64,000 bases of DNA from Vicingaceae bacterium (lineage in GTDB: Bacteria > Bacteroidota > Bacteroidia > Flavobacteriales_E > Vicingaceae), in NCBI GenBank assembly GCA_026003395.1, contig BPHE01000002.1, positions 186,001-250,000 on the forward strand. The letters are read 5' to 3'. The notes beneath the pieces are model-generated. The model had not been told where the DNA came from and did not search any database. It saw only the letters and a list, made by a program, of their open reading frames with translations. The translations under genes were made by a program, and so were the position numbers. Shown here in pieces: positions 1 through 64,000 of this stretch. Each line of letters opens with the position of its first letter. Within the stretch, counting starts at the first letter, position 1.

Positions 1-125
1 TCGAGATTTTCTTCCTCAAAAAACAAGCTATCCAACGTGAACGCTTCCTCAAATCCGCCAAAGGCAGAAGGTGGATCAAAGAGGTTATCCTCAAAAACCC
101 CGATAGGTTCAAGTTTCAATTTTAA
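1..125 (+). CDS. GIY-YIG nuclease, C-terminal end (partial, cut by window start)
   Basis: The frame is open from the window edge and encodes 40 residues up to a TAA at 123-125. Its first 17 codons (3-55) are identical in DNA to the end of the downstream GIY-YIG gene (370-422), so this is the C-terminus of a second copy of the same small nuclease family (UPF0213/YhbQ-like). Unlike the downstream copy it keeps the full tail, with a WIKE motif and an ending rich in Phe and Lys. A palindrome-like stretch at 54-68 encodes the Ser-Ala-Lys-Gly-Arg segment. The catalytic N-terminal half lies outside the window. The stop codon is followed at once by tRNA-like sequence. Confidence 0.75.
   Translation, partial: EIFFLKKQAIQRERFLKSAKGRRWIKEVILKNPDRFKFQF
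3..55 (+). repeat. 53-bp direct repeat, copy 1 (copy 2 at 370-422)
   Basis: Positions 3-55 and 370-422 are identical at all 53 bases, and one mismatch extends the match to 59/426. The repeat lies within the same codons of the two GIY-YIG copies. The absence of synonymous change implies a recent duplication or gene conversion. Confidence 0.9.
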
Positions 126-126
126 A

Positions 127-176
127 CGGCTCATATCCGCCAAGGGCGGACGCAGGTTCGAGTCCTGCCCCCGCAA
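127..176 (+). pseudogene. 3' fragment of an initiator tRNA-Met-like gene
   Basis: Positions 152-168 form a perfect T arm (5-bp stem, loop TTCGAGT). They are followed by CCCCGCA (169-175), the 3' acceptor strand, and a discriminator A at 176. Upstream, CGGCTCATA (127-135) looks like the 5' side and loop of a CAT anticodon arm. The 5' half of a tRNA (acceptor TGCGGGG, D arm) is absent because a GIY-YIG reading frame occupies that place. The 3' side of the anticodon arm and the variable region are replaced by a 15-bp palindrome (136-150). The CCCCGCA acceptor end and CAT loop fit initiator tRNA-Met, as I recall it from Bacteroidota. The fragment cannot fold as a complete tRNA. Confidence 0.65.
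136..150. repeat. Palindrome TCCGCC-AAG-GGCGGA inside the tRNA fragment
   Basis: This is a perfect 6-bp inverted repeat with a 3-base loop. A near copy, TCCGCCAAAGGCAGA, lies at 54-68 inside the first GIY-YIG copy. A reverse-complement-like version, TCTGCCTTTGACGGT, lies at 421-435 inside the second copy (13 of 15 bases match the reverse complement of 54-68). All three sit at junctions between GIY-YIG and tRNA-like sequence. Confidence 0.7.
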
Positions 177-181
177 CTAAC

Positions 182-211
182 AGGCCGCTCATTGCGGCCT
201 TTTCTTTTCCT
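182..211 (+). terminator. Rho-independent terminator after the tRNA fragment
   Basis: AGGCCGC (182-188) pairs with GCGGCCT (194-200) around a 5-base loop and is followed by a T-rich tract. The position, directly after the tRNA 3' end, is where a tRNA transcript would end. Confidence 0.75.
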
Positions 212-213
212 CT

Positions 214-444
214 ATGGAGTTCTTCTACGTCTATATCCTGTTCTCTCATAAACATCAAAAGTTCTACATCGGTTACACTGCCGATCTGAAAAAACGCCTC
301 CATGCCCACAACCATCCGCAAAACAAAGGTTGGACGGCAAGGTTTCAACCCTGGTCCATCGTTTACATTGAGATTTTCTTCCTCAAAAAACAAGCTATCC
401 AACGTGAACGCTTCCTCAAATCTGCCTTTGACGGTTGCAGGTAG
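214..444 (+). CDS. GIY-YIG domain nuclease, small (UPF0213-like), C-terminally altered
   Basis: Encodes 76 residues. The N-terminus carries the GIY-YIG signature as VYIL (residues 6-9) and FYIGYT (17-22), followed by the helix with KKRL and HN that is typical of the YhbQ/UPF0213 branch of single-domain GIY-YIG nucleases. A Glu near the end (in QRERFLKS) matches the conserved catalytic Glu helix. The family is usually about 80-100 residues. This copy stops early, because after LKSA the frame runs through a palindrome-like sequence (421-435) and ends at TAG, losing the WIKE tail kept by the copy at 1-125. It starts 14 bases after a tRNA-type terminator. It may be active or a decaying duplicate. 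The substrate is unknown. Confidence 0.75.
   Translation: MEFFYVYILFSHKHQKFYIGYTADLKKRLHAHNHPQNKGWTARFQPWSIVYIEIFFLKKQAIQRERFLKSAFDGCR
370..422 (+). repeat. 53-bp direct repeat, copy 2
   Basis: Identical to 3-55. Directly downstream (423-444) the two copies diverge completely, so the palindrome-like element at 421-435 marks the breakpoint. Confidence 0.9.
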
Positions 445-622
445 AGTATATGATTAAAAAAATAAGTTTAAAACTGAAAAAAATTCATTTAAAAAACTGA
501 TTTCAAGACAAATATTCATTTTTTTCAAACGAAAACTGTAAAAATGTCGCTTTTTCAAATAATAAATCTTATCGGCACATTAATTGAAAATTACAGGTTG
601 TCTAACCAAAAAATTTAAAGCT

Positions 623-1060
623 ATGAAAACATTAATGAAAAGAAATGATGAATTTATGCCCGGAATTGCTTCCATTTTCGATGAATTTTTCGGAAGCGAT
701 TGGTTGCCAAAAAGAACTGTTGGTTTCAACGTTCCTGCTGTGAATGTAAAAGAAACCGACAAATCATTTGAAATTGAAATGGCCGTTCCGGGAATGAAAA
801 AAGAAGATTTAAACATTGACTTAGAAAACGATGTTTTGACTATCTGGGCCGAACAAAAAGACGAAAAAGAAGACAAAAATGAAAATTACACCCGGAGAGA
901 ATTCCATTACTCATCATTCAGAAGAAGCTTTCAATTGCCCGAGCAAGTGGTAGACGCCAAAAAAATTGATGCTGAGTATAAAGATGGAATTCTCTACATT
1001 CACATCCCCAAAAAACAAGAAGCCATAGAAAAAGGCACTCAAAAAATTTCCATACGTTAA
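623..1060 (+). CDS. Hsp20/alpha-crystallin family small heat shock protein
   Basis: Encodes 145 residues from the ATG at 623. An upstream in-frame ATG at 584 would add 13 unconserved residues and is not preferred. The alpha-crystallin domain spans about residues 35-140. It opens with a Pro-Ala-Val-Asn strand, contains the typical MAVPGMKKEDL segment, and ends with the conserved DGILYIHIPK motif. A short C-terminal ISI matches the IxI motif used for oligomer contacts. The family acts as an ATP-independent cytoplasmic holdase for unfolding proteins. It is a single gene closed by its own terminator, so it is probably separately transcribed. No heat-shock regulatory element was identified. Confidence 0.92.
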   Translation: MKTLMKRNDEFMPGIASIFDEFFGSDWLPKRTVGFNVPAVNVKETDKSFEIEMAVPGMKKEDLNIDLENDVLTIWAEQKDEKEDKNENYTRREFHYSSFRRSFQLPEQVVDAKKIDAEYKDGILYIHIPKKQEAIEKGTQKISIR

Positions 1061-1077
1061 CACTTTCTAACCCTTGT

Positions 1078-1125
1078 TAAAAAACGTCAAGTTTGAGTAT
1101 TTGCTTCAAACTTGACGTTTTTTTG
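1078..1125 (+). terminator. Rho-independent terminator after hsp20
   Basis: ACGTCAAGTTTGA (1084-1096) pairs perfectly with TCAAACTTGACGT (1106-1118). Flanking A and T runs give a strong stem followed by a T tract. Confidence 0.9.
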
Positions 1126-1144
1126 AAAAAATATAATTTGAGAT

Positions 1145-2624
1145 ATGAAAAGGTATGTTTTAATCTTATTTTCATCAATTGTAGGAGGAGTTGCTACTTT
1201 TCTTCTTTTAAAATTTGGTGGCTATTTGACACATGAAGTTAAAATCCAACACATCGATAGTGGCGTAATAAGCCGTCCTGCGGTTTACACGGTTAACGAA
1301 GAAGGCAAACCTGTTTTGCTTGATTTTCGTTCTGTTGCCAAAAAAGTTACACCGGCTGTTGTACACATTCGCTCCACCAAGATTATTCAAAATCCTTTTC
1401 AATATCAATTTGACGATGATTTCTTACGCAGGTTTTTCGGACCGCACTTTAGATTTGACATCCCCAAAGCAAGATCAATTCAGTGTAGGAACAGGATCGG
1501 GTGTAATCTTTGATTCAAAAGGTTATGTGGTAACAAACAACCACGTTATAGATGGCGCTGACGACATTGAGGTCATTTTAAATGACAATCGAACATTCAA
1601 AGCTAAAATCATTGGAAGAGACCCTTCTACTGATCTGGCTGTATTGAAAATCGATGGAGAAAATTTGCCTGTGCTTCCATTTGGCAATTCTGACCTAATT
1701 GAAGTGGGTGATTGGGTTTTGGCTATAGGTAATCCTTTTAACTTAACTTCTACTGTCACTGCGGGTATCATCAGTGCCAAAGCACGTAATATCAGAATTC
1801 TTAAAGACCAAGCTGCTATTGAATCGTTTCTTCAGACCGATGCAGCAATAAATCCCGGAAATAGTGGCGGCGCATTGGTTGACTTAAATGGCACTCTGAT
1901 TGGAATCAATACTGCCATTGCCAGTCCAACAGGAGCTTATAGTGGATACGGATTTGCCATACCTTCCAATCTGGTCAAAAAGGTAGTTGAAGATATCATA
2001 GAATTTGGCTCTGTACAGAGAGGGTTCCTTGGAGTAATGATTAGAAACCTCAACAGTGAAATTGCAAAAGATTACAATTTAAAAATTTCGCAAGGCGTGG
2101 TAATTGACAGCATCATACCCGGAGGTTCGGCTGAAAATGCAGGTTTGAAAAAAGGTGATGTTATTTTGGAAGTTGATGGACATGCGGTTAAAACTTCACC
2201 CGAATTGCAAGAAGCCATTGGTTTGCACCGTCCGGGTGAAATTGTCAGGTTAAAAATTTATAGAGACGGAAAAGAAAAAGATTTTGAGGTCAAGCTGTTA
2301 AACAAAAATGGTGAAGCCAAATTGGTCAAATCTGATGAATTTGAAATAGAAAAGCTTTTAGGTGCAGAATTTGAAAACATCGATAAAAAAACTGCTCAAA
2401 AATTAGGAATTGAAGGTGGTGTGAGAGTGAAAAAAATGGAAATGGGACGATTGATGAAAGCAGGTGTCAAACAAGGTTTCATCATTTTAAAAGTAAACAA
2501 TACCAAAATCAAAAACATTGAAGAATTACGGTCTGCCTTGAAAAACCAAAAAGGAGGAGTTTTGATGGAAGGAATTTATGAAAACTTAATCGGTAAGTAC
2601 TACTATGGTTTTGGGTTGGATTAA
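1145..2624 (+). CDS. HtrA/DegP-type periplasmic serine protease, interrupted by a frameshift
   Basis: Two overlapping frames together encode a full HtrA protease. The first (from ATG 1145) gives an N-terminal membrane or signal segment (residues 4-25) and the start of the trypsin-like domain. The second carries the rest up to 2624. The break lies in a CCCC run at 1462-1465; removing one C joins the frames smoothly (DIPK then QDQFSVGTGSG) and gives about 492 residues. The catalytic triad is intact in the second part: His in TNNHVID, Asp in STDLAVLK, Ser in GNSGGAL. Two PDZ domains follow. The family degrades misfolded envelope proteins. Either the gene is mutated or the base is a homopolymer sequencing error. 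It is flanked by terminators, so it is monocistronic. Confidence 0.85.
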
Positions 2625-2649
2625 TTTTAAGTCAAAATAATGTTTATTT

Positions 2650-2676
2650 AAAACCGGCTTTGTCCGGTTTTTTTAT
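2650..2676. terminator. Terminator between htrA and the convergent TIGR02757 gene
   Basis: AAACCGG (2651-2657) pairs with CCGGTTT (2664-2670), followed by T's on the plus strand and preceded by A's. It could therefore serve both converging genes. Confidence 0.75.
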
Positions 2677-3443
2677 TTGCCAAATTTTTCATAGATGCCC
2701 ATTCCAAATAATGCATAATCGTATTTCACGGGATCTTGCGAATCCATTTTCCTCAAAACTTGCATAATTTCTTCTACTGCCTGCCAATCATTTTGTTTTC
2801 TTGTTAACAATCCTAAACGCCTTGCTACATTACCGGTATGAACATCTAAAGGCAACATCAGTAGGGATGGTGATACAGAGTTCCAAAGACCAAAATCTAC
2901 AGGTGAGTTTTTTCTTACCATCCATCTCAAAAACATATTTATTTTTTTGGCAGCCGATTTTTTCAAAGGTGACGGCCAATGTTTCACTGACCTATTTAAA
3001 TGAGGTGTTTCGATAAAATATCTCCTGGCTTGCTCAATAGAATGTTTTATATCGATAAAACCATTTGTGAAAGCTTGCTCTAAACCACCATGCACTTTAT
3101 AAATTTTTCTCAATGCAGTTATAAAGAACAATAAATCTTCAAATTGAAAAGTACGATGGACAAATTTTTGAAATCTTAATAAATCTTTTTCACTATAATT
3201 TACGACAAAATCATAAGGACGCATATCCATTAGTTCCATCAATATCTTAGCTTTTTTAATAATTATTTTTCTGTTTCCCCACGAAATAATTGCGGTCAAA
3301 AAGCCGGCTATTTCTATATCCTTTTTATTCGAAAACAAATGTGGAATCATTATGGGATCATCCTCAATAAATCTTTCTTGATGATAAAAATGAAATTTTG
3401 ATTCTAGGATCTCATATAATTGATGAAATTGATTTTTTTCCAT
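2673..3443 (-). CDS. TIGR02757 (DUF2400) family protein
   Basis: Encodes 256 residues. I recognise the family from the N-terminal FHFYHQERFIEDDPIMIPH segment, the FLTAIISWGNRK motif and the central LPLDVHTGNVARRLGLL segment. The family is widespread in Bacteroidota and has no established function. The helical layout with a conserved Asp-x-His is reminiscent of HhH-GPD DNA glycosylases, but that link is inference. No signal peptide or membrane segment is visible, so the protein is probably cytoplasmic. It is transcribed alone on the minus strand, convergent with htrA. Confidence 0.85.
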   Translation of the reverse strand: MEKNQFHQLYEILESKFHFYHQERFIEDDPIMIPHLFSNKKDIEIAGFLTAIISWGNRKIIIKKAKILMELMDMRPYDFVVNYSEKDLLRFQKFVHRTFQFEDLLFFITALRKIYKVHGGLEQAFTNGFIDIKHSIEQARRYFIETPHLNRSVKHWPSPLKKSAAKKINMFLRWMVRKNSPVDFGLWNSVSPSLLMLPLDVHTGNVARRLGLLTRKQNDWQAVEEIMQVLRKMDSQDPVKYDYALFGMGIYEKFGK

Positions 3444-3626
3444 AAATTAAACGATTTTGATAAAATTCACAAAAAAACGAATGAAAGAATAATTATCTCA
3501 ATAACGGATTCTTGTAAAAATAATATCGAATACAAATAAAAATTTTTGAAGAAATCATTATACGTTATGCGTGAGCTTTTCAAAAAACCAAAAAAACTGT
3601 TTTAATTTGTTGCCAAAATTTAAAAT

Positions 3627-4916
3627 ATGAATATATTGGTATTAGGATCAGGAGGACGAGAACACGCAATAGCATTAAAACTAAAAGAAAGCAAACATTC
3701 CCGAAAAATATATGTGGCGCCGGGAAATGGAGGTACAGGTAAAGATTGCATCAATATCTCCATTGATCCAAACAATTTTGAAGATGTTAAAAAAATAGTC
3801 AAGAAACATAGTATTGACATGGTCATAGTGGGCCCTGAGGACCCCCTGGTAAATGGTATTGTCGATTTTTTCAGGTCCGACGATGAATTACAAAACACTA
3901 TCATAATAGGACCTGATAAAAATGCTGCCATGTTGGAAGGAAGCAAATCTTTTGCAAAGGCATTTATGCAAAAGTATCATATCCCCACTGCCAAATACAA
4001 ACAATTTTCCTACACAGAATTAAATGAATCTATAGAATTTTTAAATTCGTTGACTCCTCCCTATGTCATAAAAGCAGATGGATTGGCTGCCGGAAAAGGA
4101 GTGGTTATTTTACATGATTTAAATACCGCCATCAAAGAATTGAAAGAGTTTTTTGAAGGGAAATTTGGTGATGCATCGAAGAAGGTAGTCATCGAAGAAT
4201 TTTTGAATGGAATTGAATTATCTGTATTTGTTTTGGTCGACGGTAACGATTACGTGTATTTGGGAGAGGCCAAAGATTACAAAAGAGTGGGCGAAGGCGA
4301 TACCGGTCCAAATACCGGTGGTATGGGAGCCGTTACACCTGTGCCATTTGTAGACAATCATTTTAAAGAAAAAATTATCAATCAAATTATCGAACCGACG
4401 ATTAGTGGCATTAAAAAAGAGAAAATGCATTATTGTGGATTCTTGTTTTTTGGTCTAATGAAAGTAAACGACCGCCCATACGTAATAGAATATAACGTTA
4501 GAATGGGCGATCCTGAGACAGAAGTCATCATGCCAAGATTAGATTGCGATTTAGTGGAACTTTGTTTATTGGCAAACCGCAATCAACTCCGTGAATCAAG
4601 CGTAAATTTTAAAAAAGAATATTTCACCACGGTTATTGCGGTTTCAGGGGGGTATCCGGGAATTTACGAAAAAGGGAAATTAATAGAAGGATTAGAAGAT
4701 GCCGAGAATACAGATGATTTGATTATTTATCATGCCGGTACCAAATTAGAAAATGATGAATTCGTTACTAACGGCGGAAGAGTACTGGCTTTTACAGGGA
4801 AAGGAGAAACTTTGCAAAAAGCATTGGAAACTTCCTACAAAGGAATAAAAAAAGTACATTTCGATGGCATGTATTATCGAAAAGATATAGGACGCGATTT
4901 GGAAAAATTTATTTAA
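3627..4916 (+). CDS. purD: Phosphoribosylamine--glycine ligase
   Basis: Encodes 429 residues, the usual length for PurD (GAR synthetase), which makes glycinamide ribonucleotide from phosphoribosylamine, glycine and ATP in de novo purine synthesis. The N-terminus has the dinucleotide-type loop LGSGGREHAI. The ATP-grasp fold follows, with KADGLAAGKGVV, the conserved GPNTGGMGAVTPVP and the metal-binding RMGDPETE. purQ and prs lie downstream on the same strand, although two membrane-protein genes sit between purD and purQ. The cytoplasmic assignment is certain at family level. Confidence 0.97.
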   Translation: MNILVLGSGGREHAIALKLKESKHSRKIYVAPGNGGTGKDCINISIDPNNFEDVKKIVKKHSIDMVIVGPEDPLVNGIVDFFRSDDELQNTIIIGPDKNAAMLEGSKSFAKAFMQKYHIPTAKYKQFSYTELNESIEFLNSLTPPYVIKADGLAAGKGVVILHDLNTAIKELKEFFEGKFGDASKKVVIEEFLNGIELSVFVLVDGNDYVYLGEAKDYKRVGEGDTGPNTGGMGAVTPVPFVDNHFKEKIINQIIEPTISGIKKEKMHYCGFLFFGLMKVNDRPYVIEYNVRMGDPETEVIMPRLDCDLVELCLLANRNQLRESSVNFKKEYFTTVIAVSGGYPGIYEKGKLIEGLEDAENTDDLIIYHAGTKLENDEFVTNGGRVLAFTGKGETLQKALETSYKGIKKVHFDGMYYRKDIGRDLEKFI

Positions 4917-5100
4917 GTGTACCTTTTTGTTCCGCCTCGCGATTATAATCGGCCTGCATTTTCAACCAAATGGCTATACCTGCAAATCCCCCAATGATGC
5001 AAAGAGCATTCATCAACGGACCTATTGTTTTTAAAATAACAAACGTAGAGGCAATCGCATCACCTAATCCGTAAATAAAATCATTCCACATAACAAGCAA
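4909..5100 (-). CDS. Small single-span membrane protein (DUF6341-like)
   Basis: Encodes 63 residues, or 60 if it starts at the ATG at 5091. There is one clear hydrophobic helix (about residues 23-45) with a short charged C-terminus. Its stop codon overlaps the 3' end of purD by 8 bases on the opposite strand, and it is divergent from the DUF6427-like gene. The size, the Trp after the helix, and the position between purD and a DUF6427-type gene resemble the small DUF6341 proteins found near purD in Flavobacteriia. That match is from memory and moderately sure. The function is unknown. Confidence 0.6.
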   Translation of the reverse strand: MLVMWNDFIYGLGDAIASTFVILKTIGPLMNALCIIGGFAGIAIWLKMQADYNREAEQKGTLK

Positions 5101-5252
5101 ATTTTATTTGTTGATGCAAAAATGAAAATTTTATGGTAATTTTCATAAAAAAATTTGATCTAATCAAAAAAACAAACATACAAGAAAAGTAAAAATATTT
5201 TTAGAAACCGTGAATATATAGAAAATTTACAAGTTTTTTTGAATTTTGAAGC

Positions 5253-6218
5253 ATGAAAAACCAATTGATTAAACTAATTGACAGCAATCTGTCCAATAGA
5301 TTTGCGGTTGTAATAATGATTATATTTTTCAATCTTGTTATATCCCAACCAAAGTTTGTATTGAATAATACGTTTTTTTTTCAAAACATACAATTGTATA
5401 CCATTCCGGGTATAATCTTCACCACAATACTGTTAGCACTGATTGTCCTACTCTATAAATCAATTTTGAACAAACAAGAAATTACATTGAAGCACTCCTG
5501 GGCGCCTTTAATAATCTTTGCATTTTTCACCCTCTTTATCGAAACGTATGATTTGAATCTTTTATTAAGTTTACTCTTAATGCTTTGGTCCTTTCAAACA
5601 ATCTGCAACCTGGATCCTGTAGAAACACATTTTTTTGAAATTATCCGGAGTACTTTTCTATTAGGATGGGCAATTTTTTTCGATTTCAGAATGATGATTT
5701 TTCTTATACCTTTTGTTTTCTTTATATTTTCTGTTGAGCAATTTAAACTTAATCTCCCTTTTGTGATATTGATCAACATTTTGTTTCCATTTTATTCAGC
5801 CTATGTTTATCTCCATGTAATGAGGGGAATTAACTTTGAAGAGTTTTTACATATGTTAAATATTAACCTGTTTTTCCCAATAAAAATTTCTGCATACGAC
5901 TTAAATCTATTTATTATCTTGTCAATTCAACTTATAGTTTTACTGTTGACTTTTGCCGGTTCATCAAATAAAACTGTAATTCAAAAAATATATTTTAACT
6001 TTCATTTGATCTTTTTGTTGTTTTCCTGGTTTTGTGTTTTTTTCTACGATCAAACATTTTTAATTTTGGCCTTTTTACCACATGGTTTATTTTTAACCGA
6101 CTTCATACAGAAAACAAACTTGAACACACGTTGGAAAGTTTATTTTATCAATTTAATGATTACATGGCCTTATCTTCAAAAAATTATTGGAATTTTGCAT
6201 TCATCTATGAACATGTAA
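5253..6218 (+). CDS. Polytopic membrane protein, DUF6427-like
   Basis: Encodes 321 residues, almost entirely hydrophobic, with roughly eight to ten predicted membrane helices and short polar loops. Conserved-looking features are an early FNLVISQP segment and aromatic residues at helix ends. Its location between purD and purQ and its topology fit the DUF6427 family of Bacteroidota. No enzymatic motif is visible. It ends 4 bases before purQ and is probably co-transcribed with it. The link with purine genes is positional only. Confidence 0.65.
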   Translation: MKNQLIKLIDSNLSNRFAVVIMIIFFNLVISQPKFVLNNTFFFQNIQLYTIPGIIFTTILLALIVLLYKSILNKQEITLKHSWAPLIIFAFFTLFIETYDLNLLLSLLLMLWSFQTICNLDPVETHFFEIIRSTFLLGWAIFFDFRMMIFLIPFVFFIFSVEQFKLNLPFVILINILFPFYSAYVYLHVMRGINFEEFLHMLNINLFFPIKISAYDLNLFIILSIQLIVLLLTFAGSSNKTVIQKIYFNFHLIFLLFSWFCVFFYDQTFLILAFLPHGLFLTDFIQKTNLNTRWKVYFINLMITWPYLQKIIGILHSSMNM

Positions 6219-6222
6219 AATT

Positions 6223-6921
6223 ATGAAATTTGGTGTAATTACTTTTCCCGGATCAAATTGCGACAGAGATGTCATCTATGTTATCCGGCATCAATTAAAA
6301 GCTGAAGTAGTAAATCTATGGTATAAAGATCGTGATTTACAAAATTGCGACTTTATCATATTACCCGGAGGTTTTTCTTATGGCGATTATTTACGTTCCG
6401 GAGCAATAGCCCGTTTTGCACCGATTATGAATGAAGTAATAGCTTTTGCAAAACGAGGAGGTTATGTATTGGGCATATGCAACGGTTTCCAAATATTATG
6501 CGAGGCGGGTTTACTCCCCGGTGCATTGCTTCATAACCTCAACCGGAAATTTATCTGTGACAATGTATACATTGCGCCTGTATCAAAAAAAGCACCTATC
6601 ACAAGTAATCTAAATCGTGTAGCATATAAAATTCCAATTGCTCACGGAGAAGGACGTTTTTTTGCTCCCGATGACATAATCAAACAACTCGAAGATCAAG
6701 ACAGAATACTATTTAAATATTGCAACACCGAGGGCAATATCACATCTGAGTCAAACCCTAACGGATCGCTTAATAATATCGCCGGTATATGTAGCGAAAA
6801 TTTCAATGTAATGGGTATGATGCCCCATCCCGAAAGAGCAGCCGATGAATGTTTATATAACACCGACGGTTTGGAAATATTCCGGGAAATGCTGTCAAAT
6901 TGTTTGGAAACTATTCGCTAA
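6223..6921 (+). CDS. purQ: Phosphoribosylformylglycinamidine synthase subunit PurQ
   Basis: Encodes 232 residues, a class I glutamine amidotransferase of the PurQ type. The N-terminus is FPGSNCDRD, as in the family. The nucleophile is the Cys in LGICNGFQIL, and the His/Glu pair is in MMPHPERA near the C-terminus. It delivers ammonia from glutamine to PurL in the fourth step of IMP synthesis, so a separate small PurL is expected elsewhere in the genome. It starts 4 bases after the membrane-protein gene, with prs downstream under its own promoter. Confidence 0.96.
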   Translation: MKFGVITFPGSNCDRDVIYVIRHQLKAEVVNLWYKDRDLQNCDFIILPGGFSYGDYLRSGAIARFAPIMNEVIAFAKRGGYVLGICNGFQILCEAGLLPGALLHNLNRKFICDNVYIAPVSKKAPITSNLNRVAYKIPIAHGEGRFFAPDDIIKQLEDQDRILFKYCNTEGNITSESNPNGSLNNIAGICSENFNVMGMMPHPERAADECLYNTDGLEIFREMLSNCLETIR

Positions 6922-6979
6922 TGCTTACATTATCAACTACAAATAAACAATAAACTTATTTTTTTGTTTTTAAAGATTT

Positions 6980-7010
6980 TTTGCAAATCATAGAAATATT
7001 GATAAATTTG
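6980..7010 (+). promoter_or_regulatory. Bacteroidota-type promoter for prs
   Basis: TTTG (6980-6983), a 19-base spacer and TAAATTTG (7003-7010) match the -33 / -7 consensus (TTTG, TAnnTTTG) of the Bacteroidota primary sigma factor exactly. The prs start codon lies 15 bases downstream, giving a very short leader. Confidence 0.7.
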
Positions 7011-7025
7011 CAGCCCTCAAAAAAA

Positions 7026-7958
7026 ATGGAAAAAAAGGTTAAAATATTTGCCGGTTCGGCCACTCAAACATTGGCAAAAGAGATCGCAGATAATTTTGGC
7101 GCTCCTCTTGGAAATGTCATTTTAAATCGGTTTAGTGATGGGGAATTCCAACCATCTTTTGAAGAAACGGTAAGGGGACACGATGTATTCATCATTCAAT
7201 CTACTATGCCTCCTGCCGAAAATTTGTTTGAATTATTATTGATGGTAGATGCGGCCAAACGGGCATCGGCTAAAAGTATAAATGTAGTCATTCCGTATTA
7301 TGGTTTTGCCCGTCAGGACCGGAAAGATCAGCCCAGAGTGCCCATAGGCGCAAAATTGGTAGCAAATTTGTTGTCAGCGGCAGGAGTCAACAGAATTATC
7401 ACCATGGACTTGCACGCAGACCAAATACAAGGATTTTTCGAATTCCCTGTTGACCATTTATATGCTTCGACAATTTTCATCCCCTATATCAAAAACTTGC
7501 AACTCCCCAACCTTGTGATGGCTTCGCCCGATATGGGAGGATCTAAAAGGGCCAACGCATATGCCAAGCATCTTCACTGCGAAGTTGTTATTTGTTACAA
7601 ACATAGAAAAAAACCCAACGAAATAGAAAAGATGCTTGTCATTGGAGACGTTGAAGGGAAAGATATTGTATTGGTTGACGACATGATAGATACAGCCGGT
7701 ACATTAGCCAAAGCAGCCACACTGATGATGGAAAAAGGAGCCAATTCCGTGAGAGCTGTTTCAACTCATGCCATTTTCTCGGGTAACGCCATTGAAAAAA
7801 TTGAAAACTCACCATTGTCTGAAGTTATTGTAACAAACACCATCCCCAATCGGTTTAACTCCTCAAAAATCAAAGTATTGTCCGTGGCTCCCCTTTTTGC
7901 ACAAGTAATTAAAAATATTGTCAACTACGAATCTATTAGTAAAAACTTTATTTGTTAA
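7026..7958 (+). CDS. prs: Ribose-phosphate pyrophosphokinase (PRPP synthetase)
   Basis: Encodes 310 residues from the ATG at 7026, the usual class I length. The open frame extends upstream, but those codons overlap the promoter. The flexible loop and ATP site appear as YYGFARQDRK, the metal-binding segment as MDLHADQIQGFF, and the PRPP-binding loop as VLVDDMIDTAGTL. The enzyme makes PRPP from ribose-5-phosphate and ATP for purine, pyrimidine, His and Trp synthesis. It is followed after 18 bases by rplY and then pth, the common prs-ctc-pth order. Confidence 0.97.
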   Translation: MEKKVKIFAGSATQTLAKEIADNFGAPLGNVILNRFSDGEFQPSFEETVRGHDVFIIQSTMPPAENLFELLLMVDAAKRASAKSINVVIPYYGFARQDRKDQPRVPIGAKLVANLLSAAGVNRIITMDLHADQIQGFFEFPVDHLYASTIFIPYIKNLQLPNLVMASPDMGGSKRANAYAKHLHCEVVICYKHRKKPNEIEKMLVIGDVEGKDIVLVDDMIDTAGTLAKAATLMMEKGANSVRAVSTHAIFSGNAIEKIENSPLSEVIVTNTIPNRFNSSKIKVLSVAPLFAQVIKNIVNYESISKNFIC

Positions 7959-7976
7959 CCATAAAAATTCAAACTT

Positions 7977-8564
7977 ATGAAATCATTAGATTTATCAGCC
8001 GAACTCCGCAAACAAACCGGTTCCAAAAACGCTAAAGATATTAGAAAAAACGGAAATGTGACGGCTGTTCTCTATGGAGGCGAAAAAAATTATGATTTAA
8101 TCATCAAACGTATTGACATTGAACGTTTGTTGGCAAAACCCGAAACCTATTTGATCAACGTTAATTTTGACGGTAAAACAGTCAGAACCGTACTCAAAGA
8201 CGTACAATTTGACCCTATCACCGACTATCCCATTCATGTAGATTTATTGGAAGTATTCGACAACAAACCGGTTTCTGTGTTGGTTCCCGTCAAAACTTCC
8301 GGTGTTTCCCAAGGTGTTTTGGCAGGTGGTAAGTTACAAATCAAACAACGTAAATTGAAAGTAAAAGCTATTCCATCAAAATTGCCGGAATTTATCGAAA
8401 TCGATATTACTAACCTTGGATTGGGCAAAAGCATCCGCGTGGAAGATATTAAATTGGATGGAGTAGAAATACTCGGGAGTCCAAAATCTTTGGTTGTACA
8501 TGTTAAAACGGCCCGGGGAGCTGCATCACCTGCAGAAGAAGCCCAACAGGAAGCCAAAAAATAA
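7977..8564 (+). CDS. rplY: Large ribosomal subunit protein bL25 (Ctc/TL5 type)
   Basis: Encodes 195 residues, the long two-domain form. The N-terminal 5S rRNA-binding L25 domain covers about residues 1-90 (motifs NGNVTAVLYGG and VQFDPITDYPIHVDLLEV). The C-terminal TL5 beta domain follows to about 180, ending in an Ala/Glu-rich tail. It belongs to the central protuberance of the 50S subunit. It lies 18 bases after prs and 9 bases before pth and is probably co-transcribed with both. Confidence 0.95.
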   Translation: MKSLDLSAELRKQTGSKNAKDIRKNGNVTAVLYGGEKNYDLIIKRIDIERLLAKPETYLINVNFDGKTVRTVLKDVQFDPITDYPIHVDLLEVFDNKPVSVLVPVKTSGVSQGVLAGGKLQIKQRKLKVKAIPSKLPEFIEIDITNLGLGKSIRVEDIKLDGVEILGSPKSLVVHVKTARGAASPAEEAQQEAKK

Positions 8565-8573
8565 TCTTTCCGG

Positions 8574-9128
8574 ATGAAATATGTCATAGCCGGTCTTGGG
8601 AATCCCGGACCGACATATGAAAATACCAGACATAACATCGGATTTAAAATAGTGGATGCACTTGCATCCACTATTTTATTTTCACAAGAACGTTATGCCC
8701 TGAGGGCCGAATTAAAGTACAAAGGACGTCAAGTAATTTTGATCAAACCTCAAACGTTCATGAATCTGAGTGGGAAAGCCATAAAATATTGGCTGGAAAA
8801 AGAAAAAATTGATATTGAAAATTTATTGGTTATCACCGATGACATCATGTTGCCATTCGGAAAAATCAGGTTAAGGCCTAAAGGTAGCCATGGTGGGCAC
8901 AACGGTTTGCGAAACATAGAAGAAGAGCTGCAAACCCAAAATTATCCAAGATTGCGTTTTGGTATCGGAAATAACTTTTCTAAAGGGAGGCAAGTTGATT
9001 ATGTCTTGGGACAATGGAGCCCGGAAGAACTGAATGTATTGCCCGAAAAAATTGAAAAAGCCAAACAATGTGTTTTGGATTTTGTTTTTTTGGGTATTGA
9101 CCGCGCCATGAATTTGCATAATTCATAA
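8574..9128 (+). CDS. pth: Peptidyl-tRNA hydrolase
   Basis: Encodes 184 residues, the normal length. It opens with AGLGNPGPTYENTRHNIGF, where His20 is the catalytic base, and contains FMNLSG and the conserved Asp in ITDDIMLPFG. The GSHGGHNGLRNI segment (substrate binding) is also present. It releases tRNA from peptidyl-tRNAs that drop off the ribosome. An unusual long perfect inverted repeat lies within codons of about residues 24-35 without disturbing the frame. It is the last gene of the prs-rplY-pth run. Confidence 0.96.
   Translation: MKYVIAGLGNPGPTYENTRHNIGFKIVDALASTILFSQERYALRAELKYKGRQVILIKPQTFMNLSGKAIKYWLEKEKIDIENLLVITDDIMLPFGKIRLRPKGSHGGHNGLRNIEEELQTQNYPRLRFGIGNNFSKGRQVDYVLGQWSPEELNVLPEKIEKAKQCVLDFVFLGIDRAMNLHNS
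8645..8678. repeat. Perfect 16-bp inverted repeat inside pth
   Basis: Positions 8645-8660 are the exact reverse complement of 8663-8678, separated by only 2 bases. The arms read TAAAATAGTGGATGCA and its complement. The hairpin is within codons for the IVDALAST region of Pth and is followed by a T-rich stretch. Confidence 0.9.
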
Positions 9129-9186
9129 TAGAATTTTTTACAAAAGGTTTTTAAAATCAATTTTTTAATACTAATTTTATCCTCGT

Positions 9187-11358
9187 ATGTTTTATATGAG
9201 GATATATACAAGTTTGTTGATTTTACTTGTCACATTTCGTGCGGATTTACTATATTCTACCCATTTGATAGGGGGCGAGATTTTTTATGATTGTCTGGGA
9301 AATAATCAATTTAAAATCACATTAAAAGTTTACAGAGATTGCAGCCCTGCCAATACCAATGGCACTCCATTCGACAGTCAAGCTAAAATTGGATTGTTTG
9401 ATATAAACGGGCAAAATATCAGTATAATACCGGTTTCTAACTTTACAGTTAAAAGCATTCCTGTAATCATCAATAATCCTTGTTTAATTGCCCCGCCAAA
9501 TGTATGTGTTGAAGAAGCCACATATGAGGTAGTTGTTACCATTCCCTATACCCCCGGAGGTGTTGATATAGTGTACCAACGATGTTGCCGAAATCCAACC
9601 ATTGTCAATTTGGTCCAACCCCAAAATCTTGGCAATACATATTGGACAAGAATACCTGAAAGTGCATGGCAACAATGCAATTCTTCCCCCCGTTTCAAAC
9701 AATTTCCTCCGGTGGTCATATGTACTAATGACTATTTAACATTTGACCATTCTGCCATAGACCCTGATGGAGATTCATTGGTATATGAATTTGCAACGCC
9801 ATTTCATGGTGGCAGTCCCAATAACCCCATGCCGCAACCATCACCACCGCCCTTTACCCAAGTGCCATGGGGGCCGGGCTATTCGGCGAATTATCCCATG
9901 AATGCCAATCCTCCTTTGCAAATTGATGCTCATACGGGTATTCTTACCGGTCAGCCCACACAACAAGGTCAATATGTCATTGGTGTTAAAGTGAAAGAAT
10001 ATCGGAATGGAATATTATTATCGGAAAACTTGCGTGATTTTCAGTTTAATGTGGCTCTCTGTGATCCGACTTTTATCGCTTCTGCACAAGAACAACAAAT
10101 TTTTTGTGATGGAAAAACTGTACAGTTTATCAATCAAAGCCAGGGCGCCTCATTCTATTTTTGGGATTTTGGCGACCCATATACAAATCAAGATACCTCC
10201 ACACAAGTCAATCCTGTTTATACCTACACAGATACCGGAACTTTTACGGTAATGTTGATTGCCAATCCCGGATGGACCTGTGCCGATACCGATTATGTAA
10301 CATTTGAAATCAGGGAAAAACTTTTGGCATATTTCTCTCCTCCGGAACCTCAATGCATCAATGGAAATGAATTTTCATTTAAAGCCGAAGGAATTTATGA
10401 CCCTCAATATGCAACTTTCTTTTGGGATTTTGGCCCTAATGCCATTCCATCCTCTTCAACCGATTCCACACCTACAGGTATTTCGTACGACAATCCCGGT
10501 TTTTATCCTGTATCTCTCACCATTGCCCATCCTGATGGTTGTGAAAAATCATTTACCGATACAGTGAAGGTTTATCCTAATCCCCATGCAGAATTCAAAT
10601 TGGACACATCACGTGGCTGTCAGCCATTTACAGTGAAATTCAAGAATTTATCCAATGCCTGGACGCCCCTAAGTTATTTTTGGACCATAAGTGACGGCAC
10701 TGTCAACACAAACGCCGAATTTACACATACATTCACATCTCCGGGTTCTTATGATGTCTCGCTTACTGTCATTACTTCCAATGGTTGTATAGACACAGCT
10801 TCTATCATGCTTAAAGATATTGTTACCGTTTATCCTAAACCAACATCATATTTTACTCTTCATCCTGACACCATTGATATTTTTAACAATCAATTTGAAT
10901 TAGACAATCAATCGGTAGATATAATCGATTGTTATTATACCGTACCTTGGTTAAACAACTCGTTGCCTTGTTTTACTCAATCATTATGGGCACCTGATTG
11001 GGGAAATTATAAAATTCAACAAATTGTCACCAACCAATTCGGTTGTAAAGATACATCTACAAAAGAGTTATTTGTAAAACCAATTTTTTTATTTTATATG
11101 CCTAATGCGTTTACTCCCGATGGAGATGGTATAAATGATGAATTCCGCTGTTATACGTATGCTTATGCATCTTTTCAACTTCAAATTTTTGATCGCTGGG
11201 GCGAATTAATTTTTGAAACTAATGACCCCAATGTTACCTGGGATGGGAAATTTCGTTCTAAAGAAGCTGCTATGGGGGTATATACCGTAAAGGTTGTCAT
11301 TAAAGATGTGTTAGGCGAATGGCATCAATATTTAGAACCATTAAATTTAATTCGTTGA
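9187..11358 (+). CDS. Secreted PKD-repeat protein with T9SS type B sorting domain
   Basis: Encodes 723 residues, or 720 from the ATG at 9196. A signal peptide (about residues 4-24) is followed by a THLIGGEIFYDCLGNN segment that is common to a family of large Bacteroidota surface proteins. The middle contains beta-rich domains with several PKD-like repeats (FWDFG at two places, YFWTISDG, with pairs of Cys). The last 90 residues are a gliding motility-associated C-terminal domain: PNAFTPDGDGINDEF, then FDRWGELIFE and WDGK. This is the type B signal for export by the T9SS. The cysteines fit an extracellular protein. The function is probably surface adhesion or a matrix role, which is inference. 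Confidence 0.88.
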   Translation: MFYMRIYTSLLILLVTFRADLLYSTHLIGGEIFYDCLGNNQFKITLKVYRDCSPANTNGTPFDSQAKIGLFDINGQNISIIPVSNFTVKSIPVIINNPCLIAPPNVCVEEATYEVVVTIPYTPGGVDIVYQRCCRNPTIVNLVQPQNLGNTYWTRIPESAWQQCNSSPRFKQFPPVVICTNDYLTFDHSAIDPDGDSLVYEFATPFHGGSPNNPMPQPSPPPFTQVPWGPGYSANYPMNANPPLQIDAHTGILTGQPTQQGQYVIGVKVKEYRNGILLSENLRDFQFNVALCDPTFIASAQEQQIFCDGKTVQFINQSQGASFYFWDFGDPYTNQDTSTQVNPVYTYTDTGTFTVMLIANPGWTCADTDYVTFEIREKLLAYFSPPEPQCINGNEFSFKAEGIYDPQYATFFWDFGPNAIPSSSTDSTPTGISYDNPGFYPVSLTIAHPDGCEKSFTDTVKVYPNPHAEFKLDTSRGCQPFTVKFKNLSNAWTPLSYFWTISDGTVNTNAEFTHTFTSPGSYDVSLTVITSNGCIDTASIMLKDIVTVYPKPTSYFTLHPDTIDIFNNQFELDNQSVDIIDCYYTVPWLNNSLPCFTQSLWAPDWGNYKIQQIVTNQFGCKDTSTKELFVKPIFLFYMPNAFTPDGDGINDEFRCYTYAYASFQLQIFDRWGELIFETNDPNVTWDGKFRSKEAAMGVYTVKVVIKDVLGEWHQYLEPLNLIR

Positions 11359-11407
11359 TGCAACCAAATTAGCATATACCATGTCAATATGGATAAATTT
11401 ATAGTTT

Positions 11408-13762
11408 ATGAAAAAATTAGTATTTGTCATTGTAAGCATATTTGTTTTTTATCAAAACAGCTTTAACCAGGTATTACAGGTGCAAAACACTCAAACACCC
11501 GCCCAGCTTGTGCAGAATGTATTATTGGGAAGCGGCGTACAGGCATTTAACATCACTTTCAATGGACAACCTGCCACTACAATAACAAATCAGGTAGCAT
11601 ACTTTACTAACGGAAACAGCATAGGAATCCCCAGTGGAATCATCATGGGTTCAGGCAATGTTGTTACCACAGCACCCGGTCCCAACAATTCTTCTAATGC
11701 CGGAACAACCACCACTCAAAATTACACAGATCCTGATTTGGTTGCCATTGCCGGAGTGCAGATTAATGACGCTGCAGTACTGGAATTTGATTTTATTGCC
11801 ACAGGCGACACAGTTAAATTTAATTTTGTTTTTGCATCGGAAGAATATCCCGAATATGTGGGTAGTTTTAACGATGCTTTTGGTTTCTTTTTGAGTGGTC
11901 CGGGTATCAATGGACCTTACAGCAACAATGCCATCAATGTAGCCTTAATACCCAACACAACTACTCCGGTTACCATCAATAATGTAAACATGGGAAATTA
12001 TTATTGTCCCGGCCCTTCTACGGGTTGTACCAATTGCGCATATTATGTGGATAATTGCACCGGACAATTTGTGCAATATGATGGCTATACTGTGCCGCTC
12101 ACCGCTATTTTGGCTCCTTTAAGTTGTGGTGACACATTCCATATTAAGCTTGCCATTGGTGATGCCCTCGATCAGGCCTTTGACTCAGGTGTTTTTCTCC
12201 AGGAAGGCAGTTTTTCCAGTAACAATATCACTATGTCCTCAAATATCGACGTACAATCTATCGATTCAATGCTTTATGAAGGATGTGGAATGGCCACTTT
12301 ATTATTGACCCGCTCCGACACCACCGATACGCTATTCTTTACATTCAATATTTCGGGAACCGCTACCAATGGTGTTGATTATAATTACATAAATACATCG
12401 AATTATTTTCTTCCGGGCGAAGATTCTGCTTCATTCAACATCTGGGCTATAGTTGACGGTCAGACAGAAGGACCCGAAAGTGTTATTATTCAATTGATTC
12501 AAACTGTTTGCAATGTGAATGATACGCAAACCGTAACTTTTTATATAGCCGATTACGACAGTATGCAAACTACTCCAAACAATCCGGTGAAAGTATGTGT
12601 GGACGACACTGTACCGGTATTTGTTACCCTTACCGGTGGTGACTGGCCCTTTACGTATAATTGGACACCCGGCAACTATACTTCAGATACAATTTTTGTC
12701 AGTCCTTCAAACAATACCTACTATATTGTAACCATCACTGACGAATGTAATAAAACTGTCACCGATACAGTTTTTGTCTCCGTAATCAATCACCCTCCCT
12801 TAACCTCCATCAATTTGAATGACACGAACCTTTTATGTCCGGGCGATACTGCTTTTCTTTTTAAAAATATCACCGGTGGTTCAGGCAATTCATTAAACAT
12901 TTCCTGGTATGATGGCACCAATACGTATAGTTCTAATCCATTGCTGATTCAACCTTCCAACACTACGACTTATTATTTTATGGCCATAGACAATTGTAGC
13001 AAAGACACCATTTTTGATACCATAACCGTTTTTGTTCCCACTTACCCTCCCATTTCTTTATCATTGAATAACGACACATCTATATGTTTGAATGATCCTA
13101 TTCAACTTACAGCATCCGCTCAGGGTGGAGCAGGTGTATACCAATATCAATGGAATACAGGTGATACCACTTCGACCATTGCTATCCAATTGACACAAAC
13201 TCAAACACTCTATGTCAATGTTACCGACCAATGCGGAAATTCTGCAAATGATTCTGTCTATGTTTATGTCTCTCCTATTTATCCTGATTTTACCTATAGT
13301 CCTTCTTCTCCTGTTAAAATTAACACACCTGTTCAATGCACAGATTTGTCCATCAACCCTGTGCAATGGCAATGGACCGTAAATAATGGTTTGCAATCAA
13401 CAGAACAGAATCCCTCATTTACTTTTGATAAAACAGGTCAATATACGATATGTTTGAAAATTAAAAACCCCGATGGCTGCGAAAGCGAAATGTGCAAATC
13501 AATCGAAATCTATGAAGATTTCTTGTTTCCTAATATCATTACCCCCAATGGAGATGGAAAAAATGATGTATTGTTTATTAAAGGTTTACAAGGTCAAAAT
13601 AAACTAATCATTTATAACCGTTGGGGAAATAAAATCTACGAAATTGACAATTATCAAAACGACTGGGATGGAGATGGTCATAGCGACGGAACATACTATT
13701 TTATTCTGATAAGACATAATGGAGAAGAAGTTACAGGTTATTTTACAATTCTTAATAAGTAA
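11408..13762 (+). CDS. Choice-of-anchor L domain protein with T9SS type B sorting domain
   Basis: Encodes 784 residues. There is a signal peptide (about 1-20). A choice-of-anchor L domain spans about residues 28-270, recognised by the FVFASEEYPEYVGSFNDAFG motif. A Calx-beta-like segment (ATNGVDYNYI) follows, then several Ig/PKD-like repeats with regular Cys and Thr-rich strands. It ends in a gliding motility-associated C-terminal domain (PNIITPNGDGKNDVL, YNRWGNKIYE, WDGDG). It is exported by the T9SS and probably surface-attached. It lies 49 bases after the preceding cargo gene, in the same orientation, and is closed by a strong terminator. Confidence 0.9.
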   Translation: MKKLVFVIVSIFVFYQNSFNQVLQVQNTQTPAQLVQNVLLGSGVQAFNITFNGQPATTITNQVAYFTNGNSIGIPSGIIMGSGNVVTTAPGPNNSSNAGTTTTQNYTDPDLVAIAGVQINDAAVLEFDFIATGDTVKFNFVFASEEYPEYVGSFNDAFGFFLSGPGINGPYSNNAINVALIPNTTTPVTINNVNMGNYYCPGPSTGCTNCAYYVDNCTGQFVQYDGYTVPLTAILAPLSCGDTFHIKLAIGDALDQAFDSGVFLQEGSFSSNNITMSSNIDVQSIDSMLYEGCGMATLLLTRSDTTDTLFFTFNISGTATNGVDYNYINTSNYFLPGEDSASFNIWAIVDGQTEGPESVIIQLIQTVCNVNDTQTVTFYIADYDSMQTTPNNPVKVCVDDTVPVFVTLTGGDWPFTYNWTPGNYTSDTIFVSPSNNTYYIVTITDECNKTVTDTVFVSVINHPPLTSINLNDTNLLCPGDTAFLFKNITGGSGNSLNISWYDGTNTYSSNPLLIQPSNTTTYYFMAIDNCSKDTIFDTITVFVPTYPPISLSLNNDTSICLNDPIQLTASAQGGAGVYQYQWNTGDTTSTIAIQLTQTQTLYVNVTDQCGNSANDSVYVYVSPIYPDFTYSPSSPVKINTPVQCTDLSINPVQWQWTVNNGLQSTEQNPSFTFDKTGQYTICLKIKNPDGCESEMCKSIEIYEDFLFPNIITPNGDGKNDVLFIKGLQGQNKLIIYNRWGNKIYEIDNYQNDWDGDGHSDGTYYFILIRHNGEEVTGYFTILNK

Positions 13763-13784
13763 AACAATTTTAATCTTTTTGTTT

Positions 13785-13811
13785 AAAGCCGGAATATTCC
13801 GGCTTTTTTAT
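13785..13811 (+). terminator. Rho-independent terminator before gldB
   Basis: AAAGCCGGAATATTCCGGCTTT (13785-13806) is a perfect palindrome followed by T's. It separates the two cargo genes from gldB. Confidence 0.85.
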
Positions 13812-13823
13812 TTTATTTGTGGC

Positions 13824-14861
13824 ATGTTTCAATCTGTCAAAGCAAATATTTTTACGATTCTTTTCAGCATATTTGTCGGATTATTTTCTTGTGGTGAAAA
13901 TACTCAACCAAAATTATTACCTGTAGAGCCCGATGATCATGTTAAAATTTCATTCAGACAATTTCACCAAGACCTTTTTGAATTGGGGCATGATTCTATA
14001 GATGAAAAAGATATTAAACAGCTTACCAAATCATATCCCAAATTTTTCCCTTTATTCACTTCTCAAATTATCAGAGTCGGGACATCTGATCATCCCGGTA
14101 TGCCTTATTATCTAAACAGTTTCACTCATGATTTTAACATATTGGAAATTAAACACAAAACCGACAGCATATTTCAAAACCTTTCGGATTTTAATCGTGA
14201 AATCAATGAAGCATTTAAAAGATTTAAACCCTTATGCCCCGGCAAGAATATTCCCAACGAAGTAATTTATTTTATCTCCGCCTTTAATTATGCCATTGTT
14301 TGCGATGACAGCCTGCTGGCAATTGGACTGGATATGTTTCTTGGTCCCGATGAAACCTATTATGCAATCATTTTTCCCAAATACATGATTCAAAAAATGT
14401 CAAAAGAATATCTTGTCCGCGATGCTTTGTATGGTTGGATATCCACCGAATACGAACCCGAATTTGAAAATCCTTCGATTCTTGACTTTATGCTTTATTA
14501 CGGAAAAATTTTTTATGCCTTGAAAAATATTCTCCCTGAAAAAAGTGACACTATTTTATTTAAATACAGCCGTCAACAATTAAAGTGGCTGAAAGACAAC
14601 GAACCCCATATGTGGAAGTATTTTTTGGAGAAAAATTTGCTTTTTTCAACTGAAAATCAAGAAATAGCCAAATACATCAATGATGGTCCGTTCACGCCCG
14701 GATTTCCGGAAGGATCGCCCGGCCGAGCCGCCCATTGGCTAGGTTACAAAATTGTGTTGAGTTATGTCAAGCATAACAAGATTGAAAATCTTAATGATTT
14801 ATTTAATCTCACAAATGGTCCGGAATTTTTAAAACAATCAAACTACAGACCCGATGAATAA
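13824..14861 (+). CDS. gldB: Gliding motility lipoprotein GldB
   Basis: Encodes 345 residues from the ATG at 13824. The longer open frame upstream overlaps the terminator and the preceding gene. It has a lipoprotein signal with lipobox GLFSC (Cys23). The body matches GldB: LLAIGLDMFLGPDETYY near residue 170 and GSPGRAAHWLGYKIVLSY near the C-terminus. GldB is needed for gliding and for T9SS-dependent secretion in Flavobacterium and belongs to a DUF2268-like fold. Its 3' end overlaps gldC by 8 bases, so the two are translationally linked. Confidence 0.88.
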   Translation: MFQSVKANIFTILFSIFVGLFSCGENTQPKLLPVEPDDHVKISFRQFHQDLFELGHDSIDEKDIKQLTKSYPKFFPLFTSQIIRVGTSDHPGMPYYLNSFTHDFNILEIKHKTDSIFQNLSDFNREINEAFKRFKPLCPGKNIPNEVIYFISAFNYAIVCDDSLLAIGLDMFLGPDETYYAIIFPKYMIQKMSKEYLVRDALYGWISTEYEPEFENPSILDFMLYYGKIFYALKNILPEKSDTILFKYSRQQLKWLKDNEPHMWKYFLEKNLLFSTENQEIAKYINDGPFTPGFPEGSPGRAAHWLGYKIVLSYVKHNKIENLNDLFNLTNGPEFLKQSNYRPDE

Positions 14862-15192
14862 AAAAACAAACAAATTAACCATTGAAGTGGAATTGGACGA
14901 AAAAGCCATGCCTGAAAAAATAAAATGGTTAAATAATCAAAATGAACTTCAGGAAATAAAATCGATACTGATGGCTCTTTGGGATCCTTCCACAAACAAT
15001 ACTTTGCAGTTGGATCTTTGGACAAAAGATATGACCACGGACGAAATGCGTTATTTTATTGTGCAACGAATGTTTTTGCTTGCTGAAACTCTAAGAAAGT
15101 CAACAGGAGACGAAAAAGAAAGCATGATCATTCATGATACAGCCATGTTTCTTGCTCAAAAATTCGGATTTTTGAAAAATAAAGATCAGTAA
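14854..15192 (+). CDS. gldC: Gliding motility protein GldC
   Basis: Encodes 112 residues with no signal peptide, so probably cytoplasmic. The KLTIEVELDEKAMPEKIKW opening, a following ILMALWDP segment and the C-terminal HDTAMFLAQKFGFL are typical of GldC. In Flavobacterium it supports gliding together with GldB, and the gldB-gldC pair is conserved. It overlaps gldB by 8 bases. No terminator is seen before the next gene, which has its own promoter. Confidence 0.9.
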   Translation: MNKKTNKLTIEVELDEKAMPEKIKWLNNQNELQEIKSILMALWDPSTNNTLQLDLWTKDMTTDEMRYFIVQRMFLLAETLRKSTGDEKESMIIHDTAMFLAQKFGFLKNKDQ

Positions 15193-15258
15193 ACCAAAGT
15201 TTTTTTCTAAAAAATATTTCATTACATGGATAATCGATGCAACTTTTTTATAAGATCT

Positions 15259-15288
15259 ATTGTCATTTATTAAAAAATATTAAATTTG
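15259..15288 (+). promoter_or_regulatory. Bacteroidota-type promoter for the secreted protein at 15310
   Basis: ATTG (15259-15262), an 18-base spacer and TAAATTTG (15281-15288) fit the -33 / -7 consensus. The start codon is 21 bases downstream. Confidence 0.6.
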
Positions 15289-15309
15289 TTTTGAAATAAT
15301 CATAGTACT

Positions 15310-17079
15310 ATGAAAAAACTATATTATCTGGCAGCATTGATTACTTGTCATGTTTCAACAGCAATAAAAGCTCAAAATACCCTATTTATCAATGGAGCCA
15401 ATGTGCACAATTTCAACAACACCTTTCATGTCAACGGTGATGTTATGATCAATGCCGGAACTTTGAATAATGAAGGTAGTATTTATGTGAGAAACGCAGG
15501 AAACAATGGCGATTTTCACATAAACACCAACGGCACTTCACAGGGAAACGGAAATTATTATATTGAACACGATTGGATCAATGACGGCACTTTCAATGCA
15601 AACAACAGTTTGGTTACATTGGATGGTACAAATCAGCTCATTACAGGATCTCAAATAACCACATTCCATAACCTGACTCTTACGGGAACAGGTATCAAAA
15701 CTCAAACCATAGATGCCAATATCGATAATACGGGAACGTTAAACCTCACCACTGTCGAATTAGCTACCGGCACAAATACCATGCACGTGATGAATCCCTC
15801 TCCCACGGCAGTAGTCACAAATGCACCAACAACTACAACCACCGGATTTGTAAGCAGCAGCGGAAATGGTTCTTTGCAATGGGATGCCAATTCTACCCAG
15901 GACTATCTTTTTCCTGTAGGTTCATCCATAGCACCTGCACGCTATCGTCCTGTTGTACTTAAACCCACATCAAACACGCCGGCTTCTTATTCTGTCAGAT
16001 TTGTCAACAATGACCCCAATATCGACGGTTTCAGCCGTGCTTCAAATGATGGTACAATTTGTAAAACCGACAGCTTGTTTTATCATGATATTGAATTGGT
16101 CAATGGTAATACCGCTGCAGATGTTACCATCACTTATGTATCTCCCAACGATGGCAGTTGGAACGGTATAGCTCATTGGCACAATACTAATACCCTCTGG
16201 ACTAATACAGGAGCAAATATTACAGGCACACTCGGTTCATTTAATACAGTTAAACGCACCGGATGGGCATTTACTGATCCCGGTTATCCATTTATGTTGA
16301 TAGAAAATGCCCCATCGGCTCCTGTCATTAACGGAAAAGACATAATTTGTATAGGCGAAAATGAAGTTACTTTTACTGCCTCCGGTGGCAGCGGTACATA
16401 TTCTTGGACGTTTCCTAACGGTGTAACAATTGTGAGTGCTAATTCAGACAGTTCTCAAATTACCGTTAATTGGGGAACCGGAGCCGGCACAATCATAGTT
16501 ACCTCACAAAGTCCATCCGGCCAATGTAAATCGTCACCGGCGATGTTAAATATTGGCGTTTTTCCTCCTCCCACGGCTTATGGATATAGCGACACCAATA
16601 ATGTTTTACCCGGTATGCCAATCCAATTTGTCGATACTAGTGTCGGTGGTGTTGTAGCATGGGGGTGGAATTTTTCTGACGGCAGCCAATCAAACATCCA
16701 AAATCCCTATCACATCTATTATGCTCCCGGGACTTATCCCGTTACTTTGACTGTGACAGACACCAATGGCTGTGTCGATACCGCCGTCATTTATATTACC
16801 ATTCTGGACAATGTTCTTATCCCCAATGTATTTTCTCCCAACGGAGACGGAATCAATGACGTCTTCAGAATCTTAGGGGGAGGTTTCGAAGAATTTAAAT
16901 TGTCTATTTACAATCGCTGGGGAGAGTTAATGTTCGAAACCGACAATGTCAACATAGGTTGGGATGGACGTACTTCTGCCGGCCTTGAAGCATCACCGGG
17001 CACATATTATTTTATACTTGTTGCAAAATCAAAATCAAAAGATTATAGTACCACCGGTTATTTGACTTTATTAAAATAA
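15310..17079 (+). CDS. Secreted PKD-repeat protein with T9SS type B sorting domain
   Basis: Encodes 589 residues. It has a signal peptide ending near residue 22 (AIKA-QN). The N-terminal part to about residue 210 is a low-complexity, Asn/Thr/Gly-rich beta-helix-like stretch with repeated short strands. An Ig-like segment then carries a conserved Cys pair. A PKD domain at about residues 420-500 contains GWNFSDGS and DTNGCVDTA. The C-terminal domain (PNVFSPNGDGINDVF, YNRWGELMFE, WDGRT) is the type B T9SS signal. It is the third cargo gene around gldBC and is monocistronic, with its own promoter and terminator. Confidence 0.88.
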   Translation: MKKLYYLAALITCHVSTAIKAQNTLFINGANVHNFNNTFHVNGDVMINAGTLNNEGSIYVRNAGNNGDFHINTNGTSQGNGNYYIEHDWINDGTFNANNSLVTLDGTNQLITGSQITTFHNLTLTGTGIKTQTIDANIDNTGTLNLTTVELATGTNTMHVMNPSPTAVVTNAPTTTTTGFVSSSGNGSLQWDANSTQDYLFPVGSSIAPARYRPVVLKPTSNTPASYSVRFVNNDPNIDGFSRASNDGTICKTDSLFYHDIELVNGNTAADVTITYVSPNDGSWNGIAHWHNTNTLWTNTGANITGTLGSFNTVKRTGWAFTDPGYPFMLIENAPSAPVINGKDIICIGENEVTFTASGGSGTYSWTFPNGVTIVSANSDSSQITVNWGTGAGTIIVTSQSPSGQCKSSPAMLNIGVFPPPTAYGYSDTNNVLPGMPIQFVDTSVGGVVAWGWNFSDGSQSNIQNPYHIYYAPGTYPVTLTVTDTNGCVDTAVIYITILDNVLIPNVFSPNGDGINDVFRILGGGFEEFKLSIYNRWGELMFETDNVNIGWDGRTSAGLEASPGTYYFILVAKSKSKDYSTTGYLTLLK

Positions 17080-17096
17080 GTTTGGTTTTAATTTTT

Positions 17097-17126
17097 TTAG
17101 CCGGTCCGGTAAAGACCGGCTTTTTA
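17097..17126. terminator. Terminator between the cargo gene and engB (convergent)
   Basis: AGCCGGT (17099-17105) pairs with ACCGGCT (17115-17121), with A/T runs on both sides. It can act for both converging genes. Confidence 0.8.
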
Positions 17127-17128
17127 GT

Positions 17129-17728
17129 TTATTTTAAAGTTGAAATAACCTCTTCAATATAAGACAAAACTTCCTCCCTGCCCGTTTTTTTTAGTGACGA
17201 CACCGTAAAAATATTGGGCAACGGCTCCCAATGTTGTGATAAGTTCCGCTCCAATAATTCTATGTTTTTTTGTAATCCGATTTTACTTAATTTATCTGTT
17301 TTAGTAAGAATCAAACTAAATGGTATATTGTTTTCACCAAGGAAGTTGCACATTTCCAAATCTATTGGTAAAGCTGGATGACGGGCATCAATAAGTAAAA
17401 ATAACAGCGTAAGCCCTTTTCTGTATAATAAGTAATCATGAATTAAATGATTTATTTTTTTCCTTTCTGTTGCATTTAATTTGGCATAGCCATAACCGGG
17501 CAGATCGACCAAATACCAGCGGTTGTCGATCCTGAAATAGTTAATCTGTCTTGTTTTACCCGGAGTAGATGAAGTTTTGGCTAAATTTTTTTGATTTGTC
17601 AAAAAATTAATAAAAGTCGACTTACCCACATTAGATCTTCCGATCAAAGCAATTTCAGGCAAAATCCATTTAGGGCAACGGTCTATCGAAGTAAAACTGC
17701 CTAAAAATTCTATTTTTTCTATTTTCAT
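17129..17728 (-). CDS. engB: Ribosome biogenesis GTPase YihA/YsxC (EngB)
   Basis: Encodes 199 residues from the ATG at 17728, one base after the hydrolase stop codon. The G motifs are clear: G1 GRSNVGKST, G2/T near SSTPGKTRQIN, G3 DLPGYG, G4 LTKTDK. The length and the LPGYGYAK form are those of EngB, an essential GTPase for 50S assembly. An in-frame TTG at 17740 is possible but less likely. It probably shares a transcript with the alpha/beta hydrolase upstream. Confidence 0.95.
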   Translation of the reverse strand: MKIEKIEFLGSFTSIDRCPKWILPEIALIGRSNVGKSTFINFLTNQKNLAKTSSTPGKTRQINYFRIDNRWYLVDLPGYGYAKLNATERKKINHLIHDYLLYRKGLTLLFLLIDARHPALPIDLEMCNFLGENNIPFSLILTKTDKLSKIGLQKNIELLERNLSQHWEPLPNIFTVSSLKKTGREEVLSYIEEVISTLK

Positions 17729-17729
17729 T

Positions 17730-18500
17730 TTATAGAGCAAACCTTTGTCCCATCCACTCTCCCATAATTTTGTTGAACTCTTCGGGATGCTCCATCATGG
17801 GGGCATGACCACATTTATCAATCCAATATAAATCGGAATCAGGTAGCAATTTATGAAATTCCTCGGCAACATGTGGTGGTGTTATGTTATCATTTTTACC
17901 CCAAATCAAACAAACCGGTTGCTTAATTTTGGGCAATTCTTTGGCCAAGTTGTTTCTTATTGCCGACTTTGCCAGAGCTAATACACGTATCAGCTTTTCC
18001 CTATCTTTGACAATCTCAGCCACTTCATCTACCAATTCGTCGGTCACCATTTTAGGGTCATAAAAAGTAACCGCAATTTTTTGTCTTAAATAATTTTTGT
18101 CTTCTCTACGAGGAAAAGAACCTCCAAAAGCATTTTCATACAAACCCGAACTCCCGGTTAAAATTAAAGAATGCACCCTGTCAGGATGTTTCAATGTATA
18201 AATTAGAGCAACATGTCCTCCCAAGGAATTTCCCAACATGGTGAAATTGTTTAACCCTTTATATTTTACAAAATCATGAATATGTTTTGCCAGGGAAGGA
18301 ACACCTGTATTTAACAATGGCATGGAATATAATGGCATGATTGGTACAAACAACCGAAAACGATTTTCGAAAGTATTGATCAAATCAGTGAAATTGCTTA
18401 ACGCCCCAAAAAGTCCGTGCAAAATTATGACCGGATGCCCCTCCCCTTTTTCAAGGTATTCAAAACCATTTTCTTTTTTTATTTCCTCGCTTAAGCTCAT
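17730..18500 (-). CDS. Alpha/beta hydrolase
   Basis: Encodes 256 residues with the alpha/beta hydrolase fold. The oxyanion region is ILHGLFG, the nucleophile is the Ser in GNSLGG, the Asp is in WGKNDNITP and the His is in CGHAPMMEHP. There is no signal peptide. The substrate cannot be told; the general type is that of small ester or C-C hydrolases. It lies one base upstream of engB, an arrangement that suggests an operon but not a shared function. Confidence 0.88.
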   Translation of the reverse strand: MSLSEEIKKENGFEYLEKGEGHPVIILHGLFGALSNFTDLINTFENRFRLFVPIMPLYSMPLLNTGVPSLAKHIHDFVKYKGLNNFTMLGNSLGGHVALIYTLKHPDRVHSLILTGSSGLYENAFGGSFPRREDKNYLRQKIAVTFYDPKMVTDELVDEVAEIVKDREKLIRVLALAKSAIRNNLAKELPKIKQPVCLIWGKNDNITPPHVAEEFHKLLPDSDLYWIDKCGHAPMMEHPEEFNKIMGEWMGQRFAL

Positions 18501-18724
18501 TTTTACACAGTTTTACCGCTCAAAAGTAAAATTATTTTCCAAATCTCTTTTTCAAAGATATACAAAATTCCCACATCATCATCAGGTTTATTGATTCTCC
18601 CACTACATTTTCAATACAATATTAAATTGAGCCGACATATTGTGAATCATTTTTAACTGTATTCATTCTTCAAAAATTTAATATGAATTCATTTATTGGT
18701 GAAAGATCCGGCAGTGTTTACCAC

Positions 18725-18806
18725 GTGGTAAAAAATACTCATTTATGAAAAAAGTTTTTAACAAAGTGGTAAATTGTGGTAAATTGTGGTAAATTTTTTA
18801 TATTTT
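18725..18806 (+). promoter_or_regulatory. MraZ operator-like 10-bp repeats upstream of mraZ
   Basis: Three consecutive 10-bp direct repeats GTGGTAAATT lie at 18766-18795, with a fourth related box GTGGTAAAAA at 18725-18734. In other bacteria MraZ binds repeated GTGG/TGGG boxes spaced about one helical turn apart in its own promoter and represses the cluster. A possible -7 element, TATATTTT, sits at 18799-18806, so binding would cover the promoter. This is the only substantial gene-free stretch of the window (18501-18834). The remainder of it shows no gene. Confidence 0.75.
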
Positions 18807-18834
18807 TACGCTCAGAAAGAACTCCCCCCGGATA

Positions 18835-19305
18835 ATGGCTAAATTTATCGGTGAATATGATTGCAAACTTGATCCCAAAGGCCGGATAATGATACCTGCC
18901 GGCTTAAGGAAGCAATTTGATGCTTCATGGAAGGATCGGTTTGTCATCAACAGAGGTTTTGAGAAATGTTTGGTATTGTATCCGATCACAGAATGGGAAA
19001 AAATTTCTGAAGAAATCAACAAACTGAATCAATATGTGAAGAAGAACCGCGAATTTCTAAGATATTTTTATCGTGGTGCCACTGAAATTGAGCTAGATGG
19101 GAATGGCCGAATGCTTATCCCAAAAAGATTGCAAGAATATGCCAATATACAAAAAGAAGTGATTCTGTTTGCTTATGGCAACAAAATAGAAATATGGGAT
19201 AAAGACACATATGATTCGTTGTTGACCGACGAACCCGAAGAATTTGCCAACCTTGCCGAACAAGTGATGGGAAACAAAGGAAACAATGATGATGACCAGG
19301 AATGA
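18835..19305 (+). CDS. mraZ: Division/cell wall cluster transcriptional repressor MraZ
   Basis: Encodes 156 residues with two MraZ (AbrB-like) half domains, each with the DxxxR signature: DPKGR near residue 14 and DGNGR near residue 88. The N-terminus (FIGEYDCKLDPKGRIMIPAG) is typical. It heads the dcw cluster and probably binds the four boxes just upstream. The C-terminus carries an acidic Asn/Asp tail. Its 3' end overlaps the start of rsmH by 20 bases. Confidence 0.96.
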   Translation: MAKFIGEYDCKLDPKGRIMIPAGLRKQFDASWKDRFVINRGFEKCLVLYPITEWEKISEEINKLNQYVKKNREFLRYFYRGATEIELDGNGRMLIPKRLQEYANIQKEVILFAYGNKIEIWDKDTYDSLLTDEPEEFANLAEQVMGNKGNNDDDQE

Positions 19306-20203
19306 TTTGACATATCACACACCCGTATTGCTTCAAAAAGCCATTGAGGCAATCAATATAAGGCCTGATGGCATATATGTAGATGCCACTTTTGGGGGAG
19401 GATCACACAGCAGATCCATATTATCCCGTTTGGGAAACGGCAAATTAGTGGCATTTGATCAGGACCCGGATGCAAAAAACAACTTAATTGACGACGAAAG
19501 ATTTATATTCATACCGCAAAATTTCAGATACCTTAAAAATTACTTGAAATTTTACGGGATTCGACAAATAGATGGAATTTTAGCCGATTTGGGAGTTTCT
19601 TCACACCAATTGGATACCCCTCATCGTGGATTTTCATTCCGGTTTAATGAACCTCTTGACATGCGCATGAATCCAAATCTTACACTTACGGCAGCAGAAT
19701 GGATCAAAACTGCTTCCGAAAGCGAAATTGCCGAAGTTCTTTACAAATATGGCGAACTTAAAAATTCCGGTCGTTTAGCCCATCACATAAAAAAGGCTGC
19801 TTTGGCTGAACATCTAAACACAACTCAGGATTTGGTAGAGTCCATTCAACATCTTTTCCCGGCAGGCAAATGGAAGCAATTTATGCCTCAAGTTTTTCAA
19901 GCAATAAGAATAAAAATTAATGACGAATTAGGAGCATTGGAAGATCTGCTAAAGCAAAGCATAGAAGTTTTAAAACCTAAAGGCCGTTTGGTGGTAATCT
20001 CCTATCATTCTTTGGAAGACAGAATGGTGAAAAATTTTATGAAATATGGCAACACAGAAGGGAAACCGGTAAAAGACATGTATGGCAAGTTAATAGCTCC
20101 ATTGAAAGTTATTAAAAAAAAACCCATCACTCCGGATTTAGAAGAGATTGAAAGTAATCCGAGGTCAAGGAGCGCAAAATTGAGAGTAGCCGAAAAAATT
20201 TAA
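19286..20203 (+). CDS. rsmH: 16S rRNA (cytosine1402-N4)-methyltransferase RsmH (MraW)
   Basis: Encodes 305 residues. It contains HTPVLLQKAIEAI, the SAM-binding DATFGGGSHS, the DLGVSSHQLD catalytic-region motif, RGFSFRFNEPLDMRM and SYHSLEDRMVK, all typical of RsmH. It methylates N4 of C1402 in the ribosomal P site. There are three adjacent possible ATG starts (19286, 19289, 19292), all inside the mraZ 3' end. It is the second gene of the dcw cluster, followed by ftsL after 3 bases. Confidence 0.96.
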   Translation: MMMTRNDLTYHTPVLLQKAIEAINIRPDGIYVDATFGGGSHSRSILSRLGNGKLVAFDQDPDAKNNLIDDERFIFIPQNFRYLKNYLKFYGIRQIDGILADLGVSSHQLDTPHRGFSFRFNEPLDMRMNPNLTLTAAEWIKTASESEIAEVLYKYGELKNSGRLAHHIKKAALAEHLNTTQDLVESIQHLFPAGKWKQFMPQVFQAIRIKINDELGALEDLLKQSIEVLKPKGRLVVISYHSLEDRMVKNFMKYGNTEGKPVKDMYGKLIAPLKVIKKKPITPDLEEIESNPRSRSAKLRVAEKI

Positions 20204-20206
20204 TCA

Positions 20207-20569
20207 ATGAGCGAGAACAATAACATAGGAAAAATTTTAATTTCCATATTGAACGGCAACATATTCAGCCGGGAAAATTTTCTTACATCCCTTCCATTTT
20301 TAACCTATTTGTCTTTTTTATGCTTATTATACATTGGCATTGGCTTCTATGCAGAGAGCACCATCAGGAGAATCGATGAAACCAACAAAAACCTCAAGAA
20401 ATACAGGTCGGAATATATTTTTCTGAAATCATCGCTTAATCAAATGAGCTTACAATCAGAAGTGGCAAAGAGAGTCCAATTTTTAGGTCTTCAAGAAAGC
20501 GTGAAACCACCTTATAAAATTGAAGTAACACAAAAAGAGATCGAAAAATTTAAAGAGGAAAATGAATAA
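20207..20569 (+). CDS. ftsL: FtsL-like cell division protein
   Basis: Encodes 120 residues. There is a short cytoplasmic N-terminus, a single membrane helix (about residues 30-50) and an extracytoplasmic coiled-coil-like helix (about 52-90), which is the FtsL architecture. Sequence similarity to FtsL is weak across phyla. The call rests on topology, length and the position between rsmH and ftsI, which is diagnostic in Bacteroidota. It overlaps ftsI by 8 bases. Its role is to form the FtsQLB-like septal complex with FtsQ. Confidence 0.85.
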   Translation: MSENNNIGKILISILNGNIFSRENFLTSLPFLTYLSFLCLLYIGIGFYAESTIRRIDETNKNLKKYRSEYIFLKSSLNQMSLQSEVAKRVQFLGLQESVKPPYKIEVTQKEIEKFKEENE

Positions 20570-22628
20570 AGTCAAGGTAAACATATCGAATTATGTAGTG
20601 ATCAGTTATATCACATTCATAATTTTTGCCTTGATAGTGGCTGTAAGGGTAATCAACATCATTAAATATGAAAGTGAAGAATTGCTCAAAAAAGCCCGTG
20701 CACATACCCTGAAAAAAATGGATATTGAAGCCATCCGTGGAAATATTTATGCTCAAGATGGGAGCTTATTGGCAACTTCCATACCTATTTATGAAATAAG
20801 AATGGATTTAAATACAGAAGCACTGACAGATGATATTTTTTACGAAAACATTGACGGTCTGGCCAGAGGCCTGAGCAACTTATTTAATGACAAGTCCCCC
20901 TCGGAATGGAAAAAAAACTTGATAAATGCCAGAAAAAAAGGAAACCGCTATTATTTAATAAAACGAAATATTTCTTTTAAAGAAATGCAAGAAATAAAAA
21001 AACTACCCATACTTTCTCTCGGACAATATAAAGGCGGACTCATCATTATTCAAAAAAGCCGAAGAGCCAAACCATTTGGATTACTGGCATCCAGATTAAT
21101 CGGTTATGATGTGGAGAATGTAAAATCAGTGGGATTGGAAGGGGCATACTCAACCTATTTAAAAGGGCAAAATGGGAAAATGCTAATGCGGAAATTGGCG
21201 GGTGGCATATGGATGCCTGTTGAAGACGAAAACCAAATCGAACCTATCAATGGGAGCGATATTTATACCACCATTGATGTAAATCTGCAAGATGTGGCTG
21301 AACATGCATTGATTACTCAATTGGAAAAACACCAAGCAGACCATGGTTGTGTAGTGGTGATGGAGGTTAAAACGGGCGACGTAAAAGCCATGGCAAACCT
21401 CAAACGCACTCAATCGGGGCAATATGAAGAGAGTTTTAATTATGCCGTAGGTGAAGCCACAGAACCGGGTTCTACTTTTAAAACAGCTTCGTTAATGGCG
21501 CTTTTTGAGGACCAATTGGCTGATACATCAGAAATTGTTGACACCTACGATGGTACCTACAAATTTTACGACAGGGTAATGCGTGATTCTCATAAAGGTG
21601 GTTATGGGAAAATCTCTGTAAAAAGAGCATTGGAGGTTTCATCCAACGTAGCCGTTTCAAAATTGGTTTTTGACCGTTATTCCAAAAATCCATCAAAGTT
21701 TGTCAACCGTCTCTTTCAAATGGGTTTAGGCAGGCCTTTGGGCATCGAAATATTTGGTGAAGGAAAACCAAGAATCAAAAGGCCTGAAGATAAAGATTGG
21801 TATGGAACCACTCTTCCATGGATGTCTATAGGTTATGAAGTGAAATTAACGCCTCTTCAAATTTTGACTTTTTATAATGCCATTGCAAATAATGGTACGA
21901 TGGTTAAACCACGTTTTGTTACACAAATAAGTTTTAACGGGCGGACGATCAAACACTTCCCTGTTGAGGTAATCAAACCCTCCATCTGTTCTCAAGCAAC
22001 TATAAATAAAATAAAACCAATTCTCGAAGGTGTGGTGGAAAACGGTACAGCAAAAAATCTGAAAAATGACTACTTGAAAATTGCCGGGAAAACGGGAACA
22101 GCACAAGTGGCTAAGGCCAAACACGGTTATAAAAATGAAGAAGGTATCAGTTATCAGGCATCATTTGTCGGATATTTTCCGGCAGAAAATCCAAAATACT
22201 CTTGCATTGTGGTTGTTCATGCACCTTCGAATGATGTGTATTATGGGAACCTCGTCGCCGGTCCAATTTTTAAAGAAATTGCCGATAAGGTATATGCAAG
22301 TGACTTTGAAATTATCCCATCAATAAATGAAAAACAAATTTTGGCAGAAAACCTGAAATATTATTTCACCAAAAGCATCGACTATAGCGAATTGAAAGAA
22401 ATTGCTTCAAAATTAAATCTCCCAATAGATCAAATACCCGTCGACCAATCCTACTCTACCGACAAATTTTCGGTAAAAGATATTATCGGTATGAACATGA
22501 AAGATGCCGTGTATCTGCTTGAATCGAAAGGATATGCAGTTATTCCCATAGGTATTGGCAGTGTGAAACAAATAGATACAGTTTATAAATATAAACAACC
22601 TCATTTGATATTGCGTTCACAAATATGA
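20562..22628 (+). CDS. ftsI: Septal peptidoglycan transpeptidase (PBP3/FtsI) with PASTA domain
   Basis: Encodes 688 residues. There is one N-terminal membrane helix (about 12-32), a dimerisation domain (RGNIYAQDGSLLATS) and a transpeptidase domain with all three active-site motifs: Ser304-Thr-Phe-Lys, Ser360-Ser-Asn and Lys510-Thr-Gly. A PASTA domain follows near the C-terminus (DIIGMNMKDAVYLLESKGY, about residues 640-675), a feature common in Bacteroidota FtsI. It crosslinks peptidoglycan at the septum. It overlaps both ftsL (8 bases) and murE (4 bases). Confidence 0.95.
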   Translation: MNKVKVNISNYVVISYITFIIFALIVAVRVINIIKYESEELLKKARAHTLKKMDIEAIRGNIYAQDGSLLATSIPIYEIRMDLNTEALTDDIFYENIDGLARGLSNLFNDKSPSEWKKNLINARKKGNRYYLIKRNISFKEMQEIKKLPILSLGQYKGGLIIIQKSRRAKPFGLLASRLIGYDVENVKSVGLEGAYSTYLKGQNGKMLMRKLAGGIWMPVEDENQIEPINGSDIYTTIDVNLQDVAEHALITQLEKHQADHGCVVVMEVKTGDVKAMANLKRTQSGQYEESFNYAVGEATEPGSTFKTASLMALFEDQLADTSEIVDTYDGTYKFYDRVMRDSHKGGYGKISVKRALEVSSNVAVSKLVFDRYSKNPSKFVNRLFQMGLGRPLGIEIFGEGKPRIKRPEDKDWYGTTLPWMSIGYEVKLTPLQILTFYNAIANNGTMVKPRFVTQISFNGRTIKHFPVEVIKPSICSQATINKIKPILEGVVENGTAKNLKNDYLKIAGKTGTAQVAKAKHGYKNEEGISYQASFVGYFPAENPKYSCIVVVHAPSNDVYYGNLVAGPIFKEIADKVYASDFEIIPSINEKQILAENLKYYFTKSIDYSELKEIASKLNLPIDQIPVDQSYSTDKFSVKDIIGMNMKDAVYLLESKGYAVIPIGIGSVKQIDTVYKYKQPHLILRSQI

Positions 22629-24073
22629 TTTTAAAAGAAATTATACAAGGATTGAATTTTTCGCGAATTATTGGTGACGATAATATCGTGATTCGCGGTT
22701 TATCTCAAAATTCAAATGAGATTAAGCAAGGTTATGTTTTTTTTGCCAAGAAAGGATATTCCACAGATGGACACCAATTTATTCCGGAGGCGATAGAAAA
22801 AGGATGCCGCGTGGTAGTGTGTGAATATCTTCCGCAAAATATCGACAACAATATAACTTATATCCTCTCTCATGATGTACCCGAAGTGATGGGAGAAATG
22901 GCTCATAGATTTTATGGAAGACCATCGGAAAAGTTACAAGTTATAGGGGTAACGGGAACAAATGGAAAAACAACTACATCCACATTGCTATATCAACTCT
23001 TTTGTGCAACCGGAATACCTGCAGGTTTAATTTCCACTGTCAAAATTATCATAGACAAACAAACCATTCCTGCAAAATTAACCACACCCGACAGCATCTC
23101 GCTACATCGCACCCTCAAAGATATGGTGGACCACGGTTGTAAATATTGTTTTATGGAAGTAAGTTCCATAGGAGTTGATCAAAAGAGGATTCAAGGCATA
23201 CGTTTTAAAGGAGGAATTTTCACCAATATCACACATGACCATCTTGATTATCACAAAACTTTTGAAAATTATCTGAAGGCCAAACAATTATTTTTCACAC
23301 AATTGTCCGAAGAAGCTTTTGCCCTGTATAATGCCGATGATAAGAATGGCAAAATAATGGTGCAAAACAGCCGCGCAAAAAAATACTCATATGCAGTCAA
23401 ATCTCCGGCAGATTTTACATGTAAAATCATTGACAATACCAAAGACGGACTAATATTAAGAATTAATCAACATGAAATACACACCCGTTTGGCAGGACGT
23501 TATAATGCATACAACCTTCTCGCCACTTATGCCACTGCCATATTATGTGGTATAGAAGAATGGGAAGCGGTTAAACATCTTTCAAATATACGTGCCGCAG
23601 AGGGAAGATTTGAAATAATCCGCGGCAAAAATAACATTACAGGTATTGTAGATTATGCACATACTCCCGATGCTCTGAAAAATATTTTGGATAATCTCAA
23701 CGAATTGAAACAAAAAGGAAGAATTATTACAGTGGTTGGTTGCGGCGGAAACCGCGACAAAGAAAAAAGGCCACTGATGGGGAAAATTGCTGCCAAATTA
23801 AGCGACCAAGCCATATTTACTTCCGATAATCCCAGGGACGAAAATCCGGCAGACATTATCGAAAACATGATGTCAGACCTTGACCCGGTCAACAAAAAGA
23901 AAGTGATTGTTATAGAAGACCGCAAACAAGCCATCAAAACGGCAGTAACATTGGCCCAACCGGGAGACATCGTGTTGGTGGCAGGCAAAGGGCACGAGGA
24001 TTATCAAGAAATTAAGGGAAAACGTTTCCCATTCAATGATTCTGAAATTTTACAAAACATGTTAAACGAATAA
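22625..24073 (+). CDS. murE: UDP-MurNAc-L-Ala-D-Glu:meso-DAP ligase MurE
   Basis: Encodes 482 residues with the Mur ligase P-loop GTNGKTTTS, the central ITHDHLDYH segment and the C-terminal DNPRDENP motif. DNPR (rather than DNPA) indicates that meso-diaminopimelate, not lysine, is added, as expected for a Gram-negative wall. It overlaps ftsI by 4 bases and is followed by mraY after 2 bases. Confidence 0.96.
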
Positions 24074-24075
24074 AA

Positions 24076-25329
24076 ATGTTGTATTACTTGTTTAAATATC
24101 TTGATCAATTGGACGTACCGGGAGCCGGGATGTTTAAATATATATCTTTCAGGTCGGGCCTTTCCATTCTATTCTCATTGTTTATTTCAATGTATCTTGG
24201 GAAAAGAATCATATTATATTTAAGAAAAAAACAAATTGGAGAAACTGTTCGGGACCTTGGGCTGGAAGGTCAATTGCAAAAACAAGGAACACCCACGATG
24301 GGCGGCATCATTATCATTGCGGCTATTTTGATTCCGGTTTTGCTTTTTGCCCGTTTAGACAATATTTATATCATTTTGCTTATCCTGTCTACATTGATCC
24401 TGGGAACCATTGGTTTTATCGACGATTACATAAAGGTTTTCAAAAAAGATAAAAAAGGACTTTCAGGCAGATTTAAAGTTATCGGACAAGTCAGTGTGGG
24501 AATTTTGGTCTCTACCATCCTGTATTTTCATGATGATGTAGTGGTAAAAAGGAAAGTTTTTGACAATAACCTTCAAAAAATAGAGATTACCGAACTTGAA
24601 AATGATCTTGAAAAAAAATATGCTAAATCCTATACCTGGAAAGAAGAAAAAAGTTTAATAACAACCATTCCATTTGTAAAAAACAATGAGTTTGATTACA
24701 GCCGCCTGATCAGCTGGATAGGTGATGATTATAAAAAATGGTCATGGTTGGTATTCATACCTATTGTGATATTCATTATCACGGCCGTTTCTAATGGGGC
24801 AAATATTACCGACGGACTTGACGGGCTGGCAGCAGGAACATCTGCTGTTATTGGTGTCACTCTGGCTGTTTTTGCATATGTGTCAGGTAACACAATTTTT
24901 GCAGATTACCTCAACATCATGTATATACCCAACCTGGGTGAAATGGTAATTTTTATCGCAGCGTTTGTAGGCGCATGTGTTGGATTTTTATGGTACAACT
25001 CCTATCCTGCACAGGTGTTTATGGGCGACACCGGAAGCCTAACCTTAGGCGGTATTATAGCAGTATTTTCATTGGCTGTAAGAAAAGAGCTGCTAATACC
25101 TATTTTTTGTGGAGTTTTTTTGATTGAGAATCTTTCGGTAATACTGCAAGTAAGTTATTTTAAATATACCAAAAAAAAGTATGGAGAAGGCCGCCGGATA
25201 TTTTTAATGTCGCCGCTGCACCATCATTTTCAAAAATTAGGCATGCATGAAGCAAAAATCGTGACCCGGTTTTGGATTGTAAGTATCATGCTGGCAATAT
25301 TGTCAATTGTAACATTAAAAATGCGTTAA
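24076..25329 (+). CDS. mraY: Phospho-MurNAc-pentapeptide transferase MraY
   Basis: Encodes 417 residues, longer than the approximately 360 of Proteobacteria. The extra length is a hydrophilic insert at about residues 155-215 ([19 protein letters not shown]). The family motifs are present: [26 protein letters not shown] and [11 protein letters not shown], plus the LMSPLHHHF near the end. It makes lipid I from UDP-MurNAc-pentapeptide and undecaprenyl phosphate. About ten membrane helices are visible. Its TAA shares a base with the ATG of murD. Confidence 0.96.
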
Positions 25330-26672
25330 TGGACAAAAAAATAGTCATATTGGGAAGTGGTGAAAGCGGAGTGGGTGCTGCATTGTTGGCAAAGCACTCA
25401 GGGTATGATGTTTTTGTGAGCGATCGCGGCCATATCAAAGATAAGTATAAAAAAATCTTGTTGTCTAATCAAATCCCTTTTGAAGAAAACAAACATGATA
25501 TTCGGATCATCAAAACTGCCGACATTGTCGTAAAAAGCCCGGGAATTCCAAACACAGCTCCAATCATTCAAACTATCAAAGAAAATAATATTCCATTGAT
25601 TGGAGAAATTGAATTTGCTTCACAGTTTTTTAAAGGAAAAATAATTGCCATCACCGGTTCAAATGGCAAAACAACCACAACATATTTGACTTATCACATT
25701 CTTAAAACCGCGGGTCTAAATGTGATCATTGGTGGCAATGTGGGCAAAAGCTTTTCTGCCTGTGTTCTTGAGAATCCCGGTGCCGACTGGGCTGTGGTCG
25801 AAACCAGCAGTTTTCAACTGGAAGATATAGAATCCTTTCATCCGCATATTGCTGTATTATTGAATATCACCCCCGACCATCTCGACCGGTATGATTATGA
25901 TTTCATGAAATATGCCCGGGCCAAATGGAATATAACCAAGAATCTAACAGAAAAAGATTATTTCATTTTTAATGCAGATGACCCGGTCATTCAACAATTG
26001 TTGACAGACACTAAACCTATGGCATCATTACTGCCTTTCAGTATTCAAAATCCGCAAAAACCGGGCGGATATCTTGAAAGTGAGCAATTAGTTATAGAAA
26101 TTAACCATAAAAACCAATATAGTATGTCAATCTATGATTTAGCTTTAGCAGGTAAACACAATGTTTACAACAGTTTGGCTGCAGCTTTGGCTGCAAAAGC
26201 CATTGATATCAAAAACAAAGTAATCCGGGAGAGCTTGCATGACTTTAAGGGAGTAGAACATCGTTTGGAAAAAGTAAGTACCATAAGTGGCATTGAATTT
26301 ATTAATGATTCGAAAGCCACCAATGTCAATTCGGCATGGTATGCTTTGGAAAGCATGACCAAGCCGGTGGTTTGGATAGCAGGCGGCATCGATAAAGGCA
26401 ATGATTATTCCACATTGCACGACATTGTCAAACAAAAAGTCAAAGCTTTGATTTGTTTGGGTGTAGATAATCAAAAACTGATTCAATCTTTTAAAGATAT
26501 AGTACCGGTGATACACGAAGCAAGATCAATGGAAGAAGCCGTCAAAAAGGCCTATTACAGCGCAAAAAAGGGTGATGTGGTGTTATTGTCTCCTGCTTGT
26601 GCAAGTTTCGATTTGTTTGAAAATTACGAACACAGAGGTGAACAATTTAAAAAAGCCGTAAGAGAATTATAA
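25329..26672 (+). CDS. murD: UDP-MurNAc-L-Ala:D-Glu ligase MurD
   Basis: Encodes 447 residues from the ATG at 25329, which overlaps the mraY stop (TAATG). An in-frame upstream start inside mraY is rejected. The N-terminal nucleotide-type loop is GSGESGVGAALLA, the P-loop is ITGSNGKTTTT, and NITPDHLDRY and the C-terminal LSPACASFD are typical of MurD. It adds D-glutamate to the peptide stem. ftsW follows after 4 bases. Confidence 0.95.
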   Translation: MDKKIVILGSGESGVGAALLAKHSGYDVFVSDRGHIKDKYKKILLSNQIPFEENKHDIRIIKTADIVVKSPGIPNTAPIIQTIKENNIPLIGEIEFASQFFKGKIIAITGSNGKTTTTYLTYHILKTAGLNVIIGGNVGKSFSACVLENPGADWAVVETSSFQLEDIESFHPHIAVLLNITPDHLDRYDYDFMKYARAKWNITKNLTEKDYFIFNADDPVIQQLLTDTKPMASLLPFSIQNPQKPGGYLESEQLVIEINHKNQYSMSIYDLALAGKHNVYNSLAAALAAKAIDIKNKVIRESLHDFKGVEHRLEKVSTISGIEFINDSKATNVNSAWYALESMTKPVVWIAGGIDKGNDYSTLHDIVKQKVKALICLGVDNQKLIQSFKDIVPVIHEARSMEEAVKKAYYSAKKGDVVLLSPACASFDLFENYEHRGEQFKKAVREL

Positions 26673-26676
26673 AATT

Positions 26677-27843
26677 ATGTCGAACTTTTTGTCAAAATAT
26701 ATCGGAGGAGATAGAAGTATCTGGGTCATTGCCCTATTGCTGGGCATCATCTCATTACTGGTTGTGTATAGTTCGATAGTCACGCTGGCTTACAAATATC
26801 AAAGCGGCAACACATTGTATTACCTGATAAAGCATGGTTTCATACTATTTATTGGATTTATTTTTATTTATCTTGCTCACAAAGTTGACCATAAAAACTA
26901 CTATCGTTTTGCCAAACCAATTTACATTCTTTCCATCCTCCTGCTTATCTATACACTTTTTAATGGAGCCAACATTAATGAAGCTTCAAGATGGATTTAT
27001 ATCCCAATTATTAATCAAACATTTCAAACCTCCGATTTAGGGAAATTGGCTTTGTATATATTTACGGCAAGAACATTAGCAAAATACAACCACAAAGTAA
27101 ACGAACAAAAATTTTTCTATCTAAATCTTTTACTTCCTGTATTACTTACTTGCGGTCTTATCTTACCTTCAAACTTTTCCACCGCAGCACTTGTATTTTT
27201 TAATTCACTTGTTTTGATGAAGATAGGAGGTGTCAGATGGAAATATATTTTGACGGTAATAGGCTCCGGCATAATTGCCTTTGCCCTATTTATTACAATC
27301 GTATGGAATTTTGCAGAAAACAAAGGTCGTATTGGAACATGGAAAAAACGTATAGAAACTTTTATCGAAGGAGGAGATAAAGATTCGAATTACCAAGTAG
27401 AACAGGCAAAAATTGCTATTGCAAGAGGCGGCTGGATGGGCCAATTACCGGGCAACAGCATTCAAAGAAACTTTCTTCCACATCCCTATTCTGATTTCAT
27501 TTTTGCCATTCTTTTGGAAGAGTATGGATTTTTCTTTGGCCTGCTTGTCATGGGTTTATATATTATCTTACTGGTAAGAGGTTTGAGAATAGCCATGCGG
27601 GCACCTACTCCATTTGGCAGTTATCTGGCTTTTATCTTATCTTTCAGCATAGTATTGCAAGCTTTTGTGAACATAGGTGTCACGGTTAATATTTTTCCGG
27701 TTACCGGACAACCCTTACCACTTGTCAGCATGGGAGGAACCTCCATATGGTTTACGTGCCTTACGCTGGGAATTTTGTTGAGTATTGCCAATCAAAATCA
27801 AGAAAGCACTATAAACACAAAAACGGAGGTTGCATATGCCTAA
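26677..27843 (+). CDS. ftsW: Septal peptidoglycan glycosyltransferase FtsW (SEDS family)
   Basis: Encodes 388 residues with about ten membrane helices. SEDS motifs are visible: the early VVYSSIV, the large extracellular loop with QVEQAKIAIARGGWMGQLPG, and the C-terminal GQPLPLVSMGGTS. Position in the dcw cluster next to murG identifies FtsW rather than RodA. It polymerises lipid II at the septum with FtsI. Its 3' end overlaps murG by 8 bases and carries the SD-like GGAGG used by murG. Confidence 0.94.
   Translation: MSNFLSKYIGGDRSIWVIALLLGIISLLVVYSSIVTLAYKYQSGNTLYYLIKHGFILFIGFIFIYLAHKVDHKNYYRFAKPIYILSILLLIYTLFNGANINEASRWIYIPIINQTFQTSDLGKLALYIFTARTLAKYNHKVNEQKFFYLNLLLPVLLTCGLILPSNFSTAALVFFNSLVLMKIGGVRWKYILTVIGSGIIAFALFITIVWNFAENKGRIGTWKKRIETFIEGGDKDSNYQVEQAKIAIARGGWMGQLPGNSIQRNFLPHPYSDFIFAILLEEYGFFFGLLVMGLYIILLVRGLRIAMRAPTPFGSYLAFILSFSIVLQAFVNIGVTVNIFPVTGQPLPLVSMGGTSIWFTCLTLGILLSIANQNQESTINTKTEVAYA
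27825..27838 (+). promoter_or_regulatory. Shine-Dalgarno-like site before murG
   Basis: GGAGG at 27825-27829 lies 6 bases before the ATG at 27836, inside the last codons of ftsW. Bacteroidota genes usually lack such sites, and most starts in this window show only A-rich leaders. It supports 27836 over the in-frame TTG at 27830 as the murG start. Confidence 0.45.
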
Positions 27844-28930
27844 AAACTTCATCATAAGCGGCGGCGGAACAGGCGGGCATGTATATCCTGCCATAGCCAT
27901 TGCTCAATCCATCAAACAACACGACCCCGGGCATAAGATTTTGTTTATCGGTTCTATTGGAAGAATGGAAATGGAAAAAGTACCTGCGTATGGTTTTGAA
28001 ATTATAGGTTTGCCAATACAAGGACTGCAACGAAAAAAAGTATGGAAAAATATCGTCACACTACAAAAAATGATTCTTAGCATCATTAAAACCAAAAAGA
28101 TATTCAAGAATTTTAAACCTGATGCCGTGATAGGAGTTGGAGGATATGCGAGCTGGGCTGCCATGCAAGTGGCTTCAATGACCAATATCCCTTACTTTAT
28201 ACAAGAACAAAATTCATATCCCGGTTTGGTCAATAAAAAAATGGCCAAAAAAGCTCAAGCAATTTTCGTGGCATATCCGGGCATGGAAAAATATTTCCCT
28301 GAACAAAAAATTGTTTTCACCGGCAATCCCGTTAGAAAAGATCTTAAAAACAATTCATTGACGCCTGAGAGTGCCAAAAAATATTGGTCACTGGATGAAA
28401 AAAAATCCACTGTTTTATTTTTAGGTGGCAGTTTGGGAGCCAAAACCATCAATGAATCTGCAGTTAAGGCAATCTCCACCATCGATGGAGAAAAGGTTCA
28501 ATTTATTTGTCAAACAGGAAAACACTATCTGGAAGAAATGCAATCACGCCTGAAAAATAAAACCAACGTTGTAATAAAAGACTTTATCCGTGAAATGGAT
28601 TACGCTTATGCCGCAGCAGATATTGTAGTGTCCAGGTCAGGAGCTTTAAGTATTTCGGAAATTGCTTATTTGCAGAAACCTGCAATCCTTATTCCCTCTC
28701 CCAATGTCGCCGAAGACCATCAAACCAAAAATGCCATGGCTCTGGTATCAAAAAATGCTGCAATTATGCTAAAAGATAGTGAGGCTGTAGACAAAATAAC
28801 CGACACTCTCAACCGATTAATACAAGACCAAAACTTAAGACATCAATTGCAGGAAAACATAAAAACATTTGCAAAAAATAATGCAGCCGAAGAAATTGTT
28901 GACTATATTATGAAATCAATCGAATTATGA
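27836..28930 (+). CDS. murG: UDP-GlcNAc:lipid I GlcNAc transferase MurG
   Basis: Encodes 364 residues, GT-B fold. The N-terminus has the first G loop ISGGGTGGHVYPAIA, then GVGGYASW. The second half has FLGGSLGAKTIN and RSGALSISEIAY, which bind UDP-GlcNAc. It makes lipid II on the inner membrane face. It overlaps ftsW (8 bases) and murC (4 bases). Confidence 0.96.
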   Translation: MPKNFIISGGGTGGHVYPAIAIAQSIKQHDPGHKILFIGSIGRMEMEKVPAYGFEIIGLPIQGLQRKKVWKNIVTLQKMILSIIKTKKIFKNFKPDAVIGVGGYASWAAMQVASMTNIPYFIQEQNSYPGLVNKKMAKKAQAIFVAYPGMEKYFPEQKIVFTGNPVRKDLKNNSLTPESAKKYWSLDEKKSTVLFLGGSLGAKTINESAVKAISTIDGEKVQFICQTGKHYLEEMQSRLKNKTNVVIKDFIREMDYAYAAADIVVSRSGALSISEIAYLQKPAILIPSPNVAEDHQTKNAMALVSKNAAIMLKDSEAVDKITDTLNRLIQDQNLRHQLQENIKTFAKNNAAEEIVDYIMKSIEL

Positions 28931-30309
28931 AACCGATAAACACATATCATAATTATTTCTTTATAGGCATTGGTGGAATCGGTATGAGTGCCCTTGCCCA
29001 ATACTTTTTAAACCGTGGCAAGAACGTAGCAGGATATGACCAAACCATGACTTCTATCACCGAGAGGCTGATAAATATAGGTGCATCTTTTATCAATACC
29101 GATAATCCTGACTTAATTCCTTTTATTTTTAAAGAAAACAAAGAAGACACTTTGGTCATCTACACACCGGCCATTAAAAAAGAAGAAAATCGTTTGTTAC
29201 AATTTTTTTCCGAAAAAAATTATGAAATTATTAAACGAGCCGAAGCATTGAGCCAAATCGTCAATTCATTTAAATTGTTGGCAGTGGCCGGCACGCATGG
29301 AAAAACAACCACTACCTCCTTATTAGGACATATTTTTCAAGAAGCCGGCAAGCATCCATTGGTTTTTTCAGGAGGATGGATGAAAAATTACGATTCCAAT
29401 TTTATTGACCAAACGAATCCTCAGTTTGCCATTTGCGAAGCTGACGAATATGACCGTTCGTTTCTTTTGTTACAACCCCATGACTCTATAATCACCTCGG
29501 TAGATGCCGATCATCTGGATATTTATGGAAATCAAGGAATGTTGAAAGATTCATTTATTGAATTTGCCGGACATACCTCAAATGATGGATATATACTCAT
29601 TCATGAAAATTTTTCGGAACTGTTTAAACCACTTAAAAACAAAAAAATTCTATCGTATGGAATTTCAGAAAAAGCCACTATCAAAATTAGTAATGTTCGT
29701 ATAGACAACGGCATCACAAATTTTGTCATCAGCTTGCCGGACAATACCACTATAGACATACACACTTTATTGCATGGGCAGCATAACAGAGAAAATATTA
29801 CTGCTGCCGCAGCCCTTGCATATTTTCATAATATTCCTCCGGAAACCATTTCAGGAGCAGTATCGTCATTCAAAGGTGTTAAACGAAGATTTGAATACAT
29901 CATTAAAACGGAGGATTTTATTTGGATTGACGATTATGCCCATCATCCCAAAGAAATCAATGCTTTGATAAACACCGTAAAAGAATTATATCCCGGGAAG
30001 ACCATAACAGCCATTTTTCAACCACACTTATATTCCAGGACAAGAGATTTCCTAAACGAATTCGCACAAGAATTGGATAAGGCAGACATACCTGTGATAC
30101 TTCCGGTTTATCCTGCCCGAGAAAAACCTTCGGCAGGACTAACCTCCGAACACTTGATAAAAATCATGAAAAATCCAAATGCACGATTAATGACTCCGGA
30201 AAAATTGTTAGTGAATTTTGACAAAATAAAAAGCGATATAGTTTTAACAATAGGTGCAGGAAATATTGACCTACTCATTCCTGAAATTTTAAAAAGATAT
30301 GAAAATTGA
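28927..30309 (+). CDS. murC: UDP-MurNAc:L-Ala ligase MurC
   Basis: Encodes 460 residues. The N-terminus is FIGIGGIGMSALA (UDP-binding), the P-loop is VAGTHGKTTTTS, then EADEYDRSF and DADHLDIYGN, and WIDDYAHHPKEI in the C-terminal domain. MurC carries out the first amino acid addition of the peptide stem. It overlaps murG by 4 bases and ftsQ by 11 bases. Confidence 0.96.
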   Translation: MKPINTYHNYFFIGIGGIGMSALAQYFLNRGKNVAGYDQTMTSITERLINIGASFINTDNPDLIPFIFKENKEDTLVIYTPAIKKEENRLLQFFSEKNYEIIKRAEALSQIVNSFKLLAVAGTHGKTTTTSLLGHIFQEAGKHPLVFSGGWMKNYDSNFIDQTNPQFAICEADEYDRSFLLLQPHDSIITSVDADHLDIYGNQGMLKDSFIEFAGHTSNDGYILIHENFSELFKPLKNKKILSYGISEKATIKISNVRIDNGITNFVISLPDNTTIDIHTLLHGQHNRENITAAAALAYFHNIPPETISGAVSSFKGVKRRFEYIIKTEDFIWIDDYAHHPKEINALINTVKELYPGKTITAIFQPHLYSRTRDFLNEFAQELDKADIPVILPVYPAREKPSAGLTSEHLIKIMKNPNARLMTPEKLLVNFDKIKSDIVLTIGAGNIDLLIPEILKRYEN

Positions 30310-31087
30310 AAGAAAAAAATATATTGTAGCCGTATTAAGATTATTGATTCTTTCAATATCCCTGGGATTTTATATTTATGTGTATTTACAATATCACAAA
30401 ACCGTCATCAGGCAAAAATTCATACATATTGATTATTCCAACAATCATCATTTTATTGATAAAGAAATTGTCGATCAACTGCTCTTTCCAAAAGGCGAGA
30501 TGCCCAAAGATATAGCAGAAATCGATCCGGCAAAACTTGAAAAATATCTTGAATCTTATCCACACATCAAAAATGCCGAAGTATATTTAGGAGTAGACGG
30601 AACTCTATATGCCGACATTTATCAAATAAATCCTATCGCCAAAATTTATAACCAAAAAAACGAAATGTTTTACTTAAACGATGACGGCAGTTTCGCACCC
30701 AAGTCAGAAAAATATACGGCAAGAGTACTTGTTGTAAATGGTAATGTAATCATAGACAGCCAAACTCCATTTAACATATTGAAACAAGCATCACACGACA
30801 GCTCAAAGCAATATACACAATGGAAAGAAATTTATGATTTGGCACATTTTATCTATTCAAAACCTTTTTGGAATAAACAAATTCAACAAATACATGTTAA
30901 TAAAGATTTTGAATATGAGTTGATGGGAAGCATTGGAAATCATACAATTGTATTGGGAAAACCATACCCGTTAAGCGGGAAGTTTACGAAACTGATGATT
31001 TTTTACCAAAAAGCCCTACCGGTAGTGGGCTGGAGCAAATACCAAGAAATAAATTTAAAATATAATAATCAAATAATTTGCAAATAA
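30299..31087 (+). CDS. ftsQ: Cell division protein FtsQ
   Basis: Encodes 262 residues. There is a short basic N-terminus, one membrane helix (about residues 8-28), then a periplasmic POTRA/FtsQ domain (the YPHIKNAEVYLGVDGTL stretch and the YLNDDGSF motif). Sequence conservation is low, as usual for FtsQ. The position between murC and ftsA makes the call firm. It overlaps murC by 11 bases and ends 2 bases before the ftsA ATG. Confidence 0.9.
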   Translation: MKIERKKYIVAVLRLLILSISLGFYIYVYLQYHKTVIRQKFIHIDYSNNHHFIDKEIVDQLLFPKGEMPKDIAEIDPAKLEKYLESYPHIKNAEVYLGVDGTLYADIYQINPIAKIYNQKNEMFYLNDDGSFAPKSEKYTARVLVVNGNVIIDSQTPFNILKQASHDSSKQYTQWKEIYDLAHFIYSKPFWNKQIQQIHVNKDFEYELMGSIGNHTIVLGKPYPLSGKFTKLMIFYQKALPVVGWSKYQEINLKYNNQIICK

Positions 31088-31089
31088 AT

Positions 31090-32535
31090 ATGGAAAACAA
31101 AGAAAAACAACCTGTGAATGTTGACCCCGGAAAAGTTGTCGTGGGGTTGGACATTGGAACAACTAAAATTGTATGCATTGCCGGATATATGAACGAAAAC
31201 GGCAAACTCGAAATCCTTGGCATGGGACAGTCCCGTTCCATTGGCGTTCACAGAGGCATGGTAAATAACATACAACAAACCATGGAGTCGATTAAAACAG
31301 CCGTAAGCCTCGCCGAAAAAGAATGTGGTATAGAAATAAAAGATGTGCACGTTGGCATTGCTTGTCAACATATTCAAACTTCGACCAATCGTGCTTCGAA
31401 AATTCTTGACCCAAACAAAGATTTTATCACGGAAGAAGACGTGAAAAGTTTTATTGACGACATGTATAAATTGAATGTTGAAGAAGGATGGAGAATAATC
31501 AACGTCATACCACAAGAATACTCGGTAGATACATTACAAAACATCGAAAACCCCGTGGGTTACAGAGGTTCGAGATTGGAAGCCGAATTTCATATCGTTC
31601 AAGCGCACGTCTCTGCCATTCATAACATTGTAAAATCTGTTGAATTGGCAGGATTGAATGTAGTGGCTTTGGATCTTGAGCCATTGGCTTCATCTGAATC
31701 GGTTTTGTCTGAAGATGAAAAAGAAGCAGGAGTTGTCTTGGTTGATATTGGAGGAGGCACAACAGATGTGGCTATTTTCTATAAAGGTATATTAAGACAT
31801 ACAGCCGTAATTCCATTTGGAGGAAATATCATTACATCTGACATACATCAAGAATTAAATATTTTGGAAAGAGATGCAGAAAATCTAAAAATAAAATTTG
31901 GAAGTGCCATTTACACAAAAGAAATGGAAGATTACACAATATCCATAGCCGGCATTCGAGGTCGTCAACCCAAACAAATACAGTTTTCCACCTTATCTGC
32001 AATTATCCGGGCAAGATTAGAAGAGATTTTTGATTTTGTTCAATACGAAATTGAGATCAGCCGCTATAAAGAAAGGTTAGGTGCCGGCGCTGTGTTGACG
32101 GGCGGCGGTTCTTTAATGAAAAATATCAAACATCTTTTTGAACTAAACACCGGTCTTGCTGTTCGTTTGGGACTACCAAACGAATATTTGACCATGAATG
32201 CACCGGAAGTTCTGAACAGTCCCATTTATGCCACTTCTGTCGGTTTGGTGTTGCGTGGTTTACAAAAACTTGAAAAAACAAAAAAAATAGAAGACACAAA
32301 CACAGAACATCATGCAGACATTAAAAATGAGAAAATCCAAATACCCAAACAAGATGTAGTAATATCAGCCGATCAAGATATTACGGAAAGTGAAAACGAC
32401 TTCTCGGAAAAAGACGACACTCAAAACAATAATGAAAACGAAAATCAAACCGGTGAGGTAAAGAACCTCAACGAAGAAACAACAAAAACTCAAAAAAGTT
32501 TTATTCAAAGATTTTTAGATCTTTTGATGGATTAA
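31090..32535 (+). CDS. ftsA: Cell division protein FtsA
   Basis: Encodes 481 residues from the ATG at 31090; a TTG at 31078 is also in frame but lies inside ftsQ. It is an actin-like ATPase with phosphate loops VVGLDIGTTKI and LVDIGGGTTDVAIF and the adenosine-binding VLTGGGSLMKNI. A roughly 80-residue acidic, Asn/Glu-rich tail leads to a C-terminal amphipathic helix (SFIQRFLDLL) that would anchor it to the membrane. It tethers FtsZ filaments. ftsZ follows after 21 bases. Confidence 0.95.
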   Translation: MENKEKQPVNVDPGKVVVGLDIGTTKIVCIAGYMNENGKLEILGMGQSRSIGVHRGMVNNIQQTMESIKTAVSLAEKECGIEIKDVHVGIACQHIQTSTNRASKILDPNKDFITEEDVKSFIDDMYKLNVEEGWRIINVIPQEYSVDTLQNIENPVGYRGSRLEAEFHIVQAHVSAIHNIVKSVELAGLNVVALDLEPLASSESVLSEDEKEAGVVLVDIGGGTTDVAIFYKGILRHTAVIPFGGNIITSDIHQELNILERDAENLKIKFGSAIYTKEMEDYTISIAGIRGRQPKQIQFSTLSAIIRARLEEIFDFVQYEIEISRYKERLGAGAVLTGGGSLMKNIKHLFELNTGLAVRLGLPNEYLTMNAPEVLNSPIYATSVGLVLRGLQKLEKTKKIEDTNTEHHADIKNEKIQIPKQDVVISADQDITESENDFSEKDDTQNNNENENQTGEVKNLNEETTKTQKSFIQRFLDLLMD

Positions 32536-32556
32536 TAATTAAAAAAACATACAATT

Positions 32557-34035
32557 ATGGAAATGGAAATGATCAACAACAATGCGTCAATCATCAAAGT
32601 TATTGGTGTAGGCGGTGGTGGCTGCAATGCAGTCAATCATATGTTTAAAAAAGGTATTAAAGATGTAGAATTTTACATTTGCAATACCGACAAACAAGCA
32701 TTAAACATAAGTCCTGTTCCCAACAAAATTTGTTTGGGAGAATCATTGACCGAGGGACGTGGAGCAGGATCAAACCCGGAAGTCGGGCGCAATGCGGCTA
32801 TCGAATCTATAGACACTATTGAGGCTATCTTGAAAGAAAATACCAAAATGGTGTTTATCACTGCAGGTCTTGGTGGTGGAACAGGTACCGGAGCAGCACC
32901 AATTATTGCAAAAACCGCCAAAGAAATGGGAATCTTAACAGTTGGAATCGTTACGATGCCTTTTTCTTTTGAAGGCAAGAAGAGAATCGCTTATGCAGAA
33001 GAAGGCCTGAGGGAAATGAGAGAAAATGTAGACACGCTTTTAGTAATCAACAATAACAAAATTCGAGAAGTATATGGTAACCTTCGTTTTACCGACGCAT
33101 TTTCAAGAGCCGACGACATACTCTGCAATGCAGCCAAAAGTATTGCAGAAATCATCACCGTTCCGGGATATGTCAACGTAGATTTTGAGGACGTAAAAAC
33201 TGTCACCAAAAACGGTGGCACTGCCATCATGGGCACCGGAATGGCTTCCGGTGAAAACAGAGCAATTGAAGCAATCACCATGGCTCTTGATTCGCCATTA
33301 TTAGATGACAATGATATCAGCGGAGCCGGCAGTATTTTATTGTACATTTTGTCCGGTAGCGGTGATTATGAACTTACTATGGATGAGATCGCTGAAATTA
33401 CCGACTACATCACAGAAAAAGCAGGAGATAACGCCAATATCATTTGGGGAAATGGTTTTGATGATCATTTGGAAGACAAACTCTCTGTTACAGTTATTGC
33501 AACTGGCTTTAATCATCAACACAATTTTAAAGAAACAGCAGAACAAAACATTAAGGTGAAAACACTCAATGATACACCCGATACAATCAATAAAACGGAA
33601 AAAACTACAGTGGTAAGTATTGACGAAGATGTGGAAATACCCGAAATTGAATCCCCGCGCATATCAGACAATAATAGTAATACCCCCGAAACGGGATTTT
33701 CCACCTCACCTGTCAAAAATATAAGCAATGATGAATCATTCATTGAAAAATCAATGCAACGAAATAAAGAAGATCTTGTAAAAAGCCATAAACCGGGAAC
33801 ACAAGAGGAGGTTAACAACAAAATGCGCGAATTATTAAACAAAATCAACCGTAGCAAATCATACAACAAAATCGAAGAATTTGAAAAAGTTTCAGCTTTT
33901 AAACGTCAAAAAAACACTACCATCCCTGCGAGCGGTTTTGAAATTTCCGATATGAATGTGGATGCTGACGGAGACAACAAACCCTCAATAAGCGAAAGAA
34001 ATAAATTCATCACCGGTAAAAGTAATGTAGATTAA
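32557..34035 (+). CDS. ftsZ: Cell division protein FtsZ
   Basis: Encodes 492 residues, longer than the E. coli protein. The GTPase domain has VGGGGCNAV and the tubulin signature GGGTGTG at residues 106-112. The T7 loop (VNVDFEDVKT) completes the active site. A hydrophilic linker of about 130 residues separates the core (ending near residue 330) from the C-terminus. The canonical C-terminal peptide is not obvious; the end is FITGKSNVD. It forms the Z ring with FtsA. It is the last gene of the cluster, followed by a terminator. Confidence 0.96.
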   Translation: MEMEMINNNASIIKVIGVGGGGCNAVNHMFKKGIKDVEFYICNTDKQALNISPVPNKICLGESLTEGRGAGSNPEVGRNAAIESIDTIEAILKENTKMVFITAGLGGGTGTGAAPIIAKTAKEMGILTVGIVTMPFSFEGKKRIAYAEEGLREMRENVDTLLVINNNKIREVYGNLRFTDAFSRADDILCNAAKSIAEIITVPGYVNVDFEDVKTVTKNGGTAIMGTGMASGENRAIEAITMALDSPLLDDNDISGAGSILLYILSGSGDYELTMDEIAEITDYITEKAGDNANIIWGNGFDDHLEDKLSVTVIATGFNHQHNFKETAEQNIKVKTLNDTPDTINKTEKTTVVSIDEDVEIPEIESPRISDNNSNTPETGFSTSPVKNISNDESFIEKSMQRNKEDLVKSHKPGTQEEVNNKMRELLNKINRSKSYNKIEEFEKVSAFKRQKNTTIPASGFEISDMNVDADGDNKPSISERNKFITGKSNVD

Positions 34036-34060
34036 TACATTGATATTTTTCATTAAAAAT

Positions 34061-34091
34061 TAAGGGGCCTTATTCAAGGCCCTTTTTTATT
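34061..34091 (+). terminator. Terminator closing the dcw cluster
   Basis: GGGCC (34065-34069) pairs with GGCCC (34078-34082), extended by A/T pairs, followed by a T run. It lies 26 bases after the ftsZ stop. Confidence 0.8.
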
Positions 34092-34214
34092 TCGCCATAA
34101 AATAACCGGATAAAAAAACTTCAAAATGATGGCAATACTTTCCGAAACCTTTTATTTATAAGCATTTTAATGTGAAGCAATTTAAATTTCCTGTCAACTT
34201 TTTACTTCATTCAT

Positions 34215-34724
34215 TTAGTCATATTTCAAAGAATTAACCCCATCAAGCGTTTTCGAATCATCTGTTAAAATGATAGGTTGATTTTCTTTATAGGTTTTGA
34301 TGACTATCATCGTTTGTGTTTGAAGCACACATTCCATATTGGTCAATTTTTCCCTCACAAACATGTCAAATTCATCCATATCCTTTAAGTATAACTTAAT
34401 TAAATAATCTGCCGGTCCGGTAATTTGATGACATTCCACTATTTCATGAAGATTCTTTATGCGATTGTAAAAAGATTTTTCATCCCTATCTTCTTGTCTG
34501 ATGACAGAAACCAGCATATATGCAACAATTCCGTATCCTAATTTTCTCTCATCAATTTTTGCGTAATAACCTTTTATCATGCCTGCTTTTTCAAGTTTTT
34601 TCACTCTTTCTAAAGTGGGCGCAGGCGAAAGGTTTATCATTTCAGCCAATTTCGCATTGGTTATTTTTCCATTTGCCTGTAAAATTTCCAATATTTTTTT
34701 GTCTATGTGGTCAAGTTTATACAT
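34215..34724 (-). CDS. Lrp/AsnC family transcriptional regulator
   Basis: Encodes 169 residues. The N-terminal winged helix-turn-helix (DHIDKKILEILQANGKITNA, about residues 5-60, with LSPAPTLERVKKLEKAGMI as the recognition part) is followed by a RAM effector domain (to about 150). Lrp-family proteins sense amino acids or related small molecules and act as dimers to octamers. It has a good promoter of its own. The gene upstream on the same strand encodes a cyclase. The target is unknown. Confidence 0.92.
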   Translation of the reverse strand: MYKLDHIDKKILEILQANGKITNAKLAEMINLSPAPTLERVKKLEKAGMIKGYYAKIDERKLGYGIVAYMLVSVIRQEDRDEKSFYNRIKNLHEIVECHQITGPADYLIKLYLKDMDEFDMFVREKLTNMECVLQTQTMIVIKTYKENQPIILTDDSKTLDGVNSLKYD

Positions 34725-34747
34725 AGTTGCAGGATTGAATAATAATA

Positions 34748-34778
34748 CAAAAATAAAACTTTTGTAGAATTTTACAAT
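34748..34778 (-). promoter_or_regulatory. Bacteroidota-type promoter for the lrp gene
   Basis: On the minus strand ATTG (34778-34775), a 19-base spacer and TATTTTTG (34755-34748) match the -33 / -7 consensus. The -33 box overlaps the last codons of the cyclase gene. The start codon is 23 bases downstream. Confidence 0.6.
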
Positions 34779-35533
34779 GGGTTTATCGAATAAATTACCG
34801 GTCTTGACGAAACAGCATCCAATTCGCCGGGAGAAATCCCAAGATGAAGCAAATAAATACCGTCAACAATCTTATTGTCAACATATATCAACTCGGTGAT
34901 GGTACGTTTTAATGTCAAATGAGGGTATTTCAACCAAAAAATTTTATGTGCCAATAGTTTTCCTTGATCCTCTTCCCTGTCTACCGATGGCATATCCACC
35001 AAAAGATGCAAAATATTAGTCATATCTGAAATTAATTCCATGGCATCATGATGAATATACACGGGATTTTTTCCACTGTATTGAAAATATTTTTTTTCTT
35101 CGCCATTAGGTAAGGTTCGTATTATCAATGCCTCTACAAATTGAGGGGTTTCCTCTAATGCCATCTTTAAGCTTTGAGCTGTCAATACTTTATCCTCTTT
35201 TATATTTTCAGGATCAACCGTAATAAGCTTTGCAATATAAAATTGATGTTTTAGCACATTTTGAATGCTTTGCATCTCCTCTGTAATGTGTCCGACACAT
35301 TCTGTATGCGTACCATGTGCATGTGGGGCAAGAGTATATGTGAAAAAGTTTACAGGCGCCCCTTTTTCAACGCTTCCAACAAATTTTCCTGCAACTATGG
35401 GTTTTGCTTCCGGAGGCGGCATTCCCCATGCCGTAACATTTTTTCTGTCAAAAGTCAATGGCAGAGATATATCCAATGGTTCATTTGTATCTATCATATA
35501 ATTTTGATCTCCAATGTTAAAATAGAGTTTCAT
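34772..35533 (-). CDS. Cyclase family protein (kynurenine formamidase-like fold)
   Basis: Encodes 253 residues. The zinc-binding signature of the cyclase family (HxGTHxDxPxH) appears as HAHGTHTECVGH, where the Asp is Glu and the Pro is Val. The family includes KynB-type formamidases and other hydrolases of small amides or esters. It has the N-terminal PLDISLPL strand typical of the fold. The altered signature sets it apart from standard KynB, so the substrate cannot be assigned. Its start overlaps the hemW stop by 4 bases, so it is in that operon. Confidence 0.82.
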   Translation of the reverse strand: MKLYFNIGDQNYMIDTNEPLDISLPLTFDRKNVTAWGMPPPEAKPIVAGKFVGSVEKGAPVNFFTYTLAPHAHGTHTECVGHITEEMQSIQNVLKHQFYIAKLITVDPENIKEDKVLTAQSLKMALEETPQFVEALIIRTLPNGEEKKYFQYSGKNPVYIHHDAMELISDMTNILHLLVDMPSVDREEDQGKLLAHKIFWLKYPHLTLKRTITELIYVDNKIVDGIYLLHLGISPGELDAVSSRPVIYSINPL

Positions 35534-36645
35534 ACAAAAAACAAATCTTGTGTAATTCTATCTGTCCAAATTAACCCTTTTTCTGTTAGTTTCAAAAAAT
35601 TTTGTTCCAATTTCAAATACTCGTCTTTGAGATAATTTTCACTGTTTTTTAAAATTTTTTGTTTGTCTGCTTCATCAAAAAATTGAAGGTTTATTCCATC
35701 TTTCAAACGCAATGATGTTAAAATAACTTCATTTTTCACTTGATTATTGCTTAGCTCTTCTATAGAAAAATATTGTTGACCTTCATTTATTCTTCTGATA
35801 TACAATGGATTATTCGCAATATTCCACCTTCGGTGTCCATTGAAATAAGAATGTGCGGATGGACCTATACCTGTATATGTTTCCCTTTGCCAATAGGATA
35901 AATTATGTCGCGAACGAAAATTTTGCCCTCTTGCATAATTGGAAATTTCATAATGTTCAAAACCATTTTTTAAGGCCAATTCCCGGGTTAAATAAAACAT
36001 GTCAACCAGATCTGCATCATCTGCGATATTTTTAAGTTTATTTTTTTTTTGCAAATAACCAAAATACGTCTGTGGCTCAATGGTTAATTGATAGGCAGAG
36101 AAATGTTTTATCGGCAAGGACAATAGATATTTCAATGAAGATAAGTATTTATCTTTTCCTGTCATTCCAAAAATTATGTCCACGCTTACATTCTCAAAAC
36201 CCACTGCAAACAATGTCTCTATAGCATCAATGGCCTGTGACGCATCATGCATGCGATTCATTTTTCTTAAAGTATCATTGTCTAAACTTTGTACGCCTAA
36301 ACTAATCCTGTTAATTCCCAATTGTTTCCATTCAAGTGCCCTGGTTTTGGATACATGTTCGGGATTAACTTCAAGGGTTATTTCAGTGTCACCGGCTATG
36401 ATATACTTTAAACGAAGTGTATCTAACAACAATTCTGTTTGTTCGGATGTGAGCAATGAAGGAGTGCCTCCCCCGAAATAAATCGTATTCAAAACAGATT
36501 GACGGGGTATTTCATTTCTCTGATCAATCTCCATTTGCATGGCTTTGATCATCTGCCCTATTGTTTTCTTTCGGGTAGAAAAATGAAAATCACAGTAATG
36601 ACAAGCTCTTTCGCAATAAGGTATATGTATGTAGATATGACTCAT
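35530..36645 (-). CDS. hemW: Radical SAM heme chaperone HemW
   Basis: Encodes 371 residues. The radical SAM cluster motif CX3CX2C is Cys11, Cys15, Cys18 (YCERACHYCDF). The next motif is TIYFGGGTPSLL, with GVQSLDND later. The C-terminal HemN-like domain is present. HemW lacks the extra N-terminal residues of true coproporphyrinogen dehydrogenase HemN, and the start here is at the usual HemW position. It inserts heme into respiratory proteins. hisF2 ends one base upstream; the cyclase gene overlaps downstream. Confidence 0.93.
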   Translation of the reverse strand: MSHIYIHIPYCERACHYCDFHFSTRKKTIGQMIKAMQMEIDQRNEIPRQSVLNTIYFGGGTPSLLTSEQTELLLDTLRLKYIIAGDTEITLEVNPEHVSKTRALEWKQLGINRISLGVQSLDNDTLRKMNRMHDASQAIDAIETLFAVGFENVSVDIIFGMTGKDKYLSSLKYLLSLPIKHFSAYQLTIEPQTYFGYLQKKNKLKNIADDADLVDMFYLTRELALKNGFEHYEISNYARGQNFRSRHNLSYWQRETYTGIGPSAHSYFNGHRRWNIANNPLYIRRINEGQQYFSIEELSNNQVKNEVILTSLRLKDGINLQFFDEADKQKILKNSENYLKDEYLKLEQNFLKLTEKGLIWTDRITQDLFFV

Positions 36646-36646
36646 A

Positions 36647-37411
36647 TCACTTTCTACTGAAAATCTCTTGAATTTCTTTACGTGTAGGGTAATTGATCAA
36701 CACCCCTCTGCGGGGACCGTGATACACAAAGATACTTCCTGCTGCAGCTGCAGATGCTCCGGCTTCTATGGCTTTATGGCAATCTTGCAAATTACCGCAT
36801 CCCCCTGCGGCGATTACAGGTATTTTGACATTTTCGCTCACTTGCCTGATCAATTCCAAATCATAGCCTTTCATCGTTCCATCCAAGTCAACTGATTGAA
36901 TCATAATTTCTCCGGCGCCCAAATTTTCAGCCATACGGGCAGCTTCTATCACGCTCATGTCAACCTTTTGTCTTGCATTTCTTATCCTGACCGTTTTTTT
37001 ACCCAGCCAATTTTTTTTTACATCTATACACACAATTACACTTTGATTCCCAAAATGTTCGGCTGTTGCACGAATCACGTCAGGATTTTCAAACAGGGCC
37101 GCTCCAAACACAACTTTCTCGGCACCGTTTTTTAACACTTCTTTTACATCATCAAAAGACGATATCCCTCCTCCAAATGCAAATGGCATATATGCCTCTT
37201 CTGAAATTTTTCTAATCAATTGTGGATTTGGTTTACGCTTTTCGACTGTTGCCAAGATATCCAGAAATATCAATTCGTCACTCTCCATTTCATTGAAAAT
37301 CTTTACGGCATTCATTGGATCACCTACGTAAACAGAATTTGAGAATTTTACCGTCTTTACAAGGCCGCCGTTTTTCATCAACAAAATGGGAATTATTCTT
37401 GGTATAAACAT
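36647..37411 (-). CDS. HisF2-type cyclase subunit homolog (acetamidino modification family)
   Basis: Encodes 254 residues, a TIM barrel like HisF, with VVFGAAL and VIAAGGCGN phosphate-binding strands. The catalytic Asp11 of HisF (in PCLDVKDG) is replaced: here the strand reads PILLMKNGG. The second Asp, equivalent to Asp130, is kept in CIDVKK. This pattern is typical of HisF2/AglZ-type proteins, which with HisH2 deliver ammonia to a PseA/WbpG-like amidotransferase for acetamidino sugars. No such partner is in the window. It follows hisH2 after 5 bases and precedes hemW by one base. Confidence 0.82.
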   Translation of the reverse strand: MFIPRIIPILLMKNGGLVKTVKFSNSVYVGDPMNAVKIFNEMESDELIFLDILATVEKRKPNPQLIRKISEEAYMPFAFGGGISSFDDVKEVLKNGAEKVVFGAALFENPDVIRATAEHFGNQSVIVCIDVKKNWLGKKTVRIRNARQKVDMSVIEAARMAENLGAGEIMIQSVDLDGTMKGYDLELIRQVSENVKIPVIAAGGCGNLQDCHKAIEAGASAAAAGSIFVYHGPRRGVLINYPTRKEIQEIFSRK

Positions 37412-37416
37412 ATTTC

Positions 37417-38022
37417 TTATAATTTTAAGAAGTTTTCCAGCAAGTGTAAGCCGTCTCCATGGCTTTTTTCGGGATGAAACTGCACACCCATAATATTGTC
37501 ATTTACCACTACACTATGAAATTCGATACCATATTTTGTAGTTGCTCCTACCCATGTCGGGTCATCGCAGATCACATAATATGAATGAACAAAATAAAAA
37601 CGCATAGTAGGTAAAATGTTATGCAACAAAGGATGACTTGATGCGGGTTCTATATTATTCCATCCTATATGAGGAATTCTTATACCTACGTCAGGAAATC
37701 TTTTGGTTAAGGCCGGCACCCAGGCCAATCCCCTACATGCTCCTTCTTCGCTGTATTGTGTCATCAATTGCATTCCTAAACAAATGCCCAATACAGGTTT
37801 CTTTCTTTCAATCACTTGATAATTTAAAACACCGATTAAACCCAATTTGTTTAAATTGTCCATTCCTCTGGAAAAATGCCCTACGCCGGGTAAAACCAGT
37901 TTATCGGCACGCTCTATATCTTTTGGGTCTGACGATACCGTTACTTCCATTTGTAAACGTCTAAAGGCCTTGTTAACAGAATGCAAATTCCCCATGCCAT
38001 AATCAATAATACATATTTTCAT
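37417..38022 (-). CDS. HisH2-type glutamine amidotransferase subunit
   Basis: Encodes 201 residues from the ATG at 38022; upstream in-frame starts at 38028 and 38055 are less likely. It is a class I glutaminase: nucleophile Cys in GICLGMQLM, and His/Glu in GVQFHPEKS. The N-terminus (CIIDYGMGNLHSV) is that of HisH. It probably pairs with the adjacent HisF2 homolog to release ammonia from glutamine. Because the partner lacks the HisF catalytic Asp, histidine synthesis is unlikely. First gene of the hisH2-hisF2-hemW-cyclase run. Confidence 0.82.
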   Translation of the reverse strand: MKICIIDYGMGNLHSVNKAFRRLQMEVTVSSDPKDIERADKLVLPGVGHFSRGMDNLNKLGLIGVLNYQVIERKKPVLGICLGMQLMTQYSEEGACRGLAWVPALTKRFPDVGIRIPHIGWNNIEPASSHPLLHNILPTMRFYFVHSYYVICDDPTWVGATTKYGIEFHSVVVNDNIMGVQFHPEKSHGDGLHLLENFLKL

Positions 38023-38120
38023 AATCATCGGAAAAATTAATGACTTAAAAAACAAATTTTAAATAATATGATTTTAAAAATTGATTGTTTTACTCCAAAT
38101 TTGCATCAAAGTTAAAGAAT

Positions 38121-38987
38121 ATGATAACTTACGACCCTAAAAATTTAAAAGTTCCCGATTTACATCAATTGCTTTTAGGTGCCATTAGTCCCAGGCCGAT
38201 TGCTTTTGCAAGCACCATAAATAAAAACGGCAATGTGAATTTGGCTCCTTTTAGTTTTTTCAATGTATTTAGTGCAAATCCACCGATATTGGTTTTTTCA
38301 CCTGCACGAAGCGGGCGGACGGGTGCCACGAAAAACACGTTTGACAATGTAAAAGAAATAGCCGAAGTGGTTATTAATATTGTCAATTATAAGATGGTCT
38401 ACCCAATGTCACTCGCATCGGCGGAATATCCGTCAGAAATCAACGAATTTGAAAAAGCGGGTTTCACCCCCGTGGCTTCTGAATGCATCAGACCTCCACG
38501 TGTAAAGGAAAGCCCTGTTCAATTTGAATGCAAAGTCAATCAAGTTATAGAATTGGGTGCAGGTGGAGGAGCAGGAAACTTGATTGTTTGCGAAGTTTTG
38601 CGTTTTCATATTAACCCTGCAGTGTTAAATAAAGAAGGTAAAATCGACCCGTTCAAAATTGACTTAGTAGCCCGAATGGGAGGCAATTGGTATTGCAGAG
38701 CGCAAGGTGATGCACTTTTTGAAGTTGAAAAACCAATGAACCGTTTGGGTATAGGCATAGACCAATTGCCCCAATCCATTGCTCAAAGCAAAGTGCTTAC
38801 TCACAATGATCTGGCCCAATTAGCAGATTGTGACCAATTACCGGATTCTCATGATGTTGACCAATATAAAAAACATTATCTGACCACTATTCCCGGAACC
38901 ATTGAAGAAATGCACAAACACGCCCAAATGCTCATTCGACAAAAGAAAATTAAAGAAGCTTGGTTATATTTGTTGGCTTGTAGTTAA
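38121..38987 (+). CDS. Flavin reductase family protein (flavoredoxin-like)
   Basis: Encodes 288 residues from the ATG at 38121. The N-terminal FMN-binding split-barrel has the family segment GAISPRPIAFASTI and FSFFNVFSANPPILVFSP. A C-terminal part of about 90 residues is an extra helical segment. Such proteins bind FMN and transfer electrons, or reduce flavin with NAD(P)H. It is divergent from hisH2, and atoE follows after 14 bases. Confidence 0.87.
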   Translation: MITYDPKNLKVPDLHQLLLGAISPRPIAFASTINKNGNVNLAPFSFFNVFSANPPILVFSPARSGRTGATKNTFDNVKEIAEVVINIVNYKMVYPMSLASAEYPSEINEFEKAGFTPVASECIRPPRVKESPVQFECKVNQVIELGAGGGAGNLIVCEVLRFHINPAVLNKEGKIDPFKIDLVARMGGNWYCRAQGDALFEVEKPMNRLGIGIDQLPQSIAQSKVLTHNDLAQLADCDQLPDSHDVDQYKKHYLTTIPGTIEEMHKHAQMLIRQKKIKEAWLYLLACS

Positions 38988-39001
38988 CCCATCTTACCAA
39001 A

Positions 39002-40396
39002 ATGAAAAAAATTTCCGGTCTATATCACGATTTTTTTCAACGTTTTTTTCCTTCTCCCTTCATGCTTGCCATCATTCTTACAGTGATCGTTTTTATCGCT
39101 TCGATTGGAATGTTTATCTCAAATGGAAACAACGGTTATGAGGCATTGATAAATTCATTTAATTCCTGGGAGAAAGGTTTCTGGAATGGTCCAATGTTGG
39201 AGTTTGCCTTTCAAATGATGGTCATGCTTACGTTTGGACATGCTCTTGCCATTTCACCATTTTTTGAACGAAAAATTAAATCGTTGCTAAAGCATTTTCA
39301 TAGCAATGCATCTTTGGCAGCAGTTACGGCATTGCTGGCCTGCCTTTCGGCATGGTTCAACTGGGGTTTTGGTTTAATCATAGGGGCAGTGATGGCCAGA
39401 AAATCATATGAATACGCAGCATCAAACAATATACCCGTCAACTATCCTTTAATTGCTGCAGCAGGTTATTCTGGTCTTATGATTTGGCATCAAGGCATAT
39501 CCGGATCATCGCTTTCGAAAGTTTCTGAATATGGACATCTTCAAAAACTCATGGTAGGAATGTTGCCGGAAGATGTACTATCAAATCTCCCGGATTTAAT
39601 TTCGTATACTGACACGGTGTTTTCCTGGCAAAACCTTTTTGTTTCAATTTTATCTTTAGTGTTCATTCCTTCATTTTTTTATATTTTGGGACGCACCGAA
39701 CCGGTATCTATTGCCAATCAAAAATTTCAGGTCAAATTTACTCCGGTTCAATCCCGATCTGTTTCTGGAATAGAAGCCATCGAAGATTGGCCTTTTTTAG
39801 GAAAAATCATTGGAATGATTATTTTTGTTTATCTCGTATTGCAATATTTCATCCTGCCTGAAAAAATTACATTTGCCTTTCCGCCTAATCTGATTAACTT
39901 TTTTTTGTTGGCGTTGATCTTTTGGTTTCATGGTTCTTTGAAAAAAATTCAACATGCCATTGATGATGCAATTGGAGGATCGGCCGGAATTTTATTGCAA
40001 TTTCCTTTTTACTTTGGCATCATGGGTTTGATGAAAGACAGTGGAATGGTGCAAGTTATCAGCCGTCAGATCGTGGAATGGTCCTCTCCTCAATCTTTGC
40101 CATTCTTCACATTCATCAATTCTGCCATTGTCAACTTTTTTGTTCCCAGTGGAGGCGGTCAATGGGCAATACAAGCACCCATCATTATTCAATCTTGCAT
40201 CGAAACAGGCAGTGATCTGTCTAAAAACATACTTGCTTTTGCTTATGGAGATCAATTAACAAACATGCTACAACCATTTTGGGCTATTCCGTTATTGGGA
40301 ATTACTAAGTTACCCGCAAAAGACATTCTTCCTTACAGCACCATGCTGATGTTTATAGGCATGATAATTTTTTCTCTCGGTATTCTTTTGTTTTGA
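39002..40396 (+). CDS. Short-chain fatty acid transporter (AtoE family)
   Basis: Encodes 464 residues, polytopic with about 11-12 membrane helices. Family features are the HALAISPFFERK, LACLSAWFNWGFGLI and NFFVPSGGGQWAIQAP segments, as in AtoE (TIGR00366). It probably imports short-chain fatty acids such as butyrate. An acyl-CoA dehydrogenase lies elsewhere in the window but is not linked. It is probably co-transcribed with the flavin reductase. Confidence 0.9.
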   Translation: MKKISGLYHDFFQRFFPSPFMLAIILTVIVFIASIGMFISNGNNGYEALINSFNSWEKGFWNGPMLEFAFQMMVMLTFGHALAISPFFERKIKSLLKHFHSNASLAAVTALLACLSAWFNWGFGLIIGAVMARKSYEYAASNNIPVNYPLIAAAGYSGLMIWHQGISGSSLSKVSEYGHLQKLMVGMLPEDVLSNLPDLISYTDTVFSWQNLFVSILSLVFIPSFFYILGRTEPVSIANQKFQVKFTPVQSRSVSGIEAIEDWPFLGKIIGMIIFVYLVLQYFILPEKITFAFPPNLINFFLLALIFWFHGSLKKIQHAIDDAIGGSAGILLQFPFYFGIMGLMKDSGMVQVISRQIVEWSSPQSLPFFTFINSAIVNFFVPSGGGQWAIQAPIIIQSCIETGSDLSKNILAFAYGDQLTNMLQPFWAIPLLGITKLPAKDILPYSTMLMFIGMIIFSLGILLF

Positions 40397-40554
40397 TTGA
40401 AATCATTACTCTTTATGATAATAATGCCATTTATTTCTTCTTAATTGACGTTAAATGTATGTCAATTTGACTTTCATTTTTTACTTTTGTCATGATAAAT
40501 GCAAACGGCATAAATCTTGAAAAGCATTGATCTATAAATTAAAAATTAAAAATT

Positions 40555-41268
40555 ATGTTGTTGTTCATATATGACGGTGGAATATTGCTGATCGGCATCA
40601 TCACCATGATTGTCAGCATGTATGTTAGTTGGAAGCTGCGCTCGAAATTCAAAGAATTTTCTCAAATGCAGCTTTCGCAACCTCTTTCAGGCAAAGAAAT
40701 TGCCGAAGCGATGCTTCGCGACCACAATATTACCGATGTGAAAGTCATCAGTGTTGAAGGAGAATTAACCGATCATTACAACCCAATCAATAAAACGATC
40801 AATCTGAGCCATGATGTGTATTATGGACGTAATGCGGCGGCGGCGGCTGTTGCTGCCCACGAAACCGGTCATGCCATTCAGCATGCTACGGCCTACTCTA
40901 TGTTGAAACTGCGCAGTGCCTTAGTGCCTCTTCAAAATGCAAGTGCCAAAATTTTAAATATCATTGTGATATTGAGTATTTTTGGAGGATTTCTTATTTA
41001 CGGCACAATACCCATCGACTTGGTATTGTATGTCATTATTGCCACTTACGGCATTATGACCTTGTTTGCTTTTGTCACATTACCTGTAGAATTCGACGCC
41101 AGTAGAAGAGCTTTAGTGTGGATCAAACAAAGAGGCATTGTCACATCCTCTGAATACAGTCAGGCTAAAGAAGCCCTTACCTGGGCTGCTTTGACATATG
41201 TTGTGGCAGCATTGGGCTCATTGGCAACTTTGTTATATTACATTTCCCTTTTGAGTCGGAGAGATTAA
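40555..41268 (+). CDS. Membrane zinc metallopeptidase (YugP/Zn_peptidase_2 family)
   Basis: Encodes 237 residues. There is an N-terminal membrane helix (about 3-22), then the zinc-binding HETGH in VAAHETGHAIQHA and two or three further hydrophobic helices (about 130-180 and 205-230). This matches PF04298, the YugP family. The substrate is unknown. Its last 36 bases overlap the convergent folC gene. Confidence 0.9.
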   Translation: MLLFIYDGGILLIGIITMIVSMYVSWKLRSKFKEFSQMQLSQPLSGKEIAEAMLRDHNITDVKVISVEGELTDHYNPINKTINLSHDVYYGRNAAAAAVAAHETGHAIQHATAYSMLKLRSALVPLQNASAKILNIIVILSIFGGFLIYGTIPIDLVLYVIIATYGIMTLFAFVTLPVEFDASRRALVWIKQRGIVTSSEYSQAKEALTWAALTYVVAALGSLATLLYYISLLSRRD

Positions 41269-42513
41269 GTCGTTTTGCAACGCCAGCAAAATGTCGGAAA
41301 CTACAAAAAAGCTGCCTGTGGCTACAATAAGTGTCTTTTGATCAGCTTCTTCAATGGCTGCTTTAAGAGCTTCAACAGGCGTTGCAAAACATCTAAAACC
41401 CAACCCCCGGAAATGTTTTGCCAACTCTTCAACAGGCAATCCCCTTGGAACATCAGGTTTACATAAGTAATAGGTATATTCAACCGGAAGCAACCCTGCT
41501 ATCTTACCAACATCTTTATCTTTGACAACCCCAAATACAATTGACACCTTCTTGTCCGGAAATTTTTGAATGTTTTGCAATAATTCTTTGATGCCGGCTT
41601 CATTATGAGCAACATCTATAAATATCAAAGGTTTTTCACTCAATTTTTCAAACCTGCCCCTGAAACCTGTGTTGGTTGAAACATTCCTGACACCAGATAC
41701 AAATTCCGGCAGGTCTATAGAAAATTTATCTTTGATAATTTCTTTTGTTGCCCAAACGCAAAGTAAATTTTTTCGTTGAAAATCCGGCAAATCTTTTAAA
41801 ATGTCTGCCGGGATTTGATTTTCGAAAGAATTCTTCCATAAACTCGCTGTATAAAAAGGGGCTTTTTTTTCTAATGCAATTTTTTTGAAAACATGGCTGT
41901 AATTTGCATCATCTTCACTCAATAAAAATGGCTTCGATGGTTTGATAATCCCTGCTTTTTCAAAAGCAATTTTCTCCAATGTATCTCCCAAAAATTGCTG
42001 ATGATCAAAAGAAACATTCGTGACGATAGAAACTACCGGATCAACTACATTAGTAGAATCTAACCTTCCCCCCATTCCCACCTCTATCACTGCAACATCC
42101 ACTTGTTGATCGGCAAAATATTGAAATGCCAAACCGGTAGTCCATTCAAAAAATGATAATTTAAGCGTATCAACTTCTTTTTTATAGCGTTTAACAAATT
42201 CGATTATATAATTTTCATCTATCCATTTTCCGTCAATCTTGATTCTTTCTCTGTAGTCAATCAAGTGTGGTGAGGTAAATAATCCCGTCTTGTATCCGGC
42301 TTCTTGCAACACAGACGCTAAATAATGCGTCACCGAACCTTTTCCATTTGTCCCTCCAACGTGTATTACAGGAAATCTTCTATAAGGATGGCCGAGAATA
42401 TCCATCCAAGCCACTGTCAATGACAGATCAGCTTTATATGCAGGGGCGCCTACCCTTTGAAACATCGGCAGACATGAGTAAAGATAATCCAATACTTCTT
42501 TGTAAGTATTCAT
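41233..42513 (-). CDS. folC: Bifunctional folylpolyglutamate synthase/dihydrofolate synthase
   Basis: Encodes 426 residues, Mur-ligase-like. The P-loop is HVGGTNGKGSVTH, then LFTSPHLIDYRERI and NVSFDHQQFLG, with DVAHNEAG in the C-terminal domain; all are FolC motifs. It adds glutamate to dihydropteroate and to folates. The 3' end overlaps the opposite-strand metallopeptidase by 36 bases. It follows tonB by 3 bases on the minus strand. A 13-bp inverted repeat lies near its 3' end. Confidence 0.94.
   Translation of the reverse strand: MNTYKEVLDYLYSCLPMFQRVGAPAYKADLSLTVAWMDILGHPYRRFPVIHVGGTNGKGSVTHYLASVLQEAGYKTGLFTSPHLIDYRERIKIDGKWIDENYIIEFVKRYKKEVDTLKLSFFEWTTGLAFQYFADQQVDVAVIEVGMGGRLDSTNVVDPVVSIVTNVSFDHQQFLGDTLEKIAFEKAGIIKPSKPFLLSEDDANYSHVFKKIALEKKAPFYTASLWKNSFENQIPADILKDLPDFQRKNLLCVWATKEIIKDKFSIDLPEFVSGVRNVSTNTGFRGRFEKLSEKPLIFIDVAHNEAGIKELLQNIQKFPDKKVSIVFGVVKDKDVGKIAGLLPVEYTYYLCKPDVPRGLPVEELAKHFRGLGFRCFATPVEALKAAIEEADQKTLIVATGSFFVVSDILLALQNDLISPTQKGNVI
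41272..41390. repeat. 13-bp inverted repeat near the folC 3' end
   Basis: GTTTTGCAACGCC (41272-41284) and GGCGTTGCAAAAC (41378-41390) are exact reverse complements 93 bases apart, both within folC codons. Confidence 0.7.
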
Positions 42514-42516
42514 AAA

Positions 42517-43284
42517 TTAATTGAGGATAAAACGGAAAGTAATGGTGCCTCGTTGTTCTTCCGGAGCATCCGCTTTAACGGAGAATCTTGTTTTTAATGC
42601 AGCTTCAGTGGCTTTTTTATACAAAACCGGACTTGTGGTGGTTGACCCTCTGTAACCGGGCTTTGCCCTCACCACACGACCATCACGATCAACCCATATC
42701 TCCACCACCACAATACCTTGCTCTTGGGAATCGTCATCGATTGAAGGATATGATTTTACGGTACGTCCATTTAGTGAATAGCTGATGTTGCTGCCATTTC
42801 CTCCGCCACTAAACTGACCGGAGTTAGGATCGCCATCTTGTTCTCCTTGATTTCCCGGCCGGCCTGTATTTCCTTCATCAGCCGGTTTACCGGTATTTTG
42901 ATTTTTTTTCCAGGTATTGAGTAAGTTTTTGAGTTCTTCTTTCACTTTTTCTTCTTCTGTTTTTTCTTTCTTTTTATCCACCTTTTTATCCGGCTTGTTT
43001 TTTTCCTTTGGCAATTCTATTGATTCAGGTTCATCTTGAGTGAGAATATTTTCTTCGGTTTCCGGACTTACTGGCGGTTGAGTGTTTTGTGATTGAGGTT
43101 GCGGCTCGTTTTCTTGTATGTTCATACCCGTATTGTCGTATCCAAAATCCACCACTATTCCTTGCTCGGGAATTGGCTCAATATGTTTCAACCCGACATA
43201 CATAAACAATAAAATTAATGCCACATGAACAACGATAGTAATGATTAAACTAACTTTTTCTTCTTTTTTTTCTAAAACAGCCAT
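42517..43284 (-). CDS. TonB-like energy transducer
   Basis: Encodes 255 residues. One N-terminal membrane helix (about 12-31) is followed by a long Pro/Glu/Lys-rich periplasmic linker (about 50-130) and a Gly/Asn-rich segment. The C-terminal TonB-type domain contains VVVEIWVDRDGRVVRAKPG and ends with TITFRFILN. It transfers proton motive force to outer membrane receptors or other envelope proteins. Together with exbD and exbB (just upstream on the minus strand) it forms a complete TonB motor. Which receptor it serves is unknown. Confidence 0.9.
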   Translation of the reverse strand: MAVLEKKEEKVSLIITIVVHVALILLFMYVGLKHIEPIPEQGIVVDFGYDNTGMNIQENEPQPQSQNTQPPVSPETEENILTQDEPESIELPKEKNKPDKKVDKKKEKTEEEKVKEELKNLLNTWKKNQNTGKPADEGNTGRPGNQGEQDGDPNSGQFSGGGNGSNISYSLNGRTVKSYPSIDDDSQEQGIVVVEIWVDRDGRVVRAKPGYRGSTTTSPVLYKKATEAALKTRFSVKADAPEEQRGTITFRFILN

Positions 43285-43292
43285 GCTTTATC

Positions 43293-43685
43293 TTATTTTG
43301 GACTTGTGGCAATGACGAGTTTATATTTGTTTCTTGCCGCTATATCCATAATTTTCACGACAAAACCATGAGGGACCATTTCGTCGGCCTTTAAAACTAT
43401 ACCGGGATTTTCTTTTTGCGCCATGATTGGTTTAAGCTGCTCTTCCAAAGTTTCAATCGGAAATTCTTTACCATTCAAAAAGAATTTGCCGTCTGCAGTT
43501 ATGACAATAGTGACTGTTTTAGGATTATTGGTTTTTTGCTTGCTTTTAGGTAAAACAACGTTTAATCCGTATGGTGTAATCAAGGTAGAAATCACTATAA
43601 AAAATATCAATAAAAGAAACACAATATCAGTCATGGATGCCATGCTGAATTCCGCTTTTATTTTTGATTGCGTTCTTAAGCTCAT
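43293..43685 (-). CDS. exbD: ExbD/TolR biopolymer transport protein
   Basis: Encodes 130 residues. A single membrane helix carries the essential Asp20 (SMTDIVFLLLIFF), followed by a periplasmic domain ending in KYKLVIATSPK. It forms the proton-conducting stator with ExbB. It sits 6 bases after exbB and 8 bases before tonB, on one transcript. Confidence 0.92.
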   Translation of the reverse strand: MSLRTQSKIKAEFSMASMTDIVFLLLIFFIVISTLITPYGLNVVLPKSKQKTNNPKTVTIVITADGKFFLNGKEFPIETLEEQLKPIMAQKENPGIVLKADEMVPHGFVVKIMDIAARNKYKLVIATSPK

Positions 43686-43691
43686 AAGAAG

Positions 43692-44393
43692 TTATTTGAC
43701 AGGTTCGTTCAATAAATCCATAAATTCCATAATACGGGCTTCTAGTTTGTACACCACTCTTTCGACACGTGCCACCAATACATTGTATCCCACATAGGCA
43801 ATGATACCAATGACCAAACCTGTGGCCGTTGTCACCATGGCCTGCATAATGCCTCCGGCAAGGTTGGCAATTTCCACTTCGTTACCGGCCGTATACATGT
43901 CATGAAATGTTTTTATCATTCCTAAAACTGTCCCTAAGAAACCCAACATGGGAGCGGCTCCTGATATGGTCGCCAGCCAGGACAAGGATTTTTCCAGTTT
44001 TGCAACCTCCAATTTTCCCGTATTTTCAATAGCTGTCTTTATATCGTTCAAGGGACGGCCAAATCTGGATATGCCTTTCTCCACCATTCTGGCAACAGGA
44101 CTTTGATTCATTTTACAGAGATTTAATGCCGATTCTATTTTTCCGTCAAGAATATAATCTTTTATCTGCATCATAAAGTTGGGATCTTCTTTTTGAGCTT
44201 TGTTAATGGCTATCATTCTTTCAATGATGATATACACCGCAAACATCGACATCAATCCCATGGGTATCATAATATACCATCCACCCATCATGATTAATTC
44301 CCATACTGATATAGTTTCCACACGAGATACTTCAGCCACTGCTCCTAAGGAATCTCCCGTCATTTGAATTTGCAAGATCACCGGTAATTTCAT
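43692..44393 (-). CDS. exbB: ExbB/TolQ/MotA proton channel protein
   Basis: Encodes 233 residues from the ATG at 44393. A TTG at 44402 is also in frame. It has three membrane helices, with the conserved ATISGAAPMLGFLGTVLGMI and ATTATGLVIGIIAYVGYN segments of the MotA/TolQ/ExbB channel. It partners with exbD and tonB downstream. It is the first gene of the cluster. Confidence 0.92.
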   Translation of the reverse strand: MKLPVILQIQMTGDSLGAVAEVSRVETISVWELIMMGGWYIMIPMGLMSMFAVYIIIERMIAINKAQKEDPNFMMQIKDYILDGKIESALNLCKMNQSPVARMVEKGISRFGRPLNDIKTAIENTGKLEVAKLEKSLSWLATISGAAPMLGFLGTVLGMIKTFHDMYTAGNEVEIANLAGGIMQAMVTTATGLVIGIIAYVGYNVLVARVERVVYKLEARIMEFMDLLNEPVK

Positions 44394-44486
44394 ATAATTC
44401 AATTATTTAATGTTTAACGAAATTATGCATTTTTTTATTGCTTGGTATATTGATATCCTGTTTTTATACGTTATTGAATTTGATTA

Positions 44487-45869
44487 TCATGGCATCACCT
44501 GCGCTGATTCAATAATAAACCAATGGTGTGTATAAATATACACAATGGCACCGGCAAAATAGCCCAGTAATGCCAGCAAGGTCATTTTTTTTAGATACCA
44601 AATAAAATCAATTTTCTCGATACCCATCACAGCCACACCTGCAGCTGACCCAATAATCAGTGCACTTCCGCCCGTACCTGCAGCATAAGCTATAAACTCC
44701 CAAAATACATGATCGGTAGGAAAATCATACATTCCCATGGATGCAGCCACCAAAGGAACATTATCAACTATAGAAGACAACAATCCTATTGTCAATACCA
44801 CAATGTTTTGATTGGGGATCCATTCGTCCAATTTTACTGCAAGATGATGTAAAATGCCTGTAGATTCCAATGCGGTGATTGCCGAAAGTATTCCCAGGAA
44901 AAACAACACGCTTGGAGTATCAATTTTCTTTAAAACATCAATAACTTTATAAGCCGAATGTTTGGATTGGTCTGCCCGGTGATTTAATATCTCCGACACA
45001 ACCCATAATATTCCCAAGCTAAACAACATACCCATATATGGGGGCAAATGTGTAAGTGTTTTAAATACCGGCACGAATATCAATCCTCCTACTCCCAAGC
45101 TGAATATAATTTTTTTGTGGCTTTCTTTGATAGGTTTTTTATGCGATTCGGTATTTTTTACCGGTTGAATGTTTCCCTTCATGGTGAAGGATAAATAAAT
45201 CAATGGAATAGCCAAACAAACGATACTGGGAAGAATGAGCGTTTTAATGATATTGGCAGCCGTAATTTGTCCGCCAATCCATAGCATGGTTGTGGTAACA
45301 TCACCTATGGGCGACCAGGCCCCCCCCGCATTTGCGGCAATAACCACCATGCCGGCAAAAAACATTCTTTCTTTTTTATCGGCAATTAATTTTTTCAACA
45401 ATGAAACCATCACAATGGAAGTAGTCAAATTATCCAAAATGGCAGAAAGAAAAAACGTCAAAAAACCGGTAACCCAAAGCAATTTGACTTTATTTTTAGT
45501 TGTTATTCTGTCAGTAATAATCGAAAAACCCTCATAAGCGTCAATTAACTCGACAATAGTCATGGCTCCCATCAAGAAAAACAATATGGAAGCAATCTCT
45601 CCCAAATAGTGCAGAATTTGATATTCGCCCACATAATATGTAATTAACTCGTGTTTTGTGAAATTCCTCCCCAACTCATTGACATAGGTCAGGAAAGATT
45701 GTGGAAGCCGGCTTATGTCAACAACTTCGTGAGCAAACAACATGTAGATAGTCCAGCACAACACTCCGGTAAGCAAAGCACTTGCTGCTTTATCTACCTT
45801 GATAGGATGTTCCAGGGCTATGGCAAGATAGCCAATAACAAAAACGGCAATCATTAAAATTTCCATCAT
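44487..45869 (-). CDS. nhaD: NhaD-type sodium/proton antiporter
   Basis: Encodes 460 residues with about 12 membrane helices of the ion transporter superfamily. Recognised segments are DNLTTSIVMVSLLKKL, NAGGAWSPIGDVTTTMLW and SIVDNVPLVAASMGMY, all typical of NhaD. It expels sodium in exchange for protons and supports salt or alkali tolerance. It is downstream of an MscS channel on the same strand, 12 bases apart, which suggests a shared role in ion balance. Confidence 0.93.
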   Translation of the reverse strand: MMEILMIAVFVIGYLAIALEHPIKVDKAASALLTGVLCWTIYMLFAHEVVDISRLPQSFLTYVNELGRNFTKHELITYYVGEYQILHYLGEIASILFFLMGAMTIVELIDAYEGFSIITDRITTKNKVKLLWVTGFLTFFLSAILDNLTTSIVMVSLLKKLIADKKERMFFAGMVVIAANAGGAWSPIGDVTTTMLWIGGQITAANIIKTLILPSIVCLAIPLIYLSFTMKGNIQPVKNTESHKKPIKESHKKIIFSLGVGGLIFVPVFKTLTHLPPYMGMLFSLGILWVVSEILNHRADQSKHSAYKVIDVLKKIDTPSVLFFLGILSAITALESTGILHHLAVKLDEWIPNQNIVVLTIGLLSSIVDNVPLVAASMGMYDFPTDHVFWEFIAYAAGTGGSALIIGSAAGVAVMGIEKIDFIWYLKKMTLLALLGYFAGAIVYIYTHHWFIIESAQVMP

Positions 45870-45881
45870 AGTTTTTTATAT

Positions 45882-46994
45882 TTATTGTTTTAAGAAAGCC
45901 GATGGCATTTTTTCTATATAAACCGACGTTGAAGGAAAAGCAAAAGAACTTCCATTCTTTTCGACAATTTCCATTATTTTAAAATTAATTTCTTCCCTTA
46001 TTTGCAGATATACATTCCAATCCATTGTGTCGATAAAATATTGTACAAGGATCAGAAGTGCACTGTCTCCAAATTCATGAAACCTCACTACGCCGTCTTG
46101 ATTGGTGTGAGGATGATCGTCTATGTATTTTTGAATCTCTTCAACAATTTTTTTTATTTGCTCCGCTTTTGTGCCATAAGTAACTCCAACATTAAATCTT
46201 ACTCTTCTGAAAGTCCGTAAAGTTAAATTATCCAATTCTGAATCGACCAGTTTTTTATTTGGAATAGTTAAATAACTTTTCTCAAGTGTTCTAATTCTCG
46301 TGCTCCGGATACCAACTTTTTCTACCACCCCTGTTATACCATTGATAGTGATCAAGTCGCCCACGACAAATGGTTTATCCAAAAATATAACCAGCGAGCC
46401 AAGCATGTTTTCCAACGTTTCTTTAGATGCCATGGCAAGAGCCAATCCGCCTATTCCGATTCCTGCCACCAATGTTCCTATATTTATATTAAAAACCGTA
46501 CTTAAAATAATTAACCCGACAAAAACGACTACCAAAATTTTCAATAAATCCACCAAAAAAGGGATAATTTGGTCATCTGTTTTGGTTTCGGTTTTTTCGG
46601 CACGTTTCATCAAAATCAAGCCCAACCCGTCGACCGCTTTCATTAAAATTCTCAATATCACATAACCAATGACCAAACCGTAAATGGTATGAAGAATATT
46701 TTTTATGCCTAATTTGCTTTCGGGCTCAATATCCCAAGATGGTGGAAATGAGAGATGATTAAAGGCAAGATAAACAAAAATCAACAAGATAAAATCCATG
46801 ATAGGTTTGCCAAGAAGATTCCGAAAATCACTCAACGGAATTTCTTCAGTATATTTTTTCAACAACTTGTAACAAGTAAAGATGATAAAATTTGACAATC
46901 TGCGTTTGATGATGAATGCCAACAAAATCCAGCCGGCAAACCATAAATAATCCTCAACTGTATTACCTAAAAAAACTCTATCTAACCAATTCAT
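45882..46994 (-). CDS. Mechanosensitive ion channel MscS family protein
   Basis: Encodes 370 residues. Four or five membrane helices lie in the first 190 residues. The pore-lining helix and beta domain follow (GIGIGGLALAMASKETLENMLG, then VGDLITINGITGVVEKVGIRSTRIRT). The C-terminal cytoplasmic domain is about 90 residues. It would release solutes on hypo-osmotic shock. It overlaps the dehydrogenase gene upstream by 17 bases. Confidence 0.92.
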   Translation of the reverse strand: MNWLDRVFLGNTVEDYLWFAGWILLAFIIKRRLSNFIIFTCYKLLKKYTEEIPLSDFRNLLGKPIMDFILLIFVYLAFNHLSFPPSWDIEPESKLGIKNILHTIYGLVIGYVILRILMKAVDGLGLILMKRAEKTETKTDDQIIPFLVDLLKILVVVFVGLIILSTVFNINIGTLVAGIGIGGLALAMASKETLENMLGSLVIFLDKPFVVGDLITINGITGVVEKVGIRSTRIRTLEKSYLTIPNKKLVDSELDNLTLRTFRRVRFNVGVTYGTKAEQIKKIVEEIQKYIDDHPHTNQDGVVRFHEFGDSALLILVQYFIDTMDWNVYLQIREEINFKIMEIVEKNGSSFAFPSTSVYIEKMPSAFLKQ

Positions 46995-48234
46995 GCTGAT
47001 TGTTTTTTAATTTTTGCAATGCGATTTGAAATGCTGTTTGTGAAAACAAAGTTTCTTTATTATTCAAAGTCAAAACTTCATCGATAGCTTTTTCAATGGT
47101 TTTGCTTACATCCGAAAAAATTGCTTCGTCATCAAAATTTTCTATGGGTTGCATGCAAAATGCAAATGTACGCGCCATTCCACAATTGGCAATAAAGTCC
47201 GGAATTAAAGTAAAATTCCGGTCGGCCCATTGCATGGTAGGACCATAAAAAATTTCCGGGTCATTAAAAGGAACATTAGCTCCTGATGCTATCATTTTCA
47301 CTCCGACTTTTTTCAATCTTTCCAAATGTTCCAAAGACACAATTCTTGAAGCTGCGCAAGGTAAAAAAATATCGGCCTCTACATCCCAAATCTTACGATT
47401 TATTTCTTCAAACGTTAAAAGTTCGTTCGAATGCAGACGATTGCCCTTTTTTTCGAGAAATAACTTTCTTATGTCTTGATGATCGAACCCTTTTTCATTT
47501 ATTAACCCCCCTTCCCTGTCAATGATACCTACTATTTTGGCTCCCAATAAACTTTGATAATATGCGGCTGCCGATGCCACGTTGCCCCATCCTTGCACAA
47601 TCACCTTCTTCCCTTCATTGGTTTGACCGGTTTTTTCCAAATAAATTCTGACAGATTCGGAAACACCCCAGCCGGTTACCATGTCGGCAACCGTGTATTT
47701 TTTTTGGACATCCGGCGAATACCGTTGGTCGACAATAACTTTGGAAACTATACTTTGCAAATTGCCGATCATTTTACGTTTATCCTCACCGGATAAGCCG
47801 TCAAAATGACCATTGATAACTCCTTCTTGCGGATGTAAGATATTTAAAGAAGCTGTGATAGGAATCACCTCATGTATTTCGTCAACATTCAAATCTCCCC
47901 CGGTGCCGTAATAATTTTTTAAAAGGGGGCGAATGGCTTTATACCAACGCTGCAATACATCATTTTTTCTGGGGTCGGCCGGATCGAAATTTATGCCGGA
48001 TTTGGCCCCTCCTATTTGTGGGCCCGAAACAGTAAATTTAATCTCCATCGTTTTGGCAAGCGAAACAACCTCATGCTTATTCAGTCCTTTTCTCATTCTT
48101 GTGCCTCCACCTGCTGCACCACCCCTCAATGAATTAATAACCACCCAACCTTCGGCACCGGTTTCACGGTCATGCCACTCAAATATTATTTCAGGCTCTT
48201 CGGCTTCAAATTTCTTCAGTTCGTCAATGACCAT
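46978..48234 (-). CDS. Glu/Leu/Phe/Val family dehydrogenase
   Basis: Encodes 418 residues. The catalytic Lys region is GGAKSGINFDPAD, the N-terminal GGAAGGGTRMRKG binds substrate, and the Rossmann fold reads VIVQGWGNVASAAAYY. It catalyses reversible oxidative deamination of an amino acid, glutamate or a branched-chain one, and the sequence alone does not decide which. It overlaps the mscS-type gene by 17 bases. A -7-like TACATTTG lies at 48258-48251, just upstream. Confidence 0.88.
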   Translation of the reverse strand: MVIDELKKFEAEEPEIIFEWHDRETGAEGWVVINSLRGGAAGGGTRMRKGLNKHEVVSLAKTMEIKFTVSGPQIGGAKSGINFDPADPRKNDVLQRWYKAIRPLLKNYYGTGGDLNVDEIHEVIPITASLNILHPQEGVINGHFDGLSGEDKRKMIGNLQSIVSKVIVDQRYSPDVQKKYTVADMVTGWGVSESVRIYLEKTGQTNEGKKVIVQGWGNVASAAAYYQSLLGAKIVGIIDREGGLINEKGFDHQDIRKLFLEKKGNRLHSNELLTFEEINRKIWDVEADIFLPCAASRIVSLEHLERLKKVGVKMIASGANVPFNDPEIFYGPTMQWADRNFTLIPDFIANCGMARTFAFCMQPIENFDDEAIFSDVSKTIEKAIDEVLTLNNKETLFSQTAFQIALQKLKNNQHELVR

Positions 48235-48264
48235 TCTTTTATTGTTTGGGCAAATGTATAAAAA

Positions 48265-49359
48265 TTATTCAAGTGCTCTTTTGGGTGCCTTAAAATATGC
48301 ACCTGCTATATGATCACAAATTGACCCGGTAACGCTTGACCAAACGTTTGGTTGATTCAACTTATTTAACAATGCCAGAAAGGCAAAAACCAAAGCTTCT
48401 TTAAAATCAACCAATTGTCTTTCCGGAACAATAAATTCCACATTGTCGACCGATTGCAACAAAGTCCTTAAATAATTATTTTTTATACCGCCTCCGGTCA
48501 CCATCACACTTGACAGGTGATATTTGCAAGTAATTTTTTTTATTTGTGAAACAATGTGCCTGTAGATTGTTTCCATAATATCATTCGTTGGATAATCAAT
48601 TAAATATCTTTCCACTAAAGGCAAAACATTTTTTTCCAACCATTCTTTGGAAAGGGATTTGGGCGGATCTAAAGAATAAAAATTCAGATTTTCAAGTTCG
48701 TAAAATAAATCTTGTATTATTTCTCCATCAGTAGCAAGCTTTCCATCCTTATCAAAATTATAACCATTTTTTACTGCTATGTAATTTAGAATGATGTTAA
48801 CCGGGCAAATATCAAATCCTATACGTTTTCCATCCAGATCAAAAGAAATGTTGGCAAACCCTCCAAGATTCAAGCATGCATCATATTGTCCAAACAATAA
48901 CTTATCACCCACGGGCACCAAGGGCGCACCTTGTCCACCCATTGCCACATCCATACTTCTGAAACTTGTAACGACATCTATGTTGGTCATGGCACTGATT
49001 ACCGCTCCATGTCCGATTTGTAATGAAATGCTCTTTTCCGGTGCGTGAAAAACAGTATGTCCATGTGATCCGATCACATCAATCTGGTTGGCATTAAAAC
49101 CTTCGCTGTGCAAAAAATTGTCTATTTGAAGGGCTATCCACCTTCCATAATTGATATCCAATTCTATCAATTCTTTACCCGTTAAAGTCATCGAATTTTG
49201 TAAAAATTGTCTCCAGTGTGGTTCGTATTCTACTGTCCGGGACGCAAGGATTTTAAAGGACCAACCTGAATGTTCGGAGTAAAATTCGCACAGAGCCAGA
49301 TCTAACCCATCTAACGAAGTTCCGGACATTATCCCTATGCAACGGAATTTCTTTTTCAT
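48265..49359 (-). CDS. anmK: Anhydro-N-acetylmuramic acid kinase
   Basis: Encodes 364 residues from the ATG at 49359; the 36 upstream in-frame codons lack conservation. It has GIMSGTSLDGLDLALC, the GSHGHTVFHAP and NLGGFANISF motifs and the C-terminal VTGGGIKNNYL, all typical of AnmK. It phosphorylates and opens anhydroMurNAc during cell wall recycling. It is divergent from the acyl-CoA dehydrogenase gene. Confidence 0.94.
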   Translation of the reverse strand: MKKKFRCIGIMSGTSLDGLDLALCEFYSEHSGWSFKILASRTVEYEPHWRQFLQNSMTLTGKELIELDINYGRWIALQIDNFLHSEGFNANQIDVIGSHGHTVFHAPEKSISLQIGHGAVISAMTNIDVVTSFRSMDVAMGGQGAPLVPVGDKLLFGQYDACLNLGGFANISFDLDGKRIGFDICPVNIILNYIAVKNGYNFDKDGKLATDGEIIQDLFYELENLNFYSLDPPKSLSKEWLEKNVLPLVERYLIDYPTNDIMETIYRHIVSQIKKITCKYHLSSVMVTGGGIKNNYLRTLLQSVDNVEFIVPERQLVDFKEALVFAFLALLNKLNQPNVWSSVTGSICDHIAGAYFKAPKRALE

Positions 49360-49423
49360 TTTTATGGCAAATTTTGTTTTTTTTATTTCACAGAAAAATG
49401 TTTTAAGCAAAATTTTACACAAA

Positions 49424-49456
49424 TTGTTTAAAAACATTTTAATTATGATAAATTTG
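49424..49456 (+). promoter_or_regulatory. Possible promoter for the acyl-CoA dehydrogenase gene
   Basis: A perfect -7 element TAAATTTG lies at 49449-49456. A TTG at 49424-49426 is 22 bases further upstream, slightly long for a -33 box. The start codon is 27 bases downstream. Confidence 0.4.
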
Positions 49457-49482
49457 CCCTGAATCAAAAAATTTTTGTCGCA

Positions 49483-50625
49483 ATGGATTTCAAATTAACC
49501 GAAGAGCATTTACAAGTTCGTGATGCAGCAAGGGATTTTGCTCAAAATGTTTTAAAACCGGGGGTGATAGATAGGGATGAAAAACAAATATTCCCTGAAG
49601 CAGAAGTTAAACAATTGGGCGAGCTAGGTTTTTTAGGAATAATGACCGACCCTAAATATGGTGGCAGTGGAATGGATACAATTTCGTATGTTCTCGCAAT
49701 GGAAGAAATTGCCAAAGTAGATGCTTCTGTTGCGGTGATTATGTCGGTCAACAACTCCCTTTTTTGCTGGGGAATAGAAACTTTTGGTACAGAAGAGCAA
49801 AAACAAAAATATCTTGTTCCTTGTGCCCGTGGTGAAAAACTTGGCGCATTTTGCCTGAGTGAACCTGAAGCCGGTTCTGATGCTACATCACAAAAAACCA
49901 CCGCAATTGATATGGGTGATTATTATTTGCTCAACGGTACCAAAAATTGGATTACCAATGGTGGAAGTGCTTCTTATTACCTAGTCATTGCTCAAACCCA
50001 CCCCGAAAAAGGGCATAAAGGGATCAATGCGTTTATCGTCGAAAAGGGAATGGATGGTTTTGTCATTGGTGCAAAGGAAAATAAGTTGGGCATCCGGGCA
50101 TCTGACACACATACGCTTATGTTTAATGATGTTAAGGTTCCTAAAGAAAACAGAATTGGTGAAGATGGATTTGGATTTAAATTTGCCATGAAAGTATTAA
50201 GTGGCGGAAGGATCGGCATCGCAGCACAAGCTTTGGGCATTGCCTCAGGTGCTTATGAATTGTCTTTGGCATATTCAAAGCAACGAAAAGCCTTTGGTAA
50301 ACCAATTTGCGAACATCAGGCCATAGCTTTCAAATTGGCGGATATGGCTACCCAAATAGAAGCAGCACGATTGCTCACTCTTCGGGCCGCATGGCTTAAA
50401 GATCAAGGACTGAATTACGACATGGCTTCTTCTATGGCTAAGTTATATGCTTCTAAAGTGGCCATGGATACCACCGTAGAAGCCGTTCAAATTCACGGGG
50501 GATATGGTTATGTAAAAGAATACCATGTGGAACGCCTTATGAGAGATGCCAAGATAACTCAAATTTATGAAGGCACTTCCGAAGTACAAAAAATTGTTAT
50601 TTCCCGATCAATTTTGAAGGATTAA
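49483..50625 (+). CDS. Short-chain acyl-CoA dehydrogenase
   Basis: Encodes 380 residues, the standard length. The family motifs are [12 protein letters not shown] and [11 protein letters not shown] (FAD/substrate binding), plus RQ region QRKAFGKPI. The catalytic Glu is Glu363 in IYEGTSEVQ, the position of short/medium-chain enzymes. It oxidises acyl-CoA (probably butyryl-CoA range) with an ETF as electron acceptor. It is monocistronic and convergent with murF. Confidence 0.94.
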
Positions 50626-50644
50626 ACTTAAATCCAATTTTTCA

Positions 50645-51973
50645 TCATAAAAGGGGGATCAATTTTTCCAATTGTATCCCCCTTGATGCTTTTAATATGA
50701 TAGTTTTGTCTTGAAGTTCAATATTTCCTATTTTTTCGATTAATTCTTCTGTTTTTTTGAAAAACTCATACTGGGGAAATTTCTTTTTAAATTTAAAAAA
50801 TTCATTGCCAACAAGCCAAACAGTTTTCTTTTCTTGAATATTGTCAAGCGTTTCTAAAATTTTTTCATGTTCCTCTTCGGCAAAATCTCCAAGCTCCAGC
50901 ATATCTCCCAAAATATAAATTTTATCGGGCATATTTAATCCTGCAAAACTCCTAATTGCTGCCTGCATGCTTGTAGGATTCGCATTATAACAATCTATGA
51001 CCAACCGGTTATTTTTTGTAGTTGTAACCCATTGAGATCTTTGATTATCCGGCAAGTATTCGCTGATGGCTTTATTGATATTTACATGTGAAATTTTAAA
51101 ATACAATCCCACGGTTATGGCTGCAAGTACATTGTGAAGATTGTACTCTCCAAACAATTTTGTTTCGATGATTTGATCATGAATTTGATTGGCTTTGCTT
51201 TTCCATTTAATCTTTAAGAAAGGTGATTGGTTGTTTGTTATCAACTCTCCAAATACATAAGCATCCTGATTTGAGGAAGAATACGATATTTTTTTCATTC
51301 CCTCGGCAGCATTAACCAATATGGAATCGTCTTGATTCAAAAATATGATGCCATCTTTGGATTTTATATGATTATAAAGTTCGGTTTCGGCTTTAATCAC
51401 ATTTTCAAATGATCCGAATCCTTCAAGATGTTCTTTTCCGATATTTGTAATCAAACCAAAATCCGGATCTGCTATCTCACACAAAAATTCAATCTCTCCA
51501 ACATGATTCGCTCCCAACTCCAATATAGCAAGCTTAACGTCGCTACGAATTGATAATACGCTTAAGGGAACCCCAATATGATTATTAAAATTGCCCGGCG
51601 TTGCAAATACCTCATATTGTCGGGACAAAACACTTTTTATCAATTCTTTGGTGGTAGTTTTTCCGTTGCTGCCTCCTATTGCCACCACGGGCACATTTAA
51701 TTTTTTCCTGTGTAAAGCCGCCAATTGTTGCATTGCTTTCAAGGAATCATCCACGAATATTACCCTGTTTTTATCATGAATTTCTTGATAATACGAAATA
51801 TCATCCATCAGGACCCAGGCCGATCCTTTGTCTAATACCTCATTTGCAAAAGCATTGGCATTAAAATTTTCTCCTTTCAAGCATATAAAAAATTGTTTAT
51901 TTACATTTTTCCGGCTATCGATAACAACACCCTCGCATTGCAAAAACTTTTCATAAATTTCTTCAATCTTCAT
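50645..51973 (-). CDS. murF: UDP-MurNAc-tripeptide:D-Ala-D-Ala ligase MurF
   Basis: Encodes 442 residues. The P-loop is IGGSNGKTTTKEL, then ELGANHVGEIEFL and GKEHLEGFGSFE, and DCYNANPTSM in the C-terminal domain, all MurF motifs. It completes the UDP-MurNAc-pentapeptide and is the Mur ligase missing from the dcw cluster in this window. It lies downstream of gldJ on the same strand; a terminator stands between the two. A second stem-loop covers its own stop codon region. Confidence 0.95.
   Translation of the reverse strand: MKIEEIYEKFLQCEGVVIDSRKNVNKQFFICLKGENFNANAFANEVLDKGSAWVLMDDISYYQEIHDKNRVIFVDDSLKAMQQLAALHRKKLNVPVVAIGGSNGKTTTKELIKSVLSRQYEVFATPGNFNNHIGVPLSVLSIRSDVKLAILELGANHVGEIEFLCEIADPDFGLITNIGKEHLEGFGSFENVIKAETELYNHIKSKDGIIFLNQDDSILVNAAEGMKKISYSSSNQDAYVFGELITNNQSPFLKIKWKSKANQIHDQIIETKLFGEYNLHNVLAAITVGLYFKISHVNINKAISEYLPDNQRSQWVTTTKNNRLVIDCYNANPTSMQAAIRSFAGLNMPDKIYILGDMLELGDFAEEEHEKILETLDNIQEKKTVWLVGNEFFKFKKKFPQYEFFKKTEELIEKIGNIELQDKTIILKASRGIQLEKLIPLL
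50651..50684 (-). terminator. Stem-loop terminator overlapping the murF 3' end
   Basis: AAGGGGGAT (50651-50659) pairs with ATCCCCCTT (50676-50684), and the stem continues as CAATT/AATTG with one bulge. On the minus strand it is followed by TTTTATGA, which includes the stop codon. The last codons of murF therefore form part of the terminator. Confidence 0.65.
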
Positions 51974-51992
51974 AGATAATTTTTTTTATATC

Positions 51993-52022
51993 AAAAAAGC
52001 CCCTTTTTAACAGGGGCTTTTA
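51993..52022 (-). terminator. Terminator between gldJ and murF
   Basis: AAAAGCCCC (51995-52003) pairs with GGGGCTTTT (52013-52021). On the minus strand it is followed by T's, so it ends gldJ transcripts. Confidence 0.8.
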
Positions 52023-52049
52023 TTTGAGTTCATATAATTTTCAGATACA

Positions 52050-53564
52050 TTAATATCCACCCAATCCATAGGGACTTCCCACTCTTGTCATCGCACAGCG
52101 GAAGCCAATCCAGGCCGTAGAATACCGTTCATCCAGGAATCTTCTTGTACCGGGAACCATCCAATAGGCACGGTCTCGCCAGGAAGCACCTTTATACACT
52201 CTGGTTCTGTTGCTTATTAATGTGCTTTCAAAATTGGTGTTAGATTCAGGATATGCAGTCCAATACATGGCTTTTTCGCCCAATTGTCTGGCTCCTTCCG
52301 GATCATCATAATATACCGTAGATTGCCAATGTCCGTCTTTCCAATCTCTAACATCTGCTTCACGGTAATTCAAACGTTCAGCCAGATTATCTTTTTCAGG
52401 ATCAACTTCTCTGTATCGAATTCTTCCTAAAGAATCCTTTTCAGCAATATTGCCATCTTCATCAAGTTCTTTGGTTTTGAAAACATTTCCTCTGAAAGGA
52501 CGAAAATCTTCAACATCTTCAAACGACAAGGGACGATAAACATCCATCACCCATTCTGAAACGTTCCCGGCCATATTGTATAATCCATAATCATTGGGCC
52601 AATACATGTAAACAGGTGTAGTGATGTCACCGGCATCATTCAATTTTCCGGCTACCCCCATGTTGTCACCGCGGCCTCTTTTAAAGTTTGCCAAAATTTG
52701 TCCGAGATATTTTGGATCGGCATTTCTGACGGCATGACCATTCCAGGGATATAATTTACGGTCGGTGATCAACTCATCGATAGTATTGCCAATTAAACCC
52801 AAAGCGGCATATTCCCATTCGGCTTCGGTAGGCAAACGGTATTGTGGCAATAATACACCGTCTTCCATTCTCACATTTCTGTATTCGTTATTTGGATTCA
52901 AATCAATCACTCCATCCACTCGTTTACCACTTTCGTACTGACCGGCCAAATATGCCTCAGTGTTAAAATTATCTTCATTGATCTGATTGGGATTCCATTC
53001 AAACAAACCTTCACGGATTAAGATTAGTTCATTGACACGGTCGGTTCTCCAGGCGGCAAAATCGTTTGCCTGCAACCAATTAACACCTACTACAGGATAA
53101 TCTCTGTAGGCGGGATGACGTAAATAGTATTCGACGTAAGGTTCATTGTAGGCCAATCTTTCGCGCCAAACCAATGTGTCCGGTAAAGCGCGTTTGTAAA
53201 CCTCCGGATAATCCATTCCAAACACTCTGGAGAGCCAATAGAGATATTCAAGATAGTAAAAATTTGTCACCTCAACTTCATCCATATAAAACGAAGAAAC
53301 GGTGACCGTACGTGGGATATTGTTCCAATCGTAAGTAACATCCTGCTCCACCCGTCCCATTGTGAATCTTCCACCTTCAATCAAGACCAAACCCGGGCCG
53401 GTTTCTTGTTCATAATAAGGCACTTTTTGAAAACCTCCATTGTCGGGGTTGTTGTATTCCCATCCTGTGGCACCCGAACGCTCTCTTTTACAAGCATAAG
53501 GTGAAAACAACAAACCTGCCATCAGAATGACGAATGTTTTTTGAATGTTGATCCTCTTTTTCAT
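52050..53564 (-). CDS. gldJ: Gliding motility lipoprotein GldJ
   Basis: Encodes 504 residues. The lipoprotein signal ends in SPYAC (Cys25). A formylglycine-generating-enzyme-like (FGE-sulfatase) domain fills the rest: GGRFTMGRVEQDVTYDWNN, HPAYRDYPVVGVNW, RLPTEAEWEYAALG, NMAGNVSEWVMDVY. GldK has the same fold. The ATGWEYNNPDNGGFQ start, the murF gene downstream and the divergent porU-porV pair favour GldJ, based on the order I recall in Flavobacterium. GldJ is an outer-membrane-linked lipoprotein needed for gliding and T9SS function. Unusually, a PorP-like gene lies between gldJ and porU. Confidence 0.85.
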   Translation of the reverse strand: MKKRINIQKTFVILMAGLLFSPYACKRERSGATGWEYNNPDNGGFQKVPYYEQETGPGLVLIEGGRFTMGRVEQDVTYDWNNIPRTVTVSSFYMDEVEVTNFYYLEYLYWLSRVFGMDYPEVYKRALPDTLVWRERLAYNEPYVEYYLRHPAYRDYPVVGVNWLQANDFAAWRTDRVNELILIREGLFEWNPNQINEDNFNTEAYLAGQYESGKRVDGVIDLNPNNEYRNVRMEDGVLLPQYRLPTEAEWEYAALGLIGNTIDELITDRKLYPWNGHAVRNADPKYLGQILANFKRGRGDNMGVAGKLNDAGDITTPVYMYWPNDYGLYNMAGNVSEWVMDVYRPLSFEDVEDFRPFRGNVFKTKELDEDGNIAEKDSLGRIRYREVDPEKDNLAERLNYREADVRDWKDGHWQSTVYYDDPEGARQLGEKAMYWTAYPESNTNFESTLISNRTRVYKGASWRDRAYWMVPGTRRFLDERYSTAWIGFRCAMTRVGSPYGLGGY

Positions 53565-53584
53565 ATTTTGATTCTTTGAATTAG

Positions 53585-53617
53585 CAAATATAATAAAATA
53601 ACTAAAATGAAGGGCAA
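53585..53617 (-). promoter_or_regulatory. Possible promoter for gldJ
   Basis: A perfect minus-strand -7 element TATATTTG lies at 53592-53585, 20 bases before the start codon. A TTG at 53617-53615 is 22 bases further upstream, within the porP-like 3' end, so the -33 match is weak. Confidence 0.35.
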
Positions 53618-54582
53618 CTTATTGTACGGAACCTTCTTCTTTTTGGTTTACAATCGAATTTAATTCCTATGGAAATCTCGTGCGACCCCGCAGTTTTCAT
53701 GGTAAGTTTAGATACTGTTATGTCATAGCTGTAACCGAACTTAAAATTGTCGGAATCAAACCCCAACAACGCTATAAATGAATCCTTGGCACGGTACCAC
53801 AGCCCGCCAACCATAGCCCCTTTCGAATAATACATTCCAAAAAGAAATTGCCGGAATGGTCCCTGTTGCCAAAACAAAATATTTGGAGAAAATTTTGCCG
53901 GTTCTCCTTTCGATTCTATGGGCAATGCAGCGCCGGCATGAAAAGTATATTTTCTGGGCAATTTGGCAATTGCAGAGTTGGGATTTAAGATACCCTCGAT
54001 GGGTTCTGTCAGATGTTGGGCAGCAAATCCGACAAAATATATATCGGTGTAAGCCAACACTCCGGCTGAAAAATCTGCAACACTCGATAAGTTTGCTCCC
54101 TGTTGTTGTTGAGTGGTGTATACAAAACCTCTTCTTGGGTCGATCATATCACCAAAAGTCAGTTTAGACCAATCTATTGATTTTTGTTGCCAAGCACCTT
54201 GCACCCCAAATTTTAATGAAAACTTACGATTAACAGGCAAATGATATGAATAAAACAAGCTGGCGTTGGTGGTTCGCAAAGTTTTTCCGGCAATGTCTGT
54301 CCAAACCTGCAACCCTACCCCTCCTGCCAAAGCATCAACATGTTGATCGTAGGAAGCAACATAAGTAACAAAACTTCCGGGAATATTGGGCCATTGATTT
54401 CTATAATTGAAAACAAGACGCGGACATCTGAGTACTCCGGCAAACGCAGGATTTAAATATAACGGATTGGCATAAAATTGTGTGAATTCAGGGTCTTGGG
54501 CCTTAATTCCCGGCACCTTTTCCCCATTTGTGAAAATTAACCAAATAGCCAACAATATAGCAAGTAGCTTACTGATTTTCAT
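53602..54582 (-). CDS. PorP/SprF family type IX secretion system membrane protein
   Basis: Encodes 326 residues from the ATG at 54582; upstream in-frame codons add an unlikely N-terminus. A signal peptide ends near residue 28 (AQ). The body is a beta-barrel-type outer membrane protein opening with DPEFTQFYANPLYLNPAFAG, the hallmark of the PorP/SprF family, followed by alternating aromatic strands. The C-terminus (DCKPKRRRFRTISCPSF) has an odd Cys and basic run. Members assist export or anchoring of specific T9SS cargo. It is divergent from porU and 37 bases upstream of gldJ. Confidence 0.88.
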   Translation of the reverse strand: MKISKLLAILLAIWLIFTNGEKVPGIKAQDPEFTQFYANPLYLNPAFAGVLRCPRLVFNYRNQWPNIPGSFVTYVASYDQHVDALAGGVGLQVWTDIAGKTLRTTNASLFYSYHLPVNRKFSLKFGVQGAWQQKSIDWSKLTFGDMIDPRRGFVYTTQQQQGANLSSVADFSAGVLAYTDIYFVGFAAQHLTEPIEGILNPNSAIAKLPRKYTFHAGAALPIESKGEPAKFSPNILFWQQGPFRQFLFGMYYSKGAMVGGLWYRAKDSFIALLGFDSDNFKFGYSYDITVSKLTMKTAGSHEISIGIKFDCKPKRRRFRTISCPSF

Positions 54583-54711
54583 AAACTTAACTAAATAATT
54601 TAATTGCAAAACAATTTTCAAATATAAAAAAAAATAATATTTACACAATAAATATGCTTTTTCATCGTCAATTTAATGTAATTTTATGCAGTCAAACATA
54701 CTTTAATTTCT

Positions 54712-57700
54712 ATGTATATTAATGTTATAAATCAAAAAAAATTGTTTTTACATCAACCGCTAAGTATTATTATATTTTTTTGTTTCATTTTTTTACTTGT
54801 TTACGAAATAAATGCTCAAAAGTTATACTCTAAAAAAATTTCCCCTCAATATGTCACCGGATGGGAAATTGACGCAAAAAGTCCCCAACCTTTCAAAGGC
54901 AATAATATTGGATATAAAATGACAGGGAATCTGTCCGTGCCTTTTTTAATGCATGCTTTCGAATCACCGGACAAAATCATTCAATCTTTTCAATTATCCA
55001 ACGAAACTTGGGAAAATATTCCTGATTCGTTAACTCTTTTTTTACAACCATGGACGAAAATTATTGATACAATGCCTGCTTTTCGTTTAAGTTATGGACG
55101 TAGTAATAAAAATTGGATTAGTTACATAGAAATATTCCCTATCAGATATCAAAACAAACAATGGCAGATATTATCAAGTTACGACATCATTCCTCAGTGG
55201 AAATCATCTCCCAAATTCTCCTCTTCTTTCCAAGAAAAATATGCATCTAACTCAGTATTGTCGGGTGGTCAGTGGTATAAATTCGGTGTAACCCAAAATG
55301 GCTTATATACTATTGATTATTTTAAATTGAAGTCATGGGGCATCGATATAGAAAATATCAATCCACAAACGATCAAAATTTATACACATCTGCCCGGACA
55401 ATTGCCTTATACAAACAATAATCAGGTAGTAGACGATCTGGTTGAGATGCCCATTTTTGTTTATGGAGAAAGTGATCAAAAGTTTGATCCCGGGGATTAT
55501 ATTTTATTTGCCGGTTATAGCCCTGTAAGATGGGTCTATAACAGTTTTTACCAAATGTTTGTAGCCGAATCGCATGAATTTTGCGATACTACATATTACT
55601 TTCTCACTTTTGAAGGTACTCCCGGTAAAAGAATTGCTGCGGTAGATTATTCAAATCTAACAACTAATGCCAACATATCCGGTTTTTATGATTTTATATT
55701 GGAAGAAAAAAATTTGACCAATTTTTTAAAATCCGGGAAACTTTGGGTAGGAGATCTGTTTGATGTTCAAAATGAATATAATTATACATTTGCCGCACCC
55801 AATATAGATCCCAACAAACCGGTTAAAGCATTGATAGAAGTTTATGCACGTTCAACATATCCGTCCGGCTCTTCATTTACAATTCAATATCCGGGTGGTT
55901 CGACCAATATCAATGTTTTAAAGGTATCCGGTGGTTCATATGACAATTATGCCAATGGGGCAAACTCATTAATTACTTTCAACACAGGTTCCAATCCTTA
56001 TGTCATAAAAATTACATATAACAAACCTCAAAGCTCCGATCGAGGCTGGTTAGACAGAATTTGCATCAATCAATACAGAACGTTGAATATGCAGGGAACT
56101 GAAATGTTCATTCATGCCACCGAAAATATCGGACCCGGCAACGCCAATCTTTATACCATTACCGGACTAACGTCACCTCCTGAAGTATGGGATGTCACAC
56201 TACCCTGGGATATTAAAAAACTACAAGGTACCTATCAAAATTTTTCTTTTACTTTCAAAGCACCCTCGGATACTATCCGGAAATTTATTATTTTCACTCA
56301 ACCAACCGCAAATAAAAAAATTTATTTTTCGGGAAAAATCGAAAATCAAAATCTGCATGCGCATTCACCGGTCAATTATCTTATTATAACCCCCTCAAAA
56401 TTTGTTGAAGATTTGACAGAATTAGAACAGTTTTACAACAACAAAGGAATTTCCACCCGTGTAGTGGCAATCGAAAAAATATACAATGAATATTCTGCCG
56501 GAGCCGTTGATATTATGGCTATCAGACATTATATCCGGCACATATACAAAAAAGGAATACAACAAAATATTCCATTGCAATATGTGCTTTTGGCAGGAGA
56601 CGGAAGTTATGACAATAAAAATTACAGAGGTTCCGGATTGAATCTTATTCCGACTTACCAATCTCCTCAATCTGTCAATCCGATAGGGTCTTATTCATCT
56701 GATGATTTTTATGCTGTATTGGACGACAACGAAGGGCTCTTTTCTGAAAACCCTCCATATGATGTCGTAGATATTGGAGTAGGTCGTTGGCCTGTAAAAA
56801 ATTCACAGGAAATAAAAAACATTATCAAAAAAATTAAAACATATAACTCCACCACTACCTTGGGCGATTGGAGAAATCTATTAACTTTTGTGGCAGATGA
56901 TGAAGACGGAAATATTCATATGAGTGATGCCAATTCTTTGACCACTTTGGTGCAGAGTAAAGACAAATCTTTCAATATCGACAAAATTTATTTCGACAGT
57001 TTCCAACAGGAGACAACCCCCGGAGGGCAACGCTATCCCGAAGTAAATAAAAAAATCAACGAAAATGTCAACAAAGGTTCTTTAATTTTCAATTATACCG
57101 GACATGGTGGCGAAGTGGGATGGGCCCATGAAAGAGTGTTAGGATTAAATGATATTTTTTCATGGAATAACTTGCAAAAATTAACCTTGTTTTTCACGGC
57201 CACATGTGAGTTCTCTCGGTGGGATGATCCTTCCCGGACCTCTGCCGGAGAATATTGTTTATTGAATGAAAATGGCGGAGCCATTGCCCTGCTTTCTACC
57301 ACAAGGCTGGTTTACTCTTCGCCCAACAAACAACTCAACCAATTGTTTTATGATTATGTTTTTGCACCCGTCAACGGAAGAAAAAGAACAATAGGTGAAG
57401 TATATTATGAAATAAAAAAAATCAGGGCCTCTGATCTCAATGCAAGAAACTTTTCTCTTGTGGGTGATCCGGCAATCACTTTAAATTTCCCGAAATACTT
57501 TATCAATGTCACGGAAATAAATGGAAAGCCGGCCAATCAAGTGGATACAATCAGAGCATTGAGCAAAGTTACTATTAAAGGAGTCGTTCAAGATACCTTA
57601 CCCGGGGGCGTTTATCAAACATTGACGCAATTTAACGGTGTGCTTTATCCCACGATTTTTGACAAAGAAAAAACCATTCAAACACTCAACAATGATGGAA

Positions 57701-58578
57701 ATGGTGTATTTACCTATAAACAATATATCAACAAAATTTTCAAAGGAAAAGTAAGCGTCAAAAACGGTGAATTTGAATTTTCTTTTGTCGTGCCAAAAGA
57801 TATTGACTATAATTTTGGTCCCGGCAGGGCTTCATTTTATGGGGATAACGGAATTATTGATGCCTCCGGATTTTTCGAGAATTTTATAATCGGTGGGTAT
57901 GACACAACCTCACAAAGCGACAATCAAGGGCCGGATATCAATGTTTTTATGAACGACGAAAAATTTGTTTCGGGAGGCATTACTGACGAAAACCCATTGT
58001 TATTGGTACATTTATTTGATGAAAACGGTATCAATATGACCGGCAACGGAATAGGTCACGATATTATAGGCATACTTGACAACAAAACCAACGAACCGAT
58101 TGTATTAAACGACTACTATGAAGCTGATCTTGACAGCTATCAAAGCGGCAAAGTGAAATATCCTTTCAAAAATCTTACCGAAGGTGAACACACATTGAAA
58201 GTAAGGGCATGGGATGTATATAACAATGTATCGGAAAAAGAAATTACATTTAAAGTGGTGAAAAAAAGAGACATTGAATTACAAAATGTATTGAATTATC
58301 CCAATCCTTTTACTACCCATACTACTTTTTGGTTTCAACACAACCAGGCGGGCCAGCCATTACACATATTGATACAGATTTACACAGTAACCGGCAGAGT
58401 AGTGAAAACTATTCAAAAAGACATCATTGCCGACGGTTATCTGGTCAATTCCATTGAATGGGATGGACGTGATGACTTTGGCGAGAGATTGGGGCGGGGG
58501 GTTTATCTGTATAAATTGACAGTTTTATCCGGAAATGGAACACAGGCTGAAAAAATTGAAAAATTGGTAATTTTGTAA
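54712..58578 (+). CDS. porU: Type IX secretion system sortase PorU
   Basis: Encodes 1288 residues. An N-terminal signal-anchor-like hydrophobic segment (about 14-36) is followed by a domain to about 560 and a C25 gingipain-like protease domain. The catalytic His is His798 (TGHGGEVGW) and Cys is Cys832 (TATCEFSRWDD). The end is a T9SS-type CTD: YPNPFTTHTTF, then GVYLYKLT. PorU removes the CTD signal from cargo and attaches it to the cell surface. porV follows after 74 bases. Confidence 0.93.
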   Translation: MYINVINQKKLFLHQPLSIIIFFCFIFLLVYEINAQKLYSKKISPQYVTGWEIDAKSPQPFKGNNIGYKMTGNLSVPFLMHAFESPDKIIQSFQLSNETWENIPDSLTLFLQPWTKIIDTMPAFRLSYGRSNKNWISYIEIFPIRYQNKQWQILSSYDIIPQWKSSPKFSSSFQEKYASNSVLSGGQWYKFGVTQNGLYTIDYFKLKSWGIDIENINPQTIKIYTHLPGQLPYTNNNQVVDDLVEMPIFVYGESDQKFDPGDYILFAGYSPVRWVYNSFYQMFVAESHEFCDTTYYFLTFEGTPGKRIAAVDYSNLTTNANISGFYDFILEEKNLTNFLKSGKLWVGDLFDVQNEYNYTFAAPNIDPNKPVKALIEVYARSTYPSGSSFTIQYPGGSTNINVLKVSGGSYDNYANGANSLITFNTGSNPYVIKITYNKPQSSDRGWLDRICINQYRTLNMQGTEMFIHATENIGPGNANLYTITGLTSPPEVWDVTLPWDIKKLQGTYQNFSFTFKAPSDTIRKFIIFTQPTANKKIYFSGKIENQNLHAHSPVNYLIITPSKFVEDLTELEQFYNNKGISTRVVAIEKIYNEYSAGAVDIMAIRHYIRHIYKKGIQQNIPLQYVLLAGDGSYDNKNYRGSGLNLIPTYQSPQSVNPIGSYSSDDFYAVLDDNEGLFSENPPYDVVDIGVGRWPVKNSQEIKNIIKKIKTYNSTTTLGDWRNLLTFVADDEDGNIHMSDANSLTTLVQSKDKSFNIDKIYFDSFQQETTPGGQRYPEVNKKINENVNKGSLIFNYTGHGGEVGWAHERVLGLNDIFSWNNLQKLTLFFTATCEFSRWDDPSRTSAGEYCLLNENGGAIALLSTTRLVYSSPNKQLNQLFYDYVFAPVNGRKRTIGEVYYEIKKIRASDLNARNFSLVGDPAITLNFPKYFINVTEINGKPANQVDTIRALSKVTIKGVVQDTLPGGVYQTLTQFNGVLYPTIFDKEKTIQTLNNDGNGVFTYKQYINKIFKGKVSVKNGEFEFSFVVPKDIDYNFGPGRASFYGDNGIIDASGFFENFIIGGYDTTSQSDNQGPDINVFMNDEKFVSGGITDENPLLLVHLFDENGINMTGNGIGHDIIGILDNKTNEPIVLNDYYEADLDSYQSGKVKYPFKNLTEGEHTLKVRAWDVYNNVSEKEITFKVVKKRDIELQNVLNYPNPFTTHTTFWFQHNQAGQPLHILIQIYTVTGRVVKTIQKDIIADGYLVNSIEWDGRDDFGERLGRGVYLYKLTVLSGNGTQAEKIEKLVIL

Positions 58579-58652
58579 AATAATTTTTTTAAAAATTCGT
58601 TTGTTATTCGGAAATTTGTACAACTCAAATTTATAATATTCATACAATCATT

Positions 58653-59882
58653 ATGAAAAGAAACATCTTATTTTCTCTTGTTGCATCAGCTTTTGCGTTT
58701 AACACAAACATCAACGCCCAAGTATCATCAACCAGCTTACGCAACGATACGTTACAACTCAACACCATTACTACTGCAGTGCCTTTTTTGTTAATCACCC
58801 CTGACTCCCGTTCCGGTGGCATGGGGGACGCAGGTACGGCAATCTCTGCCGATGCATTTGCCACGCATTGGAATGCTGCCAAATTGGTTTACGCCCCTAA
58901 AAAAGTGGGATTTGGTTTTGGATATACTCCTTGGCTCAGGCAATTGGTACCTGATATCAATATGTTGTATCTTTCGGGATATACCCAATTGGACAAAATG
59001 AGTGCCTTCGGTGGTTCTTTAAGGTATTTCACATTGGGCAACATTACTTTCACCGACCAAACCGGCAATACAATTGGTCAATTCAAACCCAATGAATTTG
59101 CCATAAACTTCGTATATTCCAGAAAACTATCCGATAATTTTTCAGGTGGCGTCTCGGCTAAGTATATCAACTCCAACTTGACCAACGGTATAACTGCCAA
59201 CGGCACTGCCACAAAAGCAGGACAGGCATTTGCCGTTGACCTTTCGGGATATTATAATAATGATGATGTCAAAATTTTTGACCGTGATGGTTCTTTTGCT
59301 TTCGGCGTCGTAATTTCCAATATCGGTAACAAAATATCTTATACAGACAACGTAGAAAAAGATTTCTTACCGATGAATTTGAGAATCGGACAGGCAACTA
59401 CCATCAAATTTGATGATTATAACAAATTGACTTTTGCTTTAGACCTCAATAAACTGTTAGTCCCAACTCCTCCAATTTATGCACGAGACAGCAATGGCAG
59501 CCGTATACCAGATGGTTCCGGCGGATATGTTATTGAAAAAGGAAAAAATCCCAACACTTCTGTACCCAATGCCATCATTCAGTCGTTTTACGATGCTCCG
59601 GGCGGATTCAAGGAAGAGTTGAGGGAAATCAACCTTTCGCCCGGACTGGAGTATTGGTACAATGATTTATTGGCTTTTCGCACCGGTTATTTTTATGAAC
59701 ATTATACAAAAGGTAACCGTCAATATCTCACTTTTGGCCTTGGAGTAAGATTTATGGCATTAGGTATTGATGCTTCCTATCTGATATCCACAACTCAACG
59801 TAATCCTCTGGCCAATACTTTGAGAATCTCATTGACATTAAATATGAATTCTTTCAGTTCCGATAATACGTCCAATCAATGA
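58653..59882 (+). CDS. porV: Type IX secretion system outer membrane shuttle PorV (LptO)
   Basis: Encodes 409 residues. A signal peptide ends near residue 22 (INAQ). The mature part is a FadL-like barrel: FLLITPDSRSGGMGDAGTA near the start, then THWNAAKLVYAP. The C-terminus is rich in aromatic beta strands (TYFL-like, RTGYFYEHY). PorV carries CTD proteins from the translocon to PorU. The 3' end overlaps ispF by 4 bases. Confidence 0.93.
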   Translation: MKRNILFSLVASAFAFNTNINAQVSSTSLRNDTLQLNTITTAVPFLLITPDSRSGGMGDAGTAISADAFATHWNAAKLVYAPKKVGFGFGYTPWLRQLVPDINMLYLSGYTQLDKMSAFGGSLRYFTLGNITFTDQTGNTIGQFKPNEFAINFVYSRKLSDNFSGGVSAKYINSNLTNGITANGTATKAGQAFAVDLSGYYNNDDVKIFDRDGSFAFGVVISNIGNKISYTDNVEKDFLPMNLRIGQATTIKFDDYNKLTFALDLNKLLVPTPPIYARDSNGSRIPDGSGGYVIEKGKNPNTSVPNAIIQSFYDAPGGFKEELREINLSPGLEYWYNDLLAFRTGYFYEHYTKGNRQYLTFGLGVRFMALGIDASYLISTTQRNPLANTLRISLTLNMNSFSSDNTSNQ

Positions 59883-60367
59883 TGTTCCCGGATTTTCGCG
59901 TTGGTTTTGGTTATGATGTTCATACTATTGAACCGGGTCGAAAATTATTTTTAGGAGGAGTTGAATTTGACGCTCCTTTTGGCTTGAAGGGACATTCTGA
60001 TGCGGATGTGCTTATTCATGCTATTTGTGATGCCTTATTGGGAGCAGCAAACCTGAGAGACATTGGATACCATTTCCCACCCGGCGACGCTAAATTCAAA
60101 AACATTGATTCCAAAATATTGCTGAAAGAAGTGGTAGCATTACTACAAAATACCGGTTTTGCTATACAAAACATAGATTCCACAATTTGTGCCGAAGAAC
60201 CTAAAATCAATCCCAGAATACCCGAAATGCAAAAAACTTTAGGAGAAATTATGCAAATCGATTCTTCAAAAATATCCATCAAAGCTACAACCAACGAAAA
60301 AATTGGTTTTGTGGGACGCAAAGAAGGTATTTGTGCTTATGCCGTTTGTTTGATTTATAAAAATTAG
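59879..60367 (+). CDS. ispF: 2-C-methyl-D-erythritol 2,4-cyclodiphosphate synthase
   Basis: Encodes 162 residues. The metal-binding GYDVHTI (Asp-x-His) and GHSDADVLIHAICDALLGAA are diagnostic, with DIGYHFPPGD and the C-terminal TTNEKIGFVGRKEGI. It forms MEcPP in the non-mevalonate isoprenoid pathway. The start overlaps the porV stop (ATGA). An ATG at 59882 is an alternative start. This links isoprenoid synthesis to the porU-porV transcript by position only. Confidence 0.95.
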   Translation: MMFPDFRVGFGYDVHTIEPGRKLFLGGVEFDAPFGLKGHSDADVLIHAICDALLGAANLRDIGYHFPPGDAKFKNIDSKILLKEVVALLQNTGFAIQNIDSTICAEEPKINPRIPEMQKTLGEIMQIDSSKISIKATTNEKIGFVGRKEGICAYAVCLIYKN

Positions 60368-60370
60368 CTC

Positions 60371-61030
60371 TTATTCAAAGGTATATTGCACACTTAAGAT
60401 ATAATTGGTCCAGGGATTCTTCACATTTCTTTCCCTTTCAATAATAAATCCTCCTGAAATAAAATTTCTTTTGTCTATTTTATATTCCAAACTGAAATAA
60501 AATCTTGTTCGGTCCAATAGTTTCAACTTAGGATTGTTTATAGGATAATAATACTCCCATGCAATTCCTCCGGTCAGATCCTCAAAAGATTTTTCCACTC
60601 CGATTTTTTGCCTGAAATACCACTCAAAAACAGGAGTATCGGCAGTTGTTTGAATTCTGAACCGGTTATTAAACTGCCATTCATCTGCTTTTAATCTAAA
60701 ATTTAGATCCGTATGGATACGGTGCCGATGATAATATCCTCTTTCTATGTTGTATTTCAGTGAGTAACGATAATTTAAATCAGCACTGAACCAATCGGAC
60801 AATCGTTTGCCTAAAGAAAACTGTGTCAACAAATTATCCAATCTCGAGTAATTTTCTTTTAATCTTAACTCTTCGGTGATTGAGAACTTCCACTTATCCG
60901 GTAAATCAAACGATTTCGAAAATGCTATCCATAGATTGGCATCGTTCACTTGTGAACGTAGCTCCGGAATGAAAAAGCATATATAACAACTAAAAAAAAA
61001 GCAAAGAATCCGATATTTATGCATTTTCAT
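60371..61030 (-). CDS. DUF2490 domain protein (outer membrane barrel)
   Basis: Encodes 219 residues (217 from ATG 61024). A signal peptide ends near residue 28. The rest is a small beta-barrel with alternating aromatic and charged strands (WKFSITEELRLKENY, WFSADLNYRYSL, LSVQYTFE at the end), as in DUF2490. The last aromatic residue suits insertion by BAM. It is the last gene of the minus-strand cluster with DUF4956 and VTC genes. The function is unknown. Confidence 0.8.
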   Translation of the reverse strand: MKMHKYRILCFFFSCYICFFIPELRSQVNDANLWIAFSKSFDLPDKWKFSITEELRLKENYSRLDNLLTQFSLGKRLSDWFSADLNYRYSLKYNIERGYYHRHRIHTDLNFRLKADEWQFNNRFRIQTTADTPVFEWYFRQKIGVEKSFEDLTGGIAWEYYYPINNPKLKLLDRTRFYFSLEYKIDKRNFISGGFIIERERNVKNPWTNYILSVQYTFE

Positions 61031-61045
61031 GAGTTAATAGTAGTG

Positions 61046-61723
61046 TTAATCTTGGCTATTGCTATCACTAATAGAATCGTCATCGGTTAATACTGAAAGC
61101 TTTTCTTCATAATAAAATACATACAACGTTGCGGTTTCACGGACCAGGTCAATTTTTCCAAGCACAACTTTATGAATGTTCAATCCTGTGCGTTTTTTTA
61201 AATCTTCCAACAACTCAGCATATCTTTCAGGTTTGATCAATTCAATATTGTCATATAAAATCATTTTGCGGTTTTCGTGAGTGATCAACCAAACCTTCTC
61301 GATTAAATAAGTAATAAAAATAATTGAAAAATTAGTAAAAAATAACTCCAAATAACTTACCTTTTTGTTTGTCAAAGCATTGAGCACGGCAATGGCTATA
61401 ACAATAAATAAATAGGTCATTTCACGTATGGGAATGGATTCTGTCCGGTATCTCAATATGCCAAATACGGCAAACAGTCCAAAGGCAAAACCTATGCTCA
61501 ATTTGACATTACTCAAAAGGAAACATAGAAAGAATATCAATACATTAAATAAGAAATAAGTGAATAAGTAATCTTTTCTTTTCTGTACAGGATAATACAA
61601 CAATCTTACAATGATAAACACCACCAATAAATCAAAGAAAAATCTTACGGTCAATTCGCCAAAATCATCCCAATCGGCAAGTTTGTTGCCAAAAATTTTA
61701 TCGAGCAACAGATATGTTAACAT
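61046..61723 (-). CDS. DUF4956 membrane protein
   Basis: Encodes 225 residues. Four membrane helices lie in the first 150 residues, including the conserved FAFGLFAVFGILRYRTESIP loop, followed by a cytoplasmic domain of about 80 residues with an acidic end. The GxxRYRTE motif and length match DUF4956. The gene overlaps the VTC-domain gene by 26 bases. DUF4956 and VTC genes are often neighbours in bacteria, which suggests that the two products work together. Confidence 0.85.
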   Translation of the reverse strand: MLTYLLLDKIFGNKLADWDDFGELTVRFFFDLLVVFIIVRLLYYPVQKRKDYLFTYFLFNVLIFFLCFLLSNVKLSIGFAFGLFAVFGILRYRTESIPIREMTYLFIVIAIAVLNALTNKKVSYLELFFTNFSIIFITYLIEKVWLITHENRKMILYDNIELIKPERYAELLEDLKKRTGLNIHKVVLGKIDLVRETATLYVFYYEEKLSVLTDDDSISDSNSQD

Positions 61724-62471
61724 AGTTCAATCTTTTTAATATTTCCCTCAATTTCATGTGAAACCTGTTCTTTTTAATGTTTTCTGCAAGAAAATACAGA
61801 CCTAAAACATATTTACTGATTCCTTTTGGTGTAATGTGATATTCTTTCATCAAACGCATAAATGGAGACAAGCCCATGGATTTATCACGTTTCACCTCTG
61901 CGATGACCAGGTTTGACATTTGCATTTTTGAACCTTTGTATTCGAAAAAAAGATTCACATCAATTGTCAATCGTTCTTTTTTATTTTTATTAACCAAAGT
62001 GATTCTGTTAAAATGATTTTTCACCGATAATAACAATGGTTCTTCAATATGAAAATTATTTTGCTTCAAAAATTCTTTGATGGTTTGAACATCCGGTTCG
62101 TTCTGAAATGGTATGCGTTTTTTGATTGTCCGACCTTTATTGTTTTTAATTTTTATTTCCAGAAAAGCCGCATTACTGTCTAAGTATCTTCTCCAGCGTA
62201 TCTTAAAACGATTAGCTTTATCCTGATGGTGCATTAGAAATAGTTTTAATTGTGGCGTATCAAAATATTCGGTAGAATATTCCATGCACCGTTTTCCATT
62301 AATTTCAAGTACCTCATAATTTTCGTGAAGTTTAGGCAGTATTTCCAATAGTATCCGCTCGTCCATCACATATTTCAAGTCGGTTCTGTTGAGTAGTTTT
62401 ACCTCCTCAATCTGTTCGAGAGAAACAGCGTTAAATGATTTTAAAGTATTTTCCAATAAATGCAACTCCAC
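61698..62471 (-). CDS. VTC-domain protein (polyphosphate polymerase-like)
   Basis: Encodes 257 residues. The VTC tunnel residues are visible: NRTDLKYVMDE (Lys), YSTEYFDTPQLKLFLMHHQ, RFKIRWRRY (basic cluster), FLEIKIKNNKGRTIKKR and the acidic VIAEVKRDK. VTC4 in yeast makes polyphosphate from ATP through such a tunnel; bacterial members are not well characterised. The protein is probably cytoplasmic and attached to the membrane through DUF4956. It overlaps the DUF4956 gene by 26 bases. Confidence 0.85.
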   Translation of the reverse strand: MELHLLENTLKSFNAVSLEQIEEVKLLNRTDLKYVMDERILLEILPKLHENYEVLEINGKRCMEYSTEYFDTPQLKLFLMHHQDKANRFKIRWRRYLDSNAAFLEIKIKNNKGRTIKKRIPFQNEPDVQTIKEFLKQNNFHIEEPLLLSVKNHFNRITLVNKNKKERLTIDVNLFFEYKGSKMQMSNLVIAEVKRDKSMGLSPFMRLMKEYHITPKGISKYVLGLYFLAENIKKNRFHMKLREILKRLNYVNISVAR

Positions 62472-62479
62472 TATTTATT

Positions 62480-62959
62480 TTAATTTTTAAAATATTGGTA
62501 TGTATATTCCGTTTTTTCTATCAATTCCCCTTTACCGTTATAAACCATTTTTGATTTTTTCAATCCTTTCTCGTCATAAGCATATACAATTCTTTTCAGC
62601 AATTTTCCCTGAGAATCTTCTTTCAAAATTTCAATTTTTTGCCCTTTGTCATTATATTTATATGTGACAACTTCATTAATTTTAAGATTATCTCCTTTTT
62701 TAACTATTTCTTTGATCAAAAGCCCATCTTTATATTGATACTCAATAACTTTATTTGGTTTTAAATTTTTGTCGTAAAAAACTTGTTTTACTAAGTTTCC
62801 GGATGCATCGTAAAATTTTTCTTCTCTGTCTTTTTTTACAGGTTTATTTTTTTCATATTCCACCACATTCTCTTGCACTGATTTAACTTGAAACTGACCT
62901 TTTGACATCAAGCCGGTCATCAAAAAAACGAATACTAAAACGTATCTTGTCATACACAT
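62480..62959 (-). CDS. Secreted protein with YD-like repeats
   Basis: Encodes 159 residues (157 from ATG 62953). A signal peptide ends near residue 22. The body has about five short repeats of a Tyr-x-x-x-Gly-x-Leu type (EKFYDASGNLVKQVFYD, YKYNDKGQKIEILKED, YAYDEKGLKKSKMVY), like YD/RHS or MORN-like repeats. There is no enzymatic motif. It lies between a lipoprotein gene and the VTC gene on one transcript. Confidence 0.65.
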   Translation of the reverse strand: MCMTRYVLVFVFLMTGLMSKGQFQVKSVQENVVEYEKNKPVKKDREEKFYDASGNLVKQVFYDKNLKPNKVIEYQYKDGLLIKEIVKKGDNLKINEVVTYKYNDKGQKIEILKEDSQGKLLKRIVYAYDEKGLKKSKMVYNGKGELIEKTEYTYQYFKN

Positions 62960-62967
62960 TTGTTCTT

Positions 62968-63372
62968 TTATTTCACTATCACCAAATCAGGCACTTCTAT
63001 CACTTGATTTTTTCCCTGTATGGTCACTTCTTGCTTTACCACTTTCAGTCCTGATGGTTCTTGAAAAGTAGTATCTTTCGAATAAGCATATATTGTATAA
63101 ACTCCTGGTCTCAGATATTTAAATTCATAGCGTCCGTTGTAATCTGTTTTGAAGTCGTCATCATAAATATCATCCTCTTCGCCGTAAATAATAAAAACGT
63201 CTTCATCAGGTGCATAATATTGAGCTTTTAATTGTGTAAGTTCAGCATTGTAATCCAATGCGTAAACCCTTCCTCTGATGGTATTGTTGCCACCTACACC
63301 TTCTTCTTTTTTACAAGAAGTTATAATTGCTGTCAAAACAAATATGAATGACGTAATGCTTATTCTTGTCAT
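62968..63372 (-). CDS. Small lipoprotein with carboxypeptidase-regulatory-like fold
   Basis: Encodes 134 residues from the ATG at 63372 (63390 is also in frame). The lipobox is IITSC (Cys20). The rest has the CarboxypepD-reg-like pattern: GRVYALDYN near the start and YNGRYEFKYLRPGVYTIYAYSKD in the middle, a surface-exposed beta sandwich. A good promoter precedes it. The function is unknown. Confidence 0.7.
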   Translation of the reverse strand: MTRISITSFIFVLTAIITSCKKEEGVGGNNTIRGRVYALDYNAELTQLKAQYYAPDEDVFIIYGEEDDIYDDDFKTDYNGRYEFKYLRPGVYTIYAYSKDTTFQEPSGLKVVKQEVTIQGKNQVIEVPDLVIVK

Positions 63373-63387
63373 TGCCACAATTTTAAG

Positions 63388-63416
63388 CAAATGTAAAATT
63401 TTTGTTAAATATCAAT
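63388..63416 (-). promoter_or_regulatory. Possible promoter for the small lipoprotein gene
   Basis: On the minus strand ATTG (63416-63413), a 17-base spacer and TACATTTG (63395-63388) fit the -33 / -7 consensus. The -33 box overlaps the stop codon of the CotH-like gene. The start codon is 15 bases downstream. Confidence 0.5.
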
Positions 63417-64000
63417 GAATAATTTTATGAGATTGTTGATTTAATTGTTCATTGGTCAACAAAAGCAAATAAACACCTTTAGGATATTTTTCAAGATTGA
63501 GCGTCCCACGGTCCGACCAATAACCGGTTTCAACAATCTTCCCTGAAAAATCGATCAATTTGTATTCTCCACGATAGCCATTCCATTCAAAATTTATAAA
63601 CTCTTCAGCAGGATTTGGATAAACTTTTGAAGTAAATACTTCTTTTTCTTCCACATTCAAAGGCCAATAACCCAAAGAAATTAACTCGTTCTTTAAGCAT
63701 TGATACCTTGCGGCATAAAAACTTTTCAAACCGGGAATTTGTTCGAATCCATTTGGACCGGGCACCGAGATATTTTGCGAAAGATTTGTTTCAAAATGCT
63801 GGTTTGTATAAGCTTTATTATTGTCGGCATACACATAAGGTCTGATGATATTGGCCAATGTATCTATAATGCTGTCCATTTTGGCAGGCGGGAAAGTATC
63901 AAGCCATTGATATACTATATCGGCCATTTGTGTTTTGTATGCAGGATACATTGAAAACATTTTCTCAGGCAATGGTCTTGACCCGGGCGGATTAGGAATA
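63412..64000 (-). CDS. CotH-like kinase, C-terminal part with T9SS type A sorting domain (partial)
   Basis: The frame stays open to the window edge, so only the C-terminal 195 or so residues are visible; the ATG at 63972 is internal. The segment IIRPYVYADNNKAYTN and the following GLKSFYAARYQCLKNEL match the end of CotH-family (spore coat protein H-like) kinases. A type A T9SS signal follows: SKVYPNPAEEFINFEW, then GVYLLLLTNEQ. The protein would be exported to the cell surface. Catalytic residues are outside the window. It is the first gene seen of the CotH-VTC-DUF4956 cluster. Confidence 0.7.
   Translation of the reverse strand, partial: IPNPPGSRPLPEKMFSMYPAYKTQMADIVYQWLDTFPPAKMDSIIDTLANIIRPYVYADNNKAYTNQHFETNLSQNISVPGPNGFEQIPGLKSFYAARYQCLKNELISLGYWPLNVEEKEVFTSKVYPNPAEEFINFEWNGYRGEYKLIDFSGKIVETGYWSDRGTLNLEKYPKGVYLLLLTNEQLNQQSHKIIH

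Follow-up and report, generated by a model that had tools for sequence, protein, structure and literature searches.

Gene organization of the locus

The analyzed stretch of DNA, 64,000 nt in length and referred to below as the window, contains the following row of six genes in its ORF list, all of them on the minus strand.

60371..61030, minus strand: DUF2490 protein, 219 aa (Pfam DUF2490, 1.2e-19)
61046..61723, minus strand: DUF4956 protein, 225 aa (Pfam DUF4956, 1.1e-54)
61698..62471, minus strand: VTC-family triphosphate-tunnel enzyme, 257 aa, GTG start (Pfam VTC, 8.1e-23)
62480..62959, minus strand: YD/MORN-like, putatively exported repeat protein, 159 aa, an optional member (weak profile matches)
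62968..63390, minus strand: lipoprotein (LP), 140 aa, combining a lipobox cysteine and a G-x-G-G motif with a small beta domain
63412..64000, minus strand: kinase-like protein of the CotH family (C-terminal part), ending in a T9SS sorting tail

Read from CotH to DUF2490, the genes are spaced by 21, 8, 8, -26, and 15 bp, the negative value being a 26-bp overlap between the genes for VTC and its proposed membrane partner DUF4956; both the same-direction arrangement with short gaps and this overlap had been pointed out in an earlier, sequence-only reading of the locus. Genes for CotH, VTC, and DUF4956 are found together in one operon. The CotH gene extends beyond the window end, past position 64000: the complete gene encodes 508 aa (63412-64938 in window numbering, equal to L002:9412-10938) and matches Pfam CotH at 5.2e-64, as against 0.0026, under the Pfam cut-off, for the part inside the window. 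The same reading had counted four exported or outer membrane proteins, which is a fair estimate. CotH is the only protein of the operon that bears a T9SS tail (Por_Secre_tail, 1.8e-10; TIGR04183, 1.7e-9), LP has a lipobox, the YD-like protein starts with a hydrophobic stretch (by eye), and DUF2490 is a predicted barrel. In LP, C26, G31, G33, and G34 are invariant in 32/32 aligned proteins, and the Pfam matches to Y_Y_Y and fn3_3 are weak and below cut-off; the YD-like protein is likewise characterized by weak matches (DUF2963, 2.5e-4; YD_repeat_2x, 5.4e-4).

The solved CotH structure 5jd9 is a relative of the window CotH (1e-19). Among the 64 CotH proteins of such clusters, the presumed catalytic aspartates D265 and D289 are retained in 59/62 and 62/62 ungapped sequences, respectively; we take them as the probable counterparts of D228 and D251 of Bacillus subtilis CotH described in passages of PMC7821199, the pairing of D265 with D228 being our own reading. 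CotH is a predicted kinase-type protein with a T9SS tail and a predicted location outside the cell; an export rule was passed by 40 of the 64 proteins, and the remaining 24, three of which start inside the protein, were checked by eye.

Conservation of the locus in related genomes

The gene neighborhoods were compared in 126 distinct loci (L002, L033-L090 minus L086, and L091-L170 minus 12 repeats of the first set, verified by identical VTC sequences), in which genes are script-called ORFs and neighbor labels come from profiles built on those same loci, so that weak members may be missed. The alignments took in 49 of 59 VTC, 52 of 57 DUF4956, 39 of 45 DUF2490, and 32 of 42 LP proteins. DUF4956 directly follows VTC in 122/126 loci, and the two genes overlap in 52 of the 56 loci with a measured gap, an order that exceeds chance and bears out the earlier remark that the two families are often adjacent. 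Two of the exceptions, L071 and L170, are explained by contig ends that cut the loci, and in L148 an over-long DUF4956 ORF overlaps the VTC gene that is present there, an ORF-calling artefact shared by L086; L089, with no DUF4956 in 15,070 bases, is a real exception.

DUF2490 is directly next after the pair in 71/126 loci. The complete six-gene order occurs in nine of the 126, two of which (L034 and L035) are close relatives, so that the outer genes are variable; a single conserved six-gene unit was ruled out on this count. Within a set of 58 loci, CotH lies no more than five genes from VTC on the same strand in 17, LP is found in 41, and the YD-like protein in 16. Free variation of the neighboring genes, which the earlier reading had named as a ground for rejecting it, applies in part: the outer genes vary, as the full order and the presence of a nearby CotH do, and the VTC-DUF4956 core does not. 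Brumimicrobium species (L101, L102, and L105) are among the cultured relatives that have the core. Across 345 genomes of the phylum, DUF4956 accompanies VTC in 51/51 genomes and occurs without it in 30; CotH is encoded in 49/51 genomes with VTC vs. 72/294 without it, and the associated P values are not independent tests, the genomes being related and no kinship correction having been applied.

The VTC-family enzyme and its proposed membrane partner DUF4956

The VTC protein scores 81.6 bits against the Pfam VTC profile (curated cut-off of 23) and by eye has no membrane part visible in its sequence. As a single sequence it had no match in PDB, whereas the VTC alignment profile A1 retrieved yeast Vtc2 (4.2e-5) and Vtc4 (0.002). 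Residues K33, R92, R94, K107, R156, R167, E192, K194, and K220 are each kept in 49/49 aligned VTC proteins, R29 is equally invariant, and position 31 is acidic in all 49 (D31 in 46 and E in 3); no loss of tunnel residues, on whose retention the earlier reading depended, was seen in these homologs. Their counterparts in Vtc4 numbering are presumed ones, read off partial alignments. The acidic patch of hydrolase tunnels (PMC4641920, in part) could not be placed when profiles were aligned with three CYTH proteins of related genomes, and the motifs were therefore read by eye. On this reading, E192 would be the metal-1 glutamate, kept in VTC, and R29 and K194 appear to occupy the metal-2 glutamate positions of hydrolase tunnels, a pattern that fits a polymerase better than a hydrolase; one of the hydrolase metal-2 positions stays acidic through D31, and the fourth position of the patch was not placed. 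We infer that the VTC protein may be a polyphosphate polymerase. A search of the open-access literature returned no bacterial VTC enzyme with an assay.

The AF2 model of DUF4956 (mean pLDDT 83.9, pTM 0.68) is predicted to cross the membrane with five helices and to carry, on the cytosolic side, an ACT-like domain of the beta-alpha-beta-beta type. No confident relative of this fold was found, the best Foldseek match having E 0.24 and the best VIA-align match Z 7.6, with nothing above the level that the latter tool calls common. A SecG sequence match (E 1.9) was set aside as chance. Passages of PMC12345266 assign an MgtC domain to a streptococcal relative of DUF4956; the profile alignment of DUF4956 with five MgtC proteins from relatives was only one column long and not usable. 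DUF4956 is proposed to serve as an inner-membrane partner of, or conduit for, VTC.

Exchange of outer membrane partners

The AF2 model of DUF2490 (mean pLDDT 94, 11 strands listed) finds its best structural match in VIA-align in KdgM (4pr7; Z 16.8, with 154 residues superposed at rmsd 2.2 and a sequence identity of 13%), and other 12-strand barrels, including protein-translocating autotransporter barrels, score within 1 Z unit of KdgM. DUF2490 is accordingly a predicted outer-membrane beta-barrel of the 12-strand type. Its lumen face, as inferred from the alternation of hydrophobic residues and not from coordinates, presents 12 conserved basic positions, whereas acidic residues are strongly conserved at 2; the conserved columns split into 13 basic and 2 acidic in DUF2490, compared with a balanced 21 to 22 in the control PorV family. 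DUF2490 is referred to in part of PMC4827864 as the putative porin family 1.B.81, with function not known; we propose it as a candidate outer-membrane exit.

Near the VTC/DUF4956 genes, DUF2490 was detected in 98 and HlyD-like adaptors in 22 of 173 loci (still including the 12 repeats, and with HlyD-like and TolC-like profiles trained on some of these loci), both together in none, and neither of them in 53. Elsewhere in the phylum, in other classes, HlyD-like adaptors and TolC-like channels adjoin the pair in place of DUF2490, as in the CotH-DUF4956-HlyD-TolC-VTC order of L186, and a phosphate-selective porin adjoins DUF4956 in one locus, L191. The outer-membrane partner is thus exchanged while the VTC-DUF4956 core stays. 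Individual assignments differ in strength. The L054 match is doubtful (a 289-aa ORF five genes off). Among the ten neighbors labeled "-355 to 376-aa", the Pfam HlyD_3 cut-off was reached in L194, L195, L196, L203, and L207, the match stayed below it in L198 and L202, and none was present in L193, L200, and L206; the L199 gene and the split L192 gene also had no Pfam HlyD match. The upstream and downstream HlyD-like groups were merged by profile alignment (98.9% probability), and the TolC-like label of the VTC-less group is a weak one (0.0019 for L172, none for L171; 85% in profile alignment).

Proposed function of the operon

The combination of a tunnel enzyme, an inner-membrane protein, a basic pore, and a surface kinase-like protein suggests that a phosphate polymer may be made and exported. 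We tentatively propose that the six genes specify a machine in the cell envelope that handles such a polymer, with VTC and DUF4956 making and passing it, DUF2490 as its exit, and CotH at the surface, a proposal that we rate as possible at somewhat less than an even chance. VTC would make polyphosphate (or short polyphosphate) from ATP inside the cell, acting at the inner membrane together with DUF4956, which might stand in for the membrane part built into the yeast VTC subunits and hand the chain outward; the DUF2490 barrel with its basic lumen, as an exchangeable outer-membrane exit, would then release the chain, and LP, the YD-like protein, and T9SS-secreted CotH would work on the outside of the cell, CotH there perhaps modifying surface proteins or using the exported phosphate. 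The proposal is favored by the fixed VTC-DUF4956 pair, the co-occurrence with CotH, the invariant tunnel residues, the presence of PPK1 in nearly all genomes with VTC, the basic DUF2490 lumen, and the exchange of outer-membrane partners around a constant core. Against it count the acid at position 31, the lack of a confident structural relative for DUF4956, the near tie of KdgM with autotransporter barrels, the 17/58 loci with a nearby CotH, the 53/173 loci with neither DUF2490 nor a HlyD-like gene, the 30/345 genomes with DUF4956 in the absence of VTC, and the Streptococcus intermedius result that loss of the VTC gene, unlike loss of DUF4956 or CotH, left aggregation unaffected (PMC12345266). 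An envelope phosphate system had already been suggested from the sequence, and an envelope-spanning, phosphate-linked reading still fits best because the tunnel residues are intact, the VTC-DUF4956 pair is fixed, and a T9SS-tailed, kinase-type CotH is predicted outside the cell; its second part, display through the T9SS, finds no support in that wording, since only CotH is tailed, and a polymer would more likely travel by way of DUF4956 and an outer-membrane channel, for which DUF2490 is the candidate in this operon, a route that the earlier reading did not bring up. A more detailed version, in which VTC-DUF4956 threads polyphosphate through the inner membrane, exchangeable outer-membrane modules release the polymer, and extracellular CotH kinases draw phosphate from it or couple it to surface proteins, seems improbable to us. 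The exchangeable modules in that version are the DUF2490 barrel, HlyD plus TolC, and the phosphate-selective porin; ATP is scarce outside the cell.

Alternatively, VTC and DUF4956 could form a regulatory module that senses phosphate or energy via the ACT-like domain and controls CotH or an envelope polysaccharide, with no export involved. The predicted cytosolic domain, whose model weakly matches aspartate-kinase ACT domains in Foldseek, is consistent with sensing, and the Gram-positive trio lies beside Pel, where, according to passages of PMC12345266, deletion of DUF4956 or CotH in Streptococcus intermedius alters Pel amount and aggregation; within the present phylum, L187 adjoins polysaccharide-deacetylase-type genes and L188 an O-antigen ligase. 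However, such a module leaves the changing outer-membrane partners unexplained, and PelG had no match in the genome of the operon (G000), with matches in relatives amounting to 2/120 at E <= 0.001 and 0/120 over the cut-off, and we regard this explanation as rather unlikely.

Uptake and storage, with DUF2490 importing phosphate or polyphosphate and VTC storing cytosolic polyphosphate, would agree with the best barrel match, KdgM being an oligogalacturonate porin known for uptake, and with the porin beside DUF4956 in L191. We nevertheless find it decidedly unlikely: HlyD-like adaptors and TolC-like proteins, which are exporter components, replace DUF2490 in other classes, and the storage enzyme PPK1 is already present in the window genome and, by a tally made by eye, in 49/51 genomes with VTC, so that VTC does not merely fill in for a storage enzyme. 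VTC as a stand-in for PPK1 was ruled out, PPK1 also being present in 260/294 genomes without VTC. Finally, that VTC hydrolyzes or cyclizes a triphosphate in an operon with some other purpose is likewise decidedly unlikely, since the acidic position 31, the weak similarity to Vtc4, and the varied activities of tunnel enzymes (PMC4641920, in part) are countered by invariant basic R29 and K194 where, on our motif reading, hydrolases have acids, and by the Pfam VTC match over cut-off.

If the envelope machine proposed above is real, it would represent a dedicated bacterial system joining polyphosphate synthesis to export and a source of extracellular polyphosphate, would possibly answer how secreted CotH kinases work with scarce ATP, and would provide a common role for DUF4956 and DUF2490, families without known function.

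Comparison with known systems

In the open-access literature we found no description of an operon of this kind in Bacteroidota. Bacteroides thetaiotaomicron BT3498-BT3499 are adjacent DUF4956 and DUF2490 genes as here, and their entry in an iron expression table of PMC10434189 reports a change of -7.6 (P 0.175) and gives no function. DUF2490 is comparable to the KdgM/NanC porins in its predicted 12-strand-type barrel, similar size, and basic lumen; however, the likeness is structural, with autotransporter barrels scoring nearly equally and sequence identity as low as noted above, and DUF2490 is not filed as a member of that family.

In yeast, the VTC complex synthesizes polyphosphate within the cytosol and translocates it across a membrane, according to parts of PMC10657179 and PMC4641920. 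The bacterial system shares with the yeast complex (Vtc4) the tunnel fold family (Pfam VTC), the conserved tunnel residues, and a membrane partner, whereas the bacterial enzyme has no SPX or membrane part and its proposed partner DUF4956 displayed no sequence kinship to known VTC subunits in our searches.

The CotH, polyphosphate-polymerase, and DUF4956 families are described as accessory genes of Gram-positive Pel clusters in passages of PMC7112168 and PMC12345266, where the same three families form one operon and CotH is secreted, a precedent that the earlier reading left unmentioned. The S. intermedius trio comprises SIR_1592-1594, deletion of SIR_1593 (VTC) giving no aggregation phenotype (PMC12345266, in part), and the Pel-cluster DUF4956 is presented in these two sources as a protein of four membrane segments that also has an ACT domain. 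In contrast to the Pel clusters, the window operon is without Pel genes and its CotH bears a T9SS tail, while Bacteroidota loci have, in addition, a lipoprotein and a predicted stage in the outer membrane, provided either by DUF2490 or by HlyD together with TolC. The relevant passage of PMC12345266 (2025) states that the three-gene arrangement was not found outside Pel loci. The trio itself is known from Gram-positives, and here it occurs without a PelG match over the cut-off (0/120 genomes); if true, the present proposal would also correct this published confinement of CotH-VTC-DUF4956 to Pel loci.

Operon Layout and Conservation of Gene Order

The positions that the sequence-only reading gave for the six minus-strand genes are confirmed; the transcription order is CotH, LP (a lipoprotein), YD (an exported repeat protein), VTC (a triphosphate-tunnel enzyme), DUF4956, and DUF2490, with intergenic gaps of 21, 8, 8, -26, and 15 bp. 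The CotH gene runs past the end of the window, which spans positions 186001-250000 of a longer contig; extension of the contig, as that reading had suggested, recovered a whole protein of 508 residues with a CotH domain match (5.2e-64) and a T9SS sorting tail (1.8e-10). On the upstream side of CotH, a 201-bp gap is followed by a divergent gene, and at the downstream end ispF stands head-on to the operon, 3 bp apart. The converging stretch is:

54712-60367, plus strand: C25-peptidase (PorU-like), PorV, and ispF

A crude motif test scored ispF as converging with the cluster at 25 of 124 loci.

A VTC relative is present in 58 of 120 relatives (39 of 80 genera). The locus sample comprised wide stretches around VTC matches and 80 named loci found via DUF4956, the latter mostly from Flavobacteriales and other Bacteroidota records. 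The expectation that the gene order recurs holds for the VTC-DUF4956 core, as DUF4956 directly follows VTC in 122 of 126 distinct loci, and only partly for the outer genes: the contiguous VTC-DUF4956-DUF2490 order occurs in 71 of these loci, LP-VTC-DUF4956-DUF2490 in 48, CotH-LP-VTC-DUF4956-DUF2490 in 18, that last order with YD placed behind LP in 13, and the complete six-gene order in nine. Of the four loci that depart from the core pairing, two are cut by contig ends, one reflects an ORF-calling fault, and one, L089, is a real exception. In a count limited to same-strand genes no more than five positions away, DUF2490 is present in 44 of 58 loci, LP in 41, CotH in 17, and YD in 16. DUF4956 lies no more than 600 bp downstream of VTC for 54 of 58 VTC matches. 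Three of the others (L186-L188, which also hold CotH in the cluster) have it upstream, at a distance of 3.7 to 4.0 kb; the fourth is a fragment. The phylum sample of 345 genomes has VTC in 51, DUF4956 in 81 (including all 51 with VTC), and CotH in 121; CotH occurs in 49/51 VTC genomes versus 72/294 without VTC, as raw counts over related genomes that ignore kinship. We conclude that this is a real, conserved envelope operon.

VTC, DUF4956, and CotH Proteins

Compared with solved structures, a profile of 49 VTC proteins matched yeast Vtc2 (4.2e-5) and Vtc4 (0.002). Residues R29, K33, R88, K90, R92, R94, E105, K107, K117, R119, R156, R167, D171, E192, K194, and K220 are invariant in all 49, and S219 is kept in 48. 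According to PMC4641920, an acidic patch that binds a second metal is present in the tunnels of hydrolases and absent from Vtc4, and the metal-1 glutamate is invariant. Motifs read by eye are E-I-E-R-K and A-E-I-E in the relatives' CYTH hydrolases versus R-x-D-x-K and A-E-V-K in VTC proteins. The tunnel-residue pattern leans toward a polymerase, short of proof, because two hydrolase acids are replaced by the invariant R29 and K194, although position 31 is still acidic (D31, E in three). The window's genome also encodes PPK1 (1.6e-50), as do 49 of the 51 VTC genomes, and a PPK2 search of the window's genome gave no match; therefore, VTC probably serves something other than ordinary storage.

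The DUF4956 model combines five membrane helices with a beta-alpha-beta-beta domain at the C terminus. Structure comparison gave weak ACT-type matches, and fold searches found no confident structural relative of the model; PMC12345266 assigns the streptococcal relative four membrane segments and an ACT domain. Since its adjacency to VTC is fixed, we infer that DUF4956 is a partner of VTC.

Of 64 cluster CotH proteins, drawn from 52 loci, 59 retain D265, and D289 is present in all 62 that are ungapped; substitutions at D228 and D251 inactivate Bacillus subtilis CotH, as PMC7821199 reports. The window CotH is secreted via the T9SS, and cluster CotH proteins in other loci often have a signal sequence or lipobox; CotH thus acts where ATP is scarce. 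Use of exported polyphosphate by CotH is speculation. Other T9SS-tailed surface proteins, possible targets of CotH, are encoded in or beside the cluster in three loci of relatives:

L093: 4194-5834
L094: 9222-11099
L119: 1983-3218

DUF2490 and Exchangeable Outer-Membrane Partners

The predicted DUF2490 structure is a confident barrel (pLDDT 94). With the lumen side assigned from the alternation of hydrophobic residues, R56, R76, R88, R104, R112, K114, R123, R125, R140, K142, R174, and R176 face the lumen, each position being basic in at least 77% of 39 sequences; lumen-side acidic positions are D30, E159, and a third, acidic in 69%. Conserved basic/acidic columns number 13/2, versus 21/22 in the neighboring PorV family used as a control. 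Structurally, DUF2490 is closest to KdgM (Z 16.8) and NanC (16.4), which by the tool's criterion are tied with autotransporter barrels (16.1 and 15.8). The modeled fold indicates a barrel of KdgM/NanC size, and its predicted basic lumen points to an anion.

Outside the window's class, other partners mostly take the place of DUF2490, as in two loci from the wider phylum:

L186: CotH, DUF4956, HlyD-type adaptor (4.9e-12), TolC-type protein (4.3e-17), VTC
L191: DUF4956, then phosphate-selective porin (2.5e-7) and CotH

Among 173 loci, 98 have DUF2490, 22 an HlyD-like gene, none both, and 53 neither. The 22 wider-sample VTC loci (L186-L188, L192-L210) include 15 with an HlyD-like neighbor, three with DUF2490, and four with neither; HlyD-like calls used our own profiles or Pfam, several being based on profile comparison alone. 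Of 17 DUF4956 loci from VTC-less genomes (L171-L185, L189, L190), ten have an HlyD-like gene adjoining DUF4956 and one (L182) has a TolC-type protein (1.1e-34). Mainly because the inner-membrane protein is constant while the periplasmic and outer-membrane partners change, we favor a transport reading. We tentatively regard phosphate polymer export as the best single explanation of the operon.

Nine VTC-less loci (L171-L177, L184, L185) show DUF4956, an HlyD-like gene, and a weakly matching TolC-like gene, followed, where inspected, by a short-chain dehydrogenase; this run may form an export unit, in which DUF4956 would be the inner-membrane component. Three further DUF4956 neighborhoods were observed, the first in a genome with a second locus that has VTC (L192):

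L191: 6116-10301: inositol-1-phosphate synthase, DUF4956, phosphate-selective porin, and CotH in a single gene run
L179: 8419-10871: DUF4956 without VTC, then an unknown 341-aa protein and a calcineurin-type phosphatase
L180: 8772-10667: VTC-less DUF4956 locus, converging gene with a PEP-synthase-type ATP-binding domain (3e-32)

Comparison with the Pel-Linked Trio

In streptococci, clostridia, and bifidobacteria, PMC7112168 reported CotH, polyphosphate polymerase, and DUF4956 genes next to those for Pel, and a Clostridium perfringens locus with VTC and CotH genes is listed in PMC2879425. PMC12345266 reports deletion of each of the trio: DUF4956 and CotH mutants lost more than half of aggregation in one medium and had altered Pel amounts, the VTC mutant was unremarkable, and the authors state that their search for the three-gene arrangement outside Pel was unsuccessful. 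PelG exceeded the cut-off in none of our 120 genomes, the two weak matches both being in VTC-less genomes. In other parts of the phylum, L187 adjoins deacetylase-type genes and the L188 cluster includes an O-antigen ligase; a surface-polysaccharide link is therefore not confined to Gram-positives. In contrast to the Gram-positive Pel-linked trio, CotH, VTC, and DUF4956 occur here in genomes without PelG over the cut-off, and the Bacteroidota form adds an outer-membrane stage to the known trio.
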